From Actinomycetes bacterium (GTDB taxonomy: Bacteria > Actinomycetota > Acidimicrobiia > Spongiisociales > JAHEDJ01): DNA of 64,000 nt. How positions within the stretch are numbered: the stretch's first letter is position 1; each line of letters starts with the position of its first letter. The stretch spans positions 62,001 through 126,000 of the forward strand of contig JAHEDK010000003.1 in NCBI GenBank assembly GCA_024641245.1, in the 5' to 3' direction. Both the position numbers and the translations under genes were made by a program. Under the pieces are notes generated by a model. It saw only the letters and a list, made by a program, of their open reading frames with translations. It was not told where the DNA came from and did not search any database. Below are positions 1 through 64,000 of the stretch, in pieces.

Positions 1-14
1 ATCGAGATCGTGGT

Positions 15-3000
15 TCAACCCATCATGGTGAGTTCGGCCAATGCCCTTCGGATCCGCTTCTCACTGACTTTTCCACGCGTGCCGAGGCTCTGCGCGAAGA
101 GGCTGACCCGCAACTCCTGGAGCATCCAGGCTATGTCGGTCATCTCCGGTGAGGGCGGCAACACCTCCTGGAGGTGGTCGTGCTCCGCCTCTAGCACCAG
201 CACCGTTTCCATCAGATCACGGTCGCGGACCGGATCATCCGGGAGTCGTTTCAACCGGCGTCCGATCGCCTGGAGATACCGGTGGACGTCTTCGAGCCGG
301 TCGGCTCCCAGGCCTGTGCTGAAACCCGGGTAGATGAGGCGCCGGATCTGGAACCTCATGTCCGACACTGCCTCCGGGAATGTGCGGGCGGCGTTGTCGA
401 GATCTGCGCGCAGATTGCCCAGGGTCCACATGACCCGCAGCGATCGTTCGGCAACGACCACGAGTTCTTCGTACAGATCGTCTCGCGTCGCGGACAGGAG
501 TGCGTCGAAGCCAACCGCGTTGGCCGGCGACCCACCCATCCGCCCAAGGATGTTATCCAGTGCACTGGTGAGGCAGTCGGTCGCCCACTCGTCGGGGTCT
601 GCGAAGGGTCCGGCTGTGAGCGCCACCTTCGCCTCACTGGTGAGCAGCGAACGGAGCAATTCGGTCCCGGACGGCAGGTTGAGCAGCAGGAGGCGCCTCG
701 TGCCTTCCCACATCGACCCGGCCTGCTCCCCGGCGGTGGCGAGCAATCGTACGCTCACCGAGTCGCCTTCGTCTACCAGCGCCGGGTACGCCGTGATTGC
801 ATGGTCGGGTCCCCGGATCTCGACCGTGCGCGGAAGCTCCCCGACGCTCCAGGTCGTGAGCCCGGTGGTCTCGAGTCGGTGCCGCGTTGCCGATGCGGCG
901 GAGCGCGCTTCGGTGCGCAACTCGTCCTTGAGAGCCGTCAGATTGCGACCTTCGGCAAGAACCGATCCGTCTGCTGCTTCGATCCGGAATATGGGTCTGA
1001 GATGCGAGGGAAGCGATTCGAGATCGAAGGAATCCGGCGGGATGGGTTCGCCGATGATGCGTGATAGTTGGCGGCGCAGGAAAGCAGTGAGACCGACTCC
1101 CGGCGGTACGCCCCCCGCAAGCACCGCTCGGGCGGTGTCTGGAATGGGCGCCAGACCTTTGCGAAGGCGCTTGGGCAGCGAGCGAATCAGAGCGACTACG
1201 AGTTCTTGCCGGTGACCGGGGACATGCCACTCGAACGCGGCAGGATCGATACGTTCGAGAGCCGATACGGGAATGACCACCGTGACGCCATCGGTCGGGC
1301 TCTCGGGGTCGAACTCGTATCCGAGGGAGATCTCGACGTCGCCGTGTTGCCAAACCTCGGGATAGGCCGCGTCTTCGACCTCCTCCGCCGCGGGATCGAT
1401 GAGGTCACTGAGTGAGAGGTCGAGCAAGTGGGGATTATCCGGGCGCGTTCTACGCCACCAGGCGTCGAAGTGGCGGACCGACGTGATGTCGGCCGGGATT
1501 CGGGCGTCGAAGAACCCGTACACAGCCTGATCGTCGACGAGCAGGTTCGTCCGTCGGGCCCGGGCTTCGAGACCGAGAACCTCCTGTACGCGCGTTCGAT
1601 TGAGTTCGACGAAGGCGTGGTCGCTCTGCCAGTCACCGGCGACCAGTGCATTGAGGATGAACAGTTCCCGGGCGGCAGCCGGGTCGACGCGGCCGTAAGG
1701 GACCGTCCGGGTGGTTTGGAGGGGAAGCCCGTAGATCGTCACCGTCTCATGGGCGACCGCTGCTCCGCGGTCGGCATCCCACCACGGATCCGAGTGCGAC
1801 CGTTTGACAACGTGTGAGCCAATCTCCTCGACCCAGTCCGGATCGATCCTGGTGACACCGCGGGCCCACAGGCGGCTGGTCTCGACGAGTTCGGCGGCCA
1901 TCACCCAGTTGGGAGCCTTTCTGAATAGGGCGGAACCCGGGTTGATGGCGAAGCGTGAGCCGCGCGCTCCCCGGTATTCGTAGCCGTCGGGGTCTTTCAC
2001 CCCTATGTGGGAGAGAAGACCGGCGAGCAGAGAACGGTGAATCGCGTCGGGCTCTGCGGGCTTGGGGTTGCGAGCGAGCCCCAGCTCACCTGCCACCTCG
2101 CGCAGCTGGGCGTGGACGTCCTGCCACTCACGCACACGCCGGTAGTTGAGGTACTCATCCCGACACATCCGGCGGAACTGGCTCGACGAGCGGGACCGCC
2201 GCTCGCCGTGCAGGTACTCCCACAGTGCCAGCCAGCTCAGGAAGTCGGAGTCGGGATCGGCGAAGCGGGCATGGAGTTGGTCGGCCTGCTGTTCCTTTTC
2301 GGCGGGTCGTTCCCTCGGATCCTGGAGTGCCAGGCCCGAGGCAATCACCAGCACTTCACGCAGGCACCCGTTGTGGTTTGCCTCGATGATCATCCGTGCC
2401 AGTCGGACGTCGACGGGGAGCGCGGCCAGCTGACGTCCGATCCTGGTCAGCCACCCGGTTGTTCCCTTTCGAGCCGGATCCACGGCACCGACCTCCTCGA
2501 GCAGGGCTATTCCATCACGAACGGTGCGACGATCCGGAGGATCGAGGAAAGGGAACGATTCGATGTCGCCCAGACCGATGGCCGCCATCTGGAGGATCAC
2601 CGAAGCCAGATTAGTGCGCTGGATCTCCGGTTCGGTGAACGCCGGGCGGGCGTCGAAGTCGTTGCGGTCATACAACCGGATGCAGACTCCCGGACCCTGG
2701 CGTCCGCACCGACCGGCCCGCTGTTCCGCGGAGGCCTGCGACACGGGTTCGATGGGGAGTCGCTGGACCTTGGTCCGGCGGCTGTAGCGCGAGATGCGGG
2801 CGGTTCCGGGATCGACGACGTACCGAATCCCGGGCACGGTGAGCGAGGTCTCTGCCACGTTCGTGGCGAGCACGATTCGTCTGCCGGTATGGCGTCGAAA
2901 CACTCGTTGCTGTTCGGCGGCGGAGAGCCGGGCGTAGAGAGGAAGAATTTCGGCATGGGGGAGGTGCAGATCCTCCAGCGCCCGGGCTGCGTCGCGGATC

Positions 3001-3911
3001 TCGCGTTCGCCGGAACAGAACACCAGAACGTCGCCCGATCCTTCGGTGAGGAGCTCCTCTACGGCGTCGCAGATTCCCTGGGGTTGGTCACGGGGCTCGG
3101 GTTGGGTGGGGTCGTCGAGAGGCCGGTAGCGGATTTCGACCGGATAGGTTCGGCCGGACACCTCAACGACCGGGGCGTCGCCGAAGTGCTGTGAGAAACG
3201 TTCCGTGTCGATTGTGGCCGACGTGATGATCAGCTTCAGCTCGGGTCGTTTGGGAAGCAAGGTCTTGATGAATCCGAGCAGGAAGTCGACATTCAGGCTG
3301 CGCTCATGGGCTTCATCGATGATGATCGTGTCGTAGCGACTCAACCTGCGATCCCTGTTGATTTCCGCCAGGAGCAACCCGTCGGTCATCACCTTCACGA
3401 GGGTGCCGTCACCGACCTTATCTGAGAAGCGCACCGCGTAGCCGACGGTACCGCCGACGGTGGATCCGATCTCGTCGGCGATGCGATCGGCGATGGAGCG
3501 AGCGGCGATCCGACGTGGCTGGGTATGCCCGATGAACCCGTCAACTCCGCGACCGAGTTCCAGGCACAGCTTCGGGATCTGTGTGCTCTTTCCCGACCCC
3601 GTTTCTCCGGCCACGATGACCACTTGATGGTCTCGGATAGTGGAGAGGAGTTCTTCACGTCGCTCGGTGATCGGCAGCTCGGCCGGGTACGTGAGCTTCC
3701 GGGGAACGGCTGCTTTGCGAAGGGCATACCGTTTCTCGGCAGCGCTGATCTCATCTGCGAGAGAGGCGAGTACCTCCCGGAGGCGAGTAGGGGAGTCGAT
3801 CCGGGCGGCTCCTTGCAGGCGGCGCCTGAGTACCCGGCGGTCGGCCGGCGTAAGGCCGCCGAGGCGGGCGCGGAGATCGTCGAGCGTTGTCGTCATGGGA
3901 ATCGTGACCAT
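15..3911 (-). CDS. hrpA: ATP-dependent RNA helicase HrpA (DEAH box)
   Basis: Complete 1298-residue DEAH-box helicase, the usual length for bacterial HrpA. The Walker A motif GETGSGKST lies at residues 102-110, DEAH at about 199-202 and the SAT motif at about 230. They are followed by the second RecA domain, the helicase-associated winged-helix and OB regions, and the long C-terminal HrpA extension. HrpA proteins unwind RNA in the cytoplasm; the E. coli enzyme acts in mRNA processing and rescue of stalled ribosomes. An alternative start at Met6 (3896) is possible because neither ATG has a clear Shine-Dalgarno. The gene is separated by about 290 bp from the cNMP-binding gene upstream. The family call is secure; the cellular role is from known homologues. 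Confidence 0.95.
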   Translation of the reverse strand: MVTIPMTTTLDDLRARLGGLTPADRRVLRRRLQGAARIDSPTRLREVLASLADEISAAEKRYALRKAAVPRKLTYPAELPITERREELLSTIRDHQVVIVAGETGSGKSTQIPKLCLELGRGVDGFIGHTQPRRIAARSIADRIADEIGSTVGGTVGYAVRFSDKVGDGTLVKVMTDGLLLAEINRDRRLSRYDTIIIDEAHERSLNVDFLLGFIKTLLPKRPELKLIITSATIDTERFSQHFGDAPVVEVSGRTYPVEIRYRPLDDPTQPEPRDQPQGICDAVEELLTEGSGDVLVFCSGEREIRDAARALEDLHLPHAEILPLYARLSAAEQQRVFRRHTGRRIVLATNVAETSLTVPGIRYVVDPGTARISRYSRRTKVQRLPIEPVSQASAEQRAGRCGRQGPGVCIRLYDRNDFDARPAFTEPEIQRTNLASVILQMAAIGLGDIESFPFLDPPDRRTVRDGIALLEEVGAVDPARKGTTGWLTRIGRQLAALPVDVRLARMIIEANHNGCLREVLVIASGLALQDPRERPAEKEQQADQLHARFADPDSDFLSWLALWEYLHGERRSRSSSQFRRMCRDEYLNYRRVREWQDVHAQLREVAGELGLARNPKPAEPDAIHRSLLAGLLSHIGVKDPDGYEYRGARGSRFAINPGSALFRKAPNWVMAAELVETSRLWARGVTRIDPDWVEEIGSHVVKRSHSDPWWDADRGAAVAHETVTIYGLPLQTTRTVPYGRVDPAAARELFILNALVAGDWQSDHAFVELNRTRVQEVLGLEARARRTNLLVDDQAVYGFFDARIPADITSVRHFDAWWRRTRPDNPHLLDLSLSDLIDPAAEEVEDAAYPEVWQHGDVEISLGYEFDPESPTDGVTVVIPVSALERIDPAAFEWHVPGHRQELVVALIRSLPKRLRKGLAPIPDTARAVLAGGVPPGVGLTAFLRRQLSRIIGEPIPPDSFDLESLPSHLRPIFRIEAADGSVLAEGRNLTALKDELRTEARSAASATRHRLETTGLTTWSVGELPRTVEIRGPDHAITAYPALVDEGDSVSVRLLATAGEQAGSMWEGTRRLLLLNLPSGTELLRSLLTSEAKVALTAGPFADPDEWATDCLTSALDNILGRMGGSPANAVGFDALLSATRDDLYEELVVVAERSLRVMWTLGNLRADLDNAARTFPEAVSDMRFQIRRLIYPGFSTGLGADRLEDVHRYLQAIGRRLKRLPDDPVRDRDLMETVLVLEAEHDHLQEVLPPSPEMTDIAWMLQELRVSLFAQSLGTRGKVSEKRIRRALAELTMMG

Positions 3912-3930
3912 GATGCCCGATCGGGCCGGG

Positions 3931-4179
3931 TCAAGGCCAACGGAGCAGTTCCCGGCCGGGTCTGAGCGGTGGCCAAGGCGCCGAGGGCGCCGACGGCTTC
4001 AGAAGGTTACGTATGAAGCGGATCACCGTGATCGGGGGAATCAGGTAGGAGTCGATCCCAGCGAAATGCTTTTTCGAGCACCCGGCGTCGATCACGGTTG
4101 CCTTCCTGCCTTCTGTGATGACGTGGAAGTTGCGCTAGGAGGTTCCGGGTCGTTGGAATCCATCAACGATCTCGATCAT
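3931..4179 (-). pseudogene. Remnant of an MBL-fold hydrolase gene with in-frame TAG
   Basis: Not in the ORF track. Reading on the minus strand from ATG 4179 gives MIEIVDGFQRPGTS, then TAG (4137-4135), then NFHVITEGRKATVIDAG in the same frame. This is the usual N-terminus of metallo-beta-lactamase-fold proteins (start, strand, VxxEGxKATxIDAG). After about 20 more residues the similarity is lost, no HxHxDH motif follows, and the frame ends at 3931. I read it as a decayed gene: one nonsense codon plus loss of the body. It lies directly downstream of the cNMP-binding gene on the same strand. Chance resemblance over about 35 residues cannot be excluded. Confidence 0.45.
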
Positions 4180-4197
4180 CCCGCTCTCGCCGGTGGA

Positions 4198-4632
4198 TCA
4201 GTGATCAAGAGCCTTGTCCATGCTTCGCAACCGTCCCGACAAGCTCACGAGGATCTTGCGATCGAGTCCCGGCAGATGATCGACGAGGTACTGGAAGTCG
4301 CGGCGATGGATGACGAGGAGCACTGCGTCGGACTCAACTCGCAGGGAGGCGCTCCGCGGCTTCCCATCGAGCAGCGACATCTCGCCGAGTACTTCACCTT
4401 CCCCGTGGGTCGAGATCTTGCGGTTGTTGCGGCGAACCGAAACGGTGCCGCGCACGATGATGAAGCCTTGACTGCCCTGCTCGCCTTGCTCGGCGAGCAC
4501 CGTTCCTTTGGCGACGTGTACCTCGTCCGCGCGTTTTGCCACCTCATTGAGATCTTTCTTGCTGAGGTTCGAAAACAGGGATACGTTCTTGAGCATGTCG
4601 ATCCGGTCGGACCGACGGTGGAGCACTGTCAT
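4198..4632 (-). CDS. Cyclic nucleotide-binding domain protein (Crp-like effector domain only)
   Basis: 144-residue protein consisting essentially of one cNMP-binding beta-roll. Start chosen at ATG 4632 because GGAGGGGAGAT precedes it; the longer track ORF (4821) runs through unrelated low-quality sequence. The phosphate-binding cassette is recognisable as GEVLGEMSLLDGKPRSASL, including the Arg that contacts the cyclic phosphate in family members. There is no helix-turn-helix C-terminal domain, so it is not a Crp-type transcription factor by itself; such stand-alone domains act as sensors or partners of other proteins. Minus-strand neighbour of msrB with about 80 bp between. Ligand and partner unknown. 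Confidence 0.85.
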   Translation of the reverse strand: MTVLHRRSDRIDMLKNVSLFSNLSKKDLNEVAKRADEVHVAKGTVLAEQGEQGSQGFIIVRGTVSVRRNNRKISTHGEGEVLGEMSLLDGKPRSASLRVESDAVLLVIHRRDFQYLVDHLPGLDRKILVSLSGRLRSMDKALDH

Positions 4633-4712
4633 AGCGCGATCTCCCCTCCAAGCGTGACCCCGAGTGTATACGAGGCATCCCGGCGCGGCCGCAGCAGGTG
4701 AGAGTTGGCCGA

Positions 4713-5114
4713 TCAGTCCGGATCGAGATCGAGCGCAGCGGAGTTGATGCAGTAGCGCAGACCGGTTGGGTTGGGACCGTCGTCGAAGAGATGTCCGAGG
4801 TGACTGTCGCAAGTTGCACACATGATCTCGGTGCGGACCATGCCGTGGCTGCGGTCTTCCTTGGCGATGACTCGACCTTCGTCAACCGCTGCGTAGAAGC
4901 TCGGCCATCCGCTTCCGGATTCGAACTTGGTGTCGGATCGGAAGAGTTCGGTGCCGCAAGCTACGCAGCGGTAGACGCCGTCGTCCTTGACGTTCCAGTA
5001 CTTGCCGCTGAATGGCGGTTCGGTGGCTGCCTGCCGGGTGACCGCGTACTGCTCCGGAGTGAGCCGTTTGCGCCACTCCTCATCGGTCAGCTTCGGGAAC
5101 GGGGTGTCTGTCAT
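4713..5114 (-). CDS. msrB: Peptide-methionine (R)-S-oxide reductase MsrB
   Basis: 133-residue MsrB, which reduces methionine-R-sulfoxide in proteins. Start set at ATG 5114, preceded by GGGAGGACCCC, rather than the upstream in-frame ATGs of the 141-residue track ORF. The four zinc ligands form two CxxC pairs (C50/C53 and C99/C102). The signature SGSGWPSFY is present, and the catalytic Cys is C122 in RYCINSAAL. Full family length with all key residues. It sits between an FMN-barrel gene and the cNMP-binding gene on the same strand. No MsrA was seen in the window. Confidence 0.95.
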
Positions 5115-5146
5115 GGGGTCCTCCCTCATAGAGGTCATAGGTTATT

Positions 5147-5157
5147 GGTTCTAGGTT
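5147..5157 (+). repeat. GGTTCTAGGTT short repeat, copy 1
   Basis: The 11-mer GGTTCTAGGTT lies in the intergenic gap between msrB and the FMN-barrel gene, inside a degenerate TAGGTT-rich stretch. The same word recurs at 38746-38756 and, inverted with one change, at 45936-45946, each time between genes. Function unknown; it may be a degenerate short-unit repeat. Confidence 0.35.
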
Positions 5158-5197
5158 GTTGCGCGATGGAAGCACTCGTGGGCGGACGGTGTCTCCC

Positions 5198-5692
5198 CTA
5201 TTCGAGATCGACGGCCGCGCCGCGCAAGGCATCGCCGCGGATTGTTCGTGCCGTCGCGAATCCTCCGACGTAGCGGATCTCCTCGGGTATCAGTCGAAAC
5301 AGCGTGAAGTCACCCAGCTGCAGACGAGGAGCGGCCGTTGGCAGTCGCTCCACGTAGATGCGCCAGGCGTCGGCAAAGGCCGGATCGGCGCGCTCGATCG
5401 ACTCGACCGACCCCTGCACGCTGAGCCGGGGGAGGGTCTGCGGGTCGATGACATCGGGACGATCCGGCATCGAGATGGCCAGCGAGACACTCGGCTCGGT
5501 TACGAGATTGCGAGTGTGGCGCGCCAGGCGGCTGAGGAACATCAGAAGGCCCTGCAAGCCCGGCTCCGGTGCGTAGGAAACCATCGAGGCCAACGGTCCG
5601 CGATCGCCGGTGGTGGCAAGCGCCGCCCAGCGAACTGCCAGGATGAGAAGGGCCGCCTCTCTCGCTTCGGTCGAGTTGTCTGGAGGCGTCAT
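5198..5692 (-). CDS. Pyridoxamine-5'-phosphate-oxidase-like FMN-binding split-barrel protein
   Basis: 164-residue protein resembling the HugZ/PNPOx-like split-barrel family. The N-terminal LAVRWAALATTGDRGPLASMV segment is the typical first barrel strand pair, followed by LSRLARHTRNLVTEPSVSL and a PRLSVQGSVE strand. A C-terminal segment FTLFRLIPEEIRYVGGF matches the family pattern in which the last strand covers the flavin or heme site. Members bind FMN, F420 or heme; the cofactor cannot be decided from sequence. It could be part of a minus-strand run with msrB (83 bp apart). Start ATG 5692 has only a weak upstream ribosome-binding site. Confidence 0.8.
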   Translation of the reverse strand: MTPPDNSTEAREAALLILAVRWAALATTGDRGPLASMVSYAPEPGLQGLLMFLSRLARHTRNLVTEPSVSLAISMPDRPDVIDPQTLPRLSVQGSVESIERADPAFADAWRIYVERLPTAAPRLQLGDFTLFRLIPEEIRYVGGFATARTIRGDALRGAAVDLE

Positions 5693-5747
5693 AGCGGAGA
5701 GCCTATCTGAGGCGTGTGCTGAACGTTCTGGACGTCGATCGAACCCG

Positions 5748-6920
5748 CTAACCCGCCCTGACGTTCTCCCGACCGACGACAGCCCGGCGATCCCAGATGG
5801 CGAAGGTGGTCGTCCCTCCCACTACTAGTGCGGCGGCCACAAGCCACATGGCCCGGTAGTCACCGAGCCTGATGGTCCATCCGAACAACGGTCCTCCCAC
5901 CAGCGTCCCGACGTCGAATACTGCGGTGAATATGGCGGATGCCGATCCGCGTTCTGAAGCCCTGGCGCGAGTCACGACCATGCCGAACATGATCGGGAAC
6001 ACGTATCCGTGCCCGATCCCGCTGAGGAAGCCCGCAATGGCCATATCGGTGGCTCCATCCGCCTGACTGAGTACGAGGAATCCGGCGGCCAGCGCGCCGA
6101 AGGCGGGAAACATGACCCGTTTGTGGCCGATCCGGTCGGGGAGGTCTGCGGCGATCAAGCGCAGCCCAACCGCGGTGCCGGTGTAGACGGCGAAGAACAA
6201 GCCGACGGAGCCGATTCCCGTTTCGATCACGAAGGTCTTCAGAAACGTGAAGAATGTGGCCAGCGAGAGCGAAAACACGAGGGCGGCGAGCCAGAGGGGG
6301 CGGAGGTCTCGTTGGCCAAGGGACGCCCAGAATCCGCGTCGTTTCTCTGCGGAGTCCGTGCTCGGCACGTCCCGCAGCGGGAGTGCCATCAGTAGTGCGC
6401 CTCCCGCCAGCGCGGCGGCGGTGATGAATAGGGTGGTGAAGTCACCGCCGCTGAGGATGAGGTCGCCGAGGACACCGCCCAGCCCGATCGGCATCAGACC
6501 AGAAATGCCGAAGATGGCGATGCCCTGCGTTCGGCGTGAGGCAGGCACGACATCGGCCGCGTAGGTGAACAGCGAGGTGAACAGCATCGCCGAAGCGAGG
6601 CCGTGGAGGATCCGGACGATGTAGATCCAAGGCCCGAGGGTGGTGACGGTGAGGTAGAGAGCCAGCACGGCCACGTGGAGAACGTTCCCGGCGATGATCA
6701 CCTGACGACGGCCGCGCAGATCCATGGCTGCCCCGATCCAGGGCCGGACAACGATCGAGGCGATCGCGGTAACGCCGACCAGGATGCCGATCTGGATCTC
6801 GTCGGCCCCGAGTTCGTGCAGGTAACCGGGGAAATGCAGAAACAGGCTCCAGGCGAGTTCCTGGAACGCGTTGGCGGCGAACACCGCCACGAAAGCGCGG
6901 GTCAAGAGGCGTTCCGGCAT
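5748..6920 (-). CDS. MFS transporter
   Basis: About 390 residues with roughly twelve hydrophobic segments. The major-facilitator motif A between TM2 and TM3 is visible as GAAMDLRGRR, with the TM4-5 region following. Start taken at ATG 6920 (MPERLLTRAF); the track start at 6944 includes eight extra residues lying next to a palindromic repeat. Substrate cannot be predicted; the general shape resembles drug/metabolite efflux carriers. Palindromic repeat A copy 1 (6945-6994) lies immediately upstream and separates this gene from the winged-helix regulator on the same strand, so that regulator could govern it. Confidence 0.88.
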   Translation of the reverse strand: MPERLLTRAFVAVFAANAFQELAWSLFLHFPGYLHELGADEIQIGILVGVTAIASIVVRPWIGAAMDLRGRRQVIIAGNVLHVAVLALYLTVTTLGPWIYIVRILHGLASAMLFTSLFTYAADVVPASRRTQGIAIFGISGLMPIGLGGVLGDLILSGGDFTTLFITAAALAGGALLMALPLRDVPSTDSAEKRRGFWASLGQRDLRPLWLAALVFSLSLATFFTFLKTFVIETGIGSVGLFFAVYTGTAVGLRLIAADLPDRIGHKRVMFPAFGALAAGFLVLSQADGATDMAIAGFLSGIGHGYVFPIMFGMVVTRARASERGSASAIFTAVFDVGTLVGGPLFGWTIRLGDYRAMWLVAAALVVGGTTTFAIWDRRAVVGRENVRAG

Positions 6921-6944
6921 GACGCTGCAGTGTATGTCTCCCAC

Positions 6945-6994
6945 TTTCTCCGCAATGCTGTGTATCGAAAACGCGCTATTGCATTGCGGAGAAA
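6945..6994. repeat. Palindromic repeat A, copy 1
   Basis: Perfect 14-bp inverted repeat TTTCTCCGCAATGC / GCATTGCGGAGAAA around a 22-nt core beginning TGTGTATCGAAAACGCG. It forms a strong hairpin on either strand. Copies occur at 8005, 22284 and 52320. The core here and at 52320 are identical (opposite orientation), and the copy at 8005 differs by one base, so these are real repeats and not chance stems. Confidence 0.9.
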
Positions 6995-7006
6995 ACTCTG
7001 AGGCGG

Positions 7007-7324
7007 CTAGCCCATCGCCGCCAGCACATCCCCCATCTGATCGCGGTACTTCTGGAGCGCGGCGCGCCCACTTGCGGTTAACCGATAGACCGTTCTCGGA
7101 GTCCTCTCGTTGAACGATTTTTCGATCTCGATGTATCCGGCGTCGGCAAGCTTTGTCGTATGCGAGGAAAGGTTCCCTCGCGACAGGCCTGTTTGTCGGA
7201 TCAGGAAGAGGAAGTCGGCCTCGCCGACAGAATTGAGAATCGCCAGGATCATCAGTCGGCCCGGTTCGTGAATCACCCGGTCAAGATCTGGAAACGGTCC
7301 GAGCTCAGGGATGCTCATCGTCAT
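7007..7324 (-). CDS. Winged-helix transcriptional regulator (ArsR/MarR-like)
   Basis: About 105-residue DNA-binding protein of the winged-helix HTH_34 type. The sequence HEPGRLMILAIL is followed by a helix-turn-helix (QTGLSRGNLSSHTTKLADAGYI) and a beta-wing (RTPRTVYRLTASGRAAL). Start at ATG 7324 or 7318; the ATGs overlap the 3' end of the upstream membrane-protein ORF (stop at 7305), implying translational coupling. In other genomes this regulator family commonly sits beside a two-domain membrane protein like its neighbour here. Effector unknown. It is flanked downstream by repeat A copy 1 and then the MFS gene. Confidence 0.85.
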   Translation of the reverse strand: MTMSIPELGPFPDLDRVIHEPGRLMILAILNSVGEADFLFLIRQTGLSRGNLSSHTTKLADAGYIEIEKSFNERTPRTVYRLTASGRAALQKYRDQMGDVLAAMG

Positions 7325-7658
7325 CCAGAACCGGGTTTCGCCGCAGGAACCGAATGAGCGCCGCCGCACCCGCAACCAGCATGAATCCGCCCATCGCGAG
7401 GAGGTAGTACCCGACCGGATCGTAGTTTCGCCCTTCGCCTACAGCCCAAAGCACGAGTCCGGTGGCCATCGAGGCGACTGCCATGGCGCGGTAGCGCAGC
7501 AAGCCCGACTTGTCCGCGGTGAACCAGAAGCCTCCCGTGAAAGCAAGGCCGGCTAGAAGGGGAGCAGATCGGCGCCATTCCGCGGCATCTGTGATGTCAC
7601 CGGCGATCAAGACCGAACCGACCGATACCAAGATTGCTGCTCCGATGAAGAGCAACAT
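7305..7658 (-). CDS. Membrane protein, C-terminal half of a split gene
   Basis: 117 residues with about four hydrophobic segments, starting MLLFIGAAILVSVGS and ending with a cytoplasmic IRFLRRNPVL tail. I recall a single-chain family of about 220 residues with an N-terminal domain, a TYPRxGY motif, a linker and a C-terminal membrane domain ending LRxNP. Here the two halves lie in different frames and overlap by 52 nt. One extra G in the GGAGGGGA run just before ATG 7658 would join them. It is therefore either the distal half of a frameshifted gene or a separately translated subunit; the AGGAGGGG before the ATG is too close to be a good ribosome-binding site. Confidence 0.6.
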   Translation of the reverse strand: MLLFIGAAILVSVGSVLIAGDITDAAEWRRSAPLLAGLAFTGGFWFTADKSGLLRYRAMAVASMATGLVLWAVGEGRNYDPVGYYLLAMGGFMLVAGAAALIRFLRRNPVLDDDEHP

Positions 7659-7921
7659 TCCCCTCCTGTGTTGCTACCTCCAGGCGTGTCGGCCGAATAC
7701 CCTATGCGCGGGTAGGTGACGCGTTCCTTCGTGCGGGCCAGGAGCTTCGGGAAGAAAAAGACGGCGGCAGCCGCAGCGATTCCGACGAACTCGGGGCCGG
7801 CCAGCCAGGAGAGTGAAAACACGAGGAAGACACCCGCCGCGTATAGTTCGGTGAGGCCGTCGCCATGGCCCGCCGAGCGTGCCTGTTGCTCCAGTTTCGA
7901 TAGATCGAGTTGATCAGGCAT
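7607..7921 (-). CDS. Membrane protein, N-terminal half of a split gene
   Basis: 104 residues from ATG 7921 (MPDQLDLSKLEQQAR). It contains a hydrophobic region (LYAAGVFLVFSLSWLAG plus a second segment) and the motif KERVTYPRIGY, which marks the end of the N-terminal domain in the family. After this motif the frame continues with low-complexity Ser/Gly/Cys residues that look out of frame, while the expected membrane half appears in the overlapping ORF 7305-7658. It lies just downstream of repeat A copy 2 and heads a short operon with the winged-helix regulator. Function unknown. Confidence 0.6.
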   Translation of the reverse strand: MPDQLDLSKLEQQARSAGHGDGLTELYAAGVFLVFSLSWLAGPEFVGIAAAAAVFFFPKLLARTKERVTYPRIGYSADTPGGSNTGGECCSSSEQQSWYRSVRS

Positions 7922-8004
7922 GCGGTCTCCGATCTGCCATGCCAACCGGTTTGCAGCGCAAACCAAGTTTATGCCCTCAGTGCTTGCTGTCAAGATCACA
8001 CATG

Positions 8005-8053
8005 TTCTCCGCAATGCTGTGTATCGAAAACGCGCCATTGCATTGCGGAGAAA
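8005..8053. repeat. Palindromic repeat A, copy 2
   Basis: Inverted repeat TTCTCCGCAATGC / GCATTGCGGAGAA with the same 22-nt core as copy 1 except one base (CTATT to CCATT), in the same orientation. It lies 6 bp past the stop of the GNAT gene and upstream of the split membrane gene. Together with copy 1 it brackets the 1-kb membrane-protein/regulator cassette as direct copies. Confidence 0.9.
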
Positions 8054-8059
8054 GCCGGC

Positions 8060-9073
8060 CTATCCCCGGTTGCGGAGGTCTTTGCCGTCGCGCAGGCGCT
8101 TCTCGTAGGTGGCGAAGGTGCGTTCGACGTGCATCCCCGCCTTCTCGTACAGTCGGGTTGCGCCGGTGAGGCTGTCTGCATCTACTCCGAGTGTCACGAT
8201 CGGAATGTCGTTCTTCCAGAACACGCGAAACGAGTGGAGAAGGATGGCCAATCCGAGTCCGCGCTTCCGCCATGCTTTCCGCACCCCGAGCACACCAACC
8301 AACCCCTTTCGTGGGTCGTTCCCAGCATTCGGGTAGCAGAGGGAAACGGCGGCGACCTCGTCGCCGTCCCACAGCACATGGAAGTACTTCGGGTCGTAGT
8401 TCGGGTTGGCGGAGAGGTGATGGTCTGCCCGTTCGAACGACTCTTCGGGATCGGCGTCGGCGAATCCCCAGTGATCCATGAAGGACTCGCGGATAGCGTC
8501 GTGGGCGGCCCGATGATGCTCCTGCCGATCGAACGGGCGCAGTTCGAGGCCATCAGGCCAGAGTTGCTCGGCGGGCGACTTCGTCTGGGTGATCTCCATA
8601 TCCCAGAAGTAGCGTGAGCGCTTGAAACCCGCTCCGGCAATGAGGTGGGCGGCATCGGCATTGGCGGCGTCGACCCACGCTTGCGCGTCGACGGCGGCAC
8701 CTTCAGGGGCACGCCCGACCATTTCGCGGGCGCGCCCCTCGCCCCAGGCCAGCAGGGCAGAACCAAGGCCGTGTCCGCGCTGATCCGGGTGGACACGACC
8801 CCAGATGATTGCTCGCACATGGGGTGGGACGGTGAAGGCCTCCTGATAGGCGACGAGGTCGCCGTTTCCGTCGAGTACTACCACCGTGTCGGTGTCGAGA
8901 TCGAACCCGGGCTCAGTCCACTCACCCCTGGTCTCGTGCACCTCATGCTCGCCGGGTGCACCGGGCGCCAGGAACTCCCGATCCGCGGTGTTGAACAACG
9001 CAACGGCAGCCTCGACATCGTTGAGGGTGGCGGGTCGTGATTTAAAACCAGGAGGAAGGTAGAGGGACGGCAC
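8060..9073 (-). CDS. Tandem GNAT N-acetyltransferase
   Basis: 337 residues made of two GNAT domains, an arrangement also seen in mycothiol synthase MshD and many actinobacterial proteins. Both halves keep an acetyl-CoA-binding motif A: PDQRGHGLGSALL in the first and KAWRKRGLGLAILL in the second. The first domain begins RPATLNDVEAAVALFN; the second has the WDGDEVAAVSL and IVTLGVDADSLTGATRLYEKAG strands typical of the fold. Substrate unknown; MshD is possible but the active-site residues cannot be verified by eye. Monocistronic, with repeat A copy 2 just downstream. Confidence 0.85.
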   Translation of the reverse strand: MPSLYLPPGFKSRPATLNDVEAAVALFNTADREFLAPGAPGEHEVHETRGEWTEPGFDLDTDTVVVLDGNGDLVAYQEAFTVPPHVRAIIWGRVHPDQRGHGLGSALLAWGEGRAREMVGRAPEGAAVDAQAWVDAANADAAHLIAGAGFKRSRYFWDMEITQTKSPAEQLWPDGLELRPFDRQEHHRAAHDAIRESFMDHWGFADADPEESFERADHHLSANPNYDPKYFHVLWDGDEVAAVSLCYPNAGNDPRKGLVGVLGVRKAWRKRGLGLAILLHSFRVFWKNDIPIVTLGVDADSLTGATRLYEKAGMHVERTFATYEKRLRDGKDLRNRG

Positions 9074-9156
9074 AGGCGGAATCGTACCTTGGCCGGGCTG
9101 GCCCGGCGGTTGGATTATCCGCAGGTGGCCTCGCGGGTTGCCTTAGTTGCTGACGG

Positions 9157-9954
9157 TTACCAACCGGCGTGATACCCCACGGCAAACGTACCGACCACGA
9201 TCAGGCCGACGACCATCTGGGTCCATCCGATGGTCTTGGCAGGAACCGGCGGCCGCCACATTGAGACGGAACCCCACGCCGCCACCAGGACGGCCCCAAG
9301 CGCGGCGAGGCGTGGTGTCCAGCCTGCCACGGCGGCGCCGGCAACGGCCAACATTGCGGCAACCCCCGTGGTGGAAGTCGGCAGGGTCACGAAGGTCTGG
9401 TCCTTGGCTCGGCGGATCTGCATTCGGACGAGCAGAATCGATGGGACGATCCGGGCGACCAGGACGAGCCACGCACCGGCGGCGATCTCCCAGTCGAGGC
9501 CCGTGGCGAGGATGATCATGGGCGCGGCCGCCCCCAGAGCGATGGGCCCGAGCAGCTCCGGCAGGAGTTCGCGGCCCCGGTTGTCGAGATCGAAGCGGAG
9601 TTGCACCAGGACGAGTGGGATGGACACGAGGAGGGGCCACCAGAAGCTCTCGTCCGCGGTCACGATGGCCAAAGCGAGACCGGCGGCGGCAACCACCGCC
9701 ATCCCGGCCACCGAACCCACCGCGATCCCCGTTCGTTCGAGCCGGCGTTCCCTTCGCCGGTCCGCCACCACAATGCGCAACGGTCGCCTGGCCAGAAAGG
9801 CGGCGAAGGTCGCCAGGCCGAGACCGAGTGCCGGCCAACCCGGAGCAACCACGAAACCCAGCAGCACTGGTTCGAGGGTGAACCCCCAGCCACCGTGCTC
9901 GGTCGGGACCACCACCGTGCGCAGCGTCGATTTTGCGATGGCGGTACCCTTCAT
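9157..9954 (-). CDS. YwiC-like membrane protein
   Basis: 265 residues from ATG 9954 (MKGTAIAKSTLRTVVVPTEHGGWGF); the 357-residue track ORF extends back across the ppdK promoter region and is not credible. The PTEHGGWGF...EP signature near the N-terminus and about eight hydrophobic helices are characteristic of the YwiC-like family of polytopic membrane proteins, whose function is unknown. A conserved polar loop PLRIVVADRRRERR follows the second or third helix. Divergently transcribed from ppdK with 103 bp between the starts, which must hold both promoters. Confidence 0.85.
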   Translation of the reverse strand: MKGTAIAKSTLRTVVVPTEHGGWGFTLEPVLLGFVVAPGWPALGLGLATFAAFLARRPLRIVVADRRRERRLERTGIAVGSVAGMAVVAAAGLALAIVTADESFWWPLLVSIPLVLVQLRFDLDNRGRELLPELLGPIALGAAAPMIILATGLDWEIAAGAWLVLVARIVPSILLVRMQIRRAKDQTFVTLPTSTTGVAAMLAVAGAAVAGWTPRLAALGAVLVAAWGSVSMWRPPVPAKTIGWTQMVVGLIVVGTFAVGYHAGW

Positions 9955-10057
9955 ACTTCGGACGGTGCAGAGTGTGACTCGTGACCCTAGAGAATACGTG
10001 CGCGCGTCCGCCACAATCATCGCCAAATCAGTGAAATCGTTCTCTCGAGGGGACACA

Positions 10058-12781
10058 ATGAGCAAATGGGTATACGCCTTCGATGAAGTTGACCAGGCAA
10101 AGGTACACGTTGGTGGAGAGTGGGACGGCGTTCGATCGCTCCTTGGAGGCAAAGGCGCCAACCTCGCCGAGATGACGCGGATCGGGGTCCCGGTCCCGCC
10201 CGGATTCACCATCACGACAGAGGCGTGCAACGCGTACCTCGCAGCCGGTGAGCGCTTCCCGGACGATATGTGGGATCAGGTGGTCGCTGCTCTGAAGGAC
10301 GTTGAATCCGCGGCGGGAAAGAAGTTCGGAGACCCGTCGAATCCCCTCCTTGTTTCCTGCCGGTCGGGTGCGAAGTTCTCGATGCCGGGAATGATGGACA
10401 CGGTCCTCAACATCGGGCTCAACGATGAGGTCGCTGAGGGGATGGTCCAACTCACCGGTGACGCCCGTTTCGTCTACGACTCATACCGGCGACTAGTGCA
10501 GATGTTCGGCTCAGTGGTATTGAACGTCGACGACGAGCCTTTTGAGGATGTTCTCGCCGACTACCGCAGTAGGCGGGGTGTTGATACCGACTCCGAATTG
10601 ACCGCAGAGGATTTCGAAGAGATCGTTGGGAAGTTCAAGGCGATAGTTCGTCGCTTGGCACGACAGGACTTCCCTTCCGATCCGATTCGACAGTTGGCAT
10701 TGGCGGCTGAAGCCGTCTTCCGTTCGTGGAACGGAAAGCGGGCGTTCGACTATCGCAACGCAGCCCATATCGCGCACGACCTCGGAACGGGTGTGAATAT
10801 TCAGACGATGGTATTCGGCAACATGGGCGATGACTCGGCGACGGGTGTCGCGATGTCTCGGAACGCCACGACCGGCGAGGCCAAACTCGAAGGCGACTTC
10901 CTCGTCAATGCCCAGGGTGAAGATGTGGTGGCCGGGAACCGCGTCACCGACCCTATCGATCATCTCCGGGAGGTCATGCCTGCCCTCTACGAGGAGTTCG
11001 CGGCGACGGCGAAGAAACTCGAGCAGCACTACCGCGAGATGCAGGACATGGAGTTCACCATCGAACGCGGCAAATTGTGGCTGCTACAGACACGCGACGG
11101 CAAGCGCACCGCTCAGGCCGCCGTCAGGATCGCCGCAGACCAGTTTGAGGAAGGCATGATCAGCAAAGAGGAGGCCGTGATGCGGGTACATCCCGATCAG
11201 GTCGACTTCTTTCTTCATCCCCAGTTCGATCAGGTGTCCCGGCAACAGGCTATCGAACAGGGAGATCTCCTGGCGATAGGACTGAACGTGTCCCCGGGAG
11301 CAGCCGTCGGTATCGTCGCATTCGACGCCGATCTGGCGGAGATGTGGGCGAAGACCGAGGGGAAGCATGTGATCATGGTGCGTCCCGAGACGAAGCCGGA
11401 CGATGTGCACGGGATGCTTGCAGCCGACGGAATCCTGACGAGTCGCGGCGGACGTACCAGCCATGCCGCCCTCGTAGCCAGGCAGTTCGGCAAACCGGCC
11501 GTCGTCGGTGTGGCCGAGCTCGAAATCGACATGGCCAATCGCAAGATGGCGGTCTCCGGAAAGGAGATCGTGGAGGGCGACTGGGTTTCCATCGATGGGA
11601 CCACCGGTGAGGTGTTTGCGGGGCAGCTCAACACCAAGGTCCCGGACATCGAGGATCCATGGCTCACCAAGTTGTTGTCGTGGGCCGATGAGTTCCGTCG
11701 GCTCGAGGTGTGGACGAACGCAGACTATCCCCGGGATGCCGAGCGCGCCCGTGCCTACGGCGCACAGGGCATAGGTCTCTGCCGGACGGAGCACATGTTC
11801 TTTGAGCCGGAGCGCTTGCCGTTTGTCCAACAGATGATCACCACCGAGTCGACGACGCGGCGCCAGGAGGCTCTGGATGTGCTGCTCCCGTTTCAGCGAG
11901 AGGACTTCGCCGGGTTGTTCCGGGCGATGGATGGTCTGCCGGTCATAATCCGGTTGATCGATCCACCCTTGCACGAGTTCCTGCCGAGCTACGAGGACCT
12001 GACGCTGTCGATCACGGACCACAAAATCCGGCTTGCCCACGCCACCTCCCTGCTCGAACTCGACGGCATCCTCCACGAGGTGGAGGAACAAGAGCGCATG
12101 CTCGAACGAGTTGAGGCGTTGAGAGAGATGAACCCGATGCTCGGCACCCGCGGTGTACGGCTCGGAATCATGATCCCCGAGCTCACGAAGATGCAGGTGC
12201 GAGCGATCTTCGAAGCGGCCTGCCAGGTGGCCAGAGAGGGAGTCGATGCCCATCCTGAGGTCATGATCCCGCTCACCAGTCACGTCAACGAGTTGAAGCG
12301 TCAGCGTGAGGTGCTGGAAGGCGAAGCCAGGCTCGTGATGGACGAGCAGGGCACCGAAGTCGATTATAAGTTCGGAACGATGATCGAGATCCCGCGTGCC
12401 GCGATCACGGCCGATCAGATGGCGGAGTACGCGGAGTTCTTCTCGTTCGGCACGAACGACCTGACGCAAACGACTTTTGGAATCAGCAGGGATGACGCCG
12501 AAACCGGATTCCTCATCTCTTATCTCGAACAGGGCATTCTAACGGTTAACCCGTTCGCCTCCCTCGACGAAGAGGGCGTCGGCAAGCTCATGGAGTGGGC
12601 AGTTGAACAGGGGCGGAAGACGCGTCCAGACCTGGAGGTCGGAATCTGCGGTGAACACGGTGGCGATCCGAGTTCAATCGATCTCTGCCACCGGCTGAAC
12701 ATTGATTACGTGAGTTGCTCACCGTTCCGGGTTCCGATCGCCAGATTGGCGGCGGCCCAGGCGGCCCTGCGACACGGATAG
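10058..12781 (+). CDS. ppdK: Pyruvate, phosphate dikinase
   Basis: 907 residues, normal PPDK length, interconverting pyruvate, ATP and Pi with PEP, AMP and PPi. Start at ATG 10058 with GAGGGG seven bases upstream; the 1183-residue track ORF is an open-frame extension through the divergent promoter. The N-terminal nucleotide-binding domain has GGKGANLAEM and GNMGDDSATGVAMSRNATTG. The phosphohistidine domain has GGRTSHAALVAR with His469. The C-terminal TIM barrel has LGTRGVRLG and ends with CGEHGGDP, whose Cys864 is the catalytic acid. Cytosolic; runs gluconeogenesis or pyrophosphate-linked glycolysis. Palindromic repeat B copy 1 follows the stop. Confidence 0.97.
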   Translation: MSKWVYAFDEVDQAKVHVGGEWDGVRSLLGGKGANLAEMTRIGVPVPPGFTITTEACNAYLAAGERFPDDMWDQVVAALKDVESAAGKKFGDPSNPLLVSCRSGAKFSMPGMMDTVLNIGLNDEVAEGMVQLTGDARFVYDSYRRLVQMFGSVVLNVDDEPFEDVLADYRSRRGVDTDSELTAEDFEEIVGKFKAIVRRLARQDFPSDPIRQLALAAEAVFRSWNGKRAFDYRNAAHIAHDLGTGVNIQTMVFGNMGDDSATGVAMSRNATTGEAKLEGDFLVNAQGEDVVAGNRVTDPIDHLREVMPALYEEFAATAKKLEQHYREMQDMEFTIERGKLWLLQTRDGKRTAQAAVRIAADQFEEGMISKEEAVMRVHPDQVDFFLHPQFDQVSRQQAIEQGDLLAIGLNVSPGAAVGIVAFDADLAEMWAKTEGKHVIMVRPETKPDDVHGMLAADGILTSRGGRTSHAALVARQFGKPAVVGVAELEIDMANRKMAVSGKEIVEGDWVSIDGTTGEVFAGQLNTKVPDIEDPWLTKLLSWADEFRRLEVWTNADYPRDAERARAYGAQGIGLCRTEHMFFEPERLPFVQQMITTESTTRRQEALDVLLPFQREDFAGLFRAMDGLPVIIRLIDPPLHEFLPSYEDLTLSITDHKIRLAHATSLLELDGILHEVEEQERMLERVEALREMNPMLGTRGVRLGIMIPELTKMQVRAIFEAACQVAREGVDAHPEVMIPLTSHVNELKRQREVLEGEARLVMDEQGTEVDYKFGTMIEIPRAAITADQMAEYAEFFSFGTNDLTQTTFGISRDDAETGFLISYLEQGILTVNPFASLDEEGVGKLMEWAVEQGRKTRPDLEVGICGEHGGDPSSIDLCHRLNIDYVSCSPFRVPIARLAAAQAALRHG

Positions 12782-12790
12782 CTGCCGACC

Positions 12791-12848
12791 ACCCGTTCTC
12801 GCGCGGGGATCCGCCCCTATAGGGAGCGATCCCCGCGCGAGAACGGGT
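12791..12848. repeat. Palindromic repeat B, copy 1
   Basis: Perfect 21-bp inverted repeat, ACCCGTTCTCGCGCGGGGAT... pairing with ...ATCCCCGCGCGAGAACGGGT, around a 16-nt loop that itself contains CCCTATAGGG. It lies 9 bp after the ppdK stop. Related hairpins occur at 33091 and 56432. It may act as a transcription end or mRNA 3' stabiliser, but there is no T-tract. Confidence 0.9.
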
Positions 12849-12889
12849 TGTACTCACGGTTGGCGCCCCGGCCCCCTAGCCTCCGGTGC

Positions 12890-13378
12890 ATGGAGAGAGT
12901 CGTACCCGGTCCCGGTCAGGAGTCCGTCTGGGACTACCCCCGCCCACCGAGGGTTGAGCGAGCCACGCTTCCCATCCGGATCGAGTTTTCCGGGCGTCAA
13001 GTGGCACATTCCGACCGGGCCCTCCGTGTGCTCGAGACGAGCCATCCGCCCGTTTTCTACATTCCCCTGGACGATGTCGACCCCGGGGTCCTGGAACCGA
13101 GTCCCACCACTTCGTTCTGTGAGTTCAAAGGACGGGCTTCCTACTACACCTTGCGCGTGGCTGAGGCCGTCTCCGTGGATGCAGCCTGGACCTACCTCGA
13201 TCCCTCTCCCGGCTACCAGAGCCTGTCCGGTGCAGTGGCCTTCTACCCGGGGCGGGTTGACGCCTGCCACGTCGGCGACGAGCGCGTCGAGCCCCAACCG
13301 GGAGACTTCTACGGGGGATGGATCACCAGCAACGTTGTCGGACCGTTCAAGGGTGGCGCCGGCACACAGGGTTGGTAA
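12890..13378 (+). CDS. DUF427 domain protein
   Basis: 162 residues from ATG 12890 (MERVVPGPGQESVWDYPRPPRVE). The DUF427 pattern is clear: SVWDYPRPP, a strand IRIEFSGRQVAHSDRALRVLETSHPPVFYIP, the segment TSFCEFKGRASYYTL, and a C-terminal VAFYPGRVDACHV strand. DUF427 proteins form a small beta-tent fold and have no established biochemical function. The track start at 12848 lies inside the repeat-B hairpin and is rejected. Followed 33 bp later by the aldose-epimerase-like gene on the same strand. Confidence 0.88.
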   Translation: MERVVPGPGQESVWDYPRPPRVERATLPIRIEFSGRQVAHSDRALRVLETSHPPVFYIPLDDVDPGVLEPSPTTSFCEFKGRASYYTLRVAEAVSVDAAWTYLDPSPGYQSLSGAVAFYPGRVDACHVGDERVEPQPGDFYGGWITSNVVGPFKGGAGTQGW

Positions 13379-13411
13379 CCGGCGGACCCGCGTCGGTCTA
13401 GATTCGCCACC

Positions 13412-14197
13412 ATGACGTTCCGGTCCGTGGTCCAGGCGAATAGCCATGCCAGCGTCTCGATCGATCTCGACCAGGGTTGTCGCCTTGCCTCCCTGGTTGT
13501 TGACGGCCATGAACTGCTGGTCACCGAGGGATCGGGCCCGATCGACTGGGGCTGCTATCCGATGGCACCATACGCGGGAAGGATCCGGGACGGTCGGTTC
13601 TCATTTGAGGGGTCAGACTTCGCACTCCCCAGAACGGTCGGCCGCCATGCGATACACGGAACCGCCTACCTGCAGCCGTGGGAGCAAGAGGGCCCGACGT
13701 CGTTCGTCACCGAACTGGGCGATCCGTGGCCGTTCACCGGATTCGTCCGGCAGGAGGTCCACCTCGAGGAGGATGGGATTCGATTGCGGCTGGAGGTCCA
13801 TGCTGTTGAGCGACCAATGCCCGCCTCCTGTGGCTGGCATCCATGGTTCCGCAGGACCGTCGCAGGTGCTCCGCTGCGACTGGAGTTCGAGCCGGGTTTT
13901 GCGTTGAAGCGAGACGCCGACGGGATCACCACGCGAGTGCAGGTGGCGGTTCCATCTGAGCCCTGGGACGACTGCTTCGGCGGGGTCGGCCTCCCACCTG
14001 TTGTTGAGTGGCCTGGTGTGGTTCGCCTCGAAATCGCCTCGGACTGTCCATGGTGGGTGGTGTACACGGAGCCAGATCGCGCGATGTGTATCGAACCGCA
14101 GACACACCCGCCGGATGTGCTGAACCATGTTCCGTTCGTAGTAGAACCGGGGAGTCCGCTGGTGGCGGCGACGACGATCAGTTGGAGGAGAGGTTGA
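13412..14197 (+). CDS. Aldose 1-epimerase family protein
   Basis: 261 residues of the GalM-like galactose-mutarotase superfamily, which interconverts alpha and beta anomers of free or phosphorylated sugars. The pattern MAPYAGRIRDGRFSFEG corresponds to the sugar-binding NRYANRI region. Two conserved histidines appear in HAIHG and GWHPWF, and the C-terminal CIEPQTHPPDVLN carries the catalytic Glu. Shorter than GalM (about 340), as in the YeaD-like and actinobacterial forms. It is followed one base later by a Gfo/Idh/MocA dehydrogenase gene, indicating a shared sugar-catabolic operon; the particular sugar is unknown. Confidence 0.88.
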   Translation: MTFRSVVQANSHASVSIDLDQGCRLASLVVDGHELLVTEGSGPIDWGCYPMAPYAGRIRDGRFSFEGSDFALPRTVGRHAIHGTAYLQPWEQEGPTSFVTELGDPWPFTGFVRQEVHLEEDGIRLRLEVHAVERPMPASCGWHPWFRRTVAGAPLRLEFEPGFALKRDADGITTRVQVAVPSEPWDDCFGGVGLPPVVEWPGVVRLEIASDCPWWVVYTEPDRAMCIEPQTHPPDVLNHVPFVVEPGSPLVAATTISWRRG

Positions 14198-14198
14198 C

Positions 14199-15185
14199 AT
14201 GGACCGTGTGCGATGGGGTGTTGTCAGTACTGCCGGCATCGGGCTCGAGAAGGTGATCCCTGCCATCCAGCGGGCTCCAAACTGCGAGGTGGTCGCCATC
14301 GCCTCTCGCCGGGCGGGGCGGGCGAGAGCAGCCGCAGATCAATTGGGAATCCCCCTGTCATTCGGTTCCTACGAGGAGCTGGTAAACGCCGAGGGCATCG
14401 ATGCCCTCTACATTCCCCTCCCCAATCACCTCCATCTCAAATGGACGGCCGCCGCCGCCGGGGCCGGGAAGCATGTTCTATGCGAGAAGCCGCTGGCGCT
14501 CACCTCCGCCGACGCCCGCCAGATGGTCGCCGTTTGCGCGAAGGCCGGTGTGAAGTTCATGGAGGCTTTCATGTACCGGCTGCATCCGTCCTGGGTGAAG
14601 GTGAAACAGCTGGTTTCTTCCGGAGCGATTGGAGAGCTTCGGGCGATCCAGACCCGCTTCGCCTATTTCAACGATGATCCGGACAACATTCGCAACCGGC
14701 TCGAAACGGGAGGTGGGGCTCTGATGGACATTGGCTGCTACGCCATCAACCTGTCGAGGATGCTATTCGGGAGCGAGCCGACCGGCGTTTCGGCAGCCGT
14801 CAGTCGGGATCCAGGCTCGGGCGTCGATATTCTCACTTCCGCTTTGCTCGAATTCGGAGCCGGCCAGGCTACGTTCACGGTGTCTACACAGGCCGAGCCC
14901 GACCAGCGGGTTCACCTCATGGGAACTGCCGGGCGCATCGAGGTCGAGATACCCTTCAACATCCCACCCGCTGCCGAGACCCGTGTATTCGTGACGGGCG
15001 GCGGCAACCCGCCGACGGATCCCGACACGGTCACGATCACTTTCCCCGCCGTCGATCAGTACACAATCCAGGCCGAGCTGTTCGCCGGCGCGATCCTCGA
15101 TGACTCCGCAGTGCCGACGCCCCCGGAGGATGGGGTTGCCAATATGGAAGTCATTGAGCGGGTCTTTGCGGCGGCCACCGGGTAG
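14199..15185 (+). CDS. Gfo/Idh/MocA family oxidoreductase
   Basis: 328 residues. The N-terminal Rossmann fold (WGVVSTAGIGLEKVIPAI) is followed by the family motif CEKPLALT, whose Lys is catalytic, and then by the C-terminal substrate-binding alpha/beta domain with MEAFMYRLHPSW and GGALMDIGCYAINLSR. Similar to NAD(P)-dependent sugar or trans-dihydrodiol dehydrogenases; substrate not predictable. The start follows the aldose-epimerase stop by one base with GGAGGAGAGG in front, so the two are cotranslated. Converges on a second Gfo/Idh gene on the minus strand. Confidence 0.9.
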   Translation: MDRVRWGVVSTAGIGLEKVIPAIQRAPNCEVVAIASRRAGRARAAADQLGIPLSFGSYEELVNAEGIDALYIPLPNHLHLKWTAAAAGAGKHVLCEKPLALTSADARQMVAVCAKAGVKFMEAFMYRLHPSWVKVKQLVSSGAIGELRAIQTRFAYFNDDPDNIRNRLETGGGALMDIGCYAINLSRMLFGSEPTGVSAAVSRDPGSGVDILTSALLEFGAGQATFTVSTQAEPDQRVHLMGTAGRIEVEIPFNIPPAAETRVFVTGGGNPPTDPDTVTITFPAVDQYTIQAELFAGAILDDSAVPTPPEDGVANMEVIERVFAAATG

Positions 15186-15253
15186 GAAGCCCGCGTATTG
15201 CCTGCACCGATGCCGGCAACGCCCAGAACTCCGACGCCGGCACCCCGGCCTGA

Positions 15254-16444
15254 TTAGAGGTCGAGATCCATCGTCGCGCTGGTCCAGGCTCCACCGGCGG
15301 AACTTGATTCGATTGCGGCTTCCACGAACTTCGTGCCGAGAACCCCGTCCAAGGCGTTCGGGAAGTGCATGGCGAGCGGGTCGGCGGGTACGCCGGAGCG
15401 CCGCGCCGCGATCGCCTCGGCCGCATCGGAATATACGTTTGCGAAGCCTTCATGGAAGCCTTCGGGGTGTCCTGCGACGATGCGGCTGGCGCGGGCGGCC
15501 AGAGGGAGAGTGCCCGGCCCATTGGGAGTTCGGACCTGGGCCGGACCATCGAGGGGTTTGAAGATCAGGTCGGTCGGTTGCTCCTGCATCCATTCGATCG
15601 TGCCGGCGGTTCCGGATGCTCGGATGCGGAGGCAGTTCTCGACGCCGGCTGCGGCCTGGGTGACCCAGAAGCTCCCCCTTGCACCATTGTCAAAGCGGAG
15701 CATGGCCGAGGCATAATCGTCGACGAGCCGGTTGGGGACGATGTGGCCGATCTCGGCGGCGACCTCCGACACCTCCAATCCGGTTACGAACCGGATGAGG
15801 TTGTGGGCGTGGGTTCCGATGTCGCCCATCACCAGTGAGGGCCCTCCTCTGACCGGGTCGTAGCGCCACGGCAGACCTTCCCGAGGTTCTGGATCATGTT
15901 CATCGGCTTTGCCGCCCTGCACGTACTCGACCTGCACCAGTCTGATTTCGCCGAGTTGCCCGCTCTCGACCATGGCCCGTGCTTGTCGCACCATCGCGTA
16001 CCCCGTGTAGTTGTGCGTCAGACAGAAGACGAGACCAGACGTCTTGACGTGCTCGAGCACGTCAAGAGCTTCCTCGAGTGTGTTGGTGATGGGTTTGTCA
16101 CAGATGACGTCGAACCCACGATCCATGGCTGCAATCGAATAGGCGTGGTGACTGTCGTTCGGGGTCATGATGGCAACGACATCGGCACCGTCCTGGCGGG
16201 CTGCTTCGGATTCCAACAGCTCGAGAACCTCTCCGTAAGCCCGGTCTGCATCGATGCCGATTGCCCGTCCTGCAGCACGAGACCGGTCGGGATCGGATGC
16301 CAGAACACCGGCAACAAGCTCATACCGATTGTCCAGTCGGGCTGCCGCCCGATGCGTCGCGCCGATGAAGCTTGCCGGTCCGCCGCCGACGACGGCGAGA
16401 CGGAGGCGCCGGCCCATCATCTCAATCACAGGATTTCTGTTCAT
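15254..16444 (-). CDS. Gfo/Idh/MocA family oxidoreductase (inositol-dehydrogenase-like)
   Basis: About 396 residues. The nucleotide-binding start RLRLAVVGGGPASFIGATHRAAARL is followed by DVICDKPITNT (the EKP-equivalent DKP motif) and MGDIGTHAHNLIRFVTGLEVSEV in the substrate domain. Its length and GGxxSFIGxxHRxAAR pattern match the larger NAD-dependent sugar/inositol dehydrogenase subgroup often found in inositol or sugar acid clusters. Start placed at ATG 16444 (GGATGGAG upstream); Met at 16420/16417 is an alternative. Convergent with the preceding sugar operon, so a functional link is plausible but not proven. Confidence 0.88.
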   Translation of the reverse strand: MNRNPVIEMMGRRLRLAVVGGGPASFIGATHRAAARLDNRYELVAGVLASDPDRSRAAGRAIGIDADRAYGEVLELLESEAARQDGADVVAIMTPNDSHHAYSIAAMDRGFDVICDKPITNTLEEALDVLEHVKTSGLVFCLTHNYTGYAMVRQARAMVESGQLGEIRLVQVEYVQGGKADEHDPEPREGLPWRYDPVRGGPSLVMGDIGTHAHNLIRFVTGLEVSEVAAEIGHIVPNRLVDDYASAMLRFDNGARGSFWVTQAAAGVENCLRIRASGTAGTIEWMQEQPTDLIFKPLDGPAQVRTPNGPGTLPLAARASRIVAGHPEGFHEGFANVYSDAAEAIAARRSGVPADPLAMHFPNALDGVLGTKFVEAAIESSSAGGAWTSATMDLDL

Positions 16445-16569
16445 CTCCATCCGATGTGTGAGCGTAACTGTCGAAGCAATCGGAACACACCATAGATCTG
16501 CCGGCTCGAGTGGGGTGCCGGAGCCCCGCCCACGGATCAAGGCGTCGGTGAGTGGACCAGAATGGCCGC

Positions 16570-17979
16570 ATGGCCGAGTACGACGCCGTGGTAATTGGTT
16601 CGGGCCCCAATGGTCTGGCGGCTGCAGTGGTTCTGGCGCAATCCGAACGGCGGGTCCTGGTTATCGAGGGCTCGGACCGGATCGGCGGAGGAACGCGCAC
16701 AGAAGAGATGACGCTTCCGGGTTTTCTACACGACGTTTGCTCTGCGATCCACCCGCTCGGTATGGCTTCGCCCTTCTTTCGGGAGATCGGCGCCGGCGAC
16801 TGGGTCCATCCCGAGATTCCCGTCACTCATCCGCTCGACGGTGGGAACGTCGGTGCCATCTTTCGAAGCTTCGCCGACACCGTCGCTGGTCTGGCCGCGG
16901 ACGGGCCGCGCTATCGCCGTCGAGTCGGCCGGCTCGTCGAGAGTGCGCACGATGTGATTGGCCAGGTGCTCGGCCCGCTGCGGTTACCTCCTCCGCATCC
17001 GGTGAAGTTGGGCCGATTTGGCCTGCCGGGCCTTCTCCCTGCCTCAACGCTTGTGCGGGGTCTGCAGACCGACTCGGCCCGGGCGCTCTACGCCGGTATG
17101 GCAGCTCATGCCATAGCTCCCTTCAACCACCCGCTCACGGGCGCGGTGGCTTCGATCTTCGCGGTGACGGCTCACGCCTACGGTTGGCCCATGGTGCGGG
17201 GTGGCTCGCAGCGACTTGCCGAGGAGTTGGCCGCCCGAGTTGTCAACGGTGGTGGAACCGTGGAGACGGGGAGAATCATCCGGTCGTTGGACGAGATCCC
17301 CCCGGCACCGATCGTCATGCTCGACGTGATGCCCGACGCAGCGCTGCGCATCGGTGGCAGTCGGTTGAATGGTGCGTCGACGCGCCGCCTCAGCCGCCGG
17401 AAGACTGGGCCGGGGGCGTTCAAGGTGGACTGGGCTCTCGACGGACCGATTCCGTGGGCAGACGAGGCGAGCGGACGGGCCGGAACCGTACATGTCGGCG
17501 GGACCTATGAGGAGGTGGCGGCTGCCGAGGCGGCCGTCCACGCCGGCCGTCATCCCGATCGTCCCTTTGTCATCGTCGCCCAACAGTCGCTGTTCGACCA
17601 GACCCGAGCCCCCGCCGGCAAGCACACCGCCTGGGGGTACTGTCACGTACCCGCCCGATCCGATCGTGATATGACCGGATCGATCGAGGCACAAATCGAG
17701 CGCTTTGCCCCCGGGTTCCGTGACCTGATCTTGGCGAGACACGTGATGGGACCCACCGCCTTCGAGGATTACAACCCCAACTACGTTGGAGGCGACATTG
17801 CCGGGGGAGCGTTCGGCGTTGGCCGGATCCTCCAGTTCGGGGAGACGAAACCCTATCGAATCGGCGACGGTTTGTACCTGTGTTCGTCGGCGACTCCGCC
17901 GGGCGCCGGCGTGCACGGCATGTGCGGATATCACGCGGCGCGGGCCGCCATCACGGTGGCGTCCCGGTCGGCCGGGTAG
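16570..17979 (+). CDS. FAD-dependent oxidoreductase, phytoene-desaturase-like
   Basis: 469 residues. The N-terminal dinucleotide-binding motif VVIGSGPNGLAAAVVLAQSERRVLVIEG, followed by GGGTRTEEMTLPGFLHDVCSAIHP, is typical of the phytoene dehydrogenase/CrtI-like NAD(P)/FAD family. A second signature, GDGLYLCSSATPPGAGVHGMCGYHAA, near the C-terminus closes the FAD site. There is no crtB or other carotenoid gene nearby, and members of this broad family act on diverse substrates, so carotenoid desaturation is not claimed. ATG 16570 chosen; GTG 16552 is possible. Converges with tag with only 7 bp between. Confidence 0.85.
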   Translation: MAEYDAVVIGSGPNGLAAAVVLAQSERRVLVIEGSDRIGGGTRTEEMTLPGFLHDVCSAIHPLGMASPFFREIGAGDWVHPEIPVTHPLDGGNVGAIFRSFADTVAGLAADGPRYRRRVGRLVESAHDVIGQVLGPLRLPPPHPVKLGRFGLPGLLPASTLVRGLQTDSARALYAGMAAHAIAPFNHPLTGAVASIFAVTAHAYGWPMVRGGSQRLAEELAARVVNGGGTVETGRIIRSLDEIPPAPIVMLDVMPDAALRIGGSRLNGASTRRLSRRKTGPGAFKVDWALDGPIPWADEASGRAGTVHVGGTYEEVAAAEAAVHAGRHPDRPFVIVAQQSLFDQTRAPAGKHTAWGYCHVPARSDRDMTGSIEAQIERFAPGFRDLILARHVMGPTAFEDYNPNYVGGDIAGGAFGVGRILQFGETKPYRIGDGLYLCSSATPPGAGVHGMCGYHAARAAITVASRSAG

Positions 17980-17986
17980 CGCAGTC

Positions 17987-18616
17987 TCACCCCGGTGGTC
18001 GATGCGAGGGCCGGCGGGGGTCGAGGCGCTCTATGCGGCTCCGAATCTCACAACCCGCCAGATGATCGTTGACCAGGCCCATCGCTTGCATGAAGGCGTA
18101 GACGGTGGTCGGGCCCACGAACGACCACCCCCGTCTCTTGAGATCCTTGCTCAGTGCAGTGGAGGCATCGGTCAGGGCCGGTAGGTCTTCGAGGTCTCGC
18201 GGCGCCGGTTGCGGTGGCGGCGCCTGGCCCCACACGTAGGAGGAAAGCGATCCGAACTCGTCGATCAGGGCGAGCGCCCTGCCGGCGTTGTTGATCGTCG
18301 ATTCGATCTTCCCGCGGTGTCGCACGATGCCGGCGTCGCCCAGCAATCGCTCCACGGCGTCGGATCCGAACGAGGCGACGGTCGGGATGTCGAATCCGGC
18401 AAACGCGGCCCGGAAGTTTTCGCGCTTGCGGAGGATCGTGATCCAGGCCAGTCCGGCCTGAAACCCTTCGAGGCAGAGTTTCTCGAACAGTCGCGTGTCG
18501 TCGCGAGACGGGAATCCCCATTCGGTGTCGTGGTACGAGAGGTACAGAGGGTCTGAACCGGCCCACAGGCAGCGGGCCGTCCCGTCCTCCCCCAGGAGAA
18601 TGCTCGAAAACGCCAT
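17987..18616 (-). CDS. tag: DNA-3-methyladenine glycosylase I
   Basis: 209 residues, normal Tag size. The enzyme removes 3-methyladenine from alkylated DNA in base-excision repair. Recognisable family segments are CLWAGSDPLYLSYHDTEWG at the N-terminus, LFEKLCLEGFQAGLAWITILRKRENFR containing the HhH region, IVRHRGKIESTINNA, and GWSFVGPTTVYAFMQAMGLVNDH, which closes the base pocket. The N-terminal Cys and C-terminal His/Cys residues that bind the structural zinc are present (C16, H at NDH, C in AGCE). Single gene between two convergent/tandem neighbours. Confidence 0.95.
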   Translation of the reverse strand: MAFSSILLGEDGTARCLWAGSDPLYLSYHDTEWGFPSRDDTRLFEKLCLEGFQAGLAWITILRKRENFRAAFAGFDIPTVASFGSDAVERLLGDAGIVRHRGKIESTINNAGRALALIDEFGSLSSYVWGQAPPPQPAPRDLEDLPALTDASTALSKDLKRRGWSFVGPTTVYAFMQAMGLVNDHLAGCEIRSRIERLDPRRPSHRPPG

Positions 18617-18634
18617 CGTCCGATCGTACCCCGG

Positions 18635-19207
18635 CTATTTCCGGCGCAGCTTGTCCATGACGAACAGCGCCCCCAGCGCAACCCAGATCCAGGCAAGGTC
18701 TCCCGGTCCGCTCGTTCCGGTTGCGTCGGCCCGGTACTGAAGTTCGATCAGCCGGTAGTCGGCCGTCTTGTCGATCAGTTCATCGTCGGAGAGGCGTCGG
18801 GGGTCGAGCCCGGCCACCGATGCGGCAAAACCGCTGGCAATGAGGATGTCGCGAATTATCGAAATCCGGAGCGGGTGGTCGGAGACGTCTGTTGCTTCGG
18901 CGAGCCATCGTCCATCGGGGAGCCAGACCTCGACGGCGGGACCGGCCAGCACGTTGCGGTACCAATCGGCCCGGGCGCCGAATCCGGCGAGCACGTATAC
19001 CGACGATTGGGATGGCGCATAGTTGAGCGGCGTGAGGTGTCGAGCCCCGGTCTTTCGCCCCGTGTGAGCGAGGACCAGGATTCTCCCTCCAACGGTCGGC
19101 CAGACGTTGATGAGCCGTCGGAGACCCAGTCTCCACATCGGGATCATGATCCAGCGATTCAGCCTCTTGAACCATTTCTGGAGCATGGCGGCGGTTGTGT
19201 CATCCAT
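18635..19207 (-). CDS. Deazaflavin (F420)-dependent nitroreductase-family protein with C-terminal TM segment
   Basis: 190 residues from ATG 19207, which has GGAGGA seven bases upstream; the track ORF start is too far back. The core matches the DDN/F420 split-barrel family: VLAHTGRKTGARHLTPLNY, VYVLAGFGARADWYRNVLAGPAVEVWL. These enzymes use F420H2 or quinones at the membrane in actinobacteria. Unusually, a C-terminal hydrophobic stretch (DLAWIWVALGALFVMDKLRRK) suggests a membrane anchor. The presence of this family is one of the stronger taxonomic hints for an actinobacterium. Electron acceptor unknown. Confidence 0.85.
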   Translation of the reverse strand: MDDTTAAMLQKWFKRLNRWIMIPMWRLGLRRLINVWPTVGGRILVLAHTGRKTGARHLTPLNYAPSQSSVYVLAGFGARADWYRNVLAGPAVEVWLPDGRWLAEATDVSDHPLRISIIRDILIASGFAASVAGLDPRRLSDDELIDKTADYRLIELQYRADATGTSGPGDLAWIWVALGALFVMDKLRRK

Positions 19208-19412
19208 TTGCGAGTCCTCCGGTCTCAGCCTGCCACGAAGCCCGGTGAAGCGCCAGGGGACAAAGGACCGAACAGGTGCGTTCGTGCGTCGATGTGCGGC
19301 GGTATTCGCCCGGGAGTGACGCAAGAACAGGCATCCGACCGTCGCTTAACAACTGCGAAACAACCCGGCGGAGGCTTCCGTTTGAGCTGCCGTTGGACGT
19401 AAGGTGTCGCCC

Positions 19413-20936
19413 ATGACAACCGAATCTTCCCTCAACCCACGCCGTCCGGCCGCGGCCGGGGCGGTCGCAGTTGGCGTCGCCTTCGGCGTGGTCGAATTGC
19501 TCTCCGGTCTGCTTTCTACCGGAGTATCGATGGTCGTGGCCGTGGGCAACCTCATCATCGACCTCGCTCCCGAGAGTGTTGTCCGATTCGGTATCAGGAT
19601 CTTCGGGTTCTACGACAAGCCGGTACTGGTGGCCGGGATCGTCGCGGCCGGATTGGTCGCCGGCGCCGCGGTCGGTCGCCTGGCAGCGCGACATTTCGGG
19701 GCGGCGGCCGTGGCGTTTGTGGCCGCCGGCGCGATTGGGTCGATTGCCGCAATGCAGGATCCGCTCGTCTCCCGGGTCCCGGGGGTCGTTGCGGTATGGG
19801 GTGGAGTGGCCGCAGGGCTCGCGACCCTCCGTTTCTTGACCAGCCGGGTGGCCGCGGTTGAGCAGGATGAGAGCCGCCGCCGCTTCCTCGTTGCCTTCGG
19901 CGGGTTCGCCGCGTTCGCGGTTCTGGCGGCCACCACCGGCCGGCTGCTCGTCGGCCGTATGCGAGCGGCCGTCTCCGGCAGGGAGGACGTGATCTTGCCC
20001 GGCCCGTCGAGCGCACAGGCTCTACCTGCGCAAGGTGACGCATTGGCGGTAGAGGGGATCTCCGAACTCGTGACTCCGACTGCGGACTTCTACCGCATCG
20101 ACACGGCCATTTCAGTGCCGAGGGTCGATCTCGATAGTTGGACGCTGAAAATCAGCGGGATGGTCGATCGGCCGATCGAGTTGACGTTCGACGATCTGCT
20201 CGACCTTCCCATGGTCGAGCGCTTTGTCACGTTGTCGTGCGTCTCGAATCGGGTTGGCGGGAATCTGGTAGGGCATGCCAGATGGTTGGGAGTGCCCCTC
20301 CGCGACCTCCTCGATCGAGTCGGGGTGCAGGAGGGTGCGACGCAGATCGTCGGCCGGTCCGTCGATGACTTCACGGTCGGATTCCCGGCGGAAGCGGCCT
20401 TCGACGGACGCCAGGCGATGGTCGCCGTTGCCATGAACGGCGAGCCGCTTCCCTTCGAGCACGGCTTCCCGGCCCGATTGGTCGTTGCCGGACTCTACGG
20501 ATACGTTTCGGCCACCAAGTGGTTGTCCGAGATCGAGTTGACCACCTGGGAGGCTTTCGACGCCTACTGGATTCCACGAGGGTGGTCCAAGGAAGCTCCG
20601 ATCAAAACGCAATCCCGGATCGACGTTCCGCGCCAGGGTGAGCGGTTACCGGCCGGGACCATCCCGGTCGCTGGTGTCGCCTGGGCTCCAGACCGCGGAG
20701 TTGCAGGGGTCGAGGTCCAGGTCGACGACGGACCGTGGATCCAGGCGGAGCTGTCGACCGAGCTCTCGAAGGACTCCTGGCGGCAGTGGGCGATCGACTG
20801 GGAGGCCGCCCCCGGCGATCACTCCATCAAAGTCCGTGCAACCGACGCCGGCGGTGACACCCAAACGTCCGACATCACACCTCCTGCCCCCAACGGCGCC
20901 ACCGGCTATCACACACGGGATGTCGTGATCACCTGA
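19413..20936 (+). CDS. Membrane-anchored molybdopterin oxidoreductase, sulfite-oxidase fold
   Basis: 507 residues. Residues 15-185 contain about four transmembrane helices. A sulfite-oxidase-type molybdenum-cofactor domain follows (about 215-385) with the Mo-ligating Cys in VTLSCVSNRVGG and the segment ARWLGVPLRDLLDRVGV. The C-terminus has an Ig-like dimerisation domain (GVAWAPDRGVAGVEVQVDDGPW). The same layout is common in actinobacterial proteins annotated molybdopterin-dependent oxidoreductase; the substrate is not established. ATG 19413 chosen. Divergent from the deazaflavin gene; its 3' end overlaps the convergent MmcQ/YjbR gene by 8 bp. Confidence 0.9.
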   Translation: MTTESSLNPRRPAAAGAVAVGVAFGVVELLSGLLSTGVSMVVAVGNLIIDLAPESVVRFGIRIFGFYDKPVLVAGIVAAGLVAGAAVGRLAARHFGAAAVAFVAAGAIGSIAAMQDPLVSRVPGVVAVWGGVAAGLATLRFLTSRVAAVEQDESRRRFLVAFGGFAAFAVLAATTGRLLVGRMRAAVSGREDVILPGPSSAQALPAQGDALAVEGISELVTPTADFYRIDTAISVPRVDLDSWTLKISGMVDRPIELTFDDLLDLPMVERFVTLSCVSNRVGGNLVGHARWLGVPLRDLLDRVGVQEGATQIVGRSVDDFTVGFPAEAAFDGRQAMVAVAMNGEPLPFEHGFPARLVVAGLYGYVSATKWLSEIELTTWEAFDAYWIPRGWSKEAPIKTQSRIDVPRQGERLPAGTIPVAGVAWAPDRGVAGVEVQVDDGPWIQAELSTELSKDSWRQWAIDWEAAPGDHSIKVRATDAGGDTQTSDITPPAPNGATGYHTRDVVIT

Positions 20937-21285
20937 GGCTTTCCCGTTGATGGAGTGGGAGGCCGGCTACAACGAGATCGTATGAATGGCCGATCCATTC
21001 CTCGAGCTCCTCTTTTGGGATCGTGTCGTTCATTTCGATCGTGTTCCAATGGCGCTTGTTGAGGTGGTAGCCGGCCGAGACGGCTCCCGGATACTGGGCT
21101 CGGAGTTCCAGCGCCAGATCGGGCTCACACTTCAGACTGATCCTGAACGGCTCCATGTCGTCGGCCACGAGGGCGAACATCTTTTCGCCGACCTTGTAAA
21201 CCAGAGCACCGGGTCCGAACGGATAACCGGAGGTGGCGCCGGGAAATGAGTCCAGGATTTGGAGAGGATTGTCGAAGTCCGCCAT
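20929..21285 (-). CDS. MmcQ/YjbR family protein
   Basis: 118 residues from ATG 21285 (MADFDNPLQILDSFPGATSGYPFG). The family features are the SYPFGP-like turn (SGYPFGPGALVYKVGEKMFAL), LKCEPDLALELRAQYPGAVSAGYHLNKRHWNTIEM and the terminal SYDLVVAGLP helix. YjbR folds like a CyaY/DNA-binding protein and is annotated as DNA-binding, with no defined role. The last 8 bp overlap the end of the convergent molybdoenzyme gene. Confidence 0.9.
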   Translation of the reverse strand: MADFDNPLQILDSFPGATSGYPFGPGALVYKVGEKMFALVADDMEPFRISLKCEPDLALELRAQYPGAVSAGYHLNKRHWNTIEMNDTIPKEELEEWIGHSYDLVVAGLPLHQRESLR

Positions 21286-21357
21286 GACGCTCCAGATCAC
21301 GAATCAAACCAAGCCGGTCTGGCCGGCTATTCCCGAGCTGAGCCATCAACCCTGCTT

Positions 21358-21453
21358 CTAAGCTTCTCGGCGCTCGCTTGAACGGTTGTACAGGACGGTG
21401 AGCCCGTATCCGAAGGCTGCACTGGCGACGACAAGCAAGAGCATGATGACCAT
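21358..21453 (-). CDS. Possible very small membrane protein
   Basis: Too short for the ORF track. Translation from ATG 21453 gives 31 residues, mostly a single hydrophobic helix (MVIMLLLVVASAAFGYGLTV) followed by YNRSSERREA. A GGGAGG lies 14 bases upstream, slightly far, so a CTG start at 21465 is conceivable. It follows the 67-residue membrane protein on the same strand with a gap of about 40 bp, suggesting a two-gene unit. Weak support; could be non-coding. Confidence 0.35.
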   Translation of the reverse strand: MVIMLLLVVASAAFGYGLTVLYNRSSERREA

Positions 21454-21493
21454 GAACTCGATCAGAAGACCTCCCTCGTTGTCAACGTTGAAC

Positions 21494-21697
21494 CTACTCG
21501 TCGTCACCGGCCCGTGGCTGTGTCATGCGGTTCCGCAATCTGACGAATCCCCGGTAGACGCTCACTCCCACCGCCCAGAGCATGAACAGGCCGACGATGG
21601 TGAGGAACTCCTGAGCGCTCAGACGTCCGCCGATGAACGATCCGCCCAGGGCGACGATGAGCACGGCGATGATGATGGCAAAGGTTCTACGACCCAC
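21494..21697 (-). CDS. Small two-TM membrane protein
   Basis: 67 residues: a first transmembrane helix (FAIIIAVLIVALGGSFIGG), a short loop LSAQEF, a second helix (LTIVGLFMLWAVGVSVYRGF) and a basic then acidic tail (RLRNRMTQPRAGDDE). Charge distribution fits an inserted small protein. No family recognised. Divergent from the MBL-fold hydrolase gene that begins 48 bp away. Confidence 0.6.
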   Translation of the reverse strand: MGRRTFAIIIAVLIVALGGSFIGGRLSAQEFLTIVGLFMLWAVGVSVYRGFVRLRNRMTQPRAGDDE

Positions 21698-21744
21698 GTG
21701 CAGGAATCCCGGGTAGCTGCTTGCATCCTACGCAGGAGGTGGCG

Positions 21745-22281
21745 ATGGCCAGATTCGAGTTGCTGTTTGCAGGGTATGTGACGCCCGGTGTGGCATCGAC
21801 GGTGAGTTACGTGGAGGACGGGGACATTCGGGTCGTCGTGGACCCGGGCATGGTGCCCGACCGGGCGGTGATCTTGGATCCGCTGCGTGCGCTCGGCGCA
21901 GAGTCGAGCTCGATAACCGACGTTGTCTTCTCCCATCATCATCCCGATCACACGTTGCACGCGGCGTTGTTCGAGAATGCGCAGTTCCACGACCACTGGG
22001 CCATCTACCAGGGCGACCGGTGGACGGACCGCCCCGCAGAGGGGTTTCGAGTGTCGCCAGACGTGCAGTTGATAGAAACGCCCGGCCATACCCTTCAGGA
22101 CATCACGACACTGGTGACGACGCCGTCTGGTGTCGTGGCGTGCACCCATCTCTGGTGGAATGGCGACATCGAAGGCGACCCACGCGCCACCAATCCGGAG
22201 CTGCTCGGGCTGAATCGGGAGAGAGTGAAGTCTCTGGCAAATGTAATCGTGCCGGGCCACGGCGCCCCGTTCGAGATTTGA
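21745..22281 (+). CDS. MBL-fold metallo-hydrolase (MBLAC1-like)
   Basis: 178 residues from ATG 21745 with AGGAGGTGGCG directly in front. The metallo-beta-lactamase signature SHHHPDHT (HxHxDH), a third ligand in IETPGHTLQD and the C-terminal VPGHGAP are all present, so two metal ions are probably bound. The short size and lack of a lid domain resemble MBLAC1-type hydrolases. Substrate unknown. Repeat A copy 3 lies 2 bp past its stop. Confidence 0.88.
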   Translation: MARFELLFAGYVTPGVASTVSYVEDGDIRVVVDPGMVPDRAVILDPLRALGAESSSITDVVFSHHHPDHTLHAALFENAQFHDHWAIYQGDRWTDRPAEGFRVSPDVQLIETPGHTLQDITTLVTTPSGVVACTHLWWNGDIEGDPRATNPELLGLNRERVKSLANVIVPGHGAPFEI

Positions 22282-22283
22282 GG

Positions 22284-22330
22284 TTCTCGGCAATACTGTG
22301 GACCGTGGTGATTCACTGCATTGCGCAGAA
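22284..22330. repeat. Palindromic repeat A, copy 3 (diverged)
   Basis: Arms TTCTCGGCAATAC / GCATTGCGCAGAA match the repeat-A arms with a few changes, but the core (TGTGGACCGTGGTGATTCACT) differs from the other three copies. It fills the gap between the MBL and HAD genes. Conserved ends with a changed core indicate that the palindrome ends, not the core, are the defining part. Confidence 0.7.
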
Positions 22331-22353
22331 AACTCGGGACTAGGTTTCTGGTC

Positions 22354-23136
22354 GTGACCGACCTGCGCCCTGCCGCCGCTTTCTTTGACCTCGACCGGAC
22401 TTTGATCAGCGGATCGTCGGCCTTCTCCTTCGGGGTGACCGCGTGGCGGCAGAAACTCATGCCGACGAGCAGCCTCCTGCGGGATGCGGCGGGCGCCTTG
22501 ATCTTCCGCTGGTTCGGAGCAACCGACGACCGATCCGACGCCGTTCGTGAGCGGATCCTCTCGGCTGTAGCAGGCGTCGAATTGGCCGACCTCGAAGAGG
22601 TCGGCCAGGCCATGATCCCCCGGCTTGCGTCCCGCGTGCGGCCGGAGGCGACTGCGCTCATCAAGATGCATCAGGAGGCCGGACGCGATACGTACATCGT
22701 CTCAGCGTCTCCCCAGGAGATCGTCGATCGACTGGCCGGGGCCATCGGCATGACCGGGGGTATCGGCACCCAGGGGGAGATCATCGACGGCCGCTACACC
22801 GGTAGGCTCACGGGCCATTTCGTCTACGGCGAGGGCAAGGCCCACGCGATGCGCGACCTCGCCGATCGAAACGACTACGACCTGTCGCTCTGCTACTCGT
22901 ACAGTGACTCGATCAGCGACCTCCCGATGATGGAGCTCGTCGGCCATCCGGTGGCAGTCAATCCCGACGGTGAACTGGCCGATCATGCCCGTCGGCGAGG
23001 TTGGCCGATTGTGATCTTCTCCCGGACGGCCAAGAGGGTTGTGGCTGGGACCTCAGCCGCGGCCGGCGCGGTGGCCGCCGCCACCGCAACCTACTTCCTT
23101 GGCCGCCGTCACGGACGTCTGGCGTCCGAGAGATGA
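22354..23136 (+). CDS. HAD-IB family hydrolase (phosphoserine-phosphatase-like)
   Basis: About 260 residues from GTG 22354; the track start (TTG 22321) lies inside repeat A copy 3. HAD motif I is FFDLDRTLISGSS, with the nucleophile Asp and the acid Asp two residues on. Motif II is YIVSAS. Motifs III/IV are GKAHAM and YSYSDSISDLPMMELVG. A C-terminal Ala-rich hydrophobic stretch (AAAGAVAAATATYFLG) may touch the membrane. Members of this subgroup include SerB-like and lysophospholipid-related phosphatases; the substrate cannot be fixed. Its stop lies 4 bp from that of the convergent VOC-rhodanese gene. Confidence 0.88.
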   Translation: MTDLRPAAAFFDLDRTLISGSSAFSFGVTAWRQKLMPTSSLLRDAAGALIFRWFGATDDRSDAVRERILSAVAGVELADLEEVGQAMIPRLASRVRPEATALIKMHQEAGRDTYIVSASPQEIVDRLAGAIGMTGGIGTQGEIIDGRYTGRLTGHFVYGEGKAHAMRDLADRNDYDLSLCYSYSDSISDLPMMELVGHPVAVNPDGELADHARRRGWPIVIFSRTAKRVVAGTSAAAGAVAAATATYFLGRRHGRLASER

Positions 23137-23140
23137 TGCC

Positions 23141-23893
23141 CTAGCGGTCTACCGGTAGCCCTTCGAGTTTCCATGCGCGGAACCCCCCTACGACATCGCC
23201 CACCTCAGAGCGGCCAATCTCCCGGAGGCGGGCAGCAGCCAGACTCGACGAGTATCCGTCGCTACAAACCAGGATGAGGGGACCTTCAGCGTCGGAGATG
23301 TCGCTGAGTCGATGCGCAGACGCAGGGTCCGCTCGCCATTCGACGACGGAGAGGGGTACTGCGATGGCCCCCGGAATCGACCCTTCCCGCCCGACGTCTG
23401 CAGAGTCGCGGACATCGATCATGAGCGCTCCGAGGTGCTGGGCCTTCAGTGCCTCCGCAGGCAGCCATCTGCGGATCTTGCCGCGCGCCTCCACCAACAG
23501 ATCTTCTGCTGTTCGCCGCCCGGCCCAAATCGGATCCATGAATTGCTGGATCTCAACCAGGTGTCCATCCGGATCACGCAGGAACACGTGGTAGATATCG
23601 AAGCGGTCGTTGCGCGTCGGTGCTGATTCGAACAGCACTCCCGCCTGGGAAAGTTGCGTGAACCACTCATCGACCTGATCGGTCACGATCGTGATGATCA
23701 CCCCCTCCGAATGCACCTGTTCTCTGTGTGTGCAGATGCCCACATAGGCAGACGGGGTGACCCGGTAGATCCGGCAAGGACCCTGATCGAGCACGAGGTC
23801 GAGCCCGAGGAGTTCGCCGTAGAACCGGCTGCTCGAGGTGAGGTCGGCGACGGTCAGAAAGGTGATCTGGCCGTCGATTGGTGGTCGCTGCAT
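23141..23893 (-). CDS. VOC (glyoxalase-like) - rhodanese fusion protein
   Basis: 250 residues with two domains. Residues about 5-122 form a VOC/glyoxalase domain (ITFLTVADLTSSSRFYGELLGLDL ... FLRDPDGHLVEIQQF). Residues about 140-250 form a rhodanese domain (LMIDVRDSADVGREGSIPGAIAVPL) with the active-site loop CSDGYSS, so the sulfur-accepting Cys is present. The two are joined by a short helical linker. This combination suggests a sulfur-transfer or persulfide-handling enzyme with a metal-binding or substrate-binding module. I do not know a characterised protein with this architecture. Confidence 0.85.
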   Translation of the reverse strand: MQRPPIDGQITFLTVADLTSSSRFYGELLGLDLVLDQGPCRIYRVTPSAYVGICTHREQVHSEGVIITIVTDQVDEWFTQLSQAGVLFESAPTRNDRFDIYHVFLRDPDGHLVEIQQFMDPIWAGRRTAEDLLVEARGKIRRWLPAEALKAQHLGALMIDVRDSADVGREGSIPGAIAVPLSVVEWRADPASAHRLSDISDAEGPLILVCSDGYSSSLAAARLREIGRSEVGDVVGGFRAWKLEGLPVDR

Positions 23894-23918
23894 GAACGCG
23901 ATTCTTGCATGGGCGGCG

Positions 23919-24704
23919 CTAGCCGGATGGTTCGCTCACGATCAGCGTGACGGTTCCCGCCAGTGAACCCGCCGTCCCGCCCTTCGTATAGGCCGCCTCG
24001 ATCTGAAGTGTGTGAGGTCCAGCGTCAAGGTCGCTGGCGTCGACGCGGAACCGCACCAGGTCGGTTTCGTTGTCTTCAAGGGTGGCGTCATGGACGAGGC
24101 TGGTCGAGGTCCCACCCGCCGGATACACGATGGCCAGGCCGCCTGAATCAATGACCGTCACCGAGAATGCCTCGAGGATGGGAGCGAAACCGGCGTACTG
24201 CACGTCGACCCAGGTACTCGAGGACGCATCGATAGCTCCCAGGTCGGATGTCACCTGTTGGAGGTCCTCACCGGAGTAGGTGACTATCGGCACCAGGATC
24301 TCAACCTTCTTCTCCTGTGTTACGCCATCCGTTTCGTACGTAACCAGTAGTTGGAGGTTGAGGTGCCTACGTCCGTCGTAGGGAACGGTCAGTTTGATGG
24401 CGGTGAAATCGATCTCGTTTTCGCTGAGGAGGTCATCTGCCCAGAGGGACGTGTAGCTGCCGGTGTTGGCCGGGTAGGAGTAGTCGACGCCGTCGTCGAT
24501 CTTCGCCACCGTTACCTGGAAATTCTGCGCGTCGCCATCGCGTGCCAGCCAGTCGATGGTCACCCATGCGGAGTCACCGGCGATCACCGCCGCAGTCTGT
24601 TTGGTTTGCGCCTCTATCTTCGCGGGCTTCCCCGCAGCAAGCGCGGGGGCCGCGGTTGCGAAGACCATCACTACTCCGACTGCCAAAACAAGACGAGGTT
24701 TCAT
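23919..24704 (-). CDS. Secreted protein with two duplicated beta-sandwich-like domains
   Basis: 261 residues. A Sec signal peptide (MKPRLVLAVGVVMVFATAAPALA) with an AxA cleavage site precedes a mature part that appears to be two copies of a roughly 100-residue beta-rich unit. Unit 1 runs from SAWVTIDWLARDGDAQNF to VEILVPI and unit 2 from STWVDVQYAGFAPILEAF to VTLIV. Shared landmarks are F-x-V-T-V, YPA-x-x-G-x-x-x-SL, a xENExD acidic turn and a late L-x-x-x-x-xYxxxG strand. Such Ig-like modules usually mediate binding at the cell surface. No catalytic motif and no known family identified. Confidence 0.75.
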   Translation of the reverse strand: MKPRLVLAVGVVMVFATAAPALAAGKPAKIEAQTKQTAAVIAGDSAWVTIDWLARDGDAQNFQVTVAKIDDGVDYSYPANTGSYTSLWADDLLSENEIDFTAIKLTVPYDGRRHLNLQLLVTYETDGVTQEKKVEILVPIVTYSGEDLQQVTSDLGAIDASSSTWVDVQYAGFAPILEAFSVTVIDSGGLAIVYPAGGTSTSLVHDATLEDNETDLVRFRVDASDLDAGPHTLQIEAAYTKGGTAGSLAGTVTLIVSEPSG

Positions 24705-24746
24705 ACAGTTGTATCGGCAACTAGCCGGATGGAACTTGAACGCGAA

Positions 24747-25034
24747 TCAGCCATTGCAGTAGTTCTCATACTCGGCGAGGACTCTGGTTCTGAGTTCGAC
24801 ATCATCGGTCAACGCGTCCTTGAACTCCCGGTAGATCTCGGCCGTCAGCCCGTTCCCGGCCAGGCGTTCGTCGAACGTCCCGGTGAGGTTGTCTAGGTCT
24901 TCATACACCGAACGCTGCACGTCGCACTGCCAGCGTGCCTCGAAAGGCACCATCAGTTCGGCGTCGAATGAGGCCCCGCAGGAAGCAGAAGTCAGGGTCA
25001 CGAGAACGGCCGCGATAGTGATTCGGAAGCGCAT
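24747..25034 (-). CDS. Small lipoprotein
   Basis: 95 residues with a lipoprotein signal sequence: MRFRITIAAVLVTLTSASC, the Cys at position 19 being the expected lipidation site. The mature part is helical and acidic (FEARWQCDVQRSVYEDLDNLTG ... VELRTRVLAEYENYCNG) with two further Cys that could form a disulfide. No family recognised. It lies between a secreted two-domain protein and a cysteine-desulfurase-like gene on the same strand. Confidence 0.7.
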   Translation of the reverse strand: MRFRITIAAVLVTLTSASCGASFDAELMVPFEARWQCDVQRSVYEDLDNLTGTFDERLAGNGLTAEIYREFKDALTDDVELRTRVLAEYENYCNG

Positions 25035-25080
25035 CCCTTTCCTATCGGCGCCCTCCCGGGCACAGGCAAGGAATTCTTCG

Positions 25081-26331
25081 TCAGCCTGCGATGCGTTCTA
25101 GTGCCTCGATCACCCGGTCCACTTCCTCGGGCAGGTTGTAGTGGACGAAGCCGATCCGAACGAGGCCGCCGGTGTCGGCCACCCCCAGCGCGGCGATCGG
25201 TTCGACGGCGTAGTAGTCGCCACTCCACACGAAAATCCCCTCAGCCCCGAAGGCTGCCGCCACTCGGTCCGGATGCACGCCGTCGACCGAGATGCCGAAC
25301 GTGGGAGTGCGTTCGAGAGGGTCTCCCTTGGTGACGCCATACACCCGGACGGACGGAATCCGTGCCACGCCCTCGAGGAACCGTCGCGACAGCATCTGTT
25401 CGTATTGCCGGGTGGCGGCCATCGCCGTCATGAGGTCTCCCCGGCGTGACCCGATCGATCGGCCACTTTCGGTGAGCGAGGCGCCGATCGACGCCAGGTA
25501 GTCGATTGCGGCGATGACTCCGGCTAGGGACTCGAAACTCTGCGTTCCGGTTTCCCACTTACCGGGGCTCTCGGAGGGAGCAGGCCGAAGGCGGTAGGCG
25601 TCGAAGCGTTCGAGCAGGTCGTGCTTACCGAACAATATCCCCGTGTGGGGTCCGAAGAACTTGTAGGCGGAGGCGACCAGGAAGTCGCAATCAAACGCCC
25701 GAACATCAACGGGACCGTGCGGGGTGTAGTGGACGGCGTCGACAAAGACGAGGGCGCCGGCGGAATGGCCGATCGCCGCGCCGCGCGCGACATCAACCAG
25801 GCTACCTACGGCGTTCGAAGCCGCCGGAAGCGCAACGAGTTTCGTTTGAGGTCCGACCGACGACTCGAGCGATTCCAGGTCGAGGGTTGCGGTTTCGACG
25901 TCGATGTCCACGAACCGGATCGTCGCGCCTGCATCACGGGCCGCCAGCACCCAGGGGGTGACGTTGGCGTCGTGGTCCAACCGGGTGACCACCACCTCGT
26001 CGCCCTCCGACCAGGTCTTGCCGATTGCCCTGCTCAGAGCGAAGGTCATGCTGGTCATGTTCTGGCCGAAGGCGATCTCGGTCGGGGAGGAGCCGAGCAG
26101 ATCGGCGACTGCTGACCGGGCGTTCTCGTGGAGCGAGTCGGACTCTGCGCTGGCTGAGAAGTACCCGCCGTGGTTGCTGACCCCCCTGTGCAGGACACCG
26201 CTCATCGCATCGATGACGGATTCAGGAACCTGCGTCCCGCCGGGCCCGTCGGCCCAGACGACCGGTCGACCGCCCTGTTGTCGATCGAGGGCCGGAAACC
26301 TGGAGCGAAGCGTTACGGGATCGAGTCGCAC
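25081..26331 (-). CDS. Cysteine desulfurase-like aminotransferase class V
   Basis: 416 residues, a PLP-dependent class V enzyme of the cysteine-desulfurase-like subgroup. Visible features are WADGPGGTQVPESVIDAM at the N-terminus, the phosphate-binding region FGQNMTSMTFALSRAIG, LDHDANVTPW, the cofactor Asp/His stretch FVDAVHYTPHGPVDV, and the Schiff-base lysine in SAYKFFGPHTGILFG. I see no clear counterpart of the SufS/IscS mobile-loop Cys, so sulfur transfer is not assured; related proteins may act as lyases or racemases. Downstream of the sensor kinase gene by 56 bp on the same strand. Confidence 0.85.
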   Translation of the reverse strand: MRLDPVTLRSRFPALDRQQGGRPVVWADGPGGTQVPESVIDAMSGVLHRGVSNHGGYFSASAESDSLHENARSAVADLLGSSPTEIAFGQNMTSMTFALSRAIGKTWSEGDEVVVTRLDHDANVTPWVLAARDAGATIRFVDIDVETATLDLESLESSVGPQTKLVALPAASNAVGSLVDVARGAAIGHSAGALVFVDAVHYTPHGPVDVRAFDCDFLVASAYKFFGPHTGILFGKHDLLERFDAYRLRPAPSESPGKWETGTQSFESLAGVIAAIDYLASIGASLTESGRSIGSRRGDLMTAMAATRQYEQMLSRRFLEGVARIPSVRVYGVTKGDPLERTPTFGISVDGVHPDRVAAAFGAEGIFVWSGDYYAVEPIAALGVADTGGLVRIGFVHYNLPEEVDRVIEALERIAG

Positions 26332-26387
26332 GGTGAAGCCTCCCGGGGAATAGTACGAACCAACGATACAGCTCGCCGTCGGGACGG

Positions 26388-28301
26388 TCAGTCCGCTTCC
26401 CCGGGGGGCATCGGACGTTCCGGAGGAGCATCAAAGGCGAGCGAGAAGACGCTCCATGATTCCTCGCGGTGAAATGTGAGATCGCCACCCATGAGTCGGG
26501 CGAGGTGGCGCGAGATGGTGAGGCCCAGCCCCACCGAACCCGGCTGGGTGCCGGGTTCATGAGCCGACTGGTAAGGGGCGAATATCCGTTCAGGGTCGGC
26601 TTCGCCGATGCCGGAGCCGTTGTCGCGCACTTCAACCGCGGCAACCCCGTTCGATCTGATGGTTCGAACGATGATGCGATCGCCGCCGTAGCGTCCTGCG
26701 TTCGTTATGAGGTTTCTGAGAATCTGGCGCACCCGCGGCCCATCCACATCAGCCATCGCCGGGTGGAGATCAGCCTCGATCGTGGTGTCGATGCGGGAAG
26801 CAGTTGCCTCAATGACGCGTCCGGCAATCACCGCCAGGTCGTTCGGCGTGGTGTGAGCGGTGAGTGCACCGAGCTCGAACCGGGCTGCTGTTAGGAGGTC
26901 GTCGACGATATTGGCCAGGTCGGTCGATTCGTTGGCGATTGAGGCGATTGCCTCTGCGGTGATCTCGGCGTCGAGTGTGTCCCCGTGGTCCCGGAGGGTT
27001 TCGGCGAAGCCGAGAATCCCGGTGAGGGGCGTGCGCAGTTCGTGACTGACGGCGGCGATCAGCTGGTCCTTTGATCGGATGATCTGATGCTTTTCCTCGA
27101 CTTCGAGCCGGAGCTTTTCCTCCGTGAGTGCTTGGTCGATCTTGGCGGCCACGTGACCGCTGAATGTGCTGAGCAAGCTGAGATCGTCTTCAGAGAACTG
27201 GCTGAGCGGTCCGGGTCGATCGCCAACCATGAGCGCCCCCAGGGTTGTCCCTCCCGACACGAGTGGTGAGATGACTCCATGAGTGATGCCTCCGAGTTGT
27301 TGCCACGCGGCGATCGGCTCGGGGATGTCGCCTTCGAGGGCCAGGACATGGTGTCCGAGTGCAGCCACGATCTCCCGTGCTGGCTGGTCGGGAACCTCGC
27401 TCACTTCGATGGAACCATCCGGCTTGAGCACGGCTCGCATCCATTGCATCGAACTGTCGTGATGCAGGAATTCGGCGGAGTCGACTCGGAGCAGTCGACC
27501 GGATTCCAGCAGGACGCGCTCAACGATCTCCTGAGTACTGAGCGGCCCCTCAATCGCCTGGGTGAGCCCGAAGACGGCAGTCAACTCCTCATGACGGCTG
27601 TGAAGCCGGCCGTAGATCTTGGCGGCGAAGACCAGGCCGGCCACCACCAGGATCCCGAGGATGGCGGCCCAAATGCTTTGCGCAAGTGCGATGAAGACGA
27701 GGATGCTGACGGCGGCAGTTGCCAGGCTCATCAACCAAGAGACCATGAGTCCACCGATGATTTCTGCGAATCGCCGGTCGGCGTCGTTAGCGGCGATGAT
27801 TATGGCCACCAGCAACCCGGACACGATCCCCTCTACCGTCACTCCGGTCGCCAGGGCCAGCCATCCGCGCGGCTCGGTGATCGTCGCTTCCCCAACCACG
27901 GCCAGCATGGTCGTGACGGCCAGCGCGGTGCCGAATAGAGCGTTGGCCGTATTGAACGCCAGCTTGAGTGAGTTCTGCCAGCGAACCCACGAAAGTGTGC
28001 CGAGCAGTCCGATCACGCGGGCCAAGGCAATCGCCAACGGGGCTGAAGCCGCCAGGCCGAGGACCAGCGGCAACTCCGCCAGGGTCAGCGTATGTGCTCC
28101 CCTGCGAGTTGAGATGTGGATGCCCCCGAGTTCGACGATGGCGAAGAGTATTGCCAGGACCCACCAACTGACCTCAAAAGGCGCGCCGAGGGGAATTGAC
28201 AAACCTGCGAGCGGGATCAACATGATCCCGCTCGCAGTGGCCATCAGACCTGTGATCGCCCAGGTATTCCTGGTTGGGTGTTGTCTTAGCCTCGAGAGCA
28301 T
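26388..28301 (-). CDS. Membrane sensor histidine kinase with GAF domain
   Basis: 637 residues. The N-terminal third holds six or more transmembrane helices (to about residue 225), followed by a GAF-like domain (about 240-385; QEIVERVLLESGRLL ... LGALMVGDRPGPLSQFSEDDLSLLSTFSGHVA). The HisKA phosphoacceptor is SHELRTPLTG, and the HATPase domain shows the N box NLITNAGRYG, G1 DNGSGIGE and G2 GSVGLGL. No response regulator lies next to it, so it is an orphan kinase. It resembles the second kinase of this window (52656-54422) in its kinase core. Signal unknown; the membrane domain could itself be the sensor. Confidence 0.9.
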   Translation of the reverse strand: MLSRLRQHPTRNTWAITGLMATASGIMLIPLAGLSIPLGAPFEVSWWVLAILFAIVELGGIHISTRRGAHTLTLAELPLVLGLAASAPLAIALARVIGLLGTLSWVRWQNSLKLAFNTANALFGTALAVTTMLAVVGEATITEPRGWLALATGVTVEGIVSGLLVAIIIAANDADRRFAEIIGGLMVSWLMSLATAAVSILVFIALAQSIWAAILGILVVAGLVFAAKIYGRLHSRHEELTAVFGLTQAIEGPLSTQEIVERVLLESGRLLRVDSAEFLHHDSSMQWMRAVLKPDGSIEVSEVPDQPAREIVAALGHHVLALEGDIPEPIAAWQQLGGITHGVISPLVSGGTTLGALMVGDRPGPLSQFSEDDLSLLSTFSGHVAAKIDQALTEEKLRLEVEEKHQIIRSKDQLIAAVSHELRTPLTGILGFAETLRDHGDTLDAEITAEAIASIANESTDLANIVDDLLTAARFELGALTAHTTPNDLAVIAGRVIEATASRIDTTIEADLHPAMADVDGPRVRQILRNLITNAGRYGGDRIIVRTIRSNGVAAVEVRDNGSGIGEADPERIFAPYQSAHEPGTQPGSVGLGLTISRHLARLMGGDLTFHREESWSVFSLAFDAPPERPMPPGEAD

Positions 28302-28366
28302 GGGTTAGGCCGGGGCTCCTTTTCTGCCCCTGTCGGCCCTTTCAGTTGGCTCTCAAGCGTACTCCG

Positions 28367-29734
28367 CTACGACCAGGTGTTGCCCGACCAGGTGTTGCCG
28401 GACCAGGTGTTGCCGGACCAGGTGTTGCCGGACCAGGTGTTGCCGGACCAGGTGTTGCCCGACCAGGTGTTGCCCGACCAGGCATCAACCGACCAGGTGT
28501 TCCCGGACCACGTATTCCCGAAGATGTCGACCTCGCCCTCGAGCATGACCCCGCCGATCCACAATCGCGAGAGGCCGCGTGCTGCATCCAGCGATCCACT
28601 GCCATTTGACCATTGGATCGACTGCGAGTAGCTCGGGACCGAAGCTGAGATGGCTTCTGCAACGTTGAGCAGACGGGAGATCCCGAAGGTATCGGATTTC
28701 GTCTTGTCGGCGGTCTTCTTCAGGAGCCACTTGACCTGATCGGGGCTCAGATTGGGTCGTGCCTCCAGGAGCAGTGCTACGGCGCCGGACACAACTGCGG
28801 CCGCCTGCGAGGTGCCGGTAGCGCGCACGAGATCGTCGCCAATGCGGCCGTCGAAGTTGAAATAGTCCGAGAACGAACCCGGGTTGCGCAGTCCGATGAT
28901 CGACTTGCCGGGGGCGCTCACATCGATCTTTCGATTGGGAACTCCCTCAGAGGTGAAGTCTGCTTCTGTCTCGGCCCCGGCCAGCATCGAGGCACCGACC
29001 GCGATGACCAGCGGGTCGTAGGCCGGGGAACTCAGGCTGGCTCCGGCGTTGCCTTCGTTTCCTGCCGATACGACCACGACTATGCCTGCCAGCCAGGCGC
29101 GCTCAACGGCATAGGCCAGCGGGTCGGACGAGTAGGGGTTGGTCGAGGCAGTGCCGAACGACAAGTTGAGGATGTCGATATCGGCTGCACCGCTCTTCTT
29201 CTGATCGATGACCCAGTTGATGGCTGCAATCACTTGACTTACGTCCACCGTTCCGTCCGCGGTCCCTGCCTTGATGCTGATCAGGTCGGCGTCTGGAGCG
29301 ATGCCGAGCACTCGGTCGGGTGACCGTGTGTGGTCGCCGTCGAACCATGCTTGATCAGATGCCACCATGATGCTGGCGAGATGGGTCCCGTGTCCGTTGG
29401 CGTCTTTGCCACGCAGATCCGGGATCATGTCATCGAACGAGAAGTCGGGACCGATGGTCACGTTCGAGTATCGCAGCCCGGGGACGTCGACGACCCCCGT
29501 GTCGATCAGGGCGATCGTGACGCCGGCTCCGGTCGCAGCCGTCGCGGCGACGCCGTTCCCATCTATCAAGCCGATGCGCTCGGCCACCGCATAAGGTGAC
29601 CCTTGATACTCGGATAGATCCCCCCCGGTGAGCGCTCCTGCCGCCGGTACGCTCGCAACGACGATGATTAGGGACAAGACCACAATCAGCACACGCGGGC
29701 GTGCCCTCCTGGTCCGCCACTCGATACCGTACAT
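28367..29734 (-). CDS. Secreted subtilisin-like serine protease with SGNTW C-terminal repeats
   Basis: 455 residues. A signal peptide (VLIVVLSLIIVVASVPAAGA) leads into an S8 catalytic domain with the triad Asp78 (IDTG), His115 (NGHGTH) and Ser309 (GTSQAA). The oxyanion Asn226 is in SAGNEGN. There is no long propeptide. After the catalytic domain and a LWIGGVMLEGEVDI linker, the protein ends in ten pentapeptides, eight of them exactly SGNTW, then Ser and the stop. The tail is Trp-rich and neutral and could bind carbohydrate or cell-wall material or act as a sorting tail. GGGAGGG precedes ATG 29734. Confidence 0.92.
   Translation of the reverse strand: MYGIEWRTRRARPRVLIVVLSLIIVVASVPAAGALTGGDLSEYQGSPYAVAERIGLIDGNGVAATAATGAGVTIALIDTGVVDVPGLRYSNVTIGPDFSFDDMIPDLRGKDANGHGTHLASIMVASDQAWFDGDHTRSPDRVLGIAPDADLISIKAGTADGTVDVSQVIAAINWVIDQKKSGAADIDILNLSFGTASTNPYSSDPLAYAVERAWLAGIVVVVSAGNEGNAGASLSSPAYDPLVIAVGASMLAGAETEADFTSEGVPNRKIDVSAPGKSIIGLRNPGSFSDYFNFDGRIGDDLVRATGTSQAAAVVSGAVALLLEARPNLSPDQVKWLLKKTADKTKSDTFGISRLLNVAEAISASVPSYSQSIQWSNGSGSLDAARGLSRLWIGGVMLEGEVDIFGNTWSGNTWSVDAWSGNTWSGNTWSGNTWSGNTWSGNTWSGNTWSGNTWS
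28373..28522 (-). repeat. 15-bp tandem repeat inside the protease gene
   Basis: Ten head-to-tail 15-bp units, plus-strand form CCAGGTGTTGCCGGA, encode the SGNTW pentads at the C-terminus of the subtilase. Units 2-8 are almost base-identical, differing only at one wobble position (C or G), while the three coding-upstream units are diverged (FGNTW, SGNTW, SVDAW). The near identity shows recent expansion by slippage or recombination, so copy number probably varies between strains. Confidence 0.95.
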
Positions 29735-30008
29735 TCGCCCTCCCGGTACTTTCCGACCTCACGGCCGAGCTCCGTGCCCGGGGCCCCTTCGTGCCCCGAC
29801 TGCGCATGCGAAGCACTATTAGACTAACACGCAAAAGGACTAGTTCTCCGGCCAGAACAGGAGAATTCTGATTCGATCCATCCCACTGCCCCGGGTCTAT
29901 GGCGGCCGGCAGCCTTCGCTGGATGGTTAGCAGGGAGTCCTGCTGCGTCAGTGGAACCGCTGCTGGCGAATTGCGGAGTCGAGCGTCCGCACAACAGCCC
30001 AATGAATC
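29735..30008. other. Intergenic region upstream of the protease
   Basis: 274 bp between the protease start and the DUF2007 stop; no credible gene. It holds a TTCTCC / GGAGAA inverted repeat (29844-29865) and an AT-richer patch (TTAGTCTAATAG on the minus strand) that could contain the protease promoter. No confident -35/-10 pair and no riboswitch class was recognised. Confidence 0.5.
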
Positions 30009-30224
30009 CTATGCCTCGATCTCGAGCTCGGCCTGTGCATCGGCGAGGTCGGCGGCTCGAACGAAGACTTTGGCTCTGGCCATTTCAAGACCGGCGTAGG
30101 TACCGCCTGCATCGTCGGCCTGGACGAAGGCTTTGATGCCTACAGACTCCAGGTGAGCCCGCGCGATATCTGCCTCGATTCGGCTAAAGAATGCTCCGAC
30201 TTCTACGGGCGCGTTCGGATCCAT
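30009..30224 (-). CDS. DUF2007-type putative signal-transducing protein
   Basis: 71 residues from ATG 30224; the 210-residue track ORF runs back across the divergent promoter and riboswitch and is rejected. The sequence VEVGAFFSRIEADIARAHLESVGIKAFVQADDAGGTY...AKVFVRAADLADAQAELE is the typical DUF2007 ferredoxin-like unit (EA.iar.LL.s.GI.a.v.dd). These small domains are thought to bind partners or ligands, but their function is not established. Divergent from the metY transcript. Confidence 0.8.
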   Translation of the reverse strand: MDPNAPVEVGAFFSRIEADIARAHLESVGIKAFVQADDAGGTYAGLEMARAKVFVRAADLADAQAELEIEA

Positions 30225-30270
30225 GCCCCGACCGTACTCTGTGAGTTCGGCTGGGGGCGAACCAAATCGC

Positions 30271-30299
30271 TTGACATCTCTGTCGAACTCCCTTAGAAC
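30271..30299 (+). promoter_or_regulatory. Predicted sigma-70-type promoter of metY
   Basis: TTGACA (30271-30276), a 17-base spacer and TAGAAC (30294-30299): a perfect -35 and a 4/6 -10. Transcription would start near 30306, giving a leader of about 240 nt that contains the whole SAM riboswitch before the metY start codon. Confidence 0.65.
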
Positions 30300-30353
30300 A
30301 AGGCGACTCGCATTCTGGAGGTTCGGACCGAAAACCCACGACAACGCACAAGA

Positions 30354-30445
30354 CATCATCCAGAAAGGTGGAGGGAACAGGCCCTGTGAAACCTTGGCAA
30401 CCATCTCGCTGAGAACGGTGCCAATTCCTGCCCGTGGGAACGGGA

Positions 30446-30454
<9 letters not shown>
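30354..30454 (+). ncRNA. SAM-I riboswitch (S-box leader)
   Basis: The conserved S-box core is easy to read: AGGTGGAGGGAACAGGCCC, TGTGAAACCTTGGCAACC, ACGGTGCCAATTCCTGC and GGGAGAGATGAGG in the right order and spacing. P1 closes by TCATC (30356-30360) with GATGA (30448-30452). Known SAM-I riboswitches bind S-adenosylmethionine and shut off methionine genes; this one precedes metY and metX. The downstream platform appears translational: a hairpin sequesters the metY Shine-Dalgarno (listed separately). Confidence 0.93.
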
Positions 30455-31861
<1,407 letters not shown>

Positions 31862-31937
31862 GGAACTCCCCGTCAGCGGCGGTCGGTCAAATTCCGCGCA
31901 TCGCGAGTAATGACCCGCGTCGACCAGGAGCGTGGTG

Positions 31938-33086
31938 ATGGCCGGCACGGTGGGTCGCGTCGAATCTCGTTTCGTGACCTGGCCGGATGGCCTGGCGCTC
32001 GACGGCGGCGAGCGACTTGCGCCTGTGACGGTGTCATATGAGATCTACGGGGACTTGAACTCGGATCGCTCGAACGCCGTCCTCGTGTTCCATGCCCTGA
32101 CCGGAAGCCAGCACGCGGCCGGCTTCAATGAGGCGGTTCCCGGACTCGACGGCCGGTGGACCGAGGACGTCCAAGTTGGCTGGTGGGACGACTTCATCGG
32201 GCCGGGCAAAGCACTCAACACTGACGAGTTGGCGGTGATCTGCGCCAACTACGTCGGGAGTTGCTACGGGTCGACGGGGCCTTCCTCGGTGAATGCGGCG
32301 AACGGTCTTCGCTACGGCTCGGCCTTCCCTCGGATCACTTTGGGCGACATCGTCGACAGCCAGGTGGCTCTTCTCGACCGGCTTGGCATCGAGCGTCTCC
32401 ACGCGGTCATCGGCGGCTCAGTCGGCGGGCTCATGGCACTGAGCCTCGCTTCCCGCTACCCGGATCGGGTCGACGTTGTGATCCCCATCGCCGCCGGCCT
32501 GGGCGTGACGGCCCTGCAGAGGATCCACAACTTCGAGCAGGCGCTCGCCATCGAGAATGATCCAATGTTCAACCGTGGGGACTATTACGACGGTCCGCGT
32601 CCGGAGCGCGGGCTGGCTCTGGCACGGATGATCGGTCACAAGACATTTGTATCGCTCAAGGCGATGGAGGAACGGGCTCGCACGGAGGTAGTCGACCGGG
32701 ACGAAACGGGCGGCTACGTCCGGATCACGAATCCCCTCGAGTCGTACATGTGGCATCAGGGAACAAAGTTCGTTCAGCGATTCGACGCCAACAGCTATCT
32801 TCGCATCATTGAAGCATGGCAGACGTTCGATCTGCTGAATCAGGCCGGCGCCGGTGATTTCGACGAACTGTTGCGTCGCTGTCGCAATCAGCGGTTCATG
32901 GTGTTCTCGATCGACTCGGACGTGTGTTTCTATCCCGACGAGCAGGAGGAACTGGCCGCCGCCCTGAAGCGCGCTGGTGTTCCCGTCCGGCGAATCACGG
33001 TGCACTCCGATCGTGGTCACGACGCCTTCCTGCTGGAGCCCGATTTGTTTGCTCCCCACCTCCGCGACTCACTGACCGGTCACTGA
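31938..33086 (+). CDS. metX: Homoserine O-acetyltransferase
   Basis: 382 residues of the alpha/beta-hydrolase-fold MetX family, transferring an acyl group from acyl-CoA to homoserine. ATG 31938 chosen because AGGAG lies seven bases upstream; GTG codons at 31932/31935 are too close. The nucleophile Ser161 sits in IGGSVGGLMAL, with the Asp in FSIDSDVCFYP and the His in SDRGHDAFLLE. The N-terminal VFHALTGSQHAAG and NTDELAVICANYVGSCYGSTGP stretches are diagnostic. Acetyl versus succinyl specificity cannot be assigned by eye. Lies 76 bp after metY; repeat B copy 2 follows its stop. Confidence 0.94.
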   Translation: MAGTVGRVESRFVTWPDGLALDGGERLAPVTVSYEIYGDLNSDRSNAVLVFHALTGSQHAAGFNEAVPGLDGRWTEDVQVGWWDDFIGPGKALNTDELAVICANYVGSCYGSTGPSSVNAANGLRYGSAFPRITLGDIVDSQVALLDRLGIERLHAVIGGSVGGLMALSLASRYPDRVDVVIPIAAGLGVTALQRIHNFEQALAIENDPMFNRGDYYDGPRPERGLALARMIGHKTFVSLKAMEERARTEVVDRDETGGYVRITNPLESYMWHQGTKFVQRFDANSYLRIIEAWQTFDLLNQAGAGDFDELLRRCRNQRFMVFSIDSDVCFYPDEQEELAAALKRAGVPVRRITVHSDRGHDAFLLEPDLFAPHLRDSLTGH

Positions 33087-33090
33087 AGAC

Positions 33091-33144
33091 CCGTTTTCGC
33101 GCGGGGTTCTGCCCCAATACGGTGGGATCCCCGCGCGAGAACGG
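33091..33144. repeat. Palindromic repeat B, copy 2
   Basis: Arms CCGTTTTCGCGCGGGG / CCCCGCGCGAGAACGG (16 bp, one G-T wobble) around a 22-nt loop containing CCCCAATACGGTGGG. It lies 4 bp after the metX stop and before the aldehyde dehydrogenase gene. Confidence 0.9.
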
Positions 33145-33204
33145 CTCGACGCCGTGCGGCTATCCGCAACTACCCTTTGTCGCGGCATCTTTGAAGGAGT
33201 CTTC

Positions 33205-34950
33205 GTGACGGTATCGGTCGGCAGCATCATTCACCCTGAAGGCGCTCACACGATCGCGGTGTCGACGCGCGAGGAGATGGATCGCTTTCTCGGCGAGTTG
33301 AACGCCAACAAGGAACGTTGGGTGCAGACGTCGATCGAGCGGCGCATCGAGTACCTCGAGTCGATCATGGCCCGCACCCGGGCTCTAGCCGAGCGGTGGA
33401 CCCGTTTGGCTTGCAACGCCAAGGGAATCCCCTTCGGCGATCCGGTGTCGTCTGAGGAGTGGAACTCGGGACCCCACCTCACCATTCGCAACGCCCGGCT
33501 CCTGCGGAACTCGTTGCGCGACATCCTCGAGCACGGCACCCCCCAATTCCCCGGTCCGGTGACGACCCGCAAGGGCCAGACCATCGTCGGAGTCTTTCCG
33601 ACAGACATCTACGACCGGCTCCTCTGGACCGGGATCAGGGCCGAGATCTGGATGGAGCCGGGGGTGACACCTACGGACCTCGCCGCCACCCAGGCTTTGG
33701 CTTATCAAGATGACTCTGATCGGGTCGGTCGGGTCTCGCTGGTGCTCGGCGCAGGCAACATCGCCTCGATCCCTCCGATGGATGCCATGTACAAGCTCTT
33801 CGCCGAAAACGAGGTCGTGCTGCTCAAGATGAACCCGGTCAACGAGTACCTCGGGCCGCTCTTTGCCGACGCATTTGCCGACATGATCGACGACGGGTTC
33901 ATGCGGATTGCCTACGGGGGAGCGGCCGAAGGCGACTACCTCAGTCACCACGAACTCGTCGGTTCCATTCACATGACGGGTTCGGACAAGACCCACGATG
34001 CGATCGTGTTTGGAACGGGAGAGGAGGGCGCTGCCCGCAAGGCGGTAGACGATCCGATTCTCGACAAGCCGTTCAGTTCCGAACTCGGCAGCGTGACGCC
34101 GGTGATCATCGTTCCCGGGCCCTGGTCCGAGAAGGATCTCGAGCACCAGGGAATGAACATCTCGGCCATGCTGACCCACAATGCCGGCTTCAATTGCATC
34201 GCGGCGCGGGTCGTCGTGACTCCCGAGAGTTGGACGCTGCGCGATCGGTTGATCGACGCGATCAAGAACGGCCTGTCGATCACCCCCGAGCGTCCTGCCT
34301 ACTACCCGGGAGCCGAGGATCGATGGAAGGCGTTCTTGAAGGAACACCCGGAGGCCGCCGGACTCGGTGAAACGACTCCGGGAACTGTGCCCTGGACGCT
34401 GATCGAAGGTCTGCGGGCGGAGTCGACGGGGGACGTGTGCTTCACGACGGAATCGTTCACCGGCCTGTTTGCCGAGGCATCGATCCCTTCGCCGGGGTCG
34501 ACCTCCGAGTACCTCCGGCGGGCGGTGCGCTTCTGCAACGAAGATCTCTGGGGCACACTCGGCGCAACGCTCATCGTTCACCCGAAGTCGCTGAAGGACC
34601 CGGAGGTGCGCAGCGCCGTCAACGAGGCGATCGCCGACCTCCGGTACGGAACGGTGTGCGTGAATCTGTGGACCGGGGTCGGCTTCTTCTCAACCAGCGC
34701 GACCTGGGGCGCCTTCCCCGGCTCCCCGAGGAGCGACATCCAATCGGGTCAGGGTGTTGTTCACAACACGTACTTGTTCGATCGGCCGCAGAAGAGTGTG
34801 ATGTGGGGCCCGTTCCGAACGCCTGTGAAGCCGCTTTGGTTCGCCGACCACAAGACGAAGCATCACGTCACCAAGAAGATGGTCGATCTCGACGCGGATC
34901 CATCGCCCGTGAAGCTGCCGGGCATCTTCTGGCTGGCGTCGAAGGGGTAG
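33205..34950 (+). CDS. Aldehyde dehydrogenase family protein (long form)
   Basis: 581 residues from GTG 33205 with GAAGGAG five bases upstream. NAD(P)-dependent aldehyde dehydrogenase superfamily, with LVLGAGNIASIPPMDAMYKLF for dinucleotide and substrate binding, HMTGSDKTHDAI, the general base Glu in SSELGSVTPVI and the nucleophile Cys in THNAGFNCIAARVVV. At 581 residues it is roughly 90 longer than classical ALDHs, with extra sequence in the region ERPAYYPGAEDRWKAFLKEHPEA and at the C-terminus. The substrate is unknown; it may belong to a little-studied actinobacterial branch. Monocistronic between the met genes and the TetR operon. Confidence 0.88.
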   Translation: MTVSVGSIIHPEGAHTIAVSTREEMDRFLGELNANKERWVQTSIERRIEYLESIMARTRALAERWTRLACNAKGIPFGDPVSSEEWNSGPHLTIRNARLLRNSLRDILEHGTPQFPGPVTTRKGQTIVGVFPTDIYDRLLWTGIRAEIWMEPGVTPTDLAATQALAYQDDSDRVGRVSLVLGAGNIASIPPMDAMYKLFAENEVVLLKMNPVNEYLGPLFADAFADMIDDGFMRIAYGGAAEGDYLSHHELVGSIHMTGSDKTHDAIVFGTGEEGAARKAVDDPILDKPFSSELGSVTPVIIVPGPWSEKDLEHQGMNISAMLTHNAGFNCIAARVVVTPESWTLRDRLIDAIKNGLSITPERPAYYPGAEDRWKAFLKEHPEAAGLGETTPGTVPWTLIEGLRAESTGDVCFTTESFTGLFAEASIPSPGSTSEYLRRAVRFCNEDLWGTLGATLIVHPKSLKDPEVRSAVNEAIADLRYGTVCVNLWTGVGFFSTSATWGAFPGSPRSDIQSGQGVVHNTYLFDRPQKSVMWGPFRTPVKPLWFADHKTKHHVTKKMVDLDADPSPVKLPGIFWLASKG

Positions 34951-35042
34951 CGCCGGCGCGATGCCAGGCATCGGGAGAGCCCTTTGGCCCTTCAGGGTGT
35001 GCCTTCATTCGGGTGGTCCTTGCCAGGGCCATCGTCTAAACT

Positions 35043-35072
35043 TGAACCGACTCTAAACATAGAGAGAGTTCA
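35043..35072 (+). promoter_or_regulatory. Operator-like dyad upstream of the TetR gene
   Basis: A 30-bp interrupted palindrome: TGAAC-CGA-CTCT-AAACAT-AGAG-AGA-GTTCA, with both arm pairs (TGAAC/GTTCA and CTCT/AGAG) perfectly symmetric. It ends 3 bp before the GTG start of the TetR regulator. Position and symmetry fit autoregulation of the regulator-ABC transporter operon; not tested. Confidence 0.6.
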
Positions 35073-35074
35073 GA

Positions 35075-35674
35075 GTGTCGCTCCGGCAGGCAAAGAAAGA
35101 GAAGACCTCGAAGTCGATCCTCGAAGCCGCCTCTGCCAGGTTCGCGGCAGACGGAATCGAGGCCGCCCGCATGGACGACATCGCCGCAGACGCAGAGGTC
35201 GCCGTTGGTACGCTCTACAACTACTTCGGTTCGAAGCAGTCGCTCCTCATTGCTCTCTTTGAGGCCGAGGTCAGAGAGATGCTGGCCGCCGGAAGTGCTG
35301 CCGCCTCCCACGACGTGGACCCGGTCGAGGCCGTCCGGCACCTCTTCGGCGCCTATCTCGACATCATGCTGGCCACCGATCGTGACCTACTCCGGGAGGT
35401 GCTCCGGTTCAGCCTTTGGGGCGGCGAAGCCATTCAAGAACTCGCTCGCCTCGACGAGGAGTTGATGACCCAGCTCGCCGGCGTTCTCTCCGTCCACCAG
35501 GAGTCCGGACGCCTCGACTCCTCGCTGGCTGTTGAGGACGCCGTTTTCGTTCTCTACTCGGTCTTGATTGCAGAGCTCATCATCTATTTGAGTCTGGACG
35601 GTGTCGCTCCGGGGACGGTTCACGCCAACGTCGGCCGGCGCGTCCGACTCGTTTTCAACGGCCTCAACCCCTAG
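35075..35674 (+). CDS. TetR family transcriptional regulator
   Basis: 199 residues from GTG 35075. The N-terminal HTH is canonical (KSILEAASARFAADGIEAARMDDIAADAEVAVGTLYNYFGSKQSLLIALF). The C-terminal helical ligand domain is not recognisably tied to a ligand. It begins 2 bp after a 30-bp perfect-arm dyad, the probable autoregulatory site, and is followed 8 bp later by an ABC transporter ATPase and its permease, so it most likely represses this exporter until a substrate binds. Confidence 0.93.
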   Translation: MSLRQAKKEKTSKSILEAASARFAADGIEAARMDDIAADAEVAVGTLYNYFGSKQSLLIALFEAEVREMLAAGSAAASHDVDPVEAVRHLFGAYLDIMLATDRDLLREVLRFSLWGGEAIQELARLDEELMTQLAGVLSVHQESGRLDSSLAVEDAVFVLYSVLIAELIIYLSLDGVAPGTVHANVGRRVRLVFNGLNP

Positions 35675-35682
35675 GAGCTTCG

Positions 35683-36387
35683 ATGTCCATCGTCATGAAA
35701 CAGGTCGACAAAACCTACGGGGAGGGCGCGACCGCCGTTCATGCCCTGCGCGGCATCGACGTCGAAATCCCCTCAGGCGAATTCGCCGTCCTGCTTGGAC
35801 CGAGTGGCTCCGGCAAGACGACGGCGCTCAACCTGACGGGGGCTATCGACGATGTGACGGCCGGTTCGCTCGTTGTGAACGGCATCGATGTCACCACCTT
35901 GACGACCGACGAGCAGATTGCGTATCGCCGCTCAGAGGTGGGCTTCATCTTTCAGTTCTTCAATCTGATTCCCACCCTGACCGCAGCCGAGAACGTCGAA
36001 CTCGTCGCCGAACTGACCGGTCACAACGGCGGTGATCGAGCCCGTGAGGTCTTGAAGCTGGTGGGCCTAGCCGACCGGGCCGACCACTTCCCGGCTCAGT
36101 TGTCGGGTGGTGAGCAGCAGCGGGTTGCCATCGCCAGGGCGCTCGCCAAGGAACCGCCGATTCTCCTGTGCGATGAGCCGACCGGCGAACTCGACTTCGA
36201 GACGGGTCGGATGATCCTCGGGCTGTTGCGAGACTTGAACCGCCGGAACAACCAGACGGTGCTCCTTGTCACGCACAACGCCGCGGTCGGAGATATGGCC
36301 GATCGCGTGCTGCGACTGCGGTCGGGGATGGTGGTTGATGACCTCCGGATCGACTCTCCGGTGGAGGCGCAGGCACTGACATGGTGA
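35683..36387 (+). CDS. ABC transporter ATP-binding protein (MacB/LolD-like)
   Basis: 234 residues, one ATPase domain. Walker A GPSGSGKTT, the Q-loop region FIFQFFNLIPTLTAAENVEL (a MacB/LolD-type signature), ABC signature LSGGEQQRVAIARAL, Walker B ILLCDEPTGELD and the switch His in LLVTHNAAV are all present. It forms the middle gene of the TetR operon. Its stop overlaps the permease start (ATGGTGA), implying translational coupling and a fixed subunit ratio. Confidence 0.95.
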   Translation: MSIVMKQVDKTYGEGATAVHALRGIDVEIPSGEFAVLLGPSGSGKTTALNLTGAIDDVTAGSLVVNGIDVTTLTTDEQIAYRRSEVGFIFQFFNLIPTLTAAENVELVAELTGHNGGDRAREVLKLVGLADRADHFPAQLSGGEQQRVAIARALAKEPPILLCDEPTGELDFETGRMILGLLRDLNRRNNQTVLLVTHNAAVGDMADRVLRLRSGMVVDDLRIDSPVEAQALTW

Positions 36388-38735
36388 GCACACTCAATCG
36401 GAAGCTCTGGCGCGACATTCGCCGGCACCGTGCCCAGTTCATCGCAGTAGCAGTAACCGTCTTTCTCGGCGTCACGATGTTCGTGGCCTCCTACGACTCG
36501 TACCTCAATCTGAACGCCTCCTATCAGGCCACTTTCACCGAGTACCGATTCGCCAACGTGACCTACGTCGGGGGCGATGTCGAGACGCTGGCAGGCTCGG
36601 TGGCCGTTGTTGACGGTGTCGAGTCGGTGGCGGTGCGGACCGTGGCCGACCACCCCCTTCAGATAGGTGGGGTCAAGATGCTCGGCCGGGTCGTCGGCGT
36701 GCCCGCCGACCAGCAGGCAGACGTCAATCAGTTGAAAGTGCTCGAGGGCTCGTATCTCGGCGTGGGAGACTCTGTGCTCGTCGAAGAGCACATGGCGAAT
36801 CACTTCGACTTGAGACCCGGCGACACTGTTGACGTTCTAGCCGGTGACAACTGGATCGCAGCTGAAGTGGCGGGCATCGTCTCCTCGCCCGAGTACATAT
36901 GGCCTTCGCGCAACCGCCAGGAACTCATCACTACCCCCGATAACTTCGGCGTGATCTTTGCCACCGAGGAAACGGCCCGGAGGCTCACTGAAACAGGCCC
37001 GAATGAACTGGCCGTCTATTTCGATGGCGGCGCAGAAGACGATGGTCTGCTCGAGCGGCTGGCCCCCATGGCGACCGCGGCGGGGTCGACGGCGGATTAC
37101 ACGCGAGCGGAGCAGCCGTCGAATGCCGCGCTGTCTGAGGACATCAAAGGATTCGAAGAGATGGCGGGGTTCTTCCCTTTGCTGTTCCTCACCGCCGCCG
37201 GTCTGGCGTCGTATGTGATGATCAGCCGCCTCGTGCACGCGCAGCGTCCGCACATCGGAGCCATGCTCGCCAACGGGATGACGAAGCGGAAGGTCCTCAG
37301 GCATTACCTGGGGTACGGGGTGGTTCCTGGGTTGGTTGCCGCCATTCCCGGAGCGATTGCCGGAGCGTTGCTCGCCCGCGTCATTACGACCTTCTATACA
37401 GGCCTGTTGTCGGTTCCGGTGACGCTCATCGAGTTCTACCCGGTCAACGCCGTCGGCGGGATTCTCTTCGGAGTGGGAGCTGCCTTCCTGGCCGCCTTGG
37501 CGCCCGCGCTCGTCGCATCGCGTATCCGTCCAGCTGAAGCCATGCGCGGCGAGACTCCCACGGGAGGAGGACGAATCAGCCTGCTCGAACGAATCGTCCC
37601 TCCGCTTCGGCGGCTGCCGATTCGCGGGCGCATGCCGCTGCGTGGCATCGGACGCAATCCGCGCCGTACGATCTACACGATTGTCGGGGTCGTGCTGTCG
37701 TTGATGCTGGTGCTCGTGTCGTGGGGGATGATCGACACGGTCAACCATCTGATGAACACTCAGTTCATCGACATCCAGCAAGAGGACGCGACGGTCTATT
37801 TCACCGGTCCGGTCGGGCCTGCCGAAGTTGAAGTACTGGCCGGACTCGACGGCATCGACTCGGTTGAAGCGAGCCTCGAGGTTCCGGTCACGCTGGTTGC
37901 CGGGGTCGAGGCATACGACACGGCGCTGGTCGCTCTTGCTTCCAATACGCAGATGCACAGGTTCCTGTCGGTGGACGGTGATTGGCTCGACCTGGGGTCG
38001 GAGGGGTTGCTGGTCGGTAAGGCCGTTGGTGACCTCCTGGGAGTTGAGGTCGGTGACCCTCTCGAGGTGCAGGCAGGGGTTGTCGGGGCATCGTTCACAG
38101 ACGAGATCGCGGGATTTCTCGATGAACCCCTCGGGACACTTGCCTACATGTCGACCGAGCGGGTCGAGGGACTGGTGGGGTCCGGCCTGCCTGCCACCTC
38201 TGCGTTGATTAGATACGACGAAGGTCTCGAGGGAAGTGACCTGCGGTCGGAGATCACCGCACTGCCGAGTGTGGCGGCGTTCAACGACTCCAAGGCGATG
38301 TTCGACATGATGCAGCAGTTAATGCTGCTCTTCTATGCCTTCGTTGGGGTGATGTTGGTGTTCGGTGGGGCGATGGCCTTTGCCCTGATCTTCAATGCGA
38401 TGAGCGTGAATATCGCCGAGCGCCGGCGGGAAGTTGCGACTCTTCTGGCCGTCGGGACCGATCGTCGAACAATCAGCCGATTGATCACAACCGAGAACTT
38501 GATCGTGGCGATCATGGGAATCCCGATCGGGCTCGTGGCCGGCTACTACCTCTCCAAGGCCGCGATGGGAACCTTCAGCAGTGACATGTTCTCGTTCGAT
38601 CTCTATGTGAAACCGATGACCTTCGTCTGGGCTTCGCTGGCCATAGTGGTGGTGGCTCTCGTGAGCCAGATCCCCGGCTTGCGAGCAATCCGTAGGATCA
38701 GCATCCCCGAGGTCATCAAGGAAAGAGCGGCCTGA
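36381..38735 (+). CDS. ABC transporter permease, FtsX-like with two permease domains
   Basis: 784 residues. An N-terminal transmembrane helix (RAQFIAVAVTVFLGVTMFVAS) is followed by a large periplasmic-type MacB-PCD domain, three helices (about 255-385), an internal helix near 430, a second extracytoplasmic domain and three final helices (about 650-780) including LMLLFYAFVGVMLVFGGAMAFALIFNAMS. The full duplicated FtsX layout is typical of actinobacterial exporters or mechanotransmission permeases. The substrate may be a lipid, lipoprotein or antibiotic; undetermined. Start ATG overlaps the ATPase stop. Confidence 0.93.
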   Translation: MVSTLNRKLWRDIRRHRAQFIAVAVTVFLGVTMFVASYDSYLNLNASYQATFTEYRFANVTYVGGDVETLAGSVAVVDGVESVAVRTVADHPLQIGGVKMLGRVVGVPADQQADVNQLKVLEGSYLGVGDSVLVEEHMANHFDLRPGDTVDVLAGDNWIAAEVAGIVSSPEYIWPSRNRQELITTPDNFGVIFATEETARRLTETGPNELAVYFDGGAEDDGLLERLAPMATAAGSTADYTRAEQPSNAALSEDIKGFEEMAGFFPLLFLTAAGLASYVMISRLVHAQRPHIGAMLANGMTKRKVLRHYLGYGVVPGLVAAIPGAIAGALLARVITTFYTGLLSVPVTLIEFYPVNAVGGILFGVGAAFLAALAPALVASRIRPAEAMRGETPTGGGRISLLERIVPPLRRLPIRGRMPLRGIGRNPRRTIYTIVGVVLSLMLVLVSWGMIDTVNHLMNTQFIDIQQEDATVYFTGPVGPAEVEVLAGLDGIDSVEASLEVPVTLVAGVEAYDTALVALASNTQMHRFLSVDGDWLDLGSEGLLVGKAVGDLLGVEVGDPLEVQAGVVGASFTDEIAGFLDEPLGTLAYMSTERVEGLVGSGLPATSALIRYDEGLEGSDLRSEITALPSVAAFNDSKAMFDMMQQLMLLFYAFVGVMLVFGGAMAFALIFNAMSVNIAERRREVATLLAVGTDRRTISRLITTENLIVAIMGIPIGLVAGYYLSKAAMGTFSSDMFSFDLYVKPMTFVWASLAIVVVALVSQIPGLRAIRRISIPEVIKERAA

Positions 38736-38745
38736 GAGGTGTTCG

Positions 38746-38756
38746 GTTCTAGGTTG
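38746..38756 (+). repeat. GGTTCTAGGTT short repeat, copy 2
   Basis: Exact copy of the 11-mer at 5147, located in the short gap after the permease gene and before the lipoprotein gene. Confidence 0.35.
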
Positions 38757-38825
38757 GTGAGTTCAAGATCGATGGCGTCGGCGATAGTGTTCGACAAGCG
38801 ATCACGCACTGTGGAGGCCCCGAGC

Positions 38826-39461
38826 ATGCGAACACCCATCGTCTGGGCAGTAGGCGCGATCATGACTCTCGCCTCGTGCGGAGGTAGTTCGACATCGGGC
38901 GGCCCAACCGAACCGGTACCCACCGCAGCTGAAGTCGCCGACACAACAACCGGCGACGTTGAGTCGGTCTCCCCGTCGTTGCGCGAGCGGATGGACGCCA
39001 TCGACGAGGCCGTCGCCGCCTGGCGAAGTGCCACATCGGTCGAGGCCGCCCGACTAGCCGCTGAAACGGCTGCGAACCTCGTCGTCGGGCCGAACGGACC
39101 CGACTACGGCGATCGCAACGGCGACGGCCTCGTGAGCGGAGAGTCGGCCGTCGGAGTGCTCCCCGGACTGGACGGTACGCCTGCAGGGCTGGCCACCCCA
39201 CTCGTGACAAACCCATGTGTTGTCCACGACGTACTCGGCGGTGCCTGGACCAACCCCGACGCAGAGTGGGGAGCGATGCTGACTGCCATCGACGATTGGC
39301 GATCCGACAACAACACCATGCCGTCGCTCGCCAGCCACCCCATGCGTATTGTCGGCTGGGCTACGTTCACCCTGCGGTCCGACTCGCTGGACGAGGCGCA
39401 CGAGTATGGGGGTCACGCCAAGCTGCACGTCGACGTCGCCCTCCGTGCACTGGACTGCTGA
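38826..39461 (+). CDS. Lipoprotein with a calcium-loop-like motif
   Basis: 211 residues from ATG 38826 (GGAGG eight bases upstream). A lipoprotein signal (MRTPIVWAVGAIMTLASC) with Cys18 is followed by a Ser/Thr/Pro-rich linker. A helical segment leads to DYGDRNGDGLVSGE, which resembles an EF-hand or dockerin-type Ca-binding loop (DxNxDGxV). The C-terminal half (GAMLTAIDDWRSDNNTMPSLASHPMRIVGWATFTL ... DEAHEYGGHAKLHVDVAL) appears as a conserved globular domain I do not recognise. Possibly cotranscribed with the ABC transporter, 90 bp upstream. Confidence 0.75.
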   Translation: MRTPIVWAVGAIMTLASCGGSSTSGGPTEPVPTAAEVADTTTGDVESVSPSLRERMDAIDEAVAAWRSATSVEAARLAAETAANLVVGPNGPDYGDRNGDGLVSGESAVGVLPGLDGTPAGLATPLVTNPCVVHDVLGGAWTNPDAEWGAMLTAIDDWRSDNNTMPSLASHPMRIVGWATFTLRSDSLDEAHEYGGHAKLHVDVALRALDC

Positions 39462-39512
39462 AAAGACCGGTAGTCGTTCGGACGATTCCGCGACCCAGCC
39501 CAGGCGCCACGG

Positions 39513-39540
39513 CGACCGACCCGACAAGTGCGATCGGTCG
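39513..39540. terminator. Candidate bidirectional terminator hairpin
   Basis: CGACCGA / TCGGTCG, 7 bp stem with a 14-nt loop, in the 112-bp gap between the convergent lipoprotein and DUF35 genes. Alternative pairing CCCGAC / GTCGGG overlaps it. No T-tract, as is common in high-GC actinobacteria. Confidence 0.35.
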
Positions 39541-39573
39541 GGCGTTGCGGCGGAGCGTCCGCATCTGTGATGT

Positions 39574-40113
39574 CTAGGTGGGTACGAAATAGACGTCGGT
39601 CGGCTTCAGTTTACTGTTCCTAAGGAACCTCGGCTGAACTTCCCTGCCGATCCACTCGAGCGACGCTTGCCTGTGATCGAGGCCGATCAGTCTGGTCAGG
39701 AACAGGGTGTTGACGCCTTCGTACTCGATCAGAGCAAGCACGAATGGTGTATCCGGCAGGAACTCCTCCGACCCGAAGTAGCAGACGGTGAACGCGTGCA
39801 CGGTCGCTGTCCTGTCGGTGATGTCGATCCACTCGGTCTCCCGGCCCGAGTACATGTCATGGCCGCGCGGGGTGGCGTAGGCGTACCCCGATTCGGGATC
39901 CTGCGAGGCCAGCAGCCGCTTGTTGGAAGCGCCGGCGAACCAGGGGCTGTCTTGGCCATACGAATGGAGGTAGGTGATCGAGTACTCCTGCTCGATCTGG
40001 ATGGGCGTCATCCGCTTGAGGAAGGCCAGGGCGTCCGGGTCTGTCTCGATGGGGAATGGAACTCCATGGACGATGAAGCCGCCCAACGTCTCGTCCCGGC
40101 GGGCGTCGCTCAT
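39574..40113 (-). CDS. DUF35-type OB-fold acyl-CoA-associated protein lacking zinc-ribbon cysteines
   Basis: 179 residues. The downstream half has the DUF35 OB-fold pattern (EWIDITDRTATVHAFTVCYFG ... PFVLALIEYEGVNTLFLTRLIG). DUF35 proteins bind thiolase-fold partners and usually start with a zinc ribbon of four Cys; here that region (SNKRLLASQDPESGYAYATPRG) has no CxxC at all. The gene start overlaps the thiolase-fold gene stop by one base (TGATG), so the two are translated together and very likely form a complex, as known for ChsH2/Ltp2-type and archaeal thiolase assemblies. Confidence 0.8.
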   Translation of the reverse strand: MSDARRDETLGGFIVHGVPFPIETDPDALAFLKRMTPIQIEQEYSITYLHSYGQDSPWFAGASNKRLLASQDPESGYAYATPRGHDMYSGRETEWIDITDRTATVHAFTVCYFGSEEFLPDTPFVLALIEYEGVNTLFLTRLIGLDHRQASLEWIGREVQPRFLRNSKLKPTDVYFVPT

Positions 40114-41480
40114 CAGTTTCCCTCCTTTTCGAGAATGCTGACCGAAACGTAGGTGCCGGTCCCGGCATGAGAGTGGATGGCGCCCCGGCGGGCGTCGGCG
40201 ACCTGCAGCGTGTCGTCCCCGAAGTGCTTGCCGATCGTGTTCTGGAGCTGCCAGACGGCGAAGACCCCTTGCATCAACCCCGTGGCCCCCACCGGATGTC
40301 CGCAGGCGATCAACCCCCCCGACGGGTTGACAGGACAGACCGGGTCATCGGTCAAATCCAGGCCGTAATCGATGCCGGGCATGAACGCTTTTCCGGAGGC
40401 CGCGAACGGCCCACCCTCGCCGTACCGGCACAATCCCAGATCCTCGTATGTCTGGACTTCGCTGGAGGTGTAGGCATCGTGGAGCTCGACGAAATCGAGT
40501 TCGGCCAGCGGATCGGAGATGCCTGCCTGGGCGTAGGCCATGTTGCCGGCGGTGCGCCCGGCTCTGAACGAATGGACTCCCGGATATCGGGTACCGCGCT
40601 CCCACAACTCCCGGTAGTAGGCGCGGGTGTCATCGGAGTCGCGTTCCTGCTCGGTGGCGTAGTCAGAAATGAACGACTCATAATCAACGTGCGGACGGTC
40701 TCCCATCCGCATGGCGTCGGTGCCTCGACCTATGCCCGTCACCTTCACGAGCGGCTGCGTGATATCGGCCCCGGCCGCCGCCAGCCTCTCGATCCCCTCC
40801 TCGGAAGCGAAGATCACCGCTGCCGCACCGTCCGACATGACGCAGATGTCGAGGCGGGTCAGCGGCCAGGCAACCATCGGCGAGTTGCGGACGTCGTCGA
40901 TTGTGTAGCGGTTGCGCTTCTGGGCGTAGGGGTTGTGGTAGGCGTTGAGGTGGTTCTTAACGGAGACCGCCGCCATCTGCTCGACGGTCGTGCCGTACTC
41001 CTTCATGTGCCGGGTCACCATCATTGCGTAATAGCCCGAATAGAACCCTCCCACCGGGTAGTCCCACGACACGTCCGATGCAAGCGCAATGAACTCGTTG
41101 CCTTTCCAGGTTTCGACGTGGCTCATAGTCTCGAAGCCGTAGGCGACGCACACATCCATGTGGCCGGACGCAATCGACTTCCACGCCTCTTGAAAGCAGA
41201 GACCCCCGGTAGCGCCTCCGCCTTCGACGCGGTGCGATGGTTTGGGTACCAGTCCCAGGTAGTCCTGGGCCATGATTCCGGCCATCAGTTGGCGCGAAAA
41301 GTGATCCGAGAAGTAGGAGGCCACCGAACCGTCGACGGCCTTCGTGAAGGTGGGGAAATCGAGGCCGAGGTCGGCGATCGCATAGTCATAGGCCTCTTTC
41401 ACGATGGCCTGGAAGGTTTTATCCGGTCTGGCCTTGGCGAACTTCGAGACACCACCGGATAAGGCGTAGACGGGTCGCAT
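40113..41480 (-). CDS. Thiolase-fold protein without the nucleophilic cysteine
   Basis: 455 residues from ATG 41480 (GGAGG eight bases upstream). The thiolase fold is clear: FSRQLMAGIMAQDYLGL, DFVELHDAYTSSEVQTYEDLGLC, and NPSGGLIACGHPVGATGLMQ with the conserved active-site His. At the position of the nucleophile Cys (VENACAxG in thiolases) the sequence is VEGGGATGG, i.e. Gly89. Coupled to the DUF35 gene. A Cys-less thiolase fold paired with DUF35 recalls the Ltp2 retro-aldolases of steroid side-chain degradation, so acyl transfer chemistry is doubtful. Divergent from acetoacetyl-CoA synthetase. Confidence 0.85.
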   Translation of the reverse strand: MRPVYALSGGVSKFAKARPDKTFQAIVKEAYDYAIADLGLDFPTFTKAVDGSVASYFSDHFSRQLMAGIMAQDYLGLVPKPSHRVEGGGATGGLCFQEAWKSIASGHMDVCVAYGFETMSHVETWKGNEFIALASDVSWDYPVGGFYSGYYAMMVTRHMKEYGTTVEQMAAVSVKNHLNAYHNPYAQKRNRYTIDDVRNSPMVAWPLTRLDICVMSDGAAAVIFASEEGIERLAAAGADITQPLVKVTGIGRGTDAMRMGDRPHVDYESFISDYATEQERDSDDTRAYYRELWERGTRYPGVHSFRAGRTAGNMAYAQAGISDPLAELDFVELHDAYTSSEVQTYEDLGLCRYGEGGPFAASGKAFMPGIDYGLDLTDDPVCPVNPSGGLIACGHPVGATGLMQGVFAVWQLQNTIGKHFGDDTLQVADARRGAIHSHAGTGTYVSVSILEKEGN

Positions 41481-41594
41481 GCAGAGAACCTCCATCGTGT
41501 ACGGCCTGCGCTGAGACTACCCAGCGCATGACGCCGCCGACGGACAAGGTGGTAACCCGGATTCCTGCTCAGCGACTTCACTAGCCTCGATTCC

Positions 41595-43574
41595 ATGTAC
41601 CGGGACATCACCGAAGGAACCGTCCTGTGGGAGCCCTCAGCGGAGGTACGGAGAGACGCCAAGCTCACCGAATTCTCGAACTGGCTGGGGAGATCCCATG
41701 GCAAAACGTTCGACGACTACGCCGCCCTCTGGGAATGGTCGGTTTCTGATCTCGAGGGATTCTGGGGCGCGGTGTGGGAGTACTTCGGGATCGAATCGTC
41801 CTACGAGCGGGTACTGAGTGGTCGAGACATGCCCGGCGTCCGGTGGTTCGAGGGCGCCCGACTCAACTACGCCGAACGGGCCCTATCCCGCAAAGACGAC
41901 CATCTCGCCCTCATCGCCACCGACGAACTGGGCGTTGTCGAGGAGGTGACCTATGCGGCTTTGGCCGAGCGGGTGGCGGCCGCCGCGGCCGGCCTCCGCC
42001 GTCTGGGGGTTGGAACGGGAGATCGGGTGGCCGCCCTGATGCCCAATATCCCGGAGACGCTGGTGGCGTTCCTGGCCACGGCCAGCCTCGGAGCCGTGTG
42101 GTCGAGTTGCTCACCCGAATTCGGAATCGGAGCGGTGGCCCATCGCTTCGAGCAGATCGAACCGAAGGTGCTGTTGTCGGTCGACGGTTACCGCTTCGGG
42201 GGACAGGTGTTCGATCGTCTCGAGATCGTGGAGGAGGTGGCGGCTCGCCTTCCGTCCCTCGAGGCGACGGTCATTCTCAATCGGATCGGCGCCCGCCGCC
42301 CGCCGTCCACACTGGGCTGGGAGGAGCTCACTTCCCGCCCGGAACCCCTTCGCTTCGAGCCCGTCCCGTTCGACCATCCGCTGTGGGTGCTGTACTCATC
42401 GGGAACCACCGGGCTTCCCAAGCCAATCGTGCACTCGCAGGGCGGCATTCTCCTCCAGCACCTCAAGGATCTGGTCTTTCACATGAACCTCGGTGAAGGC
42501 GATCGGTTCTTCTGGTACACATCGACCGGGTGGATGATGTGGAACCTCCTCGTGTCCGGATTGCAGGTAGGCGCAACCATCATCCTCTATGATGGCAGTC
42601 CAGGCTATCCCGACCTGAGCGCCCTTTGGATGATGGCCGAGCGGCTCGAACTCACCTATTTCGGGACGTCCGCCCCATTCATCCATGCCTGCCTCAAGGC
42701 CGACCTGGACCCGGGTCGCGAGTATGACCTGTCGCGGCTGCGAAGCGTTGGCTCGACCGGCGCGCCGCTCACGTCGGACGGATTTGCCTGGGTCTATGAA
42801 CGGGTCCACGATGACCTCCTCCTCGGTTCTATCAGCGGTGGCACCGATCTCTGCGCGGCATTCATCGGCTCCTGTCCTGTGCTTCCAGTGAAGGCAGGCG
42901 AGATCCAGTGCCGGTATCTCGGCGCCCGGGTCGAGGCTTATGACGTGCTGGGTAAGTCGATCGTCGACGAGGTCGGGGAACTCGTCATCACTGCGCCTAT
43001 GCCGTCGATGCCCATCTACTTCTGGAACGATCCAGACGGGTCCAAGTACCGGGCCAGCTACTTTGAGATGTATCCCGGCGTGTGGCGTCACGGCGACTGG
43101 ATCAAAGTGACCTCCGAGGGCGGGTGCGTCGTCTCGGGCCGGTCCGATTCGACCCTCAATCGAGGCGGGGTACGGACGGGGACCAGCGAGTTCTACCGTG
43201 TCGTCGACAGCTTCCCCGAGATCGAGGACAGCCTGGTCATCGATACCGGCGCTCTTGGTCGCGAGGATCGGCTTTTGCTGTTCGTCGCTTTGAAGGCCGG
43301 CTTCACATTGAGCGCGGACCTGCAGGATCGGCTGCGCTCCGCAATCCGCTCTGAGATCTCGCCCCGCCACGTCCCCGATGAGATCCACCGGATTCCCGAC
43401 ATTCCGCGCACTTTGAACGGTAAGAAGATGGAGGTGCCGGTCAAGCGGATCATCGGGGGGGTATCGATCGAACAAGCGGCCCGCCTGGACGCGATGGCTA
43501 ATCCGGGAAGTCTGGATGCCTTCGTTCAGTGGGCGGCGGAGCGCAGGGATCAGCAGGGCGAGAAGTCCTACTAG
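41595..43574 (+). CDS. aacS: Acetoacetate-CoA ligase (acetoacetyl-CoA synthetase)
   Basis: 659 residues, family-typical length. It activates acetoacetate with ATP and CoA. The AMP-binding P-loop is YSSGTTGLPKPIVHSQGG, characteristic of AacS. Further motifs are RWFEGARLNYAERAL, SLGAVWSSCSPEFG, the FWYTSTGWMMWN segment, GGTDLCAAFIGSCP and a C-terminal STLNRGGVRTGTSEFYRVVD; the acetylatable catalytic Lys is near LNGKKMEVPVKR. It allows acetoacetate (for example from leucine or ketone bodies) to re-enter central metabolism. Start at ATG 41595, divergent from the thiolase-fold gene. Confidence 0.95.
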   Translation: MYRDITEGTVLWEPSAEVRRDAKLTEFSNWLGRSHGKTFDDYAALWEWSVSDLEGFWGAVWEYFGIESSYERVLSGRDMPGVRWFEGARLNYAERALSRKDDHLALIATDELGVVEEVTYAALAERVAAAAAGLRRLGVGTGDRVAALMPNIPETLVAFLATASLGAVWSSCSPEFGIGAVAHRFEQIEPKVLLSVDGYRFGGQVFDRLEIVEEVAARLPSLEATVILNRIGARRPPSTLGWEELTSRPEPLRFEPVPFDHPLWVLYSSGTTGLPKPIVHSQGGILLQHLKDLVFHMNLGEGDRFFWYTSTGWMMWNLLVSGLQVGATIILYDGSPGYPDLSALWMMAERLELTYFGTSAPFIHACLKADLDPGREYDLSRLRSVGSTGAPLTSDGFAWVYERVHDDLLLGSISGGTDLCAAFIGSCPVLPVKAGEIQCRYLGARVEAYDVLGKSIVDEVGELVITAPMPSMPIYFWNDPDGSKYRASYFEMYPGVWRHGDWIKVTSEGGCVVSGRSDSTLNRGGVRTGTSEFYRVVDSFPEIEDSLVIDTGALGREDRLLLFVALKAGFTLSADLQDRLRSAIRSEISPRHVPDEIHRIPDIPRTLNGKKMEVPVKRIIGGVSIEQAARLDAMANPGSLDAFVQWAAERRDQQGEKSY

Positions 43575-43726
43575 GCAATGGGCCCCGCCGCCTCCGATTA
43601 CTGCTGATTTCGGATCGCGCGGCCGGATGGCTCCCATGACGGAGCGCACGAGTAGTCCGGTTCGTCGATTCCGGCGGCCGGAGCCACCGACCATGGGTCT
43701 ACTCTTCTTTGACCAGGAGGAACACC

Positions 43727-44881
43727 GTGGATTTTGTGGAGACGCAGGAGCAGTTGATGTTGCGACAGGCGATCGCAGAGATCGCCGCAGGCTTCGGTCA
43801 CGAGTACTACGCCGAGCGGGGTCGGCGCGGTGAGAAAGTAGAGGAACTCTGGGAGGCGCTGGCGGGCGGCGGGTTCGTCGGCGTCAACATCCCGGAGCGA
43901 TTCGGCGGTGGCGGGATGGGCATCTATGAGCTCGCCATCGTGTGCGAGGAATTGGCCGCCCAGGGCCTCCCGTTACTGATCCTCATCGTCTCGCCGGCCA
44001 TCGCCGGGTCGATCATCGCCAAATTCGGCACGGACGGACAGAAGCAGGCCTGGTTGCCGGGTCTGGCAACCGGAGCGCGACGGATCGCCTTTGCCATCAC
44101 GGAACCGGACGCCGGGTCGAATTCCCACCGTATCTCAACGACGGCGAAACGCGATGGCGATGTGTACCGCCTCAACGGCCAGAAGTACTACATCTCCGCG
44201 GTTGACGAGGCCGATCAGATCCTCGTGGTGACCCGCACCGGAATCGATGAGTCCACCGGGAACGCTCAGCTGTCGCTGTTCGTGGTTGATGTGGACACGC
44301 AAGGATTGACCAAGCAGAAGATCGACATGGAAATGGTCTCCCCGGAGAACCAGTACACACTGTTTTTCGACAACGCGGCCGTGCCTGCCGATCGCCTGGT
44401 CGGGACCGAGGGGGACGGCCTCCGTCAGGTCTTCCAGGGCCTCAATCCCGAGCGCATCACCGGGGCCGCTATCGGAGCGGGTATCGGCCGCTATGCGCTC
44501 GACAAAGCAGCCGATTACGCCCGTCAACGAAAAGTGTGGGACGTCCCTATTGGTGCCCACCAGGGGATCGCTCACCCGCTCGCCAAGGCCAAGGTCGAGG
44601 TGGAACTCGCCAAGCTCATGACCTACAAGGCCGCCTGGCAATACGACCACGGACATGATGCGGCAGAAGCCGCCAACATGGCCAAATATGCCGCCGGCGA
44701 GGCGGCACTCGAGGCGCTCGACCTATCGATCCAGACGCACGGAGGAAACGGCCTGACCTCCGAATACGGTCTCGCCGACATGTGGGGGAATGCTCGCCTG
44801 TTGAGAACCGCTCCAATCAGCCGCGAGATGATCCTCAACTTCGTTGCTCAGCATTCCCTCGGGCTTCCGAAGTCGTACTGA
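43727..44881 (+). CDS. Acyl-CoA dehydrogenase
   Basis: 384 residues from GTG 43727, set by a perfect AGGAGG six bases upstream. FAD-dependent acyl-CoA dehydrogenase: N-terminal helical domain, the middle beta domain with IAFAITEPDAGSNSHRISTTAKRDGDVYRLNGQKYYIS, and the C-terminal helical domain with GRYALDKAADYARQRKVWDVPIGAHQGI and IQTHGGNGLTSEYGLADMWGNARLLRTAPISREMI. The stop overlaps the start of an MBL-fold hydrolase (TGATG), so the two are coupled. The acyl substrate is undetermined. Confidence 0.94.
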   Translation: MDFVETQEQLMLRQAIAEIAAGFGHEYYAERGRRGEKVEELWEALAGGGFVGVNIPERFGGGGMGIYELAIVCEELAAQGLPLLILIVSPAIAGSIIAKFGTDGQKQAWLPGLATGARRIAFAITEPDAGSNSHRISTTAKRDGDVYRLNGQKYYISAVDEADQILVVTRTGIDESTGNAQLSLFVVDVDTQGLTKQKIDMEMVSPENQYTLFFDNAAVPADRLVGTEGDGLRQVFQGLNPERITGAAIGAGIGRYALDKAADYARQRKVWDVPIGAHQGIAHPLAKAKVEVELAKLMTYKAAWQYDHGHDAAEAANMAKYAAGEAALEALDLSIQTHGGNGLTSEYGLADMWGNARLLRTAPISREMILNFVAQHSLGLPKSY

Positions 44882-45912
44882 TGAAAGAGGAAGCCGCGCC
44901 CCCTTCTCCCGACCCGAAAGAGGTCGCGCCCGGGGTCATCAGAGTGCAGCTTCCGATCAACTTCACCGGTCTCGGGCATACGAACATGTATGTACTCGAG
45001 GATGATCGCGGCGCCGCCGTTCTCGACACGGGCTTGCCCGGCAGGTCGGCCTGGTCGGCGATCCGCCGTGGATTAGGTGCTGCCGGTGTCCCGATCGCCA
45101 GGATCCACACGATCATGGTCACACATTCGCATCCCGATCATTTCGGAAATGCAGCCAGGCTCATGGCCGAGTCGGGCGCCGATCTGCTGACCCACACGGC
45201 GTTCCAAATCTGGTGGACTCCCGACGACCATCTGGCGCTCGACGAGGATGAGATGGCACGGCATGCTGAGGCCCGGGCCGGCCGGATGCCGTGGCACGGA
45301 GCGTCGCAGCACCGTTCGATCCGCGCCCGCGCCCGCGGATGGTGGATGCGCAATGTCGGCCATCGCATGTATCCGACGCCATCCCCGACCAGGCGACTGA
45401 TCGATGGCGAAGAGCTTCAGCTCGGTCGCCGCACCTTGCGGGCGGTCCATACGCCGGGGCACACGGCGGATCATCTGTGTTGGTTCGAGCCGGAGACGGG
45501 GGTGCTGTTCAGCGGTGACCACGTCTTGCCGAGCATCACGCCGCACATAGCCGGAATCGGCGCCGGCCCCGACCCACTGGCCGACTATGTGGCCAGCCTC
45601 GACAAGGCGGTCGCTTTGCCCGGTGTTGGGTTGGTGCTTCCGGCTCACGGCGACCCGATCGCCGACCTCGCCGGTCGGGCGGCCTCGATCAAAAATCACC
45701 ACGAGGAGCGCCTCGATCAGCTCCGGCACATCGTCGAAGCCTCCGGCCCGATGACGGTCGAGAACCTGGCAGAGGAGCTATTCCCGAAACGTTCGTGGGG
45801 TTTCATGGCGGAGAGCGAGACGTTCGCCCATATCGAGCATCTCCGCTTCCTTGGTGAAGTCGACCGGGCAGAAGTCGACGGCAGGGTGGTGTTTGGAGCC
45901 GTCGGCCACTAG
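44881..45912 (+). CDS. MBL-fold hydrolase with C-terminal winged-helix extension (LACTB2-like)
   Basis: 343 residues from ATG 44881, whose A is the last base of the acyl-CoA dehydrogenase stop. The metal site is complete: THSHPDHFG (HxHxDH), a His in VHTPGHTADHL, Asp in FSGDHVLP and His in PAHGDP. The C-terminal 80 residues (HHEERLDQLRHIVEASGPMTVENLAEELFPKRSWG) form the short winged-helix seen in LACTB2-like enzymes. Coupling to an acyl-CoA dehydrogenase suggests a thioesterase or related hydrolase in acyl-CoA breakdown; inference only. Confidence 0.9.
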   Translation: MKEEAAPPSPDPKEVAPGVIRVQLPINFTGLGHTNMYVLEDDRGAAVLDTGLPGRSAWSAIRRGLGAAGVPIARIHTIMVTHSHPDHFGNAARLMAESGADLLTHTAFQIWWTPDDHLALDEDEMARHAEARAGRMPWHGASQHRSIRARARGWWMRNVGHRMYPTPSPTRRLIDGEELQLGRRTLRAVHTPGHTADHLCWFEPETGVLFSGDHVLPSITPHIAGIGAGPDPLADYVASLDKAVALPGVGLVLPAHGDPIADLAGRAASIKNHHEERLDQLRHIVEASGPMTVENLAEELFPKRSWGFMAESETFAHIEHLRFLGEVDRAEVDGRVVFGAVGH

Positions 45913-45935
45913 CTCCCGAGCCTTGAGCACGGTAG

Positions 45936-45946
45936 AACCTAGAACT
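45936..45946 (-). repeat. GGTTCTAGGTT short repeat, copy 3
   Basis: AACCTAGAACT, the reverse complement of the 11-mer at 5147 with one difference, inside a run of TAGAAC units (TAGAACCTAGAACTC...TAGAAC). Confidence 0.3.
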
Positions 45947-45972
45947 CAGAACGTAGAACTTCCCTACGACCT

Positions 45973-46020
45973 ATGAAGAGCCGATCATGCCCCAGCCCGG
46001 TAGCACGATCGGCTCTTCAT
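45973..46020. terminator. Strong hairpin, candidate bidirectional terminator
   Basis: ATGAAGAGCCGATCATGC pairs with GCACGATCGGCTCTTCAT: 18 positions with a single A-C mismatch and a 12-nt loop. It lies 60 bp after the MBL gene. The 3' flank (TTTCG) has only a short T-run, so termination is plausible but a structural repeat is possible. Confidence 0.5.
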
Positions 46021-46111
46021 TTCGCCCGTCCCCGGCGAGAGTCTTTTCTTGGCAACATGGGTCCGGTCGGCACTCGGCTTCACTTTCGCGATGAGCATTC
46101 AACTTTCACTC

Positions 46112-46129
46112 TGAATGACTAGTCACGAA
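46112..46129. promoter_or_regulatory. FadR-like (TetR type) operator candidate
   Basis: TGAATGACTAGTCACGAA contains the perfect palindrome TGACTAGTCA and matches 15 of 18 positions of the TGAATGAMTANTCATTCA operator that I recall for the Bacillus fatty-acid-degradation repressor FadR. It is about 70 bp upstream of a fatty-acyl/aryl-CoA ligase, the kind of gene such repressors control. Confidence 0.5.
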
Positions 46130-46200
46130 GCCGTCGGGACTTCCGTGGCGGCTGAGCCGTGGCCGTGCGAATATGATCGCCCAACTGCGCGGAGTGCTCG

Positions 46201-47748
46201 ATGATCTACACCAGCCCGTATCCCGACGTCTCAATCCCCGACGTGCCCATCACGACCTACGTGTTGGCGGCGGCGAGTGCCAACCCGGACAAGCCGGCGT
46301 TGATCGACGGCCCGACCGGCCGGACGCTGACCTTCGGGCAGCTCGATGCTGCCATCCGTTCTTTGGCGGGCGGATTGCGCGAGCGGGGCTTCGGCCAGGG
46401 TGACGTACTCGCCATCCTGGCGCCGAACCTCCCGGAGTACGCGGTGGCATTCCACGGCGCGGCGATGGCAGGCGGAACGGTGACCACCCTCAACCCGACC
46501 TACACCGCCGAAGAGGTGAGGTTTCAGTTGGAGGACTCGGGCGCCTCGTATCTAGTGACGATCGGCACGATTATCGATGTCGCCAGGGAAGCGGCGGCTG
46601 GGGCCGGGCTGGAGAATGTCTTCACGATCGACCCGACCGAAGGCGCGGCGCAGCTGAGTGAGCTGTTCGGCGCTCCGCTTGGCGAGCACGCGCCGCTGAA
46701 CCCCTCTGAGGAAGTTGTCGTGCTTCCGTATTCGAGTGGGACGACGGGCCTGCCCAAAGGGGTGATGCTCACGCATCGAAATCTCGTCGCCAACCTCGAG
46801 CAGAGCCAGGTCGTTCTCGAGATAGAGGCGGACGACGTTGGCATCGGGATTCTTCCCTTCTTCCACATCTACGGGATGCAGGTTCTGATGAACGGTGCCC
46901 TTGCACAGGGAACGACCCTCGTGACAATGCCCAGGTTCGACCTCGCTCAATTCCTTCAGATCTGCCAGGACCACGCAGTGACGCGGTACTACCTCGTACC
47001 GCCGATCGTGCTGGCCCTGGCCAAGCACCCGCTGGTCGACGAATACGACCTCTCTGCCGCCAGGCAGGTGTTCTCAGGTGCCGCACCGCTCGGAGCTGAG
47101 GTCGCCGCCGAAGCCTCGGCGCGGATTGGATGCGAGGTCGTCCAGGGATACGGCCTCACTGAGACGAGCCCGGTCACGCACGCCACCCCGATGGGGGGGT
47201 TCAAAGCTGGATCCATCGGCGTGTTGCTGCCGAACACCGAGTGCCGGATCGTCGACCCGGAGTCGGGAGCCGATCTCGGCCTCGACGGCGATGGGGAGAT
47301 CTGGATCCGTGGTGCGCAGGTGATGATGGGGTATCTCAACAACCCGGTCGCCACCGCAGCCACCATCGACGAAGAAGGCTGGCTGCACACCGGCGACATC
47401 GGCCACGTCGATGCCGACGGGCACTACTTCATCGTCGATCGGCTCAAGGAGTTGATCAAGTACAAGGGGTTCCAGGTGGCACCAGCCGAACTCGAAGCTC
47501 TGCTGCTCACCCACCCTGCCGTTGCGGACGTGGCCGTCGTTCCGATTCCCGATTTGGAGGCGGGTGAGCTGCCTAAGGCTTTCGTGGTGGCCAAACCGGG
47601 TGCGGTCGTCACGGCACAGGACCTCCAGGAATTCGTGGCGGGTCGCGTCGCGCACTACAAGCAGATCCGGGTCTTCGAGTTTATCGATGAGATCCCGAAG
47701 TCGGCATCCGGGAAGATCCTCCGGAGAGTTCTTCGCGACCGCGGTTAG
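46201..47748 (+). CDS. AMP-dependent acyl-CoA ligase (4-coumarate-CoA-ligase-like)
   Basis: 515 residues of the ANL superfamily. The P-loop is YSSGTTGLPKGVMLTHRN. Later motifs are GYGLTETSPVTHATP (A5), GEIWIRGAQVMMGYLNNP, GWLHTGDIGHVDADGHYFIVDRLKELIKYKGFQVAPAELE (A7-A8 hinge), and the catalytic Lys near KSASGKILRR. The hinge, length and pattern fit the 4CL/medium-chain acyl-CoA ligase group; the acid is not determinable. A FadR-like operator lies upstream, hinting at fatty-acid-responsive control. Followed by a chloride-channel gene 45 bp later on the same strand. Confidence 0.93.
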   Translation: MIYTSPYPDVSIPDVPITTYVLAAASANPDKPALIDGPTGRTLTFGQLDAAIRSLAGGLRERGFGQGDVLAILAPNLPEYAVAFHGAAMAGGTVTTLNPTYTAEEVRFQLEDSGASYLVTIGTIIDVAREAAAGAGLENVFTIDPTEGAAQLSELFGAPLGEHAPLNPSEEVVVLPYSSGTTGLPKGVMLTHRNLVANLEQSQVVLEIEADDVGIGILPFFHIYGMQVLMNGALAQGTTLVTMPRFDLAQFLQICQDHAVTRYYLVPPIVLALAKHPLVDEYDLSAARQVFSGAAPLGAEVAAEASARIGCEVVQGYGLTETSPVTHATPMGGFKAGSIGVLLPNTECRIVDPESGADLGLDGDGEIWIRGAQVMMGYLNNPVATAATIDEEGWLHTGDIGHVDADGHYFIVDRLKELIKYKGFQVAPAELEALLLTHPAVADVAVVPIPDLEAGELPKAFVVAKPGAVVTAQDLQEFVAGRVAHYKQIRVFEFIDEIPKSASGKILRRVLRDRG

Positions 47749-47793
47749 CGCAGACAGCGATTGGCTCCACCTGCGCCACTAGGTTGGGTCAGA

Positions 47794-49800
47794 GTGAAGC
47801 AACGCCTCCGTGCCCTCGTTCGCCGCCAGACGACGGCCGTGTTCATCGGGTTGTCGCTCGTTGTCGGGGTGCTGGCCGGCCTGGGCGGGGCCGCAATGAT
47901 CGGGAGCATCGAACTCGTTCGCGACGGCGTCACTTGGATGGACGATTCTCTGTCGTGGGGGCGCTTCGTGCCGCTGCTCACCGTCCCGGTCGGGCTGTTC
48001 GCAGCCTGGGCTCTGGCACAGCGCTTTCCTGAGTTGCGCGGCAGCGGCGTTCCGGAGACGACCGCCGGTCTGGCGGTTCGATCCGGCTACGTGCCTACCC
48101 GTTCCAGCTATCTCAAGATTCTCGCCACCGCATTGACTCTGGGCAGTGGCGGTTCGGCCGGGCGGGAGGGTCCAACGGTGATGGTCGGTGGGGCAATCGG
48201 TTCATCGATCGGACGCTATTCGGGTCTCGGAGAAGACCAGGTGCGCAGCCTCGTGGCGGCGGGGGCGGGGGCCGGGATCGGAGCATCCTTCAATGCGCCC
48301 ATTGCCGGGATGTTGTTCGCGATGGAGGTGATCCTCGGCAACTTCGCCATTCGCCACCTCAACGCGGTGGTCATTGCCTCCGTAACTGCCGCTGTGACCG
48401 CCAGGTCGATTGTCGGGGAGGACCGGATTCTGTCTGTCCAGCCTCACAGTCTTGGCGATCCAACGGAACTCATGCTCTATGTGATTCTGGGATTGCTGGC
48501 CGCGGGATTTGGGTTTCTCTTCCTGAAGACGTTCGACTCGGTTCACACACCGTTCGCTCAGTTCGAGAGGCGGACATGGTTGCGTCCGCTGGCGTTCGGG
48601 ATTCCGGTAGCCGCCATCGTGACGATCGAGCCGAGGGTCCTCGGCACCGGTCAGGACTTCATCCAGCAACTCGTGGGCGGCGGGATCATGGATATCGCCT
48701 GGTGGGTTCTGCTGTTGCTGGTCGGCCTGAAGATCCTGGCGACGGCAGGGACCCTCGGTTCTCAGGCCTCGGGCGGCCATTTCATGCCGGCGCTCTTCAT
48801 CGGGTCGGCGCTCGGCGCTGCATTTGCCGTGCTCGTTGAGCCGGTCTGGGGGTTCTCTCAACTCGACTCGGGCGCGTTTGCAGTAGTGGGGATGGCCGCA
48901 ATGTTCGCCGCGGTGGCGCGCGCACCGCTCACGTCGATTCTCATCGTGTTCGAGTTGACCGGCGACTACGGTCTCGTGCTGCCACTCATGTTGGCCACCT
49001 CCTTGTCGACCGCTATCGCCGATCGCATTCACAAGGAGAGCGTCTACACCATCCCGCTGGTGCGAAGGGGCATCCGATTACTTCGTACCAGCGATGTCGA
49101 CCTGCTCGACACAGTGGCGGTCGGCGAGGTGATGACCCCGTGGAGCGAGGTCCTCCGACCAGGGATGACGACCGGCGAGGTGCAGGCAATGCTCGACCAG
49201 CACCGTCACCACGGGCTGCCGGTCGCCGACGATACAGATCGCCTCGTCGGCATTCTCACAGTCACGGACATTCTGCGGACGGGTGGCCCGTCGGATCAGG
49301 TGACCGCCGCCGAAGCCATGACCCCGCGTCCCGTCACGGTGACACCGGGAACGCCCGTATCGCTGGCACTCGAGCGCATGGCCAGCCTCGGCGTCGGGAG
49401 ACTGCCGGTCGTCTCCGAAGATGATCCGACCCGCCTGGTGGGGATGTTCCGGCGCGAAACCGCCGTCAAGGCCTACCACCACGCACTGACCGGGGTCACA
49501 GAGACAGAACTGTTGCGCAAGCGCCAGCGCCTCTGGACGCGGCCGGACGCCGAATTCTTCGAGTTTCACATTCCGGCCGGGTCGATGGCCGACGGCAGGC
49601 AGGTGAAAGAGGTCCATTGGCCGGCTGGTTGCACGTTGGTGGCCATCCGGCGCGGTCGGGCCGTGCTGGTTCCTGAGGGCAACACGGCCCTCCAGGACGG
49701 CGACATCGTCACCGGTTTCGGAGCGCCCGGTGCCCGGTCGCAGGTCCTGGAGCGGTTGCGCGCAACGGCACACGACGAGGATGTCGCACCGGGTGACTAG
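47794..49800 (+). CDS. ClC-type chloride channel/exchanger with CBS and TrkA-C domains
   Basis: About 668 residues from GTG 47794 (the track uses TTG 47761). The ClC core has GSGVPETT, GREGPTVMVGGAIG with the gating Glu, and ASGGHFMPALFIG. The gating Glu in GREGP is compatible with either a channel or an H+/Cl- exchanger. After about 430 residues a pair of CBS domains follows (VGEVMTPWSEVLRPGMTTGEV ... AEAMTPRPVTVTPGTPVSLAL), then a C-terminal TrkA-C-like domain (GCTLVAIRRGRAVLVPEGNTALQDGDIVTGFG). The cytoplasmic part probably binds nucleotides and tunes the transporter. Confidence 0.93.
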   Translation: MKQRLRALVRRQTTAVFIGLSLVVGVLAGLGGAAMIGSIELVRDGVTWMDDSLSWGRFVPLLTVPVGLFAAWALAQRFPELRGSGVPETTAGLAVRSGYVPTRSSYLKILATALTLGSGGSAGREGPTVMVGGAIGSSIGRYSGLGEDQVRSLVAAGAGAGIGASFNAPIAGMLFAMEVILGNFAIRHLNAVVIASVTAAVTARSIVGEDRILSVQPHSLGDPTELMLYVILGLLAAGFGFLFLKTFDSVHTPFAQFERRTWLRPLAFGIPVAAIVTIEPRVLGTGQDFIQQLVGGGIMDIAWWVLLLLVGLKILATAGTLGSQASGGHFMPALFIGSALGAAFAVLVEPVWGFSQLDSGAFAVVGMAAMFAAVARAPLTSILIVFELTGDYGLVLPLMLATSLSTAIADRIHKESVYTIPLVRRGIRLLRTSDVDLLDTVAVGEVMTPWSEVLRPGMTTGEVQAMLDQHRHHGLPVADDTDRLVGILTVTDILRTGGPSDQVTAAEAMTPRPVTVTPGTPVSLALERMASLGVGRLPVVSEDDPTRLVGMFRRETAVKAYHHALTGVTETELLRKRQRLWTRPDAEFFEFHIPAGSMADGRQVKEVHWPAGCTLVAIRRGRAVLVPEGNTALQDGDIVTGFGAPGARSQVLERLRATAHDEDVAPGD

Positions 49801-49834
49801 CGGGGAGACTGCCGCTTCTGCCGGCGGGCAGGGG

Positions 49835-50242
49835 TTAGACAGTGGAATCCATCTCGCGGAGCGGAGCAAACAGGTCAACCGGGTTGCCGTCGGGATCGAG
49901 GACGGTGGCATACCGCTGGCCCCACGGGGCGTCGAACGGGGCAACGTGACTTCGATGCCCGGCGGCGACTATGAATCCGTGTTGGTCGTCGACTTCCTCC
50001 GGCGAACCGCACAGGAAGGCCAGTGCTATGCGATGACCGCCCGTCGGCGTTTCCCATTGCGAGAACGATCTGACGACGTCGACGGTGTCGAGCATCAGTC
50101 GTAGTCCGCGGGCGAGGTTCAACTCGACGTGCCCCTCGTGATGTGATCCGGGCGGAGTTTCGAGTCCGAGCAGCTCGTAGAACGCCAGGCTCTTCCGCAT
50201 GTCCTCGACGATGATTCCCATCGCATCAAATCGAACGGCCAT
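49835..50242 (-). CDS. VOC family protein (glyoxalase/bleomycin-resistance-like)
   Basis: 135 residues from ATG 50242, preceded by GGAGGTGCCA; the track start would cross into the divergent oxidase gene. One complete VOC module of two beta-alpha-beta-beta-beta units: RFDAMGIIVEDMRKSLAFYELLGL ... RLMLDTVDVVRSF and HRIALAFLCGSPEEVDDQHGFIVAAGH ... WGQRYATVLDPDGNPVDLFAPL. The terminal Glu of many metal-dependent members is replaced by Asp-Leu-Phe. Substrate unknown; possible lyase, isomerase or drug-binding protein. Confidence 0.85.
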   Translation of the reverse strand: MAVRFDAMGIIVEDMRKSLAFYELLGLETPPGSHHEGHVELNLARGLRLMLDTVDVVRSFSQWETPTGGHRIALAFLCGSPEEVDDQHGFIVAAGHRSHVAPFDAPWGQRYATVLDPDGNPVDLFAPLREMDSTV

Positions 50243-50304
50243 TGGCACCTCCATGACGAAGTGTATGGGAGTCTGCGCCAAATACACATCAGAAACCTGC
50301 CACG

Positions 50305-51435
50305 ATGGATGCAATGAACACCGCAGATTTCCTCGTGGTCGGCGGCGGCATCGCCGGAGCGTCGGCCGCCTACGAACTCGCCGCCCACGGTCGCGTCGTC
50401 CTGCTCGAACAGGAGTCTCAGTGCGGTTACCACACCACCGGTCGATCGGCCGCATTGTTCACCGAGGCCTGGGAGGCAGCGGTCATCCGGCCTATCGTTG
50501 CAGGGGGCCGGTCTTTCTTCGAAGAACCTCCCGATGGCTTCACCAACGTCCCTCTGGTTGCGCCTCGCCGCATCTTGCTCATCGGTCGACAAGATCAGCG
50601 GGAAGCCGTCGAAACTGCTGCCGCGGCCGCCCGCACCGAGATCCCTTCCGTCCGGATGATCGACAAACAGGAAGCCGTGGAGCTGTGTCCGGTGTTGCGA
50701 CCGGGCTACGTGGATGTCGCGGTCCTCGAACCCGGCGGCTACACGATCGATGTCGACGCGCTCCTGCAGGGCTTCCTTCGCGGGATACGTGGTCGCCAGG
50801 GAGAGGTGGTCACGGGCGCTCCCGTCATCGGAATAGAACACGGAGACTCCGGCTGGAACGTCACCGCCGGTGAACAGCGCTTCACCACACCGGTGCTCAT
50901 CAATGCGGCAGGAGCGTGGGCGGATCAGATCGCCGGTCTGGCCGGCGTTCGGCCCGTCGGGCTGGCGCCGTTGCGAAGAACGGCCTTCACGTTCGCTGGC
51001 CCGTCGGATCATGATGTCCGACGGTGGCCCGCCGTGATCGACATCGACGAGCAGTTTTACTTCGAACCTGAAGGGCCGCAACTGCTCGGCTCGCCGGCCG
51101 ACCAGACCCCGACGTATCCGCACGACGTGCGCGCTGAGGAGATCGATGTGGCTCGCGCAATCGAGAGGATTCAGGCGGCCACAACGCTCGAGATTCGCCA
51201 CGTTCGTCGGGCATGGGCAGGGTTGCGGACCTTTGCTCCTGATCGCTTGCCGGTGGTGGGGCCGGACCCGGATGTGCCCGACTTCATCTGGCTGGCCGGG
51301 CAGGGCGGGTTCGGGATAATGACGTCGCCGGCAATGGCGCGTATCGCAACTTCCCTGGCGATCGGAGCCGGCTTTCCTATGGGTCTTCCGGCGCAGGTCG
51401 AGGCGGCCATCCGGCCAGAACGGCTCCGGACGTGA
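50305..51435 (+). CDS. FAD-dependent amino-acid oxidase/dehydrogenase (DAO family)
   Basis: 376 residues. The N-terminal FAD motif is DFLVVGGGIAGASAAYELAAHGRVVLLEQE, followed by GYHTTGRSAALF. A substrate domain and the C-terminal FAD closing motif LPVVGPDPDVPDFIWLAGQGGFGIMTSPAMARI complete the DAO fold. The overall pattern is close to D-arginine dehydrogenase-like and glycine/D-amino acid oxidases. The amino acid cannot be assigned. Divergent from the VOC gene; followed 46 bp later by an rRNA methyltransferase gene. Confidence 0.88.
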   Translation: MDAMNTADFLVVGGGIAGASAAYELAAHGRVVLLEQESQCGYHTTGRSAALFTEAWEAAVIRPIVAGGRSFFEEPPDGFTNVPLVAPRRILLIGRQDQREAVETAAAAARTEIPSVRMIDKQEAVELCPVLRPGYVDVAVLEPGGYTIDVDALLQGFLRGIRGRQGEVVTGAPVIGIEHGDSGWNVTAGEQRFTTPVLINAAGAWADQIAGLAGVRPVGLAPLRRTAFTFAGPSDHDVRRWPAVIDIDEQFYFEPEGPQLLGSPADQTPTYPHDVRAEEIDVARAIERIQAATTLEIRHVRRAWAGLRTFAPDRLPVVGPDPDVPDFIWLAGQGGFGIMTSPAMARIATSLAIGAGFPMGLPAQVEAAIRPERLRT

Positions 51436-51481
51436 CCCGGCGCGTTCCCGTTGCCGGCATGGCGATCGGGCCCGCCGACTC

Positions 51482-52291
51482 GTGAAGATTTCAATCATCG
51501 ACCCGGCCGACCCGCGGATCCTCGACTACATCGGGTTGCGCGACCATCAACTGCGCCGGCAGCGGGAGTCGCCCGGCGGCGACCTGGCCGGCGTGTTCAT
51601 CGCCGAGGGGGCCCTGGTCGTCGAGCGTGCCCTCCTGGCGGGCTACCGGCTCAAGTCGCTACTGATCGACGCCACCCGGGGTGAGCCGATCCCGGCGATG
51701 GTCCCTCCCGACGTTCCCCACTACTTCGCGGGTCCAGACGTTGTACTCGAGGTCACGGGCATCCACCTGCATCGAGGTCTCATCTCCGTGTTCTACCGCA
51801 AGGAACTTCCATATCCGGAGGAGGTGCTGGCGGCGGCGCGCCGGATCGTCGTACTCGAAAACGTGACGAACCCGACCAACCTTGGAGTCATCGTTCGGGC
51901 GGCCGCCGGCCTCGGGATGGATGGACTGCTCCTAGACCCGAGGAGCTGTGATCCCCTCTATCGAAGGTCGCTCCGGGTGGCAATGGGCGAAGCATTCGCC
52001 CTTCCGCATGCGCGGATCAACAGGCTGCCGATGGGTCTCGATCCCGTTCGCAGGGCCGGGTTCCGGATCGCAGCCCTGACACCGGATGCGACGGCCACCC
52101 CGATTGATCAGATCGTGATCCCGCCGGATGAGAAGTTCGCCATCCTCCTCGGCGCAGAGGGGCCCGGGCTGTCGGACGCGGCACTGGCTGCGGTCGACGA
52201 ACGGGTGGTCATCCCCATGCAGAATGGGGTTGACTCCCTCAACGTCGGGTCGGCCGCGGCCGTGGCCTTCTACGCTCTGACCCGTCGCTGA
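51482..52291 (+). CDS. SpoU/TrmH-family RNA 2'-O-methyltransferase
   Basis: 269 residues from GTG 51482. The N-terminal part resembles the substrate-binding domain (GVFIAEGALVVERALLAGYRLKSLLID). The SPOUT trefoil-knot domain shows all three motifs: NVTNPTNLGVIVRAAAGLGMDGLLLD, ILLGAEGPGLSDAAL and IPMQNGVDSLNVGSAAAVAFYAL. It methylates a ribose in rRNA or tRNA using S-adenosylmethionine; the site is not identifiable. Repeat A copy 4 begins 28 bp after the stop. Confidence 0.93.
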   Translation: MKISIIDPADPRILDYIGLRDHQLRRQRESPGGDLAGVFIAEGALVVERALLAGYRLKSLLIDATRGEPIPAMVPPDVPHYFAGPDVVLEVTGIHLHRGLISVFYRKELPYPEEVLAAARRIVVLENVTNPTNLGVIVRAAAGLGMDGLLLDPRSCDPLYRRSLRVAMGEAFALPHARINRLPMGLDPVRRAGFRIAALTPDATATPIDQIVIPPDEKFAILLGAEGPGLSDAALAAVDERVVIPMQNGVDSLNVGSAAAVAFYALTRR

Positions 52292-52319
52292 AGACCCATC
52301 CGGCCTGCCGCCTCAGAGT

Positions 52320-52368
52320 TTTCTCGGCAATGCAATAGCGCGTTTTCGATACACAGCATTGCGGAGAA
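52320..52368. repeat. Palindromic repeat A, copy 4 (inverted)
   Basis: Arms TTTCTCGGCAATGC / GCATTGCGGAGAA (one mismatch) with core AATAGCGCGTTTTCGATACACA, exactly the reverse complement of the copy-1 core 45 kb away. It lies between the convergent SpoU and selenoprotein-candidate genes. Confidence 0.9.
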
Positions 52369-52410
52369 TCTGTCGGCGTCTTCGAAGTGCATGATCCTGC
52401 GGGCTAATGC

Positions 52411-52635
52411 TCAGCGGATCTGGTCGGCGATCTCCTGGTATTCGGCGTGGCGCCCCGTGGCCTTTTTCGAGTAGATCAGCGTCCCATCAACGACTACTTC
52501 GAACACGCCTCCGCGCGAAGGGATCAGCGTGACGGCCTGCGTCTGCTCCTCAAACTCGGTCAGTAACTGCTCGACCATGCGAACCGCACGGTCAAGATAC
52601 CGTCATTGAGCGCAATACTCGATGCTGATGATCAT
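52411..52635 (-). CDS. SelW/Rdx-family selenoprotein candidate (in-frame TGA as selenocysteine)
   Basis: Absent from the ORF track because of an in-frame TGA at 52603-52605. From ATG 52635 (AGGAGG five bases upstream) the frame reads MIISIEYCAQ-U-RYLDRAVRM and continues with VTLIPSRGGVFEVVVDG and LIYSKKATGRHAEYQEIADQIR to TGA at 52411: 74 residues, full length for the SelW/Rdx thioredoxin-fold family. Bacterial Cys homologues read YCxxCRWL here, so TGA falls exactly on the second redox residue (CxxU). A SECIS-like stem-loop follows. It begins 20 bp after the sensor kinase and ends the carboxylase operon. A nonsense mutation is the alternative. Confidence 0.8.
52570..52596 (-). promoter_or_regulatory. 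Candidate bacterial SECIS element
   Basis: Directly downstream of the in-frame TGA, on the coding strand, CTTGACCGTGC pairs with GCATGGTCGAG: 11 consecutive pairs including two G-T wobbles, closing a 5-nt loop GGTTC. The loop begins 17 nt after the TGA and starts with GG, matching the bacterial SECIS rule of an apical loop G about 16-37 nt after the UGA. It would recruit SelB. Confidence 0.75.
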
Positions 52636-52655
52636 GCGACCTCCTGGCGGCGAGC

Positions 52656-54422
52656 CTAGCCGCAGGACACGTCGCTCATTCCCGGTTGCCCAGACGGAAG
52701 GGTGAGGCGGAACACACTTTCGCTGCTCTCTTCGTCGAAGTCGTAGACCAGGTCTCCTGCCATGAGTTTTGCCAGCCGGCGAGACACGGCAAGTCCGAGC
52801 CCCACGGAGGCGGTAACGCCCGGCCGGGCGTGCGCCCTCGCGTACGGTTCGAAGATCCGCTCGCGGTCCTCGTCTGGGATTCCCGGGCCATCGTCGCGCA
52901 CTTCGATCGTAACGACATCGTCGTCGTGGCTGCCGACGATACGTCGCCTCGTCCCCCCGTAGCGGTGCGCATTAGCTATGAGGTTCCTGACGATCTGGCG
53001 GAACCGGACCGGATCGGCGAGCACCTCGCAGTCGCCGACCGGTCGTGTGATCGAATCGTCCCATCCGAACTCTGTGACGATTCGCTCGACGTTCTCTGCG
53101 ACCTTGAATCGCTCGGGGGCGATGCTGATCTGGTTGATATCGGCACGGGCCGCAACGAGCAGGTCCTCAACGATGAACGCCATCTCGCGCGATTGAGCTG
53201 CAATGAGGTCAAGCAGTTCAGCCCGTTCCGAATCAGAGAACTCCATAGACCCGTCAGCGAGTTCTCCGGCCAGGCCGACCACGGCCGTAAGTGGGGTGCG
53301 CAGTTCGTGGCTCACCGAGGCGATGAATTCGTCCTTCGAGCGGATCAAGTCGGCCATCCCGCGGCGGACGCGCATCTCTTCCGTGATGTCGTGGACTGCA
53401 ATCACCAAACGGTCGGGATTCGGCCCGACGCGGAGCGGTCGAATCCACCGGACGTCGACCCAGAGCTGGTCACCGTTGAACGTCACCGTTTCATAGGTGC
53501 ACTCGAAGGTCAGTCTGCCTTCAGTCATCGCCACGACTTCGGAGACCAGGGCCTCCATGGATGTCTCGTTCACCCTGGTGGGCGACATCGGGCCAACCAA
53601 AGCGGCCGGGTCGTCGAGCCCGAGCAGTTCGGCAGCCGCAGCATTGACGCGCACGTAGACGATGCCGGCCGCGAGATCGGCGACCAGTTCCGGGCGGGCG
53701 AGGAGGTACTTCCGCAGTTCCTGCGGATCCTCGATCCCCAGGTTCTCCACCGCTCGCAACGTCGCGCCCCAGTCCTGTTCTAGGAGCGCAACAGGGCTGT
53801 CTTCAAATAGCCGAACGTACCGGCCGGCCGACACTGATGTCGCCAGCCGGACGGACAGCATGATGAGAGCCACCAAACAGAATCCGGTCACGATGGTCGC
53901 GGCCGTGGCCACCCCCTCCTCCGCCCATAGAAAACCGGCCAGCACAAGAAGGGCACCGACCCCGATCACATACGCGAGGCGCCTCGTGTCGACGAACAGC
54001 AGCCCTATACCGCCGATTATGACCAACGCCAGAGATGCCGGCAGCAGCGTGGCGGCCGTGCCGACGAGGGGGTACGTGATCACGACCGAGATGAGCGACA
54101 CGATCAAACTCAGGACAATCTGCCGGCCGCCGGATAAGGCTTGCCAGCCGAAGAGGATCGCAACGATGGCCGGCGTTATAGATTCTAAGAGCTGATCGGT
54201 ACTTCCCGTGAAGAGGCCGGATGTGAAGATCACCAAAGCGGTCAAGGCCGACGCGATGGCCCCCATGCGCATCATGGTCAATCGGACGGTGACAATAGCC
54301 TCCTGGAAGACATCGGTCTCCTCGGGTTTGTACTCAACGAGTGCCCGGAGGGTTTGACGGGTGGTTTTCAGGGTGGTGCTGGGCTCATGGAGCCGGGTTC
54401 CAGCCGGTCGACGATTGTTCAT
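52656..54422 (-). CDS. Membrane PAS sensor histidine kinase coupled to acyl-CoA carboxylase
   Basis: 588 residues. About six transmembrane helices (residues 50-205) precede a PAS domain (about 210-350; AGIVYVRVNAAAAELLGLDDPAAL ... WVDVRWIRPLRVG), then HisKA with SVSHELRTPLTAVVG and HATPase with NLIANAHRYGG, DDGPGIPDEDRERIFEPYARAHA and SVGLGLAV. Its ATG overlaps the biotin carboxylase stop by four bases (ATGA), so it is cotranslated with the carboxylase, and the SelW candidate follows 20 bp later. No response regulator nearby. The kinase core resembles that of 26388-28301. Its signal is unknown. Confidence 0.92.
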   Translation of the reverse strand: MNNRRPAGTRLHEPSTTLKTTRQTLRALVEYKPEETDVFQEAIVTVRLTMMRMGAIASALTALVIFTSGLFTGSTDQLLESITPAIVAILFGWQALSGGRQIVLSLIVSLISVVITYPLVGTAATLLPASLALVIIGGIGLLFVDTRRLAYVIGVGALLVLAGFLWAEEGVATAATIVTGFCLVALIMLSVRLATSVSAGRYVRLFEDSPVALLEQDWGATLRAVENLGIEDPQELRKYLLARPELVADLAAGIVYVRVNAAAAELLGLDDPAALVGPMSPTRVNETSMEALVSEVVAMTEGRLTFECTYETVTFNGDQLWVDVRWIRPLRVGPNPDRLVIAVHDITEEMRVRRGMADLIRSKDEFIASVSHELRTPLTAVVGLAGELADGSMEFSDSERAELLDLIAAQSREMAFIVEDLLVAARADINQISIAPERFKVAENVERIVTEFGWDDSITRPVGDCEVLADPVRFRQIVRNLIANAHRYGGTRRRIVGSHDDDVVTIEVRDDGPGIPDEDRERIFEPYARAHARPGVTASVGLGLAVSRRLAKLMAGDLVYDFDEESSESVFRLTLPSGQPGMSDVSCG

Positions 54423-56419
54423 GGCCCGTCTTCCGTCGGGGTCTCAACGGTGGTTACGACGATGAGGATCTGGTCGGCAAGGACCTGGTCCTCCGGTTCG
54501 ATCCGGACCGACGTGATCAGACCGGTTGTCGGAGCACGAACGGAGTGCTCCATCTTCATGGCCTCGATGACCACCAGCACTTCGCCCTGGGTGACCCGGT
54601 CGCCTTCCCGTACTGCAACGGAGACAACCCTCCCAGGCATCGGAGACAACAGCGAACCCGGTTCCTCATGCGCGGCCGCTTCCGGGAATCGAGGGAGTTC
54701 CAGAAGTGCAGAATGCCCCAATACGCTGTCTACATACCAGGTCTCGCCGTTCTGGTGCGTGGCGAAAGCCCGCAGTACTCCGTTGATTTCGATCTCGACG
54801 GACGCGGCCGAGCATGATCGGAGCACAGCCGGTACCGGTTCGCCGCTGAGACACACGCTCAGGCCCCGGCGATCGAACCGGTAGCCCACCTCGATGTCTC
54901 CACTTTGTCCCCGGAAGCTGAAGTTCTGGAGCTGCGATGGGCTGTTTCTCCATCCGGAGGGGATCGTCTTCAGAAGGGTGGCTCCAGACCGTGCGTCGTA
55001 CTGGCCGGCCAGGGCGGCAGCCAATGCGTGCATTCGCTCTGACGCCGGATCCGCCAGGGGTGCTCCCAGCTCGGCCGGGTCGTGTCGGTCGAGGAAGTGG
55101 GTGTCGGTCCGGCCGGCCAGGAATTCCGGATGGCGCAGAATCCTGACCAGGAGTTCCCGGTTGGTGTAGAGCCCGTGGATTTGTGCACGTGCCAGTGCTG
55201 CCGCCAGGCGCCCGGCTGCCTCATCCCTGGTTGGTGCATGCACGACCAGCTTGGCCAGCAGCGGGTCGTAGTGAATCGACACCTCGGAGCCGTTTTCGAC
55301 TCCGGTGTCGACACGGACGGACGTTTCGGGTTCGGTGAGCTCGAATCGGTGCAGCGTACCGGTGGTGGGCAAGAACTCGTGTCGAGGATCTTCCGCGTAG
55401 AGGCGCGCTTCGATGGCGTGGCCGCTGGTCGTCGCTCCGATCACCTCCGGGTCGAGCGGATGCCCTTCGGCGATTCGGATCTGGGCTCTGACAAGGTCGA
55501 TGCCCGTCACGAGTTCCGTGACAGGGTGTTCCACCTGGAGTCGGGTGTTCATCTCGAGGAAGAAGAACTCGCCTCCGGGGTCGAGAAGAAACTCGACGGT
55601 CCCGGCCCCCAGGTAGCCAACCACCTCTGCGGCTCTCACCGCCGTCTCACCAAGGGCGGCGCGCTGGACATCGTCTACGACCTGGGAGGGTGATTCCTCG
55701 ATGATCTTCTGATGGCGGCGCTGTATCGAGCACTCGCGTTCGAAGAGGCTCACCATCGTGCCAAACGAATCGCCGAGTATCTGGACCTCGATGTGGCGTG
55801 GTTCCTCGATGTAGCGCTCGAGGAAGAGCGTTTCGTCGCCGAATGCCGACTGCGCTTCCCGGCCGGCAGCCGCCATGGACTTTTCGAGTTCGGCCGCATC
55901 CCGAACGATGCGCATACCTTTCCCACCGCCACCCGCAGAGGCCTTCACGAGGATCGGATAACCGATCCGGGCTGCAGTAGTTGCCACCGTCGCCGTGTCG
56001 AGTCCGGCGATCTCCTCTCCAGGAACCACGGGAATGCCGGCGGCCAGCATGAGGCGACGTGCCTCCACCTTCGAGCCCATGGATGCGATCGCTTCGGGCG
56101 AGGGTCCGATGAAGATGATGCCCGCCTTCGCGCAAGCAGTCGCGAAGGCAGCGTTTTCGGCTAGGAAACCGTATCCGGGGTGGATGGCCTGTGCGCCCGT
56201 CTTGAGTGCGGCGTCTATGACCAGGTCGCCGCGCAAGTAGGTATCGGCAGGAGCGGCGCCCGGGAGCTCGATTGCTTCGTCTGCTTCTGAGACGAAAGGT
56301 GCGTGGCGGTCGGCGTCTGAATAGACCGCTACCGTCGCGATGCCCATCAAACGACAGGTCCTGAACACCCGTCGGGCGATCTCGCCCCGGTTCGCAACGA
56401 GGATCTTGCTGAACCGCAT
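54419..56419 (-). CDS. Acyl-CoA carboxylase alpha subunit (biotin carboxylase + BCCP)
   Basis: 666 residues from ATG 56419. The biotin carboxylase half begins FSKILVANRGEIARRVFRTCRLMGI, has ATP-grasp motifs KASAGGGGKGMRIV and ECSIQRRHQKIIEESPS, and FFLEMNTRLQVEHPVTELVTGIDLV. A linker domain leads to the C-terminal biotinyl domain with EAMKMEHS (biotin Lys near 622). This two-domain subunit occurs in methylcrotonyl-, propionyl- and geranyl-CoA carboxylases. Its partner beta subunit is encoded immediately upstream; repeat B copy 3 sits between them. The stop overlaps the sensor kinase start. Confidence 0.95.
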   Translation of the reverse strand: MRFSKILVANRGEIARRVFRTCRLMGIATVAVYSDADRHAPFVSEADEAIELPGAAPADTYLRGDLVIDAALKTGAQAIHPGYGFLAENAAFATACAKAGIIFIGPSPEAIASMGSKVEARRLMLAAGIPVVPGEEIAGLDTATVATTAARIGYPILVKASAGGGGKGMRIVRDAAELEKSMAAAGREAQSAFGDETLFLERYIEEPRHIEVQILGDSFGTMVSLFERECSIQRRHQKIIEESPSQVVDDVQRAALGETAVRAAEVVGYLGAGTVEFLLDPGGEFFFLEMNTRLQVEHPVTELVTGIDLVRAQIRIAEGHPLDPEVIGATTSGHAIEARLYAEDPRHEFLPTTGTLHRFELTEPETSVRVDTGVENGSEVSIHYDPLLAKLVVHAPTRDEAAGRLAAALARAQIHGLYTNRELLVRILRHPEFLAGRTDTHFLDRHDPAELGAPLADPASERMHALAAALAGQYDARSGATLLKTIPSGWRNSPSQLQNFSFRGQSGDIEVGYRFDRRGLSVCLSGEPVPAVLRSCSAASVEIEINGVLRAFATHQNGETWYVDSVLGHSALLELPRFPEAAAHEEPGSLLSPMPGRVVSVAVREGDRVTQGEVLVVIEAMKMEHSVRAPTTGLITSVRIEPEDQVLADQILIVVTTVETPTEDGP

Positions 56420-56431
56420 CACGTCCAACTC

Positions 56432-56484
56432 CCGTTTTCGCGCGGGAATCCCACGTCATAGGGTGTGAATCCCGCGCGAGAAGG
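56432..56484. repeat. Palindromic repeat B, copy 3
   Basis: Arms TTTTCGCGCGGGA / TCCCGCGCGAGAA (13 bp perfect, extended by an interrupted CCCG/AGG edge) around a 22-nt loop containing CCCACGTCATAGGGTG. It lies in the 79-bp gap between the two carboxylase subunit genes, inside an operon. Confidence 0.88.
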
Positions 56485-56498
56485 TGATTTGACCCGTT

Positions 56499-58097
56499 TC
56501 ACATTCGAAAGACCCCGAACTCGCCGGTGCCCTTGACCGGGGCCGAATGAACCGCGGAGAGGGCGATCCCGAGGACCGTGCGCGTGTCGCGCGGGTCGAT
56601 GATTCCATCGTCGCGGACGCGGCCGGTCGAGTAGTAGCCAAGCGCTTCCCGCTCGATCTGTTCCTCGATGGCGCGGCGACGCTGCTCTTCCGCAGCCTCA
56701 TCGACTTCCTGCCCGCGGGCGGCTGCGCCGACCCGAGTGATGATCGACATCACGCCGGCCAGTTGCTCACCGCCCATCACGGCGACCTTGTGACCGGGCC
56801 ATCCGAAGACAAACCGGGGATCGAACGACCGGCCGGACATTCCGTAGTTGCCGGCCCCGTACGACGAACCTGCCATCAACGAGATGTGCGGGACCTCGCT
56901 GTTGGCTACCGCATTTACCATTTTGGCCCCGTCTTTGATCATTCCACCCTGCTCATACTCCTTGCCGACCATGTATCCGGTGGTGTTGTGGATGAAAACG
57001 ATCGGTGCGTCGTAGCGGTTGCAGAGTTGGATGAACTCTGTCGCCTTCTTGGCTTCTTCGCTGAACAAGACGCCGTGCTGGTTGGCGACGATCCCAACCG
57101 GAAAGCCATGGATCGATCCCCACCCCGTGACCAGCGACGTTCCGTAGGCGAACTTGTATTCATCAAAACGTGATCCGTCGAGTACGCGAGCGAGCACCTC
57201 TCGCATGTCGAAAGGCACCTTGAGATCGGCCGAAATGATTCCCAACAGGTCCTCAGGGTCATACCGCGGCTCGTCCGGCGGCTGGTTCGGTCCGTAGCCG
57301 GATTTGCGCCAGTTGAGATGGTTGACGATTTCTCTCCCGATGCGGATTGCATCGTATTCGTCGGCCGCCAGGTAGTCGGAGAGTCCTGAGATCCTCGAAT
57401 GCATCTCGGCCCCACCGAGTTCCTCGTCGGTCGAATCCTCTCCCGTCGCCATTTTGACGAGCGGGGGTCCGCCGAGAAACACCTTCGCTCGCTCCTTGAC
57501 CATGACGGCATAGTCGGCCATGCCGGGGACGTACGCGCCGCCGGCGGTTGAGTTCCCGAACACGAGGGCGATCGTCGGGATGCCGAGTTTGGACATCTGC
57601 GTCAGGTTTCGGAACCACTTACCGCCGACCAGGAAGACATCCGCCTGGGTCGGGAGATCTGCCCCGCCCGACTCAACCAGATTAATGAGGGGGAGCCGGT
57701 TCTGCCGGGCGATGTCTTGAATGCGAAGGCTCTTGGGGAGCGAAATCGGGTTGGACGAACCCGCCCGGCTCGTCGGGTCGTTGGCGCTGATGGCGACCTC
57801 GATTCCGGAGACGACCCCGATGCCGGTGACGAGGTTGGCGCCAATCGGGAAGTCCGTCCCCCATCCGGCCAGCGAGGACAACTCGAGGAACGGCGTGTCA
57901 CGATCTAGCAGCAACTCGATTCGCTCTCGCGCCAGGAGCTTGCCGCGACTGTGATGCCGCTCGACGTACTTCGGGCCACCACCGAGGCGCGACGTGTTCA
58001 TGAGTTGCTCGAACTCCGTCAGCCGTTCGATCATGGCTGCACGGTTTGACAGATACTCAGTGGAACGTGTGTCGATCTTCGAAGTCAGCACCGGCAT
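56499..58097 (-). CDS. Acyl-CoA carboxylase beta subunit (methylcrotonyl-CoA-carboxylase-like)
   Basis: 532 residues of the carboxyltransferase family, with N-terminal (residues about 30-270) and C-terminal crotonase-like halves. Motifs include GGGPKYVERHHSRGKLLARERIELLLD, LVFGNSTAGGAYVPGMADYAVMV and the acyl-CoA/biotin-site GVLFSEEAKKATEFIQLCNRYDAPIVFIHNTTGYMVG, a pattern typical of MCC beta. Forms a holoenzyme with the downstream biotin carboxylase subunit. Probable leucine-catabolism enzyme; the 3-hydroxyisobutyrate-dehydrogenase-like gene and AacS in the window fit branched-chain amino-acid use. Substrate not proven. Confidence 0.93.
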   Translation of the reverse strand: MPVLTSKIDTRSTEYLSNRAAMIERLTEFEQLMNTSRLGGGPKYVERHHSRGKLLARERIELLLDRDTPFLELSSLAGWGTDFPIGANLVTGIGVVSGIEVAISANDPTSRAGSSNPISLPKSLRIQDIARQNRLPLINLVESGGADLPTQADVFLVGGKWFRNLTQMSKLGIPTIALVFGNSTAGGAYVPGMADYAVMVKERAKVFLGGPPLVKMATGEDSTDEELGGAEMHSRISGLSDYLAADEYDAIRIGREIVNHLNWRKSGYGPNQPPDEPRYDPEDLLGIISADLKVPFDMREVLARVLDGSRFDEYKFAYGTSLVTGWGSIHGFPVGIVANQHGVLFSEEAKKATEFIQLCNRYDAPIVFIHNTTGYMVGKEYEQGGMIKDGAKMVNAVANSEVPHISLMAGSSYGAGNYGMSGRSFDPRFVFGWPGHKVAVMGGEQLAGVMSIITRVGAAARGQEVDEAAEEQRRRAIEEQIEREALGYYSTGRVRDDGIIDPRDTRTVLGIALSAVHSAPVKGTGEFGVFRM

Positions 58098-58160
58098 TGC
58101 CTCGGCAGGTTAGTTGCGGAGAAACGGGGTAGCCGATCCCTGCTGGGTACCATCGCCTTC

Positions 58161-58982
58161 ATGCGGTGGACGCGATTCGTGGGTGTGCTCGGGATGCTGG
58201 TGGCCGTCGGAGGCGTTTCGGCGGCGATGGTTGCCTCAGGGCAGTTGCGGGCTGCCGTCGTCGACCGGTCCGGCTCGCTCGACCAGGCGCTCGCCGCCAG
58301 TGGTGAAGCTCTCCGCACGGCCGATGACACGGTCGCCATCGTTGCCTCGATTGTGGACCAGCTGGCCGGCAGCCTTGTGGCCGTCGAGGACGTCGCGTTC
58401 GATTCGATCTCCACCATCGATGGCGCCGAGATCGGACTACGGAAATTGGCGGAGATCAGCGGAGAGGACCTTCCGCGCATCGTCGAGTCGCTGCAAGAGG
58501 CAATGCCGGCTCTGATACAGGTAGCGGACGTGATCGATGGAGCCCTCGGAGCCTTGAGCTTCGTCGGCGTACCGTACGATCCGGATGTCCCGTTTGATGA
58601 GTCGCTCGCCGGTGTGGCAAGTTCTATCGAGACCCTTCCCGAACAGGTTCGAGCCCAGGCCGTGCTCATCGAGGAGGTTGCGGACGGACTCGATCGGCTG
58701 GCCGATCAGGCCGGTGATCTGGTCGTCGAAGTCGGCGCGGCACGTGCGCAGCTCGCCGACGGACTGGAGTTGCTCAATCAGTATCGAGCGACCACTGCCA
58801 CTGCCATCGATGGCGTCGAATCCCAGCGGCAACTGCTCGACACACGAATCGAGTCCGAACGTTCGGCAATCTGGTGGATGAGTGCGGCGATCCTGGTCGC
58901 CCAGTTCGGCTTGTTCGGCGGCGGAGCCTTGCTGGCGTTTCGCAAGGATGGCCGATCAACATCGGTGGACACGGTTAGCTAG
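58161..58982 (+). CDS. Membrane protein with two terminal TM helices and a helical extracytoplasmic domain
   Basis: 273 residues. One transmembrane helix at the N-terminus (FVGVLGMLVAVGGVSAAMVASG) and one near the C-terminus (IWWMSAAILVAQFGLFGGGALLAF) enclose about 200 residues that are almost entirely alpha-helical and acidic, with heptad-like patterns (ALAASGEALRTADDTVAIVASIVDQLAG and DQAGDLVVEVGAARAQLADGLELLNQY). The layout suggests an elongated coiled structure outside the membrane. I recognise no family. Divergent from the carboxylase operon; feoB follows on the same strand after 110 bp. Confidence 0.75.
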   Translation: MRWTRFVGVLGMLVAVGGVSAAMVASGQLRAAVVDRSGSLDQALAASGEALRTADDTVAIVASIVDQLAGSLVAVEDVAFDSISTIDGAEIGLRKLAEISGEDLPRIVESLQEAMPALIQVADVIDGALGALSFVGVPYDPDVPFDESLAGVASSIETLPEQVRAQAVLIEEVADGLDRLADQAGDLVVEVGAARAQLADGLELLNQYRATTATAIDGVESQRQLLDTRIESERSAIWWMSAAILVAQFGLFGGGALLAFRKDGRSTSVDTVS

Positions 58983-59055
58983 CGATTCGCCGCGGTTTCC
59001 GACAGGGGTTCGGGACCTCGGGCCGAACGCCCCCGGAGCCGGACCTTCCGACCCT

Positions 59056-59083
59056 ATGGTCACCCGACCGAGTCGGCGACCAT
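59056..59083 (+). promoter_or_regulatory. Imperfect dyad upstream of feoB
   Basis: ATGGTC-AC-CCGAC-CGA-GTCGG-C-GACCAT: two symmetric arm pairs with unequal spacers, ending 9 bp before the feoB start. It could be an iron-regulator operator or a hairpin over the ribosome-binding region. It does not match the DtxR/IdeR box I know. Confidence 0.3.
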
Positions 59084-59092
59084 GAGGCCGTC

Positions 59093-61069
59093 ATGGGAGG
59101 TCATCGCCAGACTCCGATGGCAGGGGAGACACCTCGAAAGGCAGGAGTCGTAGCCCTTGTTGGTCATCCCAACGTCGGCAAATCGACGCTGTTCGAGGCA
59201 CTCACCGGTCATCGAGTAATCGCCGCCAATTATCCCGGCACGACGGTTGAGATCGTCCGTGCTTTCGGGCGCCGTCTCGATGACACGTTCATCGACTCGC
59301 CCGGAATCCTCTCGTTCCCTTCCCGGACCGAGGATGAGCAGGCAACGGTGCGCGTGCTCCTCGACTCCGCTCCCGTCGGGGTGCTGCAGGTAGGCGATGC
59401 CAAGAACCTGCGCCGGACTCTTCTCGTGACCGTGCAACTCGCCGAGATGGGCCTGCCGCTCACATTGGCGCTCAACATGGCCGACGAGGCCGAAGACCGC
59501 GGCATGCCCGATCGGGCCGAGGAACTCTCCCGCCTTCTCGGTATCCCGGTTGTCGCAACAACTGCAGTGCGTGGTGAGGGAATCGGAACCCTCGAAGAGG
59601 CCATGCGCGCTCCCCGGACTCCTTCCATTCGTGTCGGGTATCCCGAGCCGATCGAAGCAGCCCTTCGCCGACTTGCCGAAATCCTTCCCGATGGTTCTCT
59701 CAGCGAGCGGTCGGTCGCGCTTCTTTTCCTGGCCGGGGACCCGGTCGCGGACGAGTGGGTTCGTGACCATCTGGACGGCCGTCGGGTCGGTGAGATGGTT
59801 CGCCTCCGAAAGAATGCAGCTGAGGAACTCGGATCATCGCTCTCGTCTGCGATCCTCGCTGCTCGGATCGCGATCGTTGACTCGCTGTTGGCAGATGGCA
59901 TCGGGACTTCGGTGATTGGTGAGCAGATTCGCAACCGCCGGATCAGTCGCCTGACGACCCACCCGGTGTGGGGCATTCCGCTGCTGGCTGCTGTGCTTTT
60001 CGGGCTCTACTGGTTCGTCGGGGTCTTCGGGGCAGGAACACTCGTCGGCTGGCTCGAAGGGGCGCTCTTCGGTGAATACATCAATCCCTGGCTCAGCGCG
60101 GGTCTCGACCGGATCGTAGCCTTGGACTGGCTCCGTGACCTCCTGGTGGGCGAATACGGCCTGTGGACCATGGGGATGACCTATGCACTGGCTCTGATCC
60201 TGCCGATCGTGGCAACCTTCTTCTTCGCCTTCGGGCTGCTGGAGGACTCGGGATACCTTCCACGCCTTGCGGTCCTCACGAACCGGATCTTCAAGGCGAT
60301 GGGCCTCAACGGCACGGCGGTGGTGCCGATGGTGCTGGGACTCGGCTGCGTGACGATGGCCACAATGACGACTCGGATTCTGTCCTCGAAACGCGACCGG
60401 TTGTTGGTCATCCTGTTGCTCGCACTCGGTGTGCCGTGCAGTGCTCAACTGGGCGTGGTGATGGGCATGGTGGGCGGCATCTCGATGACTGCATTGATGA
60501 TTTGGGGGTTCGTGGTGGCCGGCGTGTTGGTGGCTGTTGGCTGGCTGGCCGCTCGTCTGGTGCCTGGCGACCGCTCGGTGTTCGTCGCCGAACTGCCACC
60601 GATGCGTCGCCCGCCGATGCGCCCCCTCGTGCTGAAAACGGTGGCCAGGGTCGAGTGGTATCTCCGGGAGGTCCTGCCTTTGTTTCTGGTCGGCTCGGTG
60701 CTGCTGTTCGCGCTCGATCGGCTAGATGCTCTTCAATGGCTGGTCGGTGTGGCAGAACCGCTCGTGGTCGACTGGCTCCGGTTGCCCGCCGAGGCGGCTA
60801 CCGCCTTCATGATGGGGTTCTTCCGGCGAGATTTCGGCGCCACCGGCCTGTTCCTTATTGCCGGCGCCGGGCTACTCACACCGCTCCAAATCGTCGTGAG
60901 CATGACCACCATCACGTTGTTCGTCCCATGCGTGGCCAGCGTGCTGATGATCGCCAAAGAACGCGGAGCAAAGACGGCGGCGGCGGTGACGGCTCTTGTC
61001 TTCCCGCTGGCCATCCTGATCGGCGGCCTGCTCAGTCGTGCACTCGAGTTCGTGGGATGGGGAGCATGA
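59093..61069 (+). CDS. feoB: Ferrous iron transport protein B
   Basis: 658 residues. The N-terminal GTPase domain has G1 GHPNVGKST, G2 ANYPGTTVE, G3 DSPG and G4 NMAD. A helical GDI-like region then precedes the membrane part with Gate motifs (LGLGCVTMATMTTRILSSKRDRLLVILLLALGVPCSAQLGV) and a second Gate repeat (RRDFGATGLFLIAGAGLLTPLQIVVSMTTITLFVPC). It takes up Fe2+ across the inner membrane. Its stop overlaps the start of the feoA-like gene (ATGA). No FeoC was seen. Start ATG 59093; an in-frame ATG at 59117 is possible. Confidence 0.95.
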   Translation: MGGHRQTPMAGETPRKAGVVALVGHPNVGKSTLFEALTGHRVIAANYPGTTVEIVRAFGRRLDDTFIDSPGILSFPSRTEDEQATVRVLLDSAPVGVLQVGDAKNLRRTLLVTVQLAEMGLPLTLALNMADEAEDRGMPDRAEELSRLLGIPVVATTAVRGEGIGTLEEAMRAPRTPSIRVGYPEPIEAALRRLAEILPDGSLSERSVALLFLAGDPVADEWVRDHLDGRRVGEMVRLRKNAAEELGSSLSSAILAARIAIVDSLLADGIGTSVIGEQIRNRRISRLTTHPVWGIPLLAAVLFGLYWFVGVFGAGTLVGWLEGALFGEYINPWLSAGLDRIVALDWLRDLLVGEYGLWTMGMTYALALILPIVATFFFAFGLLEDSGYLPRLAVLTNRIFKAMGLNGTAVVPMVLGLGCVTMATMTTRILSSKRDRLLVILLLALGVPCSAQLGVVMGMVGGISMTALMIWGFVVAGVLVAVGWLAARLVPGDRSVFVAELPPMRRPPMRPLVLKTVARVEWYLREVLPLFLVGSVLLFALDRLDALQWLVGVAEPLVVDWLRLPAEAATAFMMGFFRRDFGATGLFLIAGAGLLTPLQIVVSMTTITLFVPCVASVLMIAKERGAKTAAAVTALVFPLAILIGGLLSRALEFVGWGA

Positions 61070-61497
61070 GTCGCTCGATGTCTTGTCCGCTCTGCGGCGC
61101 CCGTTTCGATCCGGACATCGAAATCGCCTGTGGAAGTTGTCCCATGCACGGTGCGTGCACTCTGGCCTGCTGCCCGGAATGCGGGTATACGACCGTCGAC
61201 ATTGGAAGGTCTCGTTCGGCCGGGCTGCTCGCCAAGTTGTTTTCCTCACGCAAACCAGAAACGATCGTGGCGGCCACACTCGACGTTGCTGCGCTCGGTG
61301 AGGATGTGGCGATCGCCGGTTTCGCGGAGAACATGACCACCGGACACCGGGAACTCCTGCGCGCCTACGGAATCGAACCGGGGCGAATGGTGCGCGTCGG
61401 TCAGCACTCGCCCGTGACCGTTGTGCGGGTCGATGAGACCGAGATTGCGTTGGAAGCCGACCTGGCGAGGTTGATCTTCATCGGCGCCGCCCCCTGA
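61066..61497 (+). CDS. feoA: FeoA-domain protein with N-terminal cysteine-rich domain
   Basis: 143 residues; the track shows it only as the end of a spurious 444-residue ORF. ATG 61066 overlaps the feoB stop (ATGA). Residues 1-45 contain eight Cys and one His in SCPLCGARF, ACGSCPMHGACTLACCPECGY, probably one or two zinc or iron-sulfur sites. Residues about 65-143 form the SH3-like FeoA domain (VAIAGFAENMTTGHRELLRAYGIEPGRMVRVGQHSPVTVVRVDETEIALEADLARLIFI). Its coupling to feoB implies a regulatory subunit; the Cys-rich part could sense iron or redox state. Confidence 0.9.
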   Translation: MSRSMSCPLCGARFDPDIEIACGSCPMHGACTLACCPECGYTTVDIGRSRSAGLLAKLFSSRKPETIVAATLDVAALGEDVAIAGFAENMTTGHRELLRAYGIEPGRMVRVGQHSPVTVVRVDETEIALEADLARLIFIGAAP

Positions 61498-61605
61498 CCG
61501 GTTCGTGTTTTCGCGTGTCGTTCTCTTGCCCCCCGGTCGGACTTCAGCGCGCGATAAGGGGGTTCAGGGAGGTAGCGTCGTGTGGGTAGCGCCAATGGAG
61601 GGTTT

Positions 61606-62496
61606 GTGAGCGAGAGGATCGGATTCATCGGACTTGGGATCATGGGATCGGGCATGGCCCGCAACCTCGTGGAGAAGGGCCACGACGTCACCGTGTGGAA
61701 CCGCACTACGTCCCGGGCGGATGAGCTGGCCGCGGTGGGCGCGACGGCGGTGGATTCGCCGAAGGCGGTGGCCGAGTCCTGCGATATCACCATGATTTGC
61801 GTCTCCGACACGCCCGACGTCGAGGCGGTGCTGCACGGGGGTCAGGGCGTGTTGTCCGGTCTGGGCGAAGGGCAGCTCGTCATCGATCATTCCACGATCA
61901 GCCCGTCGGCCACCCTGCGCTTCGCCGAGGAGGTTGGCGACCTGGGCGCCTTCTGGCTCGACGCCCCGGTCAGCGGCGGCAGCGAGGGAGCGGCGCGCGG
62001 CACCCTCTCGATCATGATCGGCGGTGACGCCGACCAGTTCGAACGTTCGGTGCCATTCCTGGAGGCGTTCGGAACCACCATCACCCATGTTGGCCCTACG
62101 GGTGCCGGGCAGTTGGTGAAGCTGGTCAATCAGATTCTGGTGGTCGGCACCCAGCTGGCGGTATCGGAGGCTCTCCTTTTCGCTGAGGCCGGCGGACTGG
62201 ATCTCGAGAAGACACTGAGTGCCGTCGCCGGGGGAGCGGCCGGGTCGTGGATGCTCTCCAATCGGGGTCCGCAGATGATTGTTCGCGATTGGCGACCGGG
62301 CTTCACAATCGACCTCCAGCAGAAAGACCTTCGTCTCGTGCTCGAAGCCGCAGACGAATTGGGAGCACCCGTTGTCGGTACCGGTCTGGTGTTCCAGATG
62401 TACCGGGCTTTGCAGCGTCGGGGGCTGGGCGGCGACGGCAACCACGCACTGGTGAAGGCCCTCGAAGAGATGTCGGGAATCACCCTCGGAACATGA
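61606..62496 (+). CDS. NAD-dependent beta-hydroxyacid dehydrogenase (3-hydroxyisobutyrate dehydrogenase family)
   Basis: 296 residues from GTG 61606 with GGAGGG four bases upstream. The Rossmann start RIGFIGLGIMGSGMARNLVEKGHDVTVWNRT, the substrate loop DAPVSGGSEGAARGTLSIMIGG and the catalytic Lys in GPTGAGQLVKLVNQILV are those of the 3-HIBADH/tartronate semialdehyde reductase family. Valine degradation is one candidate and would fit the carboxylase genes nearby; other beta-hydroxyacids, including succinic-semialdehyde (GHB-type) reduction, are equally possible by sequence. Confidence 0.92.
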   Translation: MSERIGFIGLGIMGSGMARNLVEKGHDVTVWNRTTSRADELAAVGATAVDSPKAVAESCDITMICVSDTPDVEAVLHGGQGVLSGLGEGQLVIDHSTISPSATLRFAEEVGDLGAFWLDAPVSGGSEGAARGTLSIMIGGDADQFERSVPFLEAFGTTITHVGPTGAGQLVKLVNQILVVGTQLAVSEALLFAEAGGLDLEKTLSAVAGGAAGSWMLSNRGPQMIVRDWRPGFTIDLQQKDLRLVLEAADELGAPVVGTGLVFQMYRALQRRGLGGDGNHALVKALEEMSGITLGT

Positions 62497-62547
62497 CGAT
62501 ATGGTCACAAGACGACTACGTTGATTCAAACTACGACCGGGAGTGAC

Positions 62548-63114
62548 ATGGCGGCGGTTGATGCCCTCCATTGGACCGAAAACGAGGACGCCAACCGGCT
62601 GCTGGCGGTCGATCCTCTGGCACTGCTGATGGGCATGTTGCTCGACCAGCAGTTCCCGATGGAGCGAGCGTTCTTCGGGCCATTCCTCCTTTCGCAACGG
62701 CTCGGGCGCGATCTCGATGCAGCCGACATCGCCTCAATCGACGAAGAGGAACTGATCACGCTGTTCAAGGGGCCACCGGCGATTCACCGGTTCCCCGGTT
62801 CGATGGCCAAGCGCACTCAATCGCTGTGCCAGTTCATCGTCGACGAGTATCGCGGTGATGCCGCGCAGATCTGGACGACCGCCTCCGACGCCGCCGAACT
62901 CCTGAAGCGGCTCAAGGCGCTCCCGGGCTACGGTGTCGCCAAATCGCGAATCTTTGTTGGAATACTCGGCAAGCGACTTCAGGTGGCCCCTGCGGGTTGG
63001 GAAGAGGCGGCCGCAGACTGGCCTTCAATTGCTGATGTCGCAGCTTTCGAAGACGTGCTCGAGCTGCGCGAGAAGAAACGGGCAATGAAGGAAGCGGGCG
63101 AGACGAACGCCTGA
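62548..63114 (+). CDS. HhH-GPD-type base-excision protein family member
   Basis: 188 residues from ATG 62548 (GGGAGTGAC in front). It resembles the uncharacterised HhH-GPD family found in actinobacteria: an N-terminal DPLALLMGMLLDQQFPMERAFFGPFLLSQRLG (like LIGCLLDQQ), then LFKGPPAIHRFPGSMAKRTQSLCQFI and the hairpin-like LKRLKALPGYGVAKSRIFVGILGKRL. The catalytic Lys/Asp pair of endonuclease III is not evident, so it may bind or excise an unknown lesion. Same strand as the preceding dehydrogenase, 51 bp apart. Confidence 0.82.
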   Translation: MAAVDALHWTENEDANRLLAVDPLALLMGMLLDQQFPMERAFFGPFLLSQRLGRDLDAADIASIDEEELITLFKGPPAIHRFPGSMAKRTQSLCQFIVDEYRGDAAQIWTTASDAAELLKRLKALPGYGVAKSRIFVGILGKRLQVAPAGWEEAAADWPSIADVAAFEDVLELREKKRAMKEAGETNA

Positions 63115-63135
63115 GCCGGCTCTTCGTGGCTGCCG

Positions 63136-64000
63136 CTAACCGGAAACGGATTCCCGATGGCGTGCCAGTGTTTGCTCAGCGAAGTCGATCAGCGTCCGGC
63201 GGAGCGCCTCGGGCGCCGTTACCTCGACCGCGCCACCCCACGGCAGAAGCGCAGATCGAGCCTGAATGATGTCGTCGAAGCGGAATACGAGCCGTGTGCC
63301 GGAGACGCTTAGTTCGTTGCCGAATTGACGACGGAGCAGCGGTATGACGGATTCTGCAGCCGACGCCTCGGCAACGAAGTTTCGCCGGCCGACGGTGGCG
63401 GCCTTGGCATAGCTTTGCCAGAAGGCGGTGAGTTCGAAGTCGGCCGGGCGTTCGAATGATGTGGTAGTGAGTTTCGCCGAGGCTATTGCATTGACCTGGT
63501 CGACACGGACCCGTCGATCGGCCTGTGTCCATACGAGGTGCCAACGCTCCGCCTGGGAGACGAGACCGAGTGGCTGCACGCGGCGTTCTATCCGGGAATC
63601 GAACAACCTCGTCAGTACTAGGTCGACGCATACGTCCGCGTGGACCGCGCGGTTGAGAACCTCGAGCAAGGTGTCGCCTGCGGCCGGGTCGATATAGACC
63701 CGGCCCTCGGGAAGGCGCAATTCCGCCGGGATGGCGGCGCTGAGTTTGGCGAGCGCCGAAATGAGACGTCCGCTCCCCAACGAGGCCGATTCCGTTGTGG
63801 TCAAAAGGGAAAGTGCTTCATACTCCCCAGCAGTCAGGCCGGTCAGCTCCGTCCGCCAGTCTCCGTAGAGGCGTGCTCCGCCTCCCGGTCCGGCATCGGT
63901 GATGAGCGGCACCCCGGCGACACGCAACCCGTACCAGTCCCGATAGATCGTTCGAACCGACACCTCGAGGTCCCGCGCCAGCTCTTGAGCGGTCACTCTT
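63136..64000 (-). CDS. WYL-domain transcriptional regulator (5' end beyond window)
   Basis: At least 288 codons, continuing past the right edge; the track start (GTG 63996) falls inside the HTH, so the true N-terminus (about 20-25 residues) is missing. Visible parts are the DeoR/HTH_11 helix-turn-helix TAQELARDLEVSVRTIYRDWYGLRVAGVPLITDAGPGGGARLY, the WYL region (VQPLGLVSQAERWHLVWTQAD) and a C-terminal WCX-like extension. Such regulators respond to nucleic-acid ligands or DNA damage. Convergent with the HhH-GPD gene, 21 bp between the stops. Confidence 0.9.
   Translation of the reverse strand, partial: RVTAQELARDLEVSVRTIYRDWYGLRVAGVPLITDAGPGGGARLYGDWRTELTGLTAGEYEALSLLTTTESASLGSGRLISALAKLSAAIPAELRLPEGRVYIDPAAGDTLLEVLNRAVHADVCVDLVLTRLFDSRIERRVQPLGLVSQAERWHLVWTQADRRVRVDQVNAIASAKLTTTSFERPADFELTAFWQSYAKAATVGRRNFVAEASAAESVIPLLRRQFGNELSVSGTRLVFRFDDIIQARSALLPWGGAVEVTAPEALRRTLIDFAEQTLARHRESVSG

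Follow-up and report, generated by a model that had tools for sequence, protein, structure and literature searches.

SelW-like selenoproteins, in which a CxxU redox motif is accompanied by a bacterial SECIS element within the gene, have been known since 2005, when they formed the most abundant family in a Sargasso Sea dataset (PMC1088965), and were described again in 2006 (PMC1794560) and 2008 (PMC2398784). The published model of the bacterial SECIS comprises an apical loop of 3–9 nt, an upper stem of 4–16 bp and a G within the first two loop positions, combined with a spacing of 16–37 nt and a minimum free energy (MFE) of at most −7.5 kcal/mol (PMC13188914). For Acidimicrobiia, a literature search on selenoproteins returned nothing relevant. 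The gene described here lies on the minus strand of a 64,000-nt stretch of DNA (the window) from this class, very probably from an uncultured representative, and adds a member to the family. It shares with the bacterial SelW-like genes (SELENOW-like, PF10262/TIGR02174) the CxxU motif, a UGA-encoded selenocysteine (Sec) and a predicted SECIS just downstream in the coding region, whereas 17 nt separate the UGA from the first base of its loop, the SelW genes examined from other phyla having 4 nt more. The first-pass annotation had proposed a bacterial SECIS for Sec insertion in a redox gene; this proposal is supported. The family in question, SelW/Rdx, has long been recognized among bacterial selenoproteins. 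The features of the locus are as follows.

52656..54422, minus strand: PAS/histidine-kinase gene upstream of selW
52640..52645, minus strand: Shine-Dalgarno sequence AGGAGG, 4 nt ahead of the selW ATG, read from the sequence
52411..52635, minus strand: gene for a SelW-like selenoprotein of the Rdx family, 74 codons, the predicted Sec UGA among them, plus stop; matches to PF10262, TIGR02174 and NF041051
52603..52605, minus strand: in-frame UGA predicted to be read as Sec, second redox residue of CxxU; TGA conserved at the homologous codon of relatives
52586..52596, minus strand: 5' arm of the SECIS, CUUGACCGUGC; conserved core 52586–52591
52581..52585, minus strand: apical loop of the SECIS, GGUUC (N-G-U-N-N); GU invariant in the order
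52570..52580, minus strand: 3' arm of the SECIS, GCAUGGUCGAG; conserved core 52575–52580
52411..52413, minus strand: terminal UGA of selW, an ordinary stop with no SECIS-like hairpin after it, which serves as internal control

Translation through the internal TGA yields a complete SelW/Rdx protein, MIISIEYCAQURYLDRAVRMVEQLL...QIR, with the redox motif YCAQU (CxxU, Cys 8 to Sec 11) near the N-terminus. The Rdx domain PF10262 was recognized with 83.6 bits (E = 1.2e-23; curated cut-off 22.6), and TIGR02174 (E = 6.3e-18) and NF041051 (E = 4.7e-24) matched as well. Nearly the whole product is covered by solved Rdx/SelW-related homologues (PDB 2fa8, 3dex, 2obk, 2oka, and 2p0g; best match 2fa8, E = 8.5e-14), which, as recombinant structural-genomics targets, are presumably Cys forms. 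Between the end of the PAS/histidine-kinase gene and the start codon of selW lie 20 nt, and the two genes are possibly co-transcribed. Elsewhere in the window, a SAM riboswitch (RF00162, 84 bits) is located at 30353–30455 on the plus strand.

Along the minus strand, the TGA (52605–52603) is followed by CGGTAT, CTTGACCGTGC, GGTTC, and GCATGGTCGAG. This order bears out the hairpin drawn by the first-pass annotation, with 11 contiguous base pairs including two G-U wobbles, and a 5-nt loop that starts with GG, 17 nt after the TGA and inside the coding frame. RNAfold, which had been suggested as a check, closed one extra G-C pair and returned 12 bp with a GUU triloop and an additional basal helix, which shifts the spacing to 18 nt. 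The region reached an MFE of −21 kcal/mol (z = −3.4), and none of 200 dinucleotide shuffles was as stable; the hairpin alone (11–12 bp) accounts for −18.0 kcal/mol. In spacing, loop size, loop G, stem length, and energy, the element does not differ from the SECIS consensus model.

The probability of such a hairpin arising by chance was estimated in several ways. Synonymous recodings, with codons sampled from neighbouring genes, gave an equally stable hairpin that also obeyed the SECIS spacing and loop rules in 9 of 5000 cases, and no such hairpin occurred in 2476 in-frame stretches of five neighbouring genes. Across the window, 411 in-frame TGAs have at least 8 open codons upstream and about 45 downstream; a hairpin of −18 kcal/mol or better follows two of them, the selW TGA included. 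Inspection of other window TGAs followed by stable hairpins revealed none in the context of a redox motif. The selW hairpin by itself is thus roughly a 0.5% event among in-frame TGAs, and what makes it compelling is that it sits where a selenoprotein family has its CxxU codon.

Conservation was analyzed on 70 distinct sequences of the order, for which RNAalifold returned a consensus of six pairs and a 5-nt loop. The loop GU is invariant (70/70). Columns 18–28 of the alignment are UA in 60 and CG in 10 sequences and are never broken; columns 15–31 change from CG to UA in four sequences, and columns 17–29 hold GU, GC, or AU. In 109 sequences of the class, the pair 17/27 (0-based, corresponding to columns 18–28) ranked first of 2556 column pairs by APC-corrected mutual information. 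Independent contrasts on a gene tree built without the covarying columns pointed in the same direction in 5.3 of 6 cases for 17/27 and in 4.8 of 7 cases for 14/30, and never in the opposite direction (sign tests, p about 0.06 each). Conservation throughout the order is limited to the loop and the upper six pairs, whereas the lower five are mostly particular to close relatives and are paired in 23–64% of the sequences. As a covarying unit, the full 11-pair stem gave a weak signal, the clear one coming from the RNAalifold consensus core. Over all 11 pairs, the covariation score exceeded that of shuffles (2/500), but the percentage of paired positions did not (179/500), because the lower stem is not conserved. 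The earlier view that chance is an improbable source of the hairpin holds, but the conserved element is the six-pair core and not all 11 pairs.

Stem strength varies among the relatives. The median best hairpin in the order has −9.9 kcal/mol, and the uninterrupted stems of several relatives with TGA are weak, at −4 to −7 kcal/mol, and do not reach the −7.5 demanded by the published model, which the window element passes; the ungapped scan missed some stems with one bulged base, as in genus g125, so that negatives among relatives are no proof of absence. Nearly all Acidimicrobiia carry the loop 17–18 nt after the UGA. A second register, with the loop at 21–22 nt, was found in relatives labelled Firmicutes, Chloroflexi, Planctomycetes, Proteobacteria, and other actinobacterial classes. 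Here the hairpin reads CCGUC-GGUCU-GACGG or a close variant, each of its five pairs being formed in 36–39 of 39 sequences, and the loops outside Acidimicrobiia are GGUCU or AGUUU, with GU as in Acidimicrobiia. Since the protein motif aligns without gaps between both groups, the hairpin has shifted its register within the same codons but retained the N-GU-N-N loop.

These data bear on the possibility that the hairpin is a by-product of the protein motif RAVRMVE and of codon bias, with Sec insertion depending on something else. The motif is indeed conserved, and 7% of the synonymous recodings reach the stability of the native sequence in the median relative of the order, yet the figure for the window gene is only the 9 in 5000 given above, and in other phyla the same protein region carries its hairpin in a different register. 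Moreover, pair 17/27 couples the synonymous third base of an Arg codon to an amino acid change, CGU (Arg) going with AUG (Met) and CGC (Arg) with GCG (Ala), so that the constraint runs from RNA to protein rather than the other way. We therefore consider an origin as a by-product very improbable.

Relatives of selW were detected in 154 of 395 genomes of the class, and all matches covering the site have TGA except the one in G004, which has TGC; neither SelA nor tRNA-Sec was found in that genome. When 84,980 genomes were searched with a query carrying Cys at the Sec position, 35 relatives emerged, and all 35 have TGA at this codon. The first-pass annotation had held that TGA orthologues lacking a stem-loop, or a stem equally conserved in Cys homologues, would speak against a SECIS, and had proposed to compare covariation between the two forms. 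The TGA relatives keep a stem-loop at 17–18 or 21–22 nt, and the stem covaries among them and is mostly absent from the Cys forms. Among 15 Cys homologues from the phylum, with a median best hairpin of −4.0 kcal/mol, only L177, which retains a 7-bp hairpin, passed the SECIS criteria for energy (−7.5) and loop. Within family f61, the Cys forms L174 and L175 read GCCCTCGGCCTGATC and have lost the stem and loop of the SECIS, whereas the Sec members (L180–L186) have the GGUCU hairpin; the genomes with the f61 Cys forms keep SelA. In the phylum-wide sample, neither SelA nor tRNA-Sec was found in 10 of 14 genomes with Cys forms; among the remaining ones, SelA is present in G539, G519, and G646, and tRNA-Sec in G428 and G519. 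Three genomes with TGA (G311, G460, and G558) also gave neither SelA nor tRNA-Sec. Two of these are less than 85% complete and G460 is 98% complete; for G460 (locus L207) and G558 (L206) the absence likely reflects assembly gaps.

The distribution of TGA and Cys is difficult to reconcile with an ordinary stop at the internal TGA, in which case the downstream part would be a separate 55-codon ORF (ATG at 52578) or a decayed remnant, and the hairpin incidental. This ORF exists mechanically, and a plain ORF caller would truncate selW and give only this 55-aa remnant; an equally stable hairpin also follows about 0.5% of the in-frame TGAs of the window. Against this, more than 150 genomes show unbroken protein conservation through the TGA, which is itself conserved, Cys replaces Sec mostly in genomes without the Sec pathway, and the stem covaries. 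Because the codon and the reading frame on both sides of it are conserved, this explanation is refuted in our view and is even less probable than a by-product of the protein motif.

The host assembly (2.7 Mb, 71 contigs) encodes the complete Sec-decoding trait. It comprises tRNA-Sec (71.9 bits, anticodon UCA), SelA (434 bits) immediately before SelB (318 bits), which has the C-terminal winged-helix domain SelB-wing_3, and SelD (399 bits; L083, G000:C70:172097-173026, minus strand). SelD contains an in-frame TGA (GSGUACK) and is thus a predicted selenoprotein itself; 32–33 nt after this TGA follows the hairpin GGCGCAG-GUC-CUGCGCC with the loop GGUCC, so that both selenoprotein genes share the N-GU-N-N pattern. 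For a formate dehydrogenase selenoprotein, only matches below the curated cut-off were obtained, none of them with TGA. A genome-wide code change, by which UGA would be read as Trp or another standard residue, is the least credible explanation, as no support for it was found, UGA terminates selW itself (52413–52411) and the adjoining SpoU methylase gene and thus acts as a stop in the same genes, the alignment partners at the Sec site are Cys (TGC/TGT) and not Trp, and the host has a tRNA-Sec(UCA) gene.

A conserved and covarying hairpin that is lost in Cys homologues, together with the tRNA-Sec, SelA, SelB, and SelD of the host, is best explained by a bacterial SECIS within the coding sequence of an mRNA for a SelW-like selenoprotein (Rdx family), in which the UGA is decoded as Sec; we assign this reading a probability of roughly 96%. 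SelB, loaded with GTP and Sec-tRNA(Sec), would bind the hairpin by its C-terminal winged-helix domain and recognize the GU of the N-GU-N-N loop. With the ribosome at the UGA, 17 nt upstream of the loop, Sec would then be delivered, and the outcome would be a thioredoxin-like CxxU protein with a putative redox role instead of a 10-residue peptide.

A further observation concerns genus g125 (family f42 of the same class; loci L209, L210, L211, L213, and L214–L229). Two in-frame TGAs were counted in 16 of its 20 selW-positive genomes, and the other four have CxxU. Among the 11 of 20 loci displayed by DNA pattern, the motif with two TGAs reads YUVPU in place of YCVPU; the TGA counts cover all 20. 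The two UGAs lie 9 nt apart, at distances of 26 and 17 nt from the loop CGUGA of a hairpin with one bulged base. An assembly error is unlikely, since G322, one of these genomes, consists of a single contig and many assemblies show the trait. The reviews consulted give only CxxU with one Sec for SelW, and UxxU is known from other families (PMC9312934, PMC13188914). Judged from the sequences, the first Cys has probably been replaced by a second Sec in g125, giving a UxxU SelW in which both UGAs would be decoded from one SECIS. More broadly, and with the same good but not full confidence, the SelW SECIS appears to have moved by 4 nt relative to an unchanged protein motif when Acidimicrobiia are compared with other phyla, which would force the choice between Met and Ala.

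At this locus, a real recoding element was found by reading the sequence without tools. The double-Sec SelW of g125 offers a chance to test whether one SECIS serves two nearby UGAs. Beyond this, the family alignment cleanly illustrates how an RNA signal embedded in coding sequence shapes a protein, as the choice among synonymous Arg codons goes together with Met or Ala at the ninth codon after Sec.
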